This document shows positions 1 through 23,703 of a stretch of 23,703 bases of DNA, piece after piece (positions within the stretch are counted from its first letter, which is position 1; the number at the start of each line of letters is the position of its first letter). Made by a program: the position numbers and the translations under genes. The DNA is from a virus, in IMG/VR virus record IMGVR_UViG_3300025426_000121, positions 1-23,703 of that record, one strand, 5' to 3'. The notes beneath the pieces were generated by a model. The model saw nothing but the letters and a program-made list of their open reading frames with translations, made no database searches and was not told the DNA's origin.

Positions 1-43
1 AACCTACGGTCATATTGAACAGTGAATTTGAGGCTGTTGCCAT
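1..43 (-). CDS. 19: tail tube protein, N-terminal fragment (gp19-like)
   Basis: Only the first 14 codons lie in the window, reading MATASNSLFNMTVG; the gene runs off the left edge. The start is well supported: an AAGGAG ribosome binding site stands just upstream and a late promoter box lies at 63-70. Assignment to the tail tube (the inner tube polymer around which the sheath contracts) is inference from position, because in T4 gene 19 follows gene 18 directly, as here. Fourteen residues are too few to prove it. Confidence 0.6.
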   Translation of the reverse strand, partial: MATASNSLFNMTVG

Positions 44-62
44 TATATTGTCTCCTTAATAT

Positions 63-70
63 TATTTATC
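63..70 (-). promoter_or_regulatory. late promoter box for tail tube gene
   Basis: GATAAATA on the minus strand, 19 bases before the ATG at 43. It matches the T4 late promoter (TATAAATA) and the set found before other structural genes in this window. It lies just past the terminator of the sheath gene, so the tube has its own transcription start. Confidence 0.7.
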
Positions 71-74
71 TTTA

Positions 75-97
75 AAATAAAGACCCCCTGAGGGGTC
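75..97 (-). terminator. rho-independent terminator after tail sheath
   Basis: A six-pair stem (GACCCC at 82-87, GGGGTC at 92-97) with loop CTGA, followed on the minus strand by TTTATTTT. It starts five bases after the sheath stop codon. Confidence 0.85.
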
Positions 98-102
98 ATT
101 TA

Positions 103-3100
103 TTATTTCAATGCGGCGATTCCACCTGTATTCAATATACGTACTGGGATGTATATAAATTCAGTTGATTTCACTGGTTCAATTGCAATATCAATCCATA
201 GCTCATTTCTATCGATACGAGCAGGAGTGTTATTTGTATCATCACAAACTACCAAGTAATCATATAGACCACGTTTTGCAACTAAGTCGATGAATAGTGA
301 TTGAACAACACCTGTAATTTGACTACGTGTTAATGCATCATTTGGCTCGAATACGAATGGACGAGCAGCAATTTGTAGTTGATAGCGAATATAAGCTATC
401 AATCTTCCAACGTTTGTTCTGTCCATTGCAGTATTGCTAGCAAAGCTACTCTTATTACCGTAGTTCAATAATCCAAGACCTGTGAAGTAAGCCAATGGGT
501 TAATTTGATTTGTATACAATACATCACGTATTGATACACGATTCTTAACAGTAATAAATTCACCAGTTGAACTATTTAAGTAACCGATGTTTGTAGCATT
601 ATCAATAGTACCACGACGTGTACCAGCAGCTGCGAACCAAGGATAAGCAACTGTGTCATTACGCAAGAATGTACGCAACATCATGTGACTCGCAGGAACA
701 ACTGCATCTGCGCCTGTCAAGTCTGTTGTAATACCGCTTGGATAGAAAACACCTAAGTACTCATCACGTGTTACCCAACCTTCTTCGCCTGTACCTGTTG
801 CACCTACTGCGTTAGTAGCCCAGTTAGTAATACTAGTAGCTTGATCGTTTAATCTCAATGGTGTATCACCAATGATGTATGAAGTATTGTTACGCTCATT
901 GTTTAAGCCTACCATGTCTGGTTGTAACTCTGGATACCCAGGGCATGAAATTAAGTTAAAGAAGTTATCTTCTTCACGTATTGACATGTTAGTACCAATA
1001 GCAGCTCTGAGTGCCGTTACTATCATATGACGTTGTGCCTTACGGCCCATGTATGCAGAACCATCTTCCTTCAAACCGCTAGCACTTACCCAAGTATATG
1101 AATACTGAGGTAAGCTTCCACCTGCGTTAGGATAGTTACTTTGTGTAAAGTAATTTGTCTTAAACTCTTTAACATTATAACCTGAACGGCGTGTGTTGAA
1201 TAACAACATACCCTGTGGATATAATTCTGGGTTAGGACAATCTAAATCAACATAGTTGCTTGTCAATAAACTATTGATACTTGGAATAGGATCGTTTACA
1301 GGATCTACTGTTCCTGAAGTTCCCCAACGTGCATCAGCAAATAATATACCACTTGAACTTACTTGGTCTGTGTTATCAATAGATACCCATTGATCCACAC
1401 CTTGTACTTGTGTCCAACGTGATAAGTTAGGGAAGTTCTCTAAATCACTTGCATTCAACCATAGATCACCATATGACAATGGAGATCCAGTGCTTTGTGT
1501 AGTTGGTGAAGTAGTTGATATAAGAATACCAATTGGATCAGTTGCGTTGCTACCACTAGTCTTTGGATGACCCAATGAATCATAGTTTGTATTTTTATAT
1601 CCAACCCAAGTAGGTACACCTGCAACTGTCTTGTTAACCATGATATCAACTTCAGTATCAGTACTATAATACCAATATGTACCATTGACTGGATTTGCTG
1701 CAGGAGCACCTAACTCAGCAATATATGTTAACTCAACCCAATTTGACAATGCAGTAAAATATAATGGTCTAGCATTACCTGACAAATATGATACTTGACT
1801 TAATGCACCACCGGGTGCAGCTTGTACCACCATTCTAAGGTCATTTACACCATCTAGTCCACCTAATTGACTACCATGAATTGTTATTGTATCGCCTACT
1901 TGATAATGATGTCCAGCAGTAACTACGCTTGTAGCATCTTCAATGACATACTCACCTTTATAGTTGTGAATAGTAAATGTAGCATTTATACCTGAACCTG
2001 AACTTTCATCTTGAGTGATACCAGAGTGTCTATAGTCAACCAATATACCTTTACGTACACCTACTGTAACTGATGTAAATCCTAATTGATTAATCAACCC
2101 GTTACTTTCACCTGCTGCAGTCAAATCACTCAAATAAATCTCACCACCTAAAGTATGAATCAATTGAATTGAACCATCAGTTGTAATTTGTGCCTTTGTA
2201 TAAGGAATATTTAAAGCTCCCCAATTTAAGACAAATGATGTTGCATCAGTTCCTGTTGTTGTTATATAATAAGGATTTGTCGTTTGATTAGTACCCGGCA
2301 AAGATACGACAACGGTCAATACATTACCTGAAGTTATTGTAGGATTGGGGGTAGAACCAGTTACAATAGTAGGTCCTGTTACCAATCTACTAAACAATGT
2401 TACACCAGCATCTGGCGTTAAACCACCGTTGGTACTATTACCTGCCATAGCAAACACACTACCTGTTGGGATAGCTTGTCCACCTGAAGAGTCTAATGTT
2501 GCAATTGCAGTCAACTCATCAGAATATTTAGATACTGATACAGATTGGAAAGCTGCATTAGCTGCGCTATACTTAGATAATACTAAGTTCATTCCATTAC
2601 CAGCAGTACTTGTCTTAATCCATACAGAACCGCTTGGTCTTGGATAATCTTGACTACTTGTCCATAATGGCATTTGCGCACTTGTACCATAGGATACATC
2701 AGGTGCAAAGTAGTTACCTGCATCAATCCCGATATCAGATAATACTGAACCAGTACCTGCTGCAATTGTAATATAATTACCTGAACCATATTCAGAATAA
2801 TACAATGACAAAACGCCAGAACTAACTTCAGCATGAATATCTGTTGCGTTCAAGCTGTTAATGATTGTAGCAAGACTACCAATTGAGGTTGATGGTGGAA
2901 CTGATACTGTTAATGTATATGGTTTACCGTTACCAACAACAGTAATCGTAAACGAACCTGTAGCTAATGGGCTATTTACAGCTGACCCTGAAACTACTGG
3001 ATAATTATTTTTCCAATCTCTGCTGCCAACCTTTTGCCATGTGTTGTCCATTCCTTTATAAAAATAAGTTGAACTAGACAACATTCCTTGTGTGGGCAAT

Positions 3101-3690
3101 AATGGGATAACTGCGTAGTCACCGATATTACCTAATGTATTTGATGGGTACGGAGTACCATATAAATCAGGTCCTGACACAATACTTGCTGTATCAGTAA
3201 CAACAATTGGTGTTACTGCATCAAATCTGTGCAATGTTGAATTTAATTCATAAATTCCCCATGTTGAGTTTGTTGTATCTAACCAATATGTGCTATCTGG
3301 TGGGGGTCCAATTGGACGTGAGATTTTACCAACTAAAGCACCTAAATCAATATCAGCACGTAAAATCCAACATTGATTACTTACACCCAATAATGAATAA
3401 GCTGCCAATAAACCATATTCATTGAGTTCATATCCATGAATAGGTGTACCATTTGTAGTTTTATAGAAGAATGGGCTTCCGAATAAATTAACTAAATCAC
3501 GTTGGCTTGTAACTTGATATAGTTTGTTTGCATTTGCAGAGAGAGTTCCTGCGGCTATAGTAACTCCTGTTGAATCAGCTTTGTTGTTTGCTGTTGCTAA
3601 TAAAAGCAGGGGTACTGAACTTGAGGCAGCTGGTAAATATTGACTCTGATCAATAATATCTACTTCTACGCCAGGTGAATTTAGTGCCAT
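103..3690 (-). CDS. 18: contractile tail sheath protein (gp18-like), greatly enlarged
   Basis: Polymerises around the tail tube and contracts during infection. Identification rests on the N-terminus (MALNSPGVEVDIID, residues 1-14) and on a sheath-type C-terminal domain (about residues 870-1195), including IRYQLQIAARPFVFEPND and a final IAIEPVKSTEFIYIPVRI. At 1195 residues it is nearly twice T4 gp18 (659). The extra length lies roughly between residues 125 and 790. Residues 243-325 look like a flagellin-IN/FliD repeat, residues 448-548 like a second diverged copy, and five short aromatic motifs of the kind GxxWxxT (near 133, 205, 353, 670 and 740) suggest surface modules. The ribosome binding site is AAAGGA. 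A late box lies at 3744-3751 and a terminator at 75-97, so it is probably transcribed alone. Confidence 0.95.
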   Translation of the reverse strand: MALNSPGVEVDIIDQSQYLPAASSSVPLLLLATANNKADSTGVTIAAGTLSANANKLYQVTSQRDLVNLFGSPFFYKTTNGTPIHGYELNEYGLLAAYSLLGVSNQCWILRADIDLGALVGKISRPIGPPPDSTYWLDTTNSTWGIYELNSTLHRFDAVTPIVVTDTASIVSGPDLYGTPYPSNTLGNIGDYAVIPLLPTQGMLSSSTYFYKGMDNTWQKVGSRDWKNNYPVVSGSAVNSPLATGSFTITVVGNGKPYTLTVSVPPSTSIGSLATIINSLNATDIHAEVSSGVLSLYYSEYGSGNYITIAAGTGSVLSDIGIDAGNYFAPDVSYGTSAQMPLWTSSQDYPRPSGSVWIKTSTAGNGMNLVLSKYSAANAAFQSVSVSKYSDELTAIATLDSSGGQAIPTGSVFAMAGNSTNGGLTPDAGVTLFSRLVTGPTIVTGSTPNPTITSGNVLTVVVSLPGTNQTTNPYYITTTGTDATSFVLNWGALNIPYTKAQITTDGSIQLIHTLGGEIYLSDLTAAGESNGLINQLGFTSVTVGVRKGILVDYRHSGITQDESSGSGINATFTIHNYKGEYVIEDATSVVTAGHHYQVGDTITIHGSQLGGLDGVNDLRMVVQAAPGGALSQVSYLSGNARPLYFTALSNWVELTYIAELGAPAANPVNGTYWYYSTDTEVDIMVNKTVAGVPTWVGYKNTNYDSLGHPKTSGSNATDPIGILISTTSPTTQSTGSPLSYGDLWLNASDLENFPNLSRWTQVQGVDQWVSIDNTDQVSSSGILFADARWGTSGTVDPVNDPIPSINSLLTSNYVDLDCPNPELYPQGMLLFNTRRSGYNVKEFKTNYFTQSNYPNAGGSLPQYSYTWVSASGLKEDGSAYMGRKAQRHMIVTALRAAIGTNMSIREEDNFFNLISCPGYPELQPDMVGLNNERNNTSYIIGDTPLRLNDQATSITNWATNAVGATGTGEEGWVTRDEYLGVFYPSGITTDLTGADAVVPASHMMLRTFLRNDTVAYPWFAAAGTRRGTIDNATNIGYLNSSTGEFITVKNRVSIRDVLYTNQINPLAYFTGLGLLNYGNKSSFASNTAMDRTNVGRLIAYIRYQLQIAARPFVFEPNDALTRSQITGVVQSLFIDLVAKRGLYDYLVVCDDTNNTPARIDRNELWIDIAIEPVKSTEFIYIPVRILNTGGIAALK

Positions 3691-3743
3691 TTTACATTTC
3701 CTTTAAGTTATAATTGAGAGGCTCAAACGCCTTATCATACTTA

Positions 3744-3751
3744 TATTTAGC
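3744..3751 (-). promoter_or_regulatory. late promoter box for tail sheath
   Basis: GCTAAATA on the minus strand, keeping the TAAATA core of the late boxes in this window. It predicts a leader of about 50 bases before the sheath ATG at 3690. It is less close to consensus than the GATAAATA sites. Confidence 0.5.
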
Positions 3752-3802
3752 ATATCTGCTAGAAAAAGGCTGGTTATCTGAACCTTCGAAGGTTTATTTT
3801 AA

Positions 3803-3810
3803 TCTAAATA
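3803..3810 (+). promoter_or_regulatory. possible late promoter box abutting the next start codon
   Basis: TCTAAATA ends one base before the ATG at 3812. With T4 late spacing, transcription would start at or inside the first two codons, giving a leaderless message. No Shine-Dalgarno sequence is present upstream. Confidence 0.35.
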
Positions 3811-3811
3811 C

Positions 3812-4162
3812 ATGATGATTAGACCTATATGTAAAGAATGTAATAAAAACTATAGAGCCGTCAACTATAAACGTGACGGTGTCACACACTATCGTAGTAT
3901 ATGTGATGAGTGCGGATCTAAGAAGGTAAAGACCAAATCTAAAATAGCAAATTGGGAAAAGAAGGGTTATAAAAAGAAAACCACATGTGATTTATGTGGT
4001 TTCAAGTGTTCATATCCTAGTCAAATGACAGTATTCTATATTGACGGTAATCTAGAACATGTTGAATTCACAAATTTAAGAACTATTTGTTTAAACTGCG
4101 TAGAAGTTGTTAAAAGAAAAGATGTCAATTGGCGTAGAGGTGATTTACAAGTTGATTATTGA
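3812..4162 (+). CDS. small zinc-ribbon protein with degenerate HNH-like core
   Basis: A 116-residue basic protein of a type conserved in T4-like aquatic phages; function unknown. Four CxxC pairs are visible (C7/C10, C31/C34, C59/C62, C93/C96), enough for two zinc sites. Residues 74-96 follow the layout of an HNH nuclease core (a DGN turn, then TNLRTICLNC), but the histidines expected for catalysis are not seen, so it may bind nucleic acid without cutting it. Its last 18 bases overlap the end of the convergent dNMP kinase gene. ATG at 3812 or 3815 could be the start; neither has a ribosome binding site. Confidence 0.8.
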   Translation: MMIRPICKECNKNYRAVNYKRDGVTHYRSICDECGSKKVKTKSKIANWEKKGYKKKTTCDLCGFKCSYPSQMTVFYIDGNLEHVEFTNLRTICLNCVEVVKRKDVNWRRGDLQVDY

Positions 4163-4780
4163 TTCAACCTGTTTATATAAATCATCAATAGAACCATTGT
4201 TCTCTAAGTAATAATCGTAAGTCAATCCAACACTACTGTATTCACTTGCATGAATTTTAAGTTTTTCTAGTTTTGCTTTACTTAATGCCCACAATGAGTT
4301 ACCATTGGGTCCTTTATTATATTGAATTGCTGCATCATACCATTCTGGTTCAGGACCTCGCATTACTCTAATTGTAATGCCACCTGCATTTTTAATTGCT
4401 TTTACTTCATTGGCAAATCTACAGTCAGATATCACTACATTGTCAGTACTTTTTAGTAGCTTGTGTTCCAATGCGGCAATCCATATATCATCATGGAAGC
4501 CTTTGCGACATACTTCTGTTCCCCAGTACTGTAGAATCCATCGAGGAGTTAGATTAGGCATATCAAGTCTTTCTGCCCACCAAGGATCTACTTGTTCTCT
4601 CCACTCACGACTAGATTTTGTCGTACCCTCTAGCATTTCACGATCCCAACCAAAGACATGTGCTACTGCATCTTTAAGACTATTAGCAAAGCTTTCTTTT
4701 TTAAATCCATGAAATGTAGTAAGATAATTGGCAATTGTGTCTTTGCCGCTACCGATGAAACCACACACACCGACAATCAT
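4145..4780 (-). CDS. 1: deoxynucleoside monophosphate kinase (T4 gp1-like)
   Basis: Predicted to phosphorylate dNMPs to dNDPs with ATP, feeding phage DNA synthesis in the host cytoplasm. The P-loop is at the N-terminus (GFIGSGKDT, residues 7-15; K13 would bind the ATP phosphates). Further typical parts are residues 56-66 (TKSSREWREQV), LQYWGTEVCR near residue 83 and the strand VVISDCRFANEV near residue 115, with its DxRF signature. The length of 211 residues is near that of T4 gp1 (241). The start codon overlaps the stop of the upstream HNH gene in an ATGA, which implies translational coupling. Confidence 0.93.
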   Translation of the reverse strand: MIVGVCGFIGSGKDTIANYLTTFHGFKKESFANSLKDAVAHVFGWDREMLEGTTKSSREWREQVDPWWAERLDMPNLTPRWILQYWGTEVCRKGFHDDIWIAALEHKLLKSTDNVVISDCRFANEVKAIKNAGGITIRVMRGPEPEWYDAAIQYNKGPNGNSLWALSKAKLEKLKIHASEYSSVGLTYDYYLENNGSIDDLYKQVESIINL

Positions 4781-5622
4781 ATATTTTCCTTTTTATTTTT
4801 ACATTTATCCCCATGCCATCTAGCATAGTTCATGCTGTCAATTTCTTTGCTACAATGATAACATTTTATTTTAGGGGATACAAGTTTTTCGGTTCTTTTT
4901 CTTTGTCGTTGTTCATCTGTGTGTTTCTTACCAAAGAAACCATTTTTCTCACCAATATTAGCAACTTTCTTTTTAAGTTCGGCTGCTCGTTCTTCACCAT
5001 ACAATTCTTCAAATGTTTTGTTTTTATTGTAGGGTTCTCTTCCTTTTCTATTTTTAGATGCACTTTCTTTCCATGCATTGGACTTTGGTTTACTCGCATT
5101 AGCAGACATCTTTTGTTTAGTTTGTTCAGTGTGTTGTTTATTATAGAATGGATTATTTGGCCCTGTGTTAGCAATTGATTTCTCAATTCGCATCAATCTT
5201 GCTTTTTCTTTGCCATATAATTCTTCGTATGTTTTTCCTAGTAATCTATTTCGCAATTCTAGTTTGATTTGTTCATATTGTCTGGAAGTTAATGTTATAG
5301 TGCGTTGTTGATTATTACTACTAATACAGGTCATGTGGAGTGCGTTGAACATTTTAGTTTTAAATTTACCAGTAGTCATTCTAACTAAAAGTTTATGACA
5401 TAATAAATGTTCTCTGGGTGTTAGCCAAACTAAATTAGTAATATCATTCGCATCTCCTAAAATAGTGCCAGGAGCACCTTTTCTTTTGCGATTCAAGTAA
5501 AATGATTCAGGTATGATATGATGCTGTTCGTTTGGCTCTATATGACCTCTAGTAATTGCGTTATTTACAATAGTGTAGTACCACTTAGTGTATTTGTTCT
5601 GTAGGAAAATTTCTTGACTCAT
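4777..5622 (-). CDS. HNH homing-type endonuclease with NUMOD3-like repeats
   Basis: A free-standing HNH endonuclease of the mobile kind common in T4-like phages. The HNH core is at residues 34-76: a histidine pair (HHIIPESF), then N63 (NLVWLTPREH) and H72/H76. A tandem repeat of about 43 residues follows (129-171 and 201-242), each copy with EELYG and a NUMOD3-like segment (NPFYNKQHT, NGFFGKKHT) for DNA contact. The C-terminus carries a zinc finger (C254, C257, H270, C274). No ribosome binding site stands directly before the ATG; the only strong one (AGGAG at 5679-5683) precedes a 14-codon ORF ending five bases upstream. It overlaps the kinase start by four bases. Confidence 0.88.
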   Translation of the reverse strand: MSQEIFLQNKYTKWYYTIVNNAITRGHIEPNEQHHIIPESFYLNRKRKGAPGTILGDANDITNLVWLTPREHLLCHKLLVRMTTGKFKTKMFNALHMTCISSNNQQRTITLTSRQYEQIKLELRNRLLGKTYEELYGKEKARLMRIEKSIANTGPNNPFYNKQHTEQTKQKMSANASKPKSNAWKESASKNRKGREPYNKNKTFEELYGEERAAELKKKVANIGEKNGFFGKKHTDEQRQRKRTEKLVSPKIKCYHCSKEIDSMNYARWHGDKCKNKKENI

Positions 5623-5626
5623 ACAT

Positions 5627-5671
5627 TTACTTATGCGAACAGGATAAGATAAATGTGCTACTATTAATCAT
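5627..5671 (-). CDS. possible 14-codon leader peptide before the HNH gene
   Basis: Starts with ATG at 5671 behind AGGAG (5679-5683) and ends with TAA at 5627, five bases before the HNH start. Its ribosome binding site lies in the 3' arm of the hairpin at 5679-5709. It could couple or restrain translation of the endonuclease. The length allows chance occurrence. Confidence 0.3.
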   Translation of the reverse strand: MINSSTFILSCSHK

Positions 5672-5673
5672 GT

Positions 5674-5709
5674 AAAAACTCCTATCAGACACTTAGTATA
5701 TGACAGGAG
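5674..5709 (-). terminator. hairpin terminator after the 5733-6138 gene
   Basis: On the minus strand a nine-pair stem (CTCCTGTCA at 5709-5701, TGATAGGAG at 5687-5679, one G-U pair) is followed directly by TTTTT. The stem is less GC-rich than usual. The 3' arm also contains the AGGAG that would serve the 14-codon ORF, so the element may instead or also mask that site. Confidence 0.6.
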
Positions 5710-5732
5710 CATGAAAAAAGAAAGCGTTTATG

Positions 5733-6138
5733 TTATTTCATTAATTTTGACAGATTGGGATCTCGCATAATGAATTGTTCTGCTGTTTTTATTGCGCGTT
5801 GATCTAAATTATCTGATGTAAACAATTCTGCGGCATCATTCTTAGACAAAGGAACTAATTCAATTTTTTCTACTGGATTTGAAAAATAACAATTATCAGG
5901 TATGCCTTGATGTAATCCATCAACGTCTAGCCAAGTTTGATTATCAAATGATGACACTACACATAAATGACAAAAATTCGTATTCAGTTTCTTCCGTAAA
6001 GTCATCATAATACGATCCTGCCCAAGCTCCAAAAGGTAACCCTGTCAAATTGTGCAGAGCAAATGCCATAGTATCACAATTTCCCGTACGATAGGTAGAT
6101 TTTGGATCCCTATCTTCTAGTAACTCTCTGATCTTCAT
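5733..6138 (-). CDS. Cys-His-Asp peptidase-like protein, interrupted by a one-base frameshift
   Basis: Two overlapping frames (5944-6138 and 5733-6032) are halves of one protein. Removing one base from the A-run at 5972-5976 (T-run on the coding strand) joins them into 134 residues. The joined protein has a cysteine at the start of a helix (GNCDTMAFALHNLTG, C21), a histidine in a strand (EFCHLCVV, H57) and an aspartate pair (WLDVDG, D71/D73). This order resembles papain/NlpC or transglutaminase folds; the activity is inference. The frame breaks just before H57, so the unshifted product would lack His and Asp. The gene starts one base after gp13 ends and precedes a terminator, so it belongs to the gp13 late unit. 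Possible causes are sequencing error, a true mutation or ribosomal/polymerase slippage. Confidence 0.65.
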
Positions 6139-6139
6139 G

Positions 6140-6901
6140 TTAGCCTTGAATCCACGTTAAGGGAGCGGAGTAATCAACATAACGTTTGAGGTCTTCTAGT
6201 AAATCTTTCTGTTGGGCTAGACCTTCTGCTTTTAATGCAGTACCGTTTAAGCTTGTGCCGCCACCGGGACCAACAATTGATCCAAATTTTTCACGTGCTT
6301 CACCTAACGTTAGTTTTAATGTAGCTAACGTGAAATCACCTATCCAAACGCCGGCACCTGGATCTTGTAACAATTCTGCTTCAGGTCTTTGAGTGTCCGC
6401 CCATATCAAAATTTGTTCTCCATCACCTTTAATAGTTCTTACTAAGCGAATTTCTTTAGTCACTGGATTAAATGTGTAAACAACATATCCACCAAACATA
6501 CGTGCAGCTAATTCAATATAACCTGCATAAAAATCATATGTTGCTAAACCACCTGCATAATTATAATTTAATAGATACGTGTTAAGAATAGCACTACTGA
6601 ATGGATCGAATGAACTTGAACTTGGACCTGTTTCTAGACCAATTGTTCTACGAAATACTTGTCGTACATTGATAAACTCGCTGGGAAGTGTGTACGTATC
6701 AACATAAGATTGTAGTGTTAATAATGTATAAGATTCTACAGTGGCGTTTTGTGCACGTTGGCGGTATATTTTTAGTGCGTAATTGTATGCGGCTTCAAAG
6801 TGAGGAGGATCCAATTCTAGGTCAATAATACCCTCACCTAAACGATAGCGTAAGCCTTGAAATAATTGTTCTTTAAGTTCGTCTAATTTTACAACTGCCA
6901 T
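6140..6901 (-). CDS. 13: neck protein (gp13-like)
   Basis: In T4 gp13 joins gp14 in the neck that closes the packaged head and receives the tail. The family pattern is clear at the C-terminus: after a VWIGDFTLATLKLTLG segment come EAREKFGS, GPGGGTSLNG and LEDLKRYVD, matching the usual 'WGeNLkKF ... PGGvtLnG ... LeeEl' order. The N-terminus (LKEQLFQGLRYRLG, then ELDPPHFEAAYNYAL, residues 9-43) also fits. At 253 residues it is shorter than T4 gp13 (309). Its ribosome binding site (CTGGAG) is the 3' arm of a nine-pair hairpin that contains its late promoter. It lies on the opposite strand from gp14 and gp15, with three probably early genes between. Confidence 0.82.
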   Translation of the reverse strand: MAVVKLDELKEQLFQGLRYRLGEGIIDLELDPPHFEAAYNYALKIYRQRAQNATVESYTLLTLQSYVDTYTLPSEFINVRQVFRRTIGLETGPSSSSFDPFSSAILNTYLLNYNYAGGLATYDFYAGYIELAARMFGGYVVYTFNPVTKEIRLVRTIKGDGEQILIWADTQRPEAELLQDPGAGVWIGDFTLATLKLTLGEAREKFGSIVGPGGGTSLNGTALKAEGLAQQKDLLEDLKRYVDYSAPLTWIQG

Positions 6902-6907
6902 GTGATT

Positions 6908-6932
6908 CTCCAGATATTGTATTTATCTGGAG
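6908..6932 (-). promoter_or_regulatory. late promoter inside an RBS-masking hairpin (gp13)
   Basis: On the minus strand the arms CTCCAGATA (6932-6924) and TATCTGGAG (6916-6908) pair perfectly over nine bases with a seven-base loop. The late box GATAAATA (6927-6920) spans the 5' arm and loop. The gp13 ribosome binding site is in the 3' arm. A transcript reading through from 8710 would fold and hide it; one starting near 6914 lacks the 5' arm and leaves it free. Confidence 0.75.
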
Positions 6933-6944
6933 AATACTCAAGTA

Positions 6945-7355
6945 TCAAAGATCACCGTCTTGGCGATTTTCACTATAATAAGGATCAAACGAACCGCCGG
7001 GATAGCGTGATTCTAACTTCTTCACGTTTTCAGCAATGACTTCGTTAGGGTCTAGATCAAGTGCCCTGCATGCATTAACCCAGTACCACATGATATCACC
7101 TAACTCACGTTTCATGTGAAAGATATTTTCATCAGTTAGGGGTTTTCCTTGAAAGAAAATCTTTTTAGGAATCTCAATAAACTCACCTGCTTCGGCTGCC
7201 ATACCTAGACATGCAGTCAACAATAGACTAGGATTGATATTAGGATCACCGTTGCGCAACTCATTAATTCTAGGTGCTAGATAATCATAATTGTTACTTT
7301 CCCTTGAGGTAACTGCCTCTACAAACTTACTATATTTTTCTAAATCAATATTCAT
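6945..7355 (-). CDS. MazG-like nucleotide pyrophosphohydrolase
   Basis: All-alpha NTP pyrophosphohydrolase fold, predicted to hydrolyse nucleoside triphosphates (or alarmones) to monophosphates and pyrophosphate. The metal-binding ExxE ... ExxD signature is present: E55/E58 in AAEAGEFIE and E84/D87 in RELGDIMWYW, on two helices. The full length of 136 residues is normal for phage members. The start overlaps the stop of the upstream 60-codon gene in an ATGA, so the two are probably translated together. It is the last gene of the unit driven by the sigma70 promoter at 8717-8745. In aquatic phages MazG is an early metabolic gene thought to adjust nucleotide or ppGpp pools; that role is family knowledge, not shown here. 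Confidence 0.88.
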   Translation of the reverse strand: MNIDLEKYSKFVEAVTSRESNNYDYLAPRINELRNGDPNINPSLLLTACLGMAAEAGEFIEIPKKIFFQGKPLTDENIFHMKRELGDIMWYWVNACRALDLDPNEVIAENVKKLESRYPGGSFDPYYSENRQDGDL

Positions 7356-7534
7356 ATCATTTCCTTAAACATTTGTTTTCTTCCTCTTTCACCTATAGTG
7401 TCATCAAAAATTTCACGTGTTCTTTGTAACATTGCACAGGCTAACATCAATAGTTCATTTTCATCATCGGTTAGTTGAATACAATTATCTATTGGAACCA
7501 TCAGCTCATGCATTCGTTTTTCAATGTCAGTCAT
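7352..7534 (-). CDS. small conserved-type protein of unknown function
   Basis: Sixty residues, mostly helical and acidic in the first two thirds (MTDIEKRMHELMVPID, then DDENELLMLACAML) with a basic end. No motif is recognised. It is accepted as real because both borders are tight: its ATG overlaps the stop of the 384-codon gene by one base (TAATG) and its stop overlaps the MazG start (ATGA). This is a standard phage operon arrangement. Confidence 0.7.
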   Translation of the reverse strand: MTDIEKRMHELMVPIDNCIQLTDDENELLMLACAMLQRTREIFDDTIGERGRKQMFKEMI

Positions 7535-8688
7535 TAGAATGCTTTCAATATAATTAGATTTTCATTGAATCTACCTGTCGGTACTGTCGGGGTAGCTTTA
7601 ATATCTTTGAAAAACTTACGAGCCGCAGGCTTACTTCCCATTACCTCTTTAAGTTGTTCACCGGGTTTTCTAAGTGTTTTGATTTCACTTGTAGCAGTAT
7701 CAAAACCTAGAATTGTGTTACCTTTAACTGTAAAAGTCTTAGAATAATCATCAGCAATATAGTGATGCAATTTACGTTTTGCAGTATCATAAACCCATGC
7801 CTCACTTGCACCGTGTAACTTAGTTGGATGTACACTTGTCAAATCAAGCTTTGTAGTTACATCTTTGAATTCTTTCAAATACTTGAGTTTACTTACAATC
7901 TTTTCAACAGGTATTGCTTTCTTTTTACGAGGAGCTTTGCTTGCTTTCTTAATACTAATATAACTGTTCAAGTCACCCAATACTTGTTCAATGTACTTAA
8001 GAATGTTACGCAACTGAATCTTACCTAAATTACCATAAGCCTCTTTAAGTTCTTTGTCATCAGTCTCATTAAGTGTTTCAAACTCAATTTGTTTTTTCTT
8101 CCATACATCAACAATCAAAGGAATGTGTTGAGGTGTAACATTTAATTTCGCAACAATATCTACTGTTTTCGTAGATGTTTTACCTGTAGTAAAAAATTCA
8201 TCAAAAGCACCTTCTAATTCACCTGCGGCATCACGAGCCTTTTCACGCAAATAGTCTTGAATTGTAGGTTTGTTAATATCTTTTTCTTTTTCAACAACTT
8301 CGGGCTTGTGTACAAGTTTACTCAATCTAGAAATTTCATTTTCTAATGTCAGATTTTCATACTCAGATAATTCTAATCCGCGCATATTCATACGTGCCAA
8401 CCAACACAATGTCATTAGCATTTCATTTTCATGTACTTTACGAATGTATTTGGCTTCAACTTCACGGTTATGATGTTCTAAATAAAGACATAATAACTCT
8501 TTAGCATCTTTCTTACCATAAAAACGATTGTACCATGTAAAACTTCTAGTTAATGCTAAAGTTCTACCTTCTGCGTCAGGTTGTAGTGCGAAAAAAGGTT
8601 CCTCACCCATGTACTTAGTATCAGCATCTCTAGGATCTAATGCTTTGACCAAATGATCGTCTGTATTTTTGGGTTTTCTTGTCGCCAT
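7534..8688 (-). CDS. conserved-type protein of unknown function, 384 residues
   Basis: Not recognised. It is hydrophilic, lysine-rich and probably mostly helical in its first 270 residues, with no signal peptide or membrane segment. A basic linker (KKASKAPRKKK, near residue 243) is followed by a beta-rich part with WVYDTAKRKLHHYIADDYSKTF and TILGFDTATS. The last residues, GRFNENLIILKAF, may form a buried tail. It is the first gene of the unit behind the perfect sigma70 promoter and has a good TAGGAG site seven bases from ATG, so it is probably made early and abundantly. A cytoplasmic role in takeover or replication is plausible but inferred from position only. Confidence 0.8.
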   Translation of the reverse strand: MATRKPKNTDDHLVKALDPRDADTKYMGEEPFFALQPDAEGRTLALTRSFTWYNRFYGKKDAKELLCLYLEHHNREVEAKYIRKVHENEMLMTLCWLARMNMRGLELSEYENLTLENEISRLSKLVHKPEVVEKEKDINKPTIQDYLREKARDAAGELEGAFDEFFTTGKTSTKTVDIVAKLNVTPQHIPLIVDVWKKKQIEFETLNETDDKELKEAYGNLGKIQLRNILKYIEQVLGDLNSYISIKKASKAPRKKKAIPVEKIVSKLKYLKEFKDVTTKLDLTSVHPTKLHGASEAWVYDTAKRKLHHYIADDYSKTFTVKGNTILGFDTATSEIKTLRKPGEQLKEVMGSKPAARKFFKDIKATPTVPTGRFNENLIILKAF

Positions 8689-8716
8689 ATCTACTCCTAT
8701 TTAACGATAATGTGTA

Positions 8717-8745
8717 ATTATAACACAATCTTTATTTAATGTCAA
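8717..8745 (-). promoter_or_regulatory. perfect-consensus sigma70 early promoter
   Basis: On the minus strand TTGACA (8745-8740) and TATAAT (8722-8717) are separated by exactly 17 bases. Both hexamers match the bacterial housekeeping consensus in every position. Transcription should start near 8710 and run through the 384-codon gene, the 60-codon gene and mazG. No other promoter in the window is this strong. Confidence 0.9.
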
Positions 8746-8777
8746 AATTTTGGATATCTCATAGTTCAAAATTCCTT

Positions 8778-8785
8778 GATAAATA
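8778..8785 (+). promoter_or_regulatory. late promoter box for the gp14-like gene
   Basis: GATAAATA followed by CTACA, close to the extended T4 late element. It lies 21 bases before the ATG at 8807, back to back with the early promoter at 8717-8745, so this 118-base gap divides early leftward from late rightward transcription. Confidence 0.75.
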
Positions 8786-8806
8786 CTACATAAATTGGAT
8801 TAAATA

Positions 8807-10477
8807 ATGCCAAAACTCTCACTATATAGATCAGAAAAAAGTAACGACTACCGATTCTTTGATAGAACAATTGCGGAAATGTTGGAAGTAGGTGCTACGG
8901 ATTTATACATTCATAAATATGTAGGCATAGCTGATAGTGGCCCAACTGCTAGCTTGTCTATACCACAACGATCTAGTTTAGATCCTACTAATATACAAGA
9001 CTTATTATTTCTAGAAAATCGTGATCGCCAATATGATGATAATATCTATCGTATACGTGGTCACTATAATGTACAAAATCTAGACTTTGATTTGAGTCAA
9101 TTTGGATTATTTTTAAACAACGATATCATCTTCATAACAATACATTATAACACAATGATTGAATTGATCGGGCGTAAGTTAATGGTTGGTGATGTGCTTG
9201 AATTACCTCACCTAACAGATTATCACCCGTTGAATGAAACTATTCCGACTAGCCTACGTAGATATTATCAAGTTACTGATGGTAACTTTGCTAGTGAGGG
9301 TTTTAGTCAAACTTGGTACCCACATCTATGGCGTATCAAATGTGAACCATTAGTAGATAGTCAGGAGTTTAGTAACATTCTTAAAACACCAACAAGCACA
9401 GATAATTATTTGGGAGACTGGAGCAAGACTGCTACATATGTACCAGGCTATGTTGTTAGTTATGGTAACACAAATTATGTTGCACAACAAAATGTACCAG
9501 TGGGGACACCTTGTACAATTCTTGATCCAGCAACAGGTCAATATGTAGTGAATACACCATATTGGGCGCTAGATACTGCTGACAGTCTCAAAGATATTAT
9601 TGGTCGCTACAATCAAAATATTCAAGTTAATGATGCAATGATATCAGAAGCCGCTAGAATTGTACCTAAATTGGGTTACGATAGAAGTCAATTGTATTTG
9701 GCACCCACTGATACTGCAGGCAAACCTGCACCCCCTGCTAATTTGACTGTTGTAAAGGGCGCGCCTGTACCAACAGGTACTGTTGTAACATTAGGTCCAA
9801 GTCCTTTTATACGAATTGGTCCTGCGGCACTGGTCGGAATTCAAGATTTACCTATAGGTTCACGTGAATTATTAAATGAATTAGTTAGAGTGAGTTTATC
9901 TATTGTTCAACTTGCGCCTGAAAGAACTGATACTGGTTCGGGTCAAGTAGAAGGTGATTTTGTTATTTCAGCGCATGCGCTTTCTTCTATCACTGCACCG
10001 TATGGTACAAGTGACAATACATACTCAGATGCAGGGCAAGATCCTAGTTTACCTTCTTTTAATCAGGCGTTAATTGTTGATACAAACATAATGGACTTTA
10101 GAGCGGACGAAGACCCTAGATTTACATTCATTGTTAGAACATCTCCTAGAGGATATGGTTATACGGATGGTTATTTAGTAGGTGATGGTACTGCACCTAA
10201 TGGTTTACCCTTCAAGTCTGGTATTGCATTCCCTTCTAATCCGGCCACAGGTGATTACTTCTTACGATTGGATTACTTACCGCAAGTGATGTTCCGTTGG
10301 GATGGTTCATTATGGGTCAAGATAAGCGTCAATAACAGAGTTTCAGGTGGACTAAATCAAAATCAAACTCAATTGGGTTCATTCATTAATAATAGCAATG
10401 TCACAACTCTTACAAATGGTACTACGATACCAGAAGTACAATCACTTTCAAGCATACTTAAGATTAATGTAGATTAA
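8807..10477 (+). CDS. 14: neck protein (gp14-like) with carbohydrate-binding-like insert
   Basis: Probable gp14 homologue, partner of gp13 in the neck. The N-terminal 190 residues fit the family: an early helix (FFDRTIAEMLEVGATDLYIH, residues 17-36) like the 'iaEdLIiEsi..yG.dvyYlPR' start, a GDVLELP segment near 129, and YYQVTDGN ... YPHLWRIKCEPLVDSQEF near 153-188 like the gp14 'FEI.fVE ... Y.L.cElf.YS.EeF' region. At 556 residues it is about twice T4 gp14 (256). Residues 203-256 (GDWSKTATYVPGYVVSYG, then NYVAQQ and PYWAL) resemble a small CBM5/12 chitin-binding module. It is followed by gp15 on the same strand, as in T4. The ribosome binding site is poor (GGAT). Confidence 0.65.
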   Translation: MPKLSLYRSEKSNDYRFFDRTIAEMLEVGATDLYIHKYVGIADSGPTASLSIPQRSSLDPTNIQDLLFLENRDRQYDDNIYRIRGHYNVQNLDFDLSQFGLFLNNDIIFITIHYNTMIELIGRKLMVGDVLELPHLTDYHPLNETIPTSLRRYYQVTDGNFASEGFSQTWYPHLWRIKCEPLVDSQEFSNILKTPTSTDNYLGDWSKTATYVPGYVVSYGNTNYVAQQNVPVGTPCTILDPATGQYVVNTPYWALDTADSLKDIIGRYNQNIQVNDAMISEAARIVPKLGYDRSQLYLAPTDTAGKPAPPANLTVVKGAPVPTGTVVTLGPSPFIRIGPAALVGIQDLPIGSRELLNELVRVSLSIVQLAPERTDTGSGQVEGDFVISAHALSSITAPYGTSDNTYSDAGQDPSLPSFNQALIVDTNIMDFRADEDPRFTFIVRTSPRGYGYTDGYLVGDGTAPNGLPFKSGIAFPSNPATGDYFLRLDYLPQVMFRWDGSLWVKISVNNRVSGGLNQNQTQLGSFINNSNVTTLTNGTTIPEVQSLSSILKINVD

Positions 10478-10492
10478 GAGATACATAAAAAA

Positions 10493-10621
10493 ATGTTAGA
10501 AAATAAAAAACATCCGTTCAATAGTTCTAGTAGAATTGACCCCAACAAAATAAAAAAATGGTGTGATGTATGCAACAAAGAAGTTACCTTACCTGTATTT
10601 GGTAGATTTCATAAACACTAA
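10493..10621 (+). CDS. 42-residue zinc-finger protein
   Basis: A short ORF between the gp14-like gene and gp15, starting 15 bases after the former. Its second half holds C24, C27, H40 and H42 in WCDVCNKEV ... FGRFHKH. That is the pattern of the C-terminal zinc finger of the HNH gene at 4777-5622 (C254, C257, H270, C274), with the same KE(V/I) after the second cysteine. It could be a tiny DNA-binding protein or the remnant of a homing endonuclease. Upstream AAGAGA is a weak ribosome binding site. Confidence 0.5.
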   Translation: MLENKKHPFNSSSRIDPNKIKKWCDVCNKEVTLPVFGRFHKH

Positions 10622-10624
10622 ATA
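10617..10624 (+). promoter_or_regulatory. possible late promoter box for gp15
   Basis: ACTAAATA followed by ACTAT, keeping the TAAATA core. It lies 20 bases before the TTG start at 10645, with AAGGA between. It overlaps the stop codon of the 42-residue ORF. Confidence 0.4.
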
Positions 10625-10644
10625 ACTATAACTAAGGAAATAAA

Positions 10645-12024
10645 TTGGCAAATTACTTTTATGATTCACAAATAAGGAGATTCCTTATTCAATTCGCCCG
10701 GGTGTTCAGTGACTGGAATGTTACCAAAGGTAAAGACCCGGCAGGTAATGATATCATTGTACGTGTACCAATTCAGTATGGTGACACAAGTAGAATGGTT
10801 GCTGCACAACAAGCCAATAATAGTCCAAGTAGTTTACCAAGTGCGCCTATGATAACTTATTATATCACTGGTGTAGAGTATGACCAACAACGCACACAAG
10901 ATCCATACTTTTTAGATAAACTGAATGTAAGACAACGTTCATATGATCCAGTGACCGGTACAACACAACCTACACAAGGGCAAGCATTTACAGTAGAACG
11001 TATTATGCCAGTACCTTACACATTGAGAATTACTGTGGACTTTTGGACAACTAACTATAATCAAAAATTAGAATTATTGGAACAATTAGGTGTATTGTTT
11101 AATCCTAGTATGGAAATTCAAAGCACTGATAATTTTATTGATTGGACAAGTTTAAGCGTAGTATACCAAGATGGATTAACATTTAGTAGCCGTAGTATAC
11201 CAACTGGTAGTGCTAATCCCATTGACGTAATGTCATGGAAATTCTATATGCCTATATGGATTAGTAGCCCAAGTAAAATCAAGAAACTTGGTATTATTCA
11301 TAAAATTATTGCTAGCATATTTCAAGGCAATGCGCTTACTGATATGCAAGATGATGCATTGTTATTAGGCACACGTGAGAAAATCACACCATATGGATAT
11401 AAAATATTGTTGATAGGCAATACATTACAAATTATCAGAGCAGACCAACCGTTCAATCCCGATAATAAACAAATTGATTTACCACCTAACCCAGATGATC
11501 AACTCTATTGGTCTAGTGTACTAAATGTATACGGTACTGTCCGTCCAGGTATCAGTCAAATATGGTTACAAAATCCTTACATGACCAGTGACATTGTGGG
11601 TACTATTGCATTTAATCCTACTGATGATAGATTATTAATTTATAATATTGACGTTGATACATTACCACAAAACACATTACAAGCAGTTGATAGTATTATC
11701 AATCCTCAAGCAAAAGGTCCTAGTCAAGGCTTACCTGCTGTAGCTGATGGTCAACGTTATTTGATTGTTGAACCAATTGGTAGTAATACTAATTCAGTTT
11801 TAAGCTATAGTGTTTGGGGAGGTGTTGTTGCAAATGCAAATGATATCATTCAATATAGTGCAACGACAGGTCAATGGTCTGTTGATTTTGATAGCGTAAA
11901 TGCACCTAATGTAGAGTATGTTACTAACATTACATCAGGTGTACAATATAGATTTGCCGAAGGCATTTGGACAAAATCCTTCGAAGGATGGTATGACCAA
12001 GGTGATTATAATATAGTAATTTAA
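10645..12024 (+). CDS. 15: tail sheath stabiliser and completion protein (gp15-like)
   Basis: In T4 gp15 caps the tail tube and sheath and joins the finished tail to the neck. The N-terminus matches the family well: YFYDSQIRRFLIQFARVFSD, then IIVRVPIQYGD near residue 38, parallel to the T4 'YFYNSSFRRY...LFS' and 'FIRVPITYA' segments. Further agreement is PYTLRITVDFWTTN near 125, a LEQLGVLFNPSMEIQ helix and the strand MSWKFYMPIWI near 195. At 459 residues it exceeds T4 gp15 (272) by a C-terminal half of unknown fold. The start is TTG, chosen because AAGGA lies eight bases upstream, MANYFYDS aligns with the family start, and no ATG is available in frame. It follows the gp14-like gene as in T4. 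Confidence 0.88.
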   Translation: MANYFYDSQIRRFLIQFARVFSDWNVTKGKDPAGNDIIVRVPIQYGDTSRMVAAQQANNSPSSLPSAPMITYYITGVEYDQQRTQDPYFLDKLNVRQRSYDPVTGTTQPTQGQAFTVERIMPVPYTLRITVDFWTTNYNQKLELLEQLGVLFNPSMEIQSTDNFIDWTSLSVVYQDGLTFSSRSIPTGSANPIDVMSWKFYMPIWISSPSKIKKLGIIHKIIASIFQGNALTDMQDDALLLGTREKITPYGYKILLIGNTLQIIRADQPFNPDNKQIDLPPNPDDQLYWSSVLNVYGTVRPGISQIWLQNPYMTSDIVGTIAFNPTDDRLLIYNIDVDTLPQNTLQAVDSIINPQAKGPSQGLPAVADGQRYLIVEPIGSNTNSVLSYSVWGGVVANANDIIQYSATTGQWSVDFDSVNAPNVEYVTNITSGVQYRFAEGIWTKSFEGWYDQGDYNIVI

Positions 12025-12041
12025 TGGTCAACTTCATAATA

Positions 12042-12049
12042 GATAAATC
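12042..12049 (+). promoter_or_regulatory. weak late-type box abutting the Nudix start
   Basis: GATAAATC differs from the late box only in the last base. It ends five bases before ATG at 12055, the spacing at which transcription would begin at the A of ATG. No ribosome binding site is present. Confidence 0.3.
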
Positions 12050-12054
12050 ATACT

Positions 12055-12471
12055 ATGAAGAATAATTCGGGTGGCGTATTCTTTTACGCCAATGACACAC
12101 AAAGATTTTTATTTTTACTACGCAATGATTCTAAGAACATTGGTAACTGGGGCATTCCAGGTGGAAAAATAGATGAAGGTGAAACATTGTTTGAAGGTGT
12201 TAAACGTGAGTGTATAGAAGAAATTGCATTCTTCCCTGAGCAAGCCAAACTCATTCCAATTCAAAAATTTGTCAACAATCAATTCACGTATCATACATTC
12301 TTTTGTAAGATAGAAAATGAATTCATGCCTGCATTAAACAATGAACACGTAGGGTATTGTTGGGTAGATAGCAAACACTATCCAAAACCATTGCATCCCG
12401 GACTATTCAATACAGTAAACTTTGATGTTGTACAAACTAAATTACAAAACCTCATAAAAAAAGCGCCCTAG
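12055..12471 (+). CDS. Nudix hydrolase
   Basis: Hydrolyses a nucleoside diphosphate linked to another moiety; the substrate cannot be told from sequence. The Nudix box GX5EX7REUXEEXGU is present at residues 37-59, with G37, E43, R51, E52, E55 and E56 in place and alanine where the final glycine is usual. The 138 residues cover one Nudix fold only. Just before the box, NWGIPGGKI is typical of the family. Possible roles are clearing oxidised or damaged nucleotides or acting on mRNA caps or cofactors, known from other phage Nudix proteins such as T4 NudE. The stop codon lies inside the terminator hairpin. No Shine-Dalgarno sequence precedes the start. Confidence 0.92.
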   Translation: MKNNSGGVFFYANDTQRFLFLLRNDSKNIGNWGIPGGKIDEGETLFEGVKRECIEEIAFFPEQAKLIPIQKFVNNQFTYHTFFCKIENEFMPALNNEHVGYCWVDSKHYPKPLHPGLFNTVNFDVVQTKLQNLIKKAP

Positions 12472-12482
12472 GGCGCTTTTTT
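12455..12482. terminator. bidirectional terminator between convergent genes
   Basis: A perfect palindrome AGCGCCCTAGGGCGCT (12462-12477) flanked by A-run and T-run, so it has a U-tract in both directions. It ends the Nudix gene on the plus strand (its TAG is the loop centre) and the structural gene at 12498 on the minus strand. Confidence 0.95.
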
Positions 12483-12497
12483 ATTGTTAATTTAAAA

Positions 12498-12980
12498 TTA
12501 ACACCAGTTATTAACTGATACTTCTTGTGCAGTTGTACCTGTGATTGTAGTACTATTCTGATTGAATGATAAAATATATTTTACTCCATCAAAATCTGAT
12601 CCCCACTTATTTGTGATTGATTGCAATCTTACTGTAGTTGAATCATGTTTAGTAACTGTAATAGTCATAGTATCATTAGCTAAACTTGAATTATTAGAAT
12701 CAGCTAAAGTACAAACACCGGTGTTTGTACCATCTGTTACTAAAAATTTATGTTTGGCTTTTTGACGTAAAATATAACCATTAGCTTCACTATTAGAACC
12801 AATCTTTACTCTAGCTTGAACTAACAAACTATCATGCGGAGAAGTAGTATTACTACCACCAACAACGCCTGGTTCTACATCACTGAATGTATTATTAATT
12901 GTACCGTCATTAGGATATCCAGTATCTATTAACTGAGATGTATCACTATTGTATTTTGCGATTTTAAGAGGTCTTCCCAT
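12498..12980 (-). CDS. small virion structural protein candidate, MGR family
   Basis: A 160-residue Ser/Thr/Asn-rich beta-type protein, like structural proteins in aquatic T4-like phages. It begins MGRPLKIAKYN; the neighbour at 12992-14278 begins MGRALPKRFFG. Residues 69-140 align with residues 339-418 of that neighbour (pattern IxxQ ... (F/Y)xVT ... TGxCxL ... T(V/K)), so the two share a domain and are probably paralogues. The gene lies 11 bases after the neighbour, with AAGGA before ATG, and ends at the shared terminator. A place in the virion (capsid decoration, collar or fibre) is inferred; no enzyme motif is seen. Confidence 0.75.
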   Translation of the reverse strand: MGRPLKIAKYNSDTSQLIDTGYPNDGTINNTFSDVEPGVVGGSNTTSPHDSLLVQARVKIGSNSEANGYILRQKAKHKFLVTDGTNTGVCTLADSNNSSLANDTMTITVTKHDSTTVRLQSITNKWGSDFDGVKYILSFNQNSTTITGTTAQEVSVNNWC

Positions 12981-12991
12981 GATTCTGTTCC

Positions 12992-14278
12992 TTAAGCGTT
13001 ATCTAATTTAACTGATACACCACTAACAGCTGTATCTAATACCCATTGTGTACGAGTACCGTCTGCAAATTGTGAACCTGTATTTGGTGTTAATGTTACC
13101 AAATTGTGAGTTAGTTTAGTAACCCAATATGTTCCACCTGCACTATCAGTAGCATTAATACTCATCTCACCTATTGCATTTGGTGTACCTGCTTTAAGTA
13201 CACACTTGCCAGTACCTTCAGCAGTAGTTACCTTGTATTGACGAGTGCTTTCTTGCTTATTAATGTCAGCAATTTGATTTGCAGTTGATACATAAGCATA
13301 AGCAATAATTGCAGGGAATGCTTCAGCATCATACGGTGTACTATCATCAGTTGTATATGTCAATGTACCAACTGCAAGAATTTCACCACCGTTTGGTGCA
13401 GTTGTGAATGCAATTGTTTCTGTACCAATATAGCCAGAACCAGGATCAGTAACTTGTAGATAACTAATACAAAAACCTACATCAAGTTTAGCACCTGTAC
13501 CAGATCCACTATCTGTAGTTGTATTACTTGCACCATATTGATATGTTGTACCATACGCATAGTCAATTGAACTTACTAAAGTTACAGCTTCTACACCGTA
13601 TGTAAATGTAACTGAACCTCCTGCACCATTATTATCACCAGAACCAGAGCCATTATAGTCTCCATTACCGCGTGTATTATAATTTGGTGTTGAGCTTGGT
13701 GAGTTAGGTCCACCTACAATAGCTTGAGCAGTAGTAGGGGCATGTGTACCATCAGTACCATCCCATACACCGTATACACTTGCACCAGCATTGTAACCTG
13801 TCAAATGATGGCCTGAACCGTCTGTAGTTATACCTTTAAGAATAGTAGGACTTGTCCAGTGACTGTTAATAAACTGATCCCAAACAATCCACTCAGTACC
13901 ATCCCAATTAGTATTACTACCAGATGTATTCATTGACGCACTAATAACACGTAGTTTAGTTACACGCCATGTTGAACCATTAGCATCGGTTAAAATATCA
14001 CCAATTTGATATCCAGTACCTTTTGCATTTGGACTAGCATTTTGTGCGTTACTGTGAACTACACCTGTTGCTTGTTGTCCACCAGGCAAAGTTGGTGCTG
14101 AAAATGTTGCAATTGTAGGTAAACGATTAATGTAGTTACCACCGTTACTAGCAGCGAAACCAGTAACACCTTGACCACCGATACCTTCATGTGAACTATT
14201 TGTATCTGTATCTCTATTATCACCAGTATCGTTGGTGTTTACGTTTCCGAAAAATCTCTTTGGTAGAGCACGTCCCAT
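12992..14278 (-). CDS. virion structural protein candidate, MGR family, long form
   Basis: A 428-residue Gly/Ser/Thr/Asn-rich protein with repeated beta motifs, such as KGTGYQIGDIL near 87 and DPGSGYIGTETIAFTT near 280, common in phage surface proteins. The first residues, MGRALPKRFFG, and the C-terminal domain (339-418) are shared with the 160-residue protein downstream. A strong site (AAAGGAG) precedes ATG and a late box lies at 14368-14375, leaving a leader of about 85 bases with a small hairpin (14318-14333). Late control and composition support a virion role; which part is unknown. It may be an accessory of the S74 fibre encoded just upstream. Confidence 0.78.
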   Translation of the reverse strand: MGRALPKRFFGNVNTNDTGDNRDTDTNSSHEGIGGQGVTGFAASNGGNYINRLPTIATFSAPTLPGGQQATGVVHSNAQNASPNAKGTGYQIGDILTDANGSTWRVTKLRVISASMNTSGSNTNWDGTEWIVWDQFINSHWTSPTILKGITTDGSGHHLTGYNAGASVYGVWDGTDGTHAPTTAQAIVGGPNSPSSTPNYNTRGNGDYNGSGSGDNNGAGGSVTFTYGVEAVTLVSSIDYAYGTTYQYGASNTTTDSGSGTGAKLDVGFCISYLQVTDPGSGYIGTETIAFTTAPNGGEILAVGTLTYTTDDSTPYDAEAFPAIIAYAYVSTANQIADINKQESTRQYKVTTAEGTGKCVLKAGTPNAIGEMSINATDSAGGTYWVTKLTHNLVTLTPNTGSQFADGTRTQWVLDTAVSGVSVKLDNA

Positions 14279-14317
14279 TTGTTTTCTCCTTTGTAATGTG
14301 ACCGTTCTAGGGCCTAC

Positions 14318-14333
14318 GCAGTGGGTTTACTGC
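14318..14333 (-). promoter_or_regulatory. small leader hairpin before the 428-residue gene
   Basis: GCAGT and ACTGC pair around a six-base loop within the predicted untranslated leader (about 14362 to 14279). The downstream AAAGGAG is not in the stem, so masking is not expected. It may stabilise the message or be chance. Confidence 0.3.
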
Positions 14334-14367
14334 ATAAACTCTTTTCAATTAAGAGTAGAACTGTTAG

Positions 14368-14375
14368 TATTTATC
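14368..14375 (-). promoter_or_regulatory. late promoter box for MGR-family genes
   Basis: GATAAATA followed by CTAAC on the minus strand. It lies just after the fibre gene stop and drives the 428- and 160-residue structural genes. Confidence 0.75.
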
Positions 14376-14385
14376 TACAAAGGTA

Positions 14386-16269
14386 CTATTTATTAGACGC
14401 TTTTAATTCGTTAACTTGATCGCTCAGAGTTTTAACTGCCTCGATTAGTAAAGGAACTAATAATTCATATCTTACTGCTAAGTAAGGATCTTCTTTGTTT
14501 TCAGGTACACCAGGCGGAGTAAACTGATATGTTGCTTGTGGTAGTACTTTTAGTACATCGCCGGCTAATACACCAACCAATTTATCATTTTTACCTTTAT
14601 AGTTATAATAATAACCTGCAAGTTCTAATACTTTATCTAATGCATTGTCAATAGGTACAAGATTTTCTTTTAATCTAATATCAGATGAATTATAAAAAGC
14701 AGTAATGTCACCTACAGCAGTAATACTACTACCGGCAGTAACAGCTCCACCTATACCAATAGCACCGCTTACTGTTAAAGTAGACAATGTACCAACTGAA
14801 GTAATGTTAGCTTGCACATTACCGCTTACAGTAACTGCTAATGTTGAACTTGATGCGCTATCAGCACTTGATGCATGTGTAGCACTTGCAACTGGTCCCG
14901 ATACGGCAGATCCAGAAATACTAGATACTGTGGCTGGTGGTAAGTTTGTTAAATGACTTCCATCACCTACAAAATAACCACTGGTTGTAATATTGCCACT
15001 GACATTTAATGAAGTTAGTGTACCAACTGATGTAATAGCAGGTTGCCCAGGAGTATAAACTGTGCCTGCAATCAATGCATTAGCAACTTGCCCAGTAACA
15101 TTAGCACCTGCTATTGAAAGAACTGAGTTTGCTACATTTGCATTTGCTACAAAGCCGGTAACATTAGCACCAGCGATGTAACTTAAGTGACTACCATTGC
15201 CTATGATATAATTACCAGTAACATTTCCTGTAGTATTCAATGCAGTTAATGTACCAAGACTAGTGACATTGGGTTGAGCGGCAGTAGTTAATACGCCTGT
15301 TAAATTGCCCGTTGAGATGCCATTAGTAACTGATAATACTTTAGATGCCGAATCAAATGTAAGTGACGAATCACCACCAAACACACCTAGCTTGTTAAAT
15401 TGAATTTGTGAGTTTAAACCACCGGGTGTTCCACCAGAACTAGTACTAGGCGGTTGTATCCAAGCAAGGTTACCATAACCATCAGTAGATAAAACATAAT
15501 TTTGTAATCCGCCGCTAATGTGTAAATTACTAACAGACCCTAAATTAACATTGGCAGTATTAACAAAATTAATACTACCTGCAGAATTACTAACTGTTAA
15601 CCCAACTAGTGACCCCACACTAGTAATATTTGGCTGTGCACTAGAGTACACAGTAGCAGCCAATGCTGAATTACCGACTTGCCCCACAACATTACTTGCT
15701 GGTATTGCAAATAAATTTGCACCTGAACCACTGAAGTAATTAGCAGTTACTAAATTACCTAAATTAGCATTTGCACCAGTAATGTTACCAGTGCTTGTTA
15801 ATTCAGCAGTAGATATATTACCACCTACATATAAGTTTTGTGTTGTATAATCATATGTGAATCCTGGTGATCCACCAAAATATCCTGCGTTTGCAAATTG
15901 AACTTGAGTATTGCTACCAGCAACTGATCCGCCACCTCCACCACCACCGGTCTGTGCAGTCCAACTTAAATTACCAGCACCATCAGTTTGTAGGACATAT
16001 CCATTATATCCACCTTCAATTTTTATATTACCAATAGAAGTGTCAAAAACACCTGTTAATTGACTAGCATTAATTTTACAGTTAGCACTATTTGTGTATA
16101 TTTGAGTAACAGAAGGAGAAATCCCTTGTGGAGGATCTATTAATGGATCATTACCAATGTATGCTAATTTAGTATCAGTAGCAAAACCGATTTCCCCAAT
16201 GTCAAGTTGTGGTAAATCAATGTTTGCACCTGTTCTGTGCTGAATTTTTGAAATCTGGACTATCGCCAT
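14386..16269 (-). CDS. tail fibre/appendage protein with S74 chaperone domain
   Basis: Residues 529-627 form an intramolecular chaperone of the peptidase S74 type, which assists trimer folding and cuts itself off. It begins SDIRLKEN with the Ser529-Lys534 pair of the catalytic dyad, and ends YLAVRYELLVPLLIEAVKTL. The usual IAQEVE is replaced by LAGDVLKVLP. The first 50 residues resemble virion-binding ends of other phage receptor-type proteins (DIGEIGFATDTKLAYIGN). The middle has a duplicated unit (86-165 and 253-325: YVLxTDGxGNLxW, then QxQF, FGG) and four copies of QxxITSVGTLxxLxVSG (near 211, 331, 408 and 486). A glycine run lies at 108-114. Late promoter at 16294-16301; ribosome binding site AAAGG. 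It is the best candidate here for host contact. Confidence 0.88.
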   Translation of the reverse strand: MAIVQISKIQHRTGANIDLPQLDIGEIGFATDTKLAYIGNDPLIDPPQGISPSVTQIYTNSANCKINASQLTGVFDTSIGNIKIEGGYNGYVLQTDGAGNLSWTAQTGGGGGGGSVAGSNTQVQFANAGYFGGSPGFTYDYTTQNLYVGGNISTAELTSTGNITGANANLGNLVTANYFSGSGANLFAIPASNVVGQVGNSALAATVYSSAQPNITSVGSLVGLTVSNSAGSINFVNTANVNLGSVSNLHISGGLQNYVLSTDGYGNLAWIQPPSTSSGGTPGGLNSQIQFNKLGVFGGDSSLTFDSASKVLSVTNGISTGNLTGVLTTAAQPNVTSLGTLTALNTTGNVTGNYIIGNGSHLSYIAGANVTGFVANANVANSVLSIAGANVTGQVANALIAGTVYTPGQPAITSVGTLTSLNVSGNITTSGYFVGDGSHLTNLPPATVSSISGSAVSGPVASATHASSADSASSSTLAVTVSGNVQANITSVGTLSTLTVSGAIGIGGAVTAGSSITAVGDITAFYNSSDIRLKENLVPIDNALDKVLELAGYYYNYKGKNDKLVGVLAGDVLKVLPQATYQFTPPGVPENKEDPYLAVRYELLVPLLIEAVKTLSDQVNELKASNK

Positions 16270-16301
16270 AGTATAACCTTTAGTAGATTATACTATTTAT
16301 C
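16270..16301 (-). promoter_or_regulatory. late promoter of the S74 fibre gene with overlapping dyad
   Basis: The late box GATAAATA is at 16301-16294. A seven-pair dyad starts at its last base: AGTATAA (16294-16288) and TTATACT (16276-16270), with the ribosome binding site AAAGG in the loop and the 3' arm touching ATG. A late transcript starting near 16288 would lack the 5' arm. Confidence 0.6.
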
Positions 16302-16306
16302 ACGTT

Positions 16307-16993
16307 CTAAAGGAACTTTGAGTAGTACTGTTCTAGTCTAGTAAACCACATATTAGAGTACTTTTCAAATTCATTACCCTCTATAATAAATTCTTGATAT
16401 AATCCTGTGGGATCACACATAAAAATAACGCCTTTGCGTATTTTTGTGCCATGTACTTCATTATGTGCATTAGCATAAGCCGCTAATTGAACAAAGTAAT
16501 CATCAATCCATTCACGCTTTTTAGGTTTATTTGTTTGTTTGTGATCCATAATAGCATCACTACCATCATGCACACCACATAAGTCTGTAGTGCCTGCATA
16601 TATTTTAGGAAAGTATAATGCAACCTCAGTACCCCAAAACTCAGTACATTTGTTCATACCTTGTTTTATAATACTTTGTGCCATCATATGACTTTGAATA
16701 CTGTATGGATTGCTACCTGGGTCTCCTGTGTATCCTGTCTTTACATAATTCTCAAGCCATTTATGCATTCGTGTTCCACGACCTGCTGCTTCAGTTGTAA
16801 TTGCTTGTGCTTGAACTGTACCAACTCTTTTACGCCAGTTAGCAAGTGCTTGTTTGCTTTCTTCTGATTTAGTTGCGTCTAATACTGTAGTAACGCTTGG
16901 GAGCTTTTCACCGTCGGGAGTAAGATATCTACGCTTACCATCGACTTCTACCCGTTGCATGGGTTGATAATTATATTTGTTTGGATTGTACAT
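16307..16993 (-). CDS. RecB/Cas4-like PD-(D/E)XK nuclease
   Basis: Predicted single-domain exonuclease of the RecB/Cas4 type, as found in T4-like aquatic phages. Numbering from the ATG at 16993, visible motifs are the GRGTRMH helix (H77), GTTD (D137), the DHK catalytic pair (D150, K152) and QLAAYA (Q169 to Y173), in the normal order. Four cysteines for an iron-sulphur cluster as in Cas4 are not seen. The reading frame opens with TTG at 16996, but ATG at 16993 is preferred because a TATAAT box ends six bases before it. No ribosome binding site exists. The likely role is DNA end processing in recombination or breakdown of host DNA. It differs from its neighbours in having a sigma70-like rather than a late promoter. 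Confidence 0.85.
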   Translation of the reverse strand: MYNPNKYNYQPMQRVEVDGKRRYLTPDGEKLPSVTTVLDATKSEESKQALANWRKRVGTVQAQAITTEAAGRGTRMHKWLENYVKTGYTGDPGSNPYSIQSHMMAQSIIKQGMNKCTEFWGTEVALYFPKIYAGTTDLCGVHDGSDAIMDHKQTNKPKKREWIDDYFVQLAAYANAHNEVHGTKIRKGVIFMCDPTGLYQEFIIEGNEFEKYSNMWFTRLEQYYSKFL

Positions 16994-16999
16994 CAAAGT

Positions 17000-17028
17000 A
17001 TTATAATACTTTTTTATACTGTGTGCAA
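17000..17028 (-). promoter_or_regulatory. sigma70-type promoter for the RecB-like nuclease
   Basis: A perfect TATAAT (17005-17000) with a weak TTGCAC 17 bases upstream (17028-17023). The -10 box ends six bases before ATG at 16993, so transcription would start at the start codon. The -10 lies in the 12-base palindrome GTATTATAATAC (16998-17009). Confidence 0.55.
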
Positions 17029-17029
17029 G

Positions 17030-17353
17030 TTATTTGGATAGTTGTTTACTAGCCATTTTTTGTAGGGTTTGTTCGTTGTCGGTTGGTTCAGACTCACCAT
17101 TATCATCTACTTGACCCTTAAAGATAACATTACCTTGCTCAATGCTATCAATGATATTGACTAAAGGTTCTTTTTTAATGACATCATATATGTCACTTTT
17201 ATCAATTTGAACACCCTCGTTACGTAGAATATCTAAGAACTCATCTAGTGGTAATGTCTTACCACTATCCTTAAAATCATCTTCAAGTTCACTGGCAACC
17301 GCAGTCAACTTAACACGTAGAGGGTTATCTTCAACAAACTCAAAGAGTCTCAT
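17030..17353 (-). CDS. conserved-type acidic protein of unknown function, 107 residues
   Basis: Starts MRLFEFVEDN, a short end resembling T4 capsid-targeting sequences (an L-x-E within six residues). Residues 20-75 look helical, with DEFLDILRNEGVQIDKSD recalling a small four-helix or EF-hand-like packing, followed by VNIID and VIFKGQ. The last 25 residues are polar and probably disordered. It lies three bases after the 237-residue gene in the same late unit. No ribosome binding site is evident, so coupling is likely. Function unknown; a head-related role is inference from the operon and N-terminus. Confidence 0.78.
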   Translation of the reverse strand: MRLFEFVEDNPLRVKLTAVASELEDDFKDSGKTLPLDEFLDILRNEGVQIDKSDIYDVIKKEPLVNIIDSIEQGNVIFKGQVDDNGESEPTDNEQTLQKMASKQLSK

Positions 17354-17356
17354 ATA

Positions 17357-18070
17357 TTAACGAGTTGAACGACCTACGTTTGGCACTGGCTCTTCTTCTG
17401 GCTCTTCTGGTAGTTCAGGACCTTCATCACCTAGATCAGGAGTTTCTTCATCACCTAAACCTAAGTCATCAGCACCCATTTCAGGCTCTTCTGCACCGCC
17501 CATCATTCCACCTTCAAAACCACCGCCTTGACCAGTGATTACACCTAATGCACTTTGTAATCCTGATTTAGATGATGTCAATGCTGCTTGCAATTGTGTT
17601 AATGCTTCGCTTACTTGACTATTAAATTGTTCACCTTCGTTAGTACCAATTTCAGCATTAACTCCGTCAACAACTGCTGGTAATTCTTTAACCAACATGT
17701 CAGAAACGTTCTCAATCATTTTTTGCATTTCGTCAATCATCTCATTAGCTGCTAAAACAACTTGAGATTTTTCAACTTCTTCATTCTCTACAACAATACG
17801 TTGATTGTACATAGGTTGAGTTTTCAAATCACCGTAATGATGATTCAATGCTTGTTCCATGAACATTAACTTCATATATGAAGGATTTTGTTCGCTAGTA
17901 AATGCATTGTCTGATGCTTTCATTTCAGCCATCAATCCTTTAACTTTACGCAACATTTTAGATGTCTCATATAGACTCAAATTATCAAGATTGATATTTG
18001 TGTTAAAGTTTTCCTTTAGAGCTTTTTTAGCGACTAAAGATGGTTTCATGTTAAATTCTGTTAGTTTCAT
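17357..18070 (-). CDS. acidic-tailed protein, possible capsid core/scaffold component
   Basis: A 237-residue protein starting MKLTEFNMKP. Residues 25-180 are helical and include YMKLMFMEQAL (residues 65-75), a conserved-looking centre, and a long amphipathic stretch. Residues 180-237 are Gly-rich and then very acidic (runs of E, D, P such as PELPEEPEEEPVP). A helical body with an acidic disordered end recalls T4 prohead core proteins (gp22, gp67, gp68), but no direct similarity can be shown by eye. Late promoter at 18098-18105. It is followed by the 107-residue gene with the same style of N-terminus. Function remains unproven. Confidence 0.75.
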   Translation of the reverse strand: MKLTEFNMKPSLVAKKALKENFNTNINLDNLSLYETSKMLRKVKGLMAEMKASDNAFTSEQNPSYMKLMFMEQALNHHYGDLKTQPMYNQRIVVENEEVEKSQVVLAANEMIDEMQKMIENVSDMLVKELPAVVDGVNAEIGTNEGEQFNSQVSEALTQLQAALTSSKSGLQSALGVITGQGGGFEGGMMGGAEEPEMGADDLGLGDEETPDLGDEGPELPEEPEEEPVPNVGRSTR

Positions 18071-18083
18071 ATGGTTTTTCCCA

Positions 18084-18105
18084 AAATACTTATAAAGTAT
18101 TTATC
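18084..18105 (-). promoter_or_regulatory. late promoter with overlapping dyad before the 237-residue gene
   Basis: The late box GATAAATA is at 18105-18098. An eight-pair perfect dyad overlaps it: AAATACTT (18102-18095), AAGTATTT (18091-18084), loop three. The GGGA that may serve as ribosome binding site follows directly after the 3' arm. Confidence 0.65.
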
Positions 18106-18115
18106 ATTATATAAA

Positions 18116-18604
18116 TTATTTTGCACTTAAGTTGTTGAACTGCTTGTGCTGCCATCTACTGGTCATGTTAGCATAATGGTCTAACTCAACCATAATCCTA
18201 GCTTTTCTTACTCTTTCTTCTTGTAATTTTGTGTCAGCTAAAGTAAGAACTTCAAAATTTTTAGCATTTTTATAGTTTTTTTCGTGTAGTTTGATATGCT
18301 CTAATGTACTTGCTAGTAATAAATCTAGTTCCAAAAGACGTATAGATTCTGTAATTTGATTGCATCTATCTAGGGTAGTCCAAATTACTGCGTTTTTTAA
18401 TGAGTTAAATTTTTTAGAAGTATGTGTATAATGCTTACTGGCTATATAGTAACCATCTGAACTGATTATACTGTATTTTCCATATAGTTCATATTCACCT
18501 GTAGGATATTGTACAATAATATCATTAAATATTTTGCTGATTTCTTCTTTATCTAGTAACCGTTTAAAAATCTTAAACATTTCTTTTTCATTCATCTTCT
18601 TCAT
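18116..18604 (-). CDS. conserved-type protein of unknown function, 162 residues
   Basis: Basic, probably mostly helical. A short strand part near residues 38-60 (YELYGKYSIISSDGYYIASKH) is followed by KNAVIWTTLDRC (residues 70-81) and a long helical region (86-162), suggesting a coiled-coil oligomer. No catalytic motif is seen. The start at 18604 is preferred over the ATG at 18595 because GAGGT lies nine bases upstream. It overlaps the end of the 150-residue gene by 17 bases and probably shares its late transcript. Confidence 0.78.
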   Translation of the reverse strand: MKKMNEKEMFKIFKRLLDKEEISKIFNDIIVQYPTGEYELYGKYSIISSDGYYIASKHYTHTSKKFNSLKNAVIWTTLDRCNQITESIRLLELDLLLASTLEHIKLHEKNYKNAKNFEVLTLADTKLQEERVRKARIMVELDHYANMTSRWQHKQFNNLSAK

Positions 18605-19040
18605 TGGTTATTACCTCAAAATATATATTTCTCAATTCAGGGGTTGTATCTAAAAAATTCGGAAGTTTAAACCATTCTGTATCAACTTTAATCATAGGAA
18701 CTGTATCACAATCATTGTACAAATATCCCAAAGGGTTGACCCCATCATCAAATACACTCTTATGTATAATATCAAATTCAAAAGACCAATGATTAGATAT
18801 TTCTTCTTCTATAAACATGAATCCAAACTCATTAATTGAACCTTCGTGTTGTGCAGGAGTTGATATATTTTCAGGCTGACTACGCAAAGATATGATTTGG
18901 ACTATTGTATCTAAATTACATTGTGTATTTCTTTTACGTTCCCATTCGGCTAATTTATCTGGACTACCATTAATAGGAGATTTACGATTAACAATCCCTG
19001 TCTTGGTAATATCAAATAATGTATAGCAACGAATTCTCAT
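18588..19040 (-). CDS. conserved-type protein of unknown function, 150 residues
   Basis: Not recognised. It has a mixed alpha/beta look, starting MRIRCYTLFDITKTG, with a QIISLRSQPENI segment near 48-59 and several acidic aromatic stretches (FGFMFIEEE, NHWSFEFDI). No membrane part or signal peptide. Its ATG lies four bases after a perfect T4-type box TATAAATA, so a normal leader with a ribosome binding site is impossible from that promoter; either the message is leaderless or initiation occurs elsewhere. The stop overlaps the next gene by 17 bases. Confidence 0.78.
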   Translation of the reverse strand: MRIRCYTLFDITKTGIVNRKSPINGSPDKLAEWERKRNTQCNLDTIVQIISLRSQPENISTPAQHEGSINEFGFMFIEEEISNHWSFEFDIIHKSVFDDGVNPLGYLYNDCDTVPMIKVDTEWFKLPNFLDTTPELRNIYFEVITNEEDE

Positions 19041-19044
19041 ACAG

Positions 19045-19052
19045 TATTTATA
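19045..19052 (-). promoter_or_regulatory. late promoter box abutting the 150-residue gene
   Basis: TATAAATA, identical to the T4 consensus, followed by CTGT and then ATG. It lies directly past the T-tract of the terminator at 19057-19087. Confidence 0.7.
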
Positions 19053-19056
19053 AAGG

Positions 19057-19087
19057 AAAAAAAACCCGAGAAATTCTCGGGTTTTTT
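19057..19087. terminator. strong bidirectional terminator
   Basis: A six-pair GC-rich stem CCCGAG (19065-19070) and CTCGGG (19076-19081), extended by A-T pairs, with A-run and T-run on the two sides. It ends the 117-residue gene on the minus strand and insulates it from the promoter at 19045. Confidence 0.93.
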
Positions 19088-19105
19088 GATAAACTAATGT
19101 TTAAA

Positions 19106-19459
19106 TTAGTTTGTGAATGTTGCTGAGTAAGCTGTTGAGCCACCAGTAGCAGTATTCAATGTACCTGTTGTCCAAGCACCAACTGGATAAACTGCAACTG
19201 CTAGTGTATCTGTTGTTGTGTCTGTTACTTCGTACATGTAAACTGTAGCCAATTGTTGAATAGCATCAATAGTTGCTTTCAATACTGAACCGTCAGTAGC
19301 TAAGTTAGCCAATGTGATAGTGAAGAATTCTAATTTTGGACCTTGTGGTTGAACTGTAGCTGCTGAAGTTGATGCATTAACTGAACCAACTGCATATGAA
19401 CCTGCGTCCATGTTTGATACTGGTTGAAAGTCACCGTGTGATCTTGTAAAATATGTCAT
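19106..19459 (-). CDS. small abundant virion protein candidate, 117 residues
   Basis: A compact Ala/Thr/Gly-rich protein with no charged tail: MTYFTRSHGDF, VQPQGPKLEFFTITLANLA (residues 37-55), then IQQLATVYMYEV and VAVYPVGAW. Beta-rich composition without enzyme motifs fits a structural subunit. It stands alone between its own late promoter (19506-19513) and a strong terminator, with a ribosome binding site AAAGGA and a leader of about 50 bases. That is the layout of a gene made in large amounts late. A capsid decoration or tail accessory protein is plausible; the exact role is not recognised. Confidence 0.78.
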   Translation of the reverse strand: MTYFTRSHGDFQPVSNMDAGSYAVGSVNASTSAATVQPQGPKLEFFTITLANLATDGSVLKATIDAIQQLATVYMYEVTDTTTDTLAVAVYPVGAWTTGTLNTATGGSTAYSATFTN

Positions 19460-19505
19460 GATATGTTTCCTTTAAAAATTTGAGTTCATATAGACCTCAT
19501 ACATA

Positions 19506-19513
19506 TATTTATG
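19506..19513 (-). promoter_or_regulatory. late promoter box for the 117-residue gene
   Basis: CATAAATA followed by TATGT on the minus strand, differing from the local consensus only in the first base. Confidence 0.6.
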
Positions 19514-19540
19514 CCTGGCACAAAAAAATGTCGGTTTTGG

Positions 19541-20725
19541 TCAACGTCCCAAGAGATTTTGACGGCTGAAGCCCATTCTATCTACGAATTTGAACCCATT
19601 GGCTACATAACCCTCTTGAGTTTGAGTACCGTCTTCTAAATATCCTTTAACTGGGCTATTTTTACTTGCTTTGTCAAGTTGTTTGACAATGGGGGATTTC
19701 ATGTTATAGATAGCGCTCCAAATCATAAATGCGCCTATTAATCCCTGCTTATTGACTTCAAAATGTCCTGGAACTTTCTTATTTGTAGCAGGATCTTTGT
19801 ACCCGAACATCTTATTTCTTACTGTATCAGTAATTTGTTTACTAGATGCAAATGCCATAAAATCTTTCAATAGATTTTGAAAATTACCTTCACGTACTTT
19901 TTTATTGATAAACGATGTAAACAAATTACTATTAAGGTAGCTTTTACATCCTGCAGGGGCTACCAATAATTGATCAACTGCAGGACCATACTGGTCTATT
20001 AGTTGCAACGCTTTAGTTCTTTGTTGCTCACTATATTTTAATTTAGGTGCTACTGGCATCTTACTAGGGACAATTGCAACATTACTATTGTTTTTCAATT
20101 GTCCTATGCTACCATTTAAACTAGTAGCCTCATCTGTTGATAATGCAGTAGGTCTAATGTATTGATGTACTGCTATTCCGGCAATTTTATCCTTGAGTAA
20201 CATACCTATTTCGCTTTTAGTATCTACTGTATATGTAATTCCATTTGGATTTGCACGGAATTTAAATAAACCATTTTCGTCTTGTAAGGGTTGGCTGAAT
20301 AATAAATCACCCCAATAATATCCTGAGCCCTGATCTTCACTACTTAAACTTTTCCATATATGCTTTAATATTTCATGTAACCCAGAACGATCTACCCCAC
20401 GCTCTAAATCATACTTTTGAAACAGTTCAGGACTATATGCCATTCTTCCGGCACCGTCTTTTTTATTGAACATATGTTTATCCATAACTGCAAATTTACC
20501 ATTTGGTCCACGACCAAATATTAATGCTGGATACCCGTCCCATTTAATTGTAACTACGTCAGGATTTTGTACTGTTGTTACCATAGCATTAACTGCTGCT
20601 TTGGCGTACTTACTTCCACCTATGAATATAGAATCCTCAGGATGGTCTAAATGACCTTTATCTTCTTTGATAACAGTTTCATTTAGACTTTCAAGTTTAA
20701 CGACTAAATCTCTAATTGAGTTCAT
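19541..20725 (-). CDS. ligase-like nucleotidyltransferase candidate
   Basis: A 394-residue protein resembling phage proteins with a KWDG motif (I believe grouped as DUF6267). Residues 58-71 read VTIKWDGYPALIFG, matching motif I (KxDG) of DNA/RNA ligases and capping enzymes, where K61 would carry the nucleotide. WGDLLF (138-143) stands where motif III (DGEl) is expected. EGYV (371-374) and KFVDR (379-383) near the C-terminus look like motifs IV and V, but about 230 residues later, an unusual gap. The N-terminal 30 residues are polar, with LNE at 14-16. The start ATG overlaps the stop of the preceding gene (TAATG). It is in a late operon behind 21741-21748, unlike replication ligases. Nick or RNA joining, or adenylation of an unknown target, is inferred only. 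Confidence 0.75.
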   Translation of the reverse strand: MNSIRDLVVKLESLNETVIKEDKGHLDHPEDSIFIGGSKYAKAAVNAMVTTVQNPDVVTIKWDGYPALIFGRGPNGKFAVMDKHMFNKKDGAGRMAYSPELFQKYDLERGVDRSGLHEILKHIWKSLSSEDQGSGYYWGDLLFSQPLQDENGLFKFRANPNGITYTVDTKSEIGMLLKDKIAGIAVHQYIRPTALSTDEATSLNGSIGQLKNNSNVAIVPSKMPVAPKLKYSEQQRTKALQLIDQYGPAVDQLLVAPAGCKSYLNSNLFTSFINKKVREGNFQNLLKDFMAFASSKQITDTVRNKMFGYKDPATNKKVPGHFEVNKQGLIGAFMIWSAIYNMKSPIVKQLDKASKNSPVKGYLEDGTQTQEGYVANGFKFVDRMGFSRQNLLGR

Positions 20726-21486
20726 TATGTAGTTGGTAATTTTTTCAATTGTGAAACAATTGCACTGTACTTGGTTGGATTAGTTTTTCTCAAAACACCA
20801 AGTGATTGGAATACTGTAGCTTGAAGTGCTTTTGGATCATTACTATGTTGAAGAATAGTATTTGCCAATGGATTTTTATATTGGCCTCCTGCAGATGCAA
20901 CTCCAGAACCCGCTTGTGTGCCTGCGCCTGCTTGTGTATTTGTAGCAACATTAGCAGTAGCTACTTGGTACAACAAAGCACCTAATTGTTTAACCGCAGT
21001 GCCACCGAAGTTAGTAGTATCTACATTTTTTATTGCAGTTTGAACTTGTGCTTTGTATGGGCTATTTGCTATATCCCATCCCTGACTAGACGCCAATGAC
21101 ATTATAATGGCATTTGTGTTTGGTTTAACCCCAGATTGTCTAGATGCGGCTAATTCGGAACGCATTTTACCAATAAAATCTTTGACAAAATATTGTTGTG
21201 TTGCAAGATTTTTACCTACTCCTGCTTTACCTGTCAATGTGTAATGTGCTTTAGCGGCTGCGTCGCCTACCCGACCGGCTGCATTAGATGCAACATTGGC
21301 TGCCGAAGTTCCAAATTGTTTTGCTGTGGCTCCAAGTTTTTTTGTAGTAGTTCTAAGTTGACTTGCGGTAGGCACGAATCGTTTTGCATTATTTCCTGCT
21401 TTGGAGACTATACCTTTTACATTACTAGTGGTATTTTTAATATCGTCCCACACACCTTCAGTAAGCACAACTTCATTGATTTTCAT
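20725..21486 (-). CDS. Ala-rich basic protein with capsid-targeting-like N-terminus
   Basis: The frame is open from 21540, but the ATG at 21486 is chosen because AGGA lies eight bases upstream and the protein then begins MKINEVVLTEGVWDD, a clean N-terminus. The product is 253 residues: a helical, Lys/Ala-rich region (residues 15-85, many AAxxA steps), a middle FIGKMRSELAASRQ (105-118), a Gly/Ala/Gln-rich linker near 190-205, and a helical end. L-T-E at residues 8-10 fits the T4 prohead protease site (L/I-x-E). A basic Ala-rich body would suit a DNA-associated internal head protein. Function unknown. It overlaps the preceding gene by 14 bases and the next by one. Confidence 0.75.
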   Translation of the reverse strand: MKINEVVLTEGVWDDIKNTTSNVKGIVSKAGNNAKRFVPTASQLRTTTKKLGATAKQFGTSAANVASNAAGRVGDAAAKAHYTLTGKAGVGKNLATQQYFVKDFIGKMRSELAASRQSGVKPNTNAIIMSLASSQGWDIANSPYKAQVQTAIKNVDTTNFGGTAVKQLGALLYQVATANVATNTQAGAGTQAGSGVASAGGQYKNPLANTILQHSNDPKALQATVFQSLGVLRKTNPTKYSAIVSQLKKLPTT

Positions 21487-21721
21487 TTTTTTTCCTAATA
21501 CTTTTGGAAAATCTATCCTGATCTCTCGCTTTGATTGCACTTAACAATTTACGCTCTAATATTTGAGCTTTCTCAGTATCATAATGCTTGTTAATCATTT
21601 CTAAAAGATTAATTGCACTGGTAATTATGTTATGGGCACGGCTCTCAATGATATGTTTAGTATCACGATTATTTCCAATAGCCTCTAATTCCTCTAGTAA
21701 ACTGCGAGTTTTCTTTTGCAT
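21473..21721 (-). CDS. small conserved-type helical protein, 82 residues
   Basis: All-helical by composition: an N-terminal basic start (MQKKTRSLLEELEAI), then HIIESRAHNIITSAINLLEMI and a second helix ending in a lysine-rich tail. It resembles short proteins found beside helicase genes in aquatic T4-like phages; function unknown. It is the first gene of a late unit whose promoter box sits inside the end of the helicase gene. AGGAT lies 12 bases before ATG and the start codon is part of a dyad with the promoter. T4 gene 40 also lies beside 41, but no similarity is visible. Confidence 0.78.
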   Translation of the reverse strand: MQKKTRSLLEELEAIGNNRDTKHIIESRAHNIITSAINLLEMINKHYDTEKAQILERKLLSAIKARDQDRFSKSIRKKNENQ

Positions 21722-21750
21722 GATATAGATATCCTATTAGTATTTATCAT
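21720..21750 (-). promoter_or_regulatory. late promoter inside a dyad reaching the start codon
   Basis: The late box GATAAATA is at 21748-21741. ATGATA (21750-21745) can pair with TATCAT (21725-21720), the latter covering the AT of the ATG at 21721. The stem has only six A-T-rich pairs. The box overlaps the last codons of the helicase gene. Confidence 0.55.
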
Positions 21751-23171
21751 CTTTTCAGATTGTTGAGCATTGCTTTAAGTTTTGAGCTACCTACATCTGC
21801 TTGAATGTGCTTATTTACAGGTTCTATTTCTGTGTGAACACCCTCATTTACGGTTGTGACATTACTTTGTGGCTTTAATCTACTCATAATATCACTTGGA
21901 CTGGGCTGAGATTGTCTATTTTCTTGTTGTTCCCCATAGCCATCTGGGTCAGGGTCAGTAATTCTTAAGGTTTCTACGTCAAATGCTAATTCAATCTTTT
22001 GACCTACCCCAGAACTACTACGTGTTTTCATCAATTGTAACTGATATTGACCACGCTCCCTCATACTTCTGCTTGTAAATATACCAAATACATTATCCGC
22101 AGTATTAATTTTAGATATACCACCACTAATGTGACTATGATCAAACTCAATTTCTTCAACCGCAGACCTATTTAATTGACTAGCAGTTACGAATAACACA
22201 TTTAATTCTTTTGCTAAATTTCTTAATTCCTCTGAAACATACTTGTCTTTGACGAATAAATCGCTTGGACTGACTTTTGCACTAACTGGCATAATTAAGT
22301 CCAAATAATCAATACACAAAAAGTCAACTTTCTTCTTTGTTTGAATTTCTAGTTCTTTGCAATATGCACGAATGTCGTTGACTGTGCTTTGTGCTGGCAT
22401 ATACTTAATACGTAACATACCAGCTTTCTTTTGTATCATCTTTACCTTCATCTCAACATTATCAATGTCTTTAAAGATTTCTCTACTACTTGTATCAGTC
22501 ATCATACTATCAATACGCATTGAACAAAGCCCCTCACTCAACTCTAATGATACATAAACACCATTCAATCCCGCTTGACTCCAGTTGACTGCCAAGTTTT
22601 GCATGAATAAAGATTTTCCGGACCCAGAGCCTCCCGCAAAGATTTGTAGTTCTCCTCTGTTAAATCCTCCATAGAGCTTTCTATCCATTGAAGGCCATCC
22701 TGTACTATTTTGTCCGTTGTTGCTTTTAAGTTGCATAAGCCTCCCCCTGGGATCAGCAAAATAATCCATACCCATATCACGTTGCAAACTAATCTGTACT
22801 GCATCTTTAATTAGTTTCTCAACTGGATCATACTCACCTTTCTCCAATAAGTCTGCACTTTTAAGAATCGCTCTTTCTAATTCTTGTCTACGTGTAAATG
22901 CCTCAAACTCATCCAAGAACCATTCGTTATGACCATCAATCATTTCTGTTATTGGTTCTATACTTATACCAGTTGCCGCACTTAGTTGCGTTGGATCAGG
23001 TACAACATTATATTTGTCACTATGTTCTTTGATAAAAGCGGCGACAGGCCTTAATGACTTTTCAAAATTATCAGGGTTCATAATGTTCATAACCCTAGTG
23101 TATAACTCGCTATTTGTAACCATCAATCGCAGAAAATATTTCTGCACTTCAATATTATAATCCTTTAACAA
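21747..23171 (-). CDS. 41: replicative DNA helicase, DnaB family (gp41-like)
   Basis: Hexameric 5'-3' helicase unwinding the phage replication fork and working with primase gp61. Residues 1-135 form a DnaB-type N-terminal helical domain. The RecA-like core follows, with Walker A GGSGSGKS (180-187), Walker B FLCIDYLDLI (284-293), the motif TASQLNR (329-335) and KTRSSSGVG (382-390). Length (474) matches T4 gp41 (475). The C-terminal 60 residues are polar. The start is TTG at 23171, with AAGGA about ten bases upstream inside the primase gene; the two overlap by 17 bases. No late box precedes this pair, in keeping with early or middle expression. Confidence 0.95.
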   Translation of the reverse strand: MLKDYNIEVQKYFLRLMVTNSELYTRVMNIMNPDNFEKSLRPVAAFIKEHSDKYNVVPDPTQLSAATGISIEPITEMIDGHNEWFLDEFEAFTRRQELERAILKSADLLEKGEYDPVEKLIKDAVQISLQRDMGMDYFADPRGRLMQLKSNNGQNSTGWPSMDRKLYGGFNRGELQIFAGGSGSGKSLFMQNLAVNWSQAGLNGVYVSLELSEGLCSMRIDSMMTDTSSREIFKDIDNVEMKVKMIQKKAGMLRIKYMPAQSTVNDIRAYCKELEIQTKKKVDFLCIDYLDLIMPVSAKVSPSDLFVKDKYVSEELRNLAKELNVLFVTASQLNRSAVEEIEFDHSHISGGISKINTADNVFGIFTSRSMRERGQYQLQLMKTRSSSGVGQKIELAFDVETLRITDPDPDGYGEQQENRQSQPSPSDIMSRLKPQSNVTTVNEGVHTEIEPVNKHIQADVGSSKLKAMLNNLKR

Positions 23172-23703
23172 TTTGTCTTTTCCTTAATTCTATTTTAATT
23201 TTACTATTGGTAGCACTTTGCAATATACTTAATAGTGTAGGCAGTTTTCCATATTTTACTACTGCATCATTTACATCTTTTATATCCTTTTCCCATTTAG
23301 GTAAACTAACACTATAACCTAATTCTAATGCTCGGTCAGTTAATTTTAATCCTGATTCATCTCTATCGGGAACAAATATGATTTGTCTATTCAATGTTGC
23401 AAGTAATTTACTTTGCTCATCACTAATATCATTATGCATTAATGCGACCCCATCGATACTCAATGCATCGAATATCCCTTCGGTGACTATGCACACACTC
23501 CAATCATTGAGCTGAACGTCAATATTAAAAACATATCCAGGCTGCTGGTGATTTATGTATTTTGGAGTTTTGTTATCCAAGAATCTACTTGTATGTCCTA
23601 CAATTTTATTTTTATATGTATAAGGTACTACAACTCTATTGTTGTTGCGTCCTGTTTCATCTGGCGTTACGATGAATGGATAACTGTTAATATCTATGCA
23701 CCT
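23155..23703 (-). CDS. 61: DNA primase (gp61-like), C-terminal part
   Basis: The frame is open to the right edge of the window, giving 182 residues without the N-terminal zinc-binding part. A TTG at 23580 is in frame but is internal: upstream codons read RVVPYTYKNKIVGHTSR, the usual primase segment before the TOPRIM domain. The TOPRIM domain has CIVTEGIFDALSIDG (the EG glutamate) and IIFVPDRDESG (the DxD metal site). It makes RNA primers for lagging-strand synthesis with the helicase encoded next. Total length in T4 is 342, so roughly half is missing here. Confidence 0.92.
   Translation of the reverse strand, partial: RCIDINSYPFIVTPDETGRNNNRVVVPYTYKNKIVGHTSRFLDNKTPKYINHQQPGYVFNIDVQLNDWSVCIVTEGIFDALSIDGVALMHNDISDEQSKLLATLNRQIIFVPDRDESGLKLTDRALELGYSVSLPKWEKDIKDVNDAVVKYGKLPTLLSILQSATNSKIKIELRKRQIVKGL

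Follow-up and report, generated by a model that had tools for sequence, protein, structure and literature searches.

How a gene for a virion protein can sit directly behind genes of early type is the question raised by one locus in the stretch of viral DNA analysed here, the 23,703 nucleotides of IMG/VR virus record IMGVR_UViG_3300025426_000121 (hereafter, the window). The gene, on the minus strand at 6140 to 6901, codes for a gp13-like neck or head-tail adaptor protein of 253 amino acids, assigned by its match to PHROG 211 (head-tail adaptor Ad2, E 3e-20) and by tblastn to annotated neck proteins. Three co-directional reading frames precede it: a 384-amino-acid member of PHROG 11903, a family of unknown function (7534 to 8688, from the open reading frame list and the PHROG match), a 60-amino-acid frame without a family match in PHROGs or Pfam (7352 to 7534), and a MazG-like pyrophosphohydrolase gene that closes the unit (6945 to 7355; PHROG 229, E 4e-46; PF03819 above cutoff). 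An earlier sequence-only reading had described these genes (8688 to 6945) as an early unit with a perfect sigma70 promoter, lying directly upstream of gp13 with no terminator between. Both parts of that description hold, as a sigma70-type promoter, TTGACA-17-TATAAT, at 8717 to 8745 of the minus strand matches the consensus at 12 of 12 positions, with TG before the second hexamer, and no terminator-like site was found across 5000 to 10000, where shuffled sequences average 2.5. The consensus promoter, the co-directional genes and the absence of a terminator-like site in this region would fit early read-through into gp13. No close DNA relative of 5000 to 10000 was found among phage records.

Two other features of the window touch on its gene arrangement. 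A homing-endonuclease-like gene (4777 to 5622, minus strand) separates gp13 from a dNMP kinase gene and is found at the same relative place in RaK2. Strong inverted repeats at 12457 to 12482 and 19059 to 19087, with 11 and 13 pairs and flanking A and T runs, resemble ordinary intrinsic terminators, the former at a convergent gene junction.

The minus-strand gap between the MazG-like gene (7355 to 6945) and gp13 (6901 to 6140) contains a perfect inverted repeat of 12 pairs. Its 5' arm, ATTCTCCAGATA, occupies 6924 to 6935, the seven-nucleotide loop AATACAA 6917 to 6923, and the 3' arm, TATCTGGAGAAT, 6905 to 6916, as located by repeat search and RNA folding. The late promoter box GATAAATA (6920 to 6927, TAAATA being 6925 to 6920 with GA directly before it) spans the 5' arm and the loop, and the 3' arm carries the Shine-Dalgarno sequence GGAG (6908 to 6911), 6 nt ahead of the gp13 ATG at 6901. 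The coordinates thus agree with the earlier placing of the late box in the 5' arm and loop and of the ribosome binding site in the 3' arm. The nine pairs then described, CTCCAGATA/TATCTGGAG (6932 to 6908), are present, but their number was wrong, as they form the inner part of the 12-pair repeat. The predicted RNA fold has an energy of -16.7 kcal/mol (z -3.75), matched by none of 200 dinucleotide shuffles, and perfect stems of at least 12 pairs with a loop of 3 to 20 nt were absent from 20 first-order Markov shuffles of the whole window. Late RNA presumably starts at 6914, a position that we take from the spacing in T4, and an RNA beginning at this assumed start has no stable fold (-0.3 kcal/mol). 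Two traits of a T4-type leader, an inverted repeat that pairs the Shine-Dalgarno sequence and a T4-type late promoter directly before the ribosome binding site, are both found, the first as 12 pairs with GGAG in the 3' arm and covariation among relatives, the second on sequence, with GATAAATA where T4 has TATAAATA.

A hairpin at the end of an early unit could also be mainly a terminator or attenuator of that unit, with the late promoter nested in it and the hiding of the ribosome binding site secondary. An intrinsic terminator has a GC-rich stem followed by a T run, but the window hairpin is followed by CACATGG, without a T run; with no terminator-like site in 5000 to 10000 either, the window hairpin was rejected as a terminator. 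Some relatives give this explanation more room, and we return to it with them.

In the explanation that we favour, early RNA from the sigma70 promoter would run through the MazG gene into gp13, carrying both hairpin arms, and would fold into the 12-pair hairpin that hides the Shine-Dalgarno sequence, so that gp13 would stay untranslated early. Late in infection, a polymerase with a gp55-type sigma factor would start at GATAAATA inside the hairpin; the late RNA, from about 6914, would lack the 5' arm, remain unfolded and be translated. We consider it about 85% probable, judging from the sequence, that the gp13 leader is an early-silent, late-active leader of the T4 type, in which we infer the early read-through, the position of the late start and the block of ribosomes by the hairpin.

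A known leader of this kind for comparison is that of T4 gene e, where, according to PMC3014915, one or more late promoters lie in the stretch encoding the 5' strand of a helix covering the Shine-Dalgarno sequence; early read-through RNA is silent, late RNA is translated, and transcript ends have been mapped. Gene e is a lysis gene with two late boxes and mapped ends, while gp13 of the window is a neck gene with one GATAAATA, known from its sequence only. PMC3014915 and PMC2988022 describe soc, 49, I-TevI, I-TevII, I-TevIII, segB and mobE of Aeh1 as late genes inside early or middle units that are kept silent by a hairpin which late RNA is unable to form; unlike the gene behind the window leader, none of soc, 49 and the homing endonucleases is a neck gene. 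T4 gene 13 itself has the same product class as gp13 of the window (head-tail adaptor Ad2), but in T4 it stands after wac among consecutive virion genes and shows no such leader, there being no TAAATA within 70 nt upstream of it.

The comparison with T4 can be expressed as the predicted energy needed to open the 18-nt initiation region, which for gp13 of the window amounts to 14.8 kcal/mol when the RNA is read-through and 1.4 kcal/mol when it is late, a difference of 13.4 kcal/mol. The T4 leaders computed as positive controls, which were only soc, 49, e and I-TevII (the last standing in for I-TevI), gave differences of 7.2, 12.9, 15.2 and 12.7 kcal/mol, respectively. The gp13 value lies inside this range of 7.2 to 15.2 (13.4 against 15.2 for e), so in its predicted energetics the leader does resemble the T4 genes with which it had been likened. 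Other tested T4 genes with a nearby box ranged from 0.0 to 10.3, and the highest (26, 51, 53 and 4) have TATTTA and TAAATA close together; gene 26 is named among T4 genes with a sequestered ribosome binding site in PMC2988022. Ten other gene starts of the window were tested as well, and of the eight with a box, seven have differences of at most 2.7 kcal/mol and the eighth, that of the tail-fibre gene (16269), has 6.3 kcal/mol. In this last leader (16268 to 16299, minus strand), GATAAATA runs into a nine-pair hairpin before a tail-fibre-like gene (16269 to 14386), with the Shine-Dalgarno sequence in the loop and part of the ATG in the 3' arm. A search with the tail-fibre leader (16299 to 16268) found 16 loci, two of them 100% copies, and the three best of the other 14 stop before the gene start; no independent tail-fibre homologue with its leader was seen among the 16 loci, of which these three best non-copies were inspected.

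The arrangement before gp13 is widely conserved. Among the best 80 of at least 588 relatives, TAAATA lies within 110 nt before the matched gp13 stretch in all 80. Leaving out L002 as the same virus (100% identity) and L019 and L046 for too little upstream sequence, and adding the window, gives a set of 78 leaders, in all of which GATAAATA is identical. The predicted fold reaches -10 kcal/mol or lower in 61 of them, lies between -10 and -5 in 14 and is above -5 in three (L064, L074 and L076), and at least two Shine-Dalgarno bases pair with bases upstream of the expected start in 77 of the 78 predicted folds, the exception being L037, which forms a different hairpin with the Shine-Dalgarno sequence in its loop. 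The sequence-only reading had held that homologues keeping the promoter and losing the complementary arm would speak against it. This is clear in one leader of the 78, L064, which keeps the box and the co-directional upstream gene, has a very weak predicted fold with the hairpin lost, and counts against the T4-type reading; L074 and L076 fold weakly, and the repeat is kept in most.

We analyzed covariation in 29 distinct leaders (46 loci) that share an 18-nt spacing from box to ATG. The arms change together in these leaders, so the compensatory changes in related phages that had been proposed as a check were found. In the alignment, 84.2% of cells are paired, against 74.1% with the 3' letters shuffled and only 25 to 49% when one arm is slid by 1 to 3 positions; the slid control, which is clear, weighs more than the shuffles, because related sequences can beat such shuffles without any structure. 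Cells changed on both sides number 37 (17.6 in shuffles), 25 of them at three pairs, the ones outside GGAG with double-sided changes, and the covariation score is 0.334 (0.184 in shuffles); for these two measures and for the share of paired cells, none of 500 shuffles was as high. The excess is confined to cells and score, as the pairs with double-sided change (6, against 5.6 in shuffles) and the further pair types (18) are not above shuffles in the same 29 leaders. Pairing is also kept in other leaders with differing loop lengths.

These patterns bear on three other explanations of the repeat. The perfect symmetry around the promoter box, and GATA/TATC inner ends that are largely conserved, would suit a DNA site of two-fold symmetry from which a dimeric protein controls the late promoter. 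The outer arms, however, differ among relatives yet stay complementary, spacing and loop length vary, and the RaK2-like arms around the box are quite different; changing but complementary arms at variable spacing are what is expected for pairing and not for one binding site, and we regard a DNA site as highly improbable. Since GGAG is under a constraint of its own, pairing does not account for all of the conservation in the 3' arm, which could suggest that the fold is incidental and that the promoter and the Shine-Dalgarno sequence are complementary by chance. With compensating changes at pairs outside GGAG, no shuffle as stable, and two further gene families of the same loci whose late-box leaders fold weakly, a chance origin is barely credible. 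A long stem between two reading frames could furthermore be an RNase III substrate or protect a 3' end, making the hairpin a processing or stability element that parts gp13 mRNA from early mRNA; we find this very unlikely, as it leaves unexplained a late box inside the repeat and a Shine-Dalgarno sequence in the 3' arm in nearly all leaders of the window clade.

The T4-type reading of the gp13 leader is set off by a comparison with other late-box genes. We collected 136 late-box leaders from the window and the loci of the best 80 of at least 588 relatives (L002 omitted), of which 80 precede gp13, 24 and 21 belong to two other families and 11 to seven small clusters. The median fold is -14.7 kcal/mol at the 80 gp13 sites versus -3.1 and -2.7 kcal/mol at the 24 and 21 sites of the two families. 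In G001, a relative's 367-kb contig with a gp13 83% identical to that of the window, the gp13 leader is the most stable of 38 late-box leaders, and in GAP32 it is the second most stable of 29. Five of the 38 and five of the 29, gp13 included, reach -10 kcal/mol; the device may thus serve a few further genes, but the idea that the repeat accompanies all late promoters in these phages was rejected. One of the other stable leaders of G001 (-16.6 kcal/mol, second to gp13) precedes a methyltransferase-family gene of PHROG 8156 (start 148758; L104 8707 to 9621). In GAP32 (NC_019401), further stable late-box hairpin leaders at 278826, 309762 and 235913 precede an HNH endonuclease gene, a tail assembly chaperone gene and a gene directly ahead of that for a virion protein, the third lying behind IF3- and ClpS-like genes; the HNH endonuclease leader is reminiscent of the T4 homing endonucleases.

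G001 has GATAAATA at start-upstream positions in 15 of 40 occurrences, versus 0.57 expected, and codes for a late sigma factor of the gp55 family (PHROG 12791, E 1e-68), while T4 gp55 as a query matched four of nine records (E 9e-7 to 0.003). For CBB and GAP32, PMC5259590 describes an ATAAATA late motif before structural genes and a gp55-like factor. It also reports that gp33 and gp45, which take part in late transcription in T4, went undetected in CBB, a related phage, and this counts against the T4-type reading; its main text nowhere uses the word hairpin.

The early side of the arrangement also recurs. Scanning for TTGAC[AT]-16/18-TATAAT, we found near-consensus sigma70 promoters upstream on the gp13 strand in 38 of the 51 loci that have at least 2.5 kb of upstream sequence, against 0/51 on the opposite strand, 1/51 in reversed sequence and 0/35 in downstream regions. 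Early-type promoters ahead of gp13 are therefore a feature of relatives too, although the 51 loci make up six protein clusters and the 38 all fall in three of these, so they are not 38 independent events. The commonest direct neighbour, in 50 of 94 co-directional loci, is a single BLAST family whose representative matches MazG.

To the first set of relatives we added the best 80 of at least 596 relatives in each of two later scans and annotated jumbo phages, reaching 247 gp13 loci, window included, of which 169 were usable, in 51 clusters at 85% identity. Sixty-six loci were dropped for having no TAAATA in the searched stretch ahead of the chosen start (many of these belong to the divergent group, and their starts may have been picked wrongly), three for short upstream sequence and nine for lack of a usable neighbour call, the orientation of the neighbour being called mechanically from open reading frames of at least 60 amino acids. 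Where the upstream gene is co-directional, 17 of 26 clusters have a hairpin of -10 kcal/mol or lower; where it is divergent, 2 of 25 do (Fisher p 3e-5). An opening cost of at least 12 kcal/mol is seen in 15/26 versus 2/25, and a z of -2.5 or lower together with -5 kcal/mol or lower in 17/26 versus 4/25. Hairpins located further upstream, or with the Shine-Dalgarno sequence in the loop, can escape an RNAfold prediction that begins 22 nt before the box (by eye, L254 and L205 are examples), and an opening-energy measure was therefore added. By this measure the contexts are less distinct, with differences of at least 5 kcal/mol in 17/26 co-directional and 11/25 divergent clusters and medians of 10.9 and 4.6 kcal/mol (Mann-Whitney p 0.0013). 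The smaller gap is due in part to opposed late boxes, which are complementary to each other: TATTTA lies within 56 nt before TAAATA in 22 of the 25 divergent clusters and in 1 of the 26 co-directional ones. L083, L088 and many other loci have a gene divergent from gp13 and a short intergenic stretch with opposed late boxes, apparently a two-way late promoter.

When phylogeny is taken into account, the association of strong hairpins with co-directional upstream genes is only suggestive. There are four independent contrasts on starred, well-supported branches; by the first two measures, about 1.5 agree on average, almost none oppose and the rest are uninformative, and by the third (z plus energy) 0.5 agree on average, so that with only four contrasts, about 1.5 of them informative, the link is not significant. 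Nine of the 26 co-directional clusters fall short of -10 kcal/mol. At three loci among them, L196, L257 and L275, the gene next to gp13 on its upstream side is of the PHROG 11903 BLAST family (L196 was covered by the PHROGs profile scan, the others were placed by BLAST family) and has TTGACA ahead of it, so that there is an early promoter without a strong hairpin; the leaders of L196, L275 and L139 have little structure and are contrary cases. L134 is the opposite exception, with a hairpin despite a divergent neighbour call.

Hairpins of unrelated sequence are found in the window clade, the RaK2-like clade, L188/L213 and L134/L135. In the RaK2-like jumbo phages RaK2, PBECO4, GAP32, Munch, Hallingskeid and XaC1, gp13 also lies behind co-directional genes, and, as in the window, TAAATA is in a hairpin with the Shine-Dalgarno sequence in the 3' arm; their hairpins differ from that of the window in arm sequence and by a longer loop, and four of the six phages have a T run after the Shine-Dalgarno sequence. 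Hallingskeid has a T run before the stem. Two annotated gp13 starts look wrong, that of RaK2 (L085 2941), whose ATG overlaps the 3' arm of the hairpin, and that of PBECO4 (L086 2965), which lies five codons past an ATG with a better-placed Shine-Dalgarno sequence.

It is here that the terminator explanation finds its evidence. TTTT between the Shine-Dalgarno sequence and the ATG is present in 10 of the 77 strong hairpin leaders (-10 kcal/mol or lower, all loci, L002 omitted), including those of PBECO4, GAP32, Munch and XaC1, and in these relatives termination could therefore add to the hiding of the ribosome binding site or replace it. The other 67 have no T run, and the Shine-Dalgarno sequence is in the paired arm whether or not there is one, so we consider it very unlikely that the hairpin is mainly a terminator or attenuator. 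A wider scenario, which we put forward tentatively and hold to be possible but doubtful, is that the nesting of a late promoter in a self-complementary leader acts as a portable adaptor that was acquired several times. When gp13 came to lie behind early genes, a hairpin of unrelated sequence would have formed anew around the late box, as in the window clade, the RaK2 clade, L188/L213 and L134/L135, whereas beside a divergent gene it would usually not be kept, and opposed boxes are found instead; in part of the RaK2-like branch, the stem would double as an early terminator with the promoter in its loop.

Returning to the T4-type leader, its support consists of the anatomy of the locus, its conservation with compensating changes, the contrast with other late-box genes of the same loci, the early-type promoter upstream and the predicted folding difference. 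The proposal that gp13 is timed like T4 e, soc, 49 and I-TevI is thus supported at the level of sequence, where its predictions as to covariation, conservation, upstream promoters and energetics held in most cases. A search of open-licence PubMed Central by title and abstract start found no literature on such a leader for gp13 or in jumbo phages. The mechanism is known from T4, and what would be new, with no report found, is its probable occurrence at the virion neck gene gp13. Across a large family of bacterial viruses, a hairpin containing the start signal of a virion-assembly gene appears to keep that gene silent early and active late. A regulatory trick of a small number of T4 genes would thereby extend to a gene for a virion neck protein, both in a widespread phage group that is largely uncultured and in named, growable jumbo phages. 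It would explain how a structural gene can lie behind early genes without premature production, and it raises two questions that can be put to the test in phages infecting laboratory E. coli, namely what harm early gp13 would do and how frequently leaders of this kind arise. The signature, a late box inside a hairpin that pairs the ribosome binding site, can guide a search for further late genes concealed within early operons.
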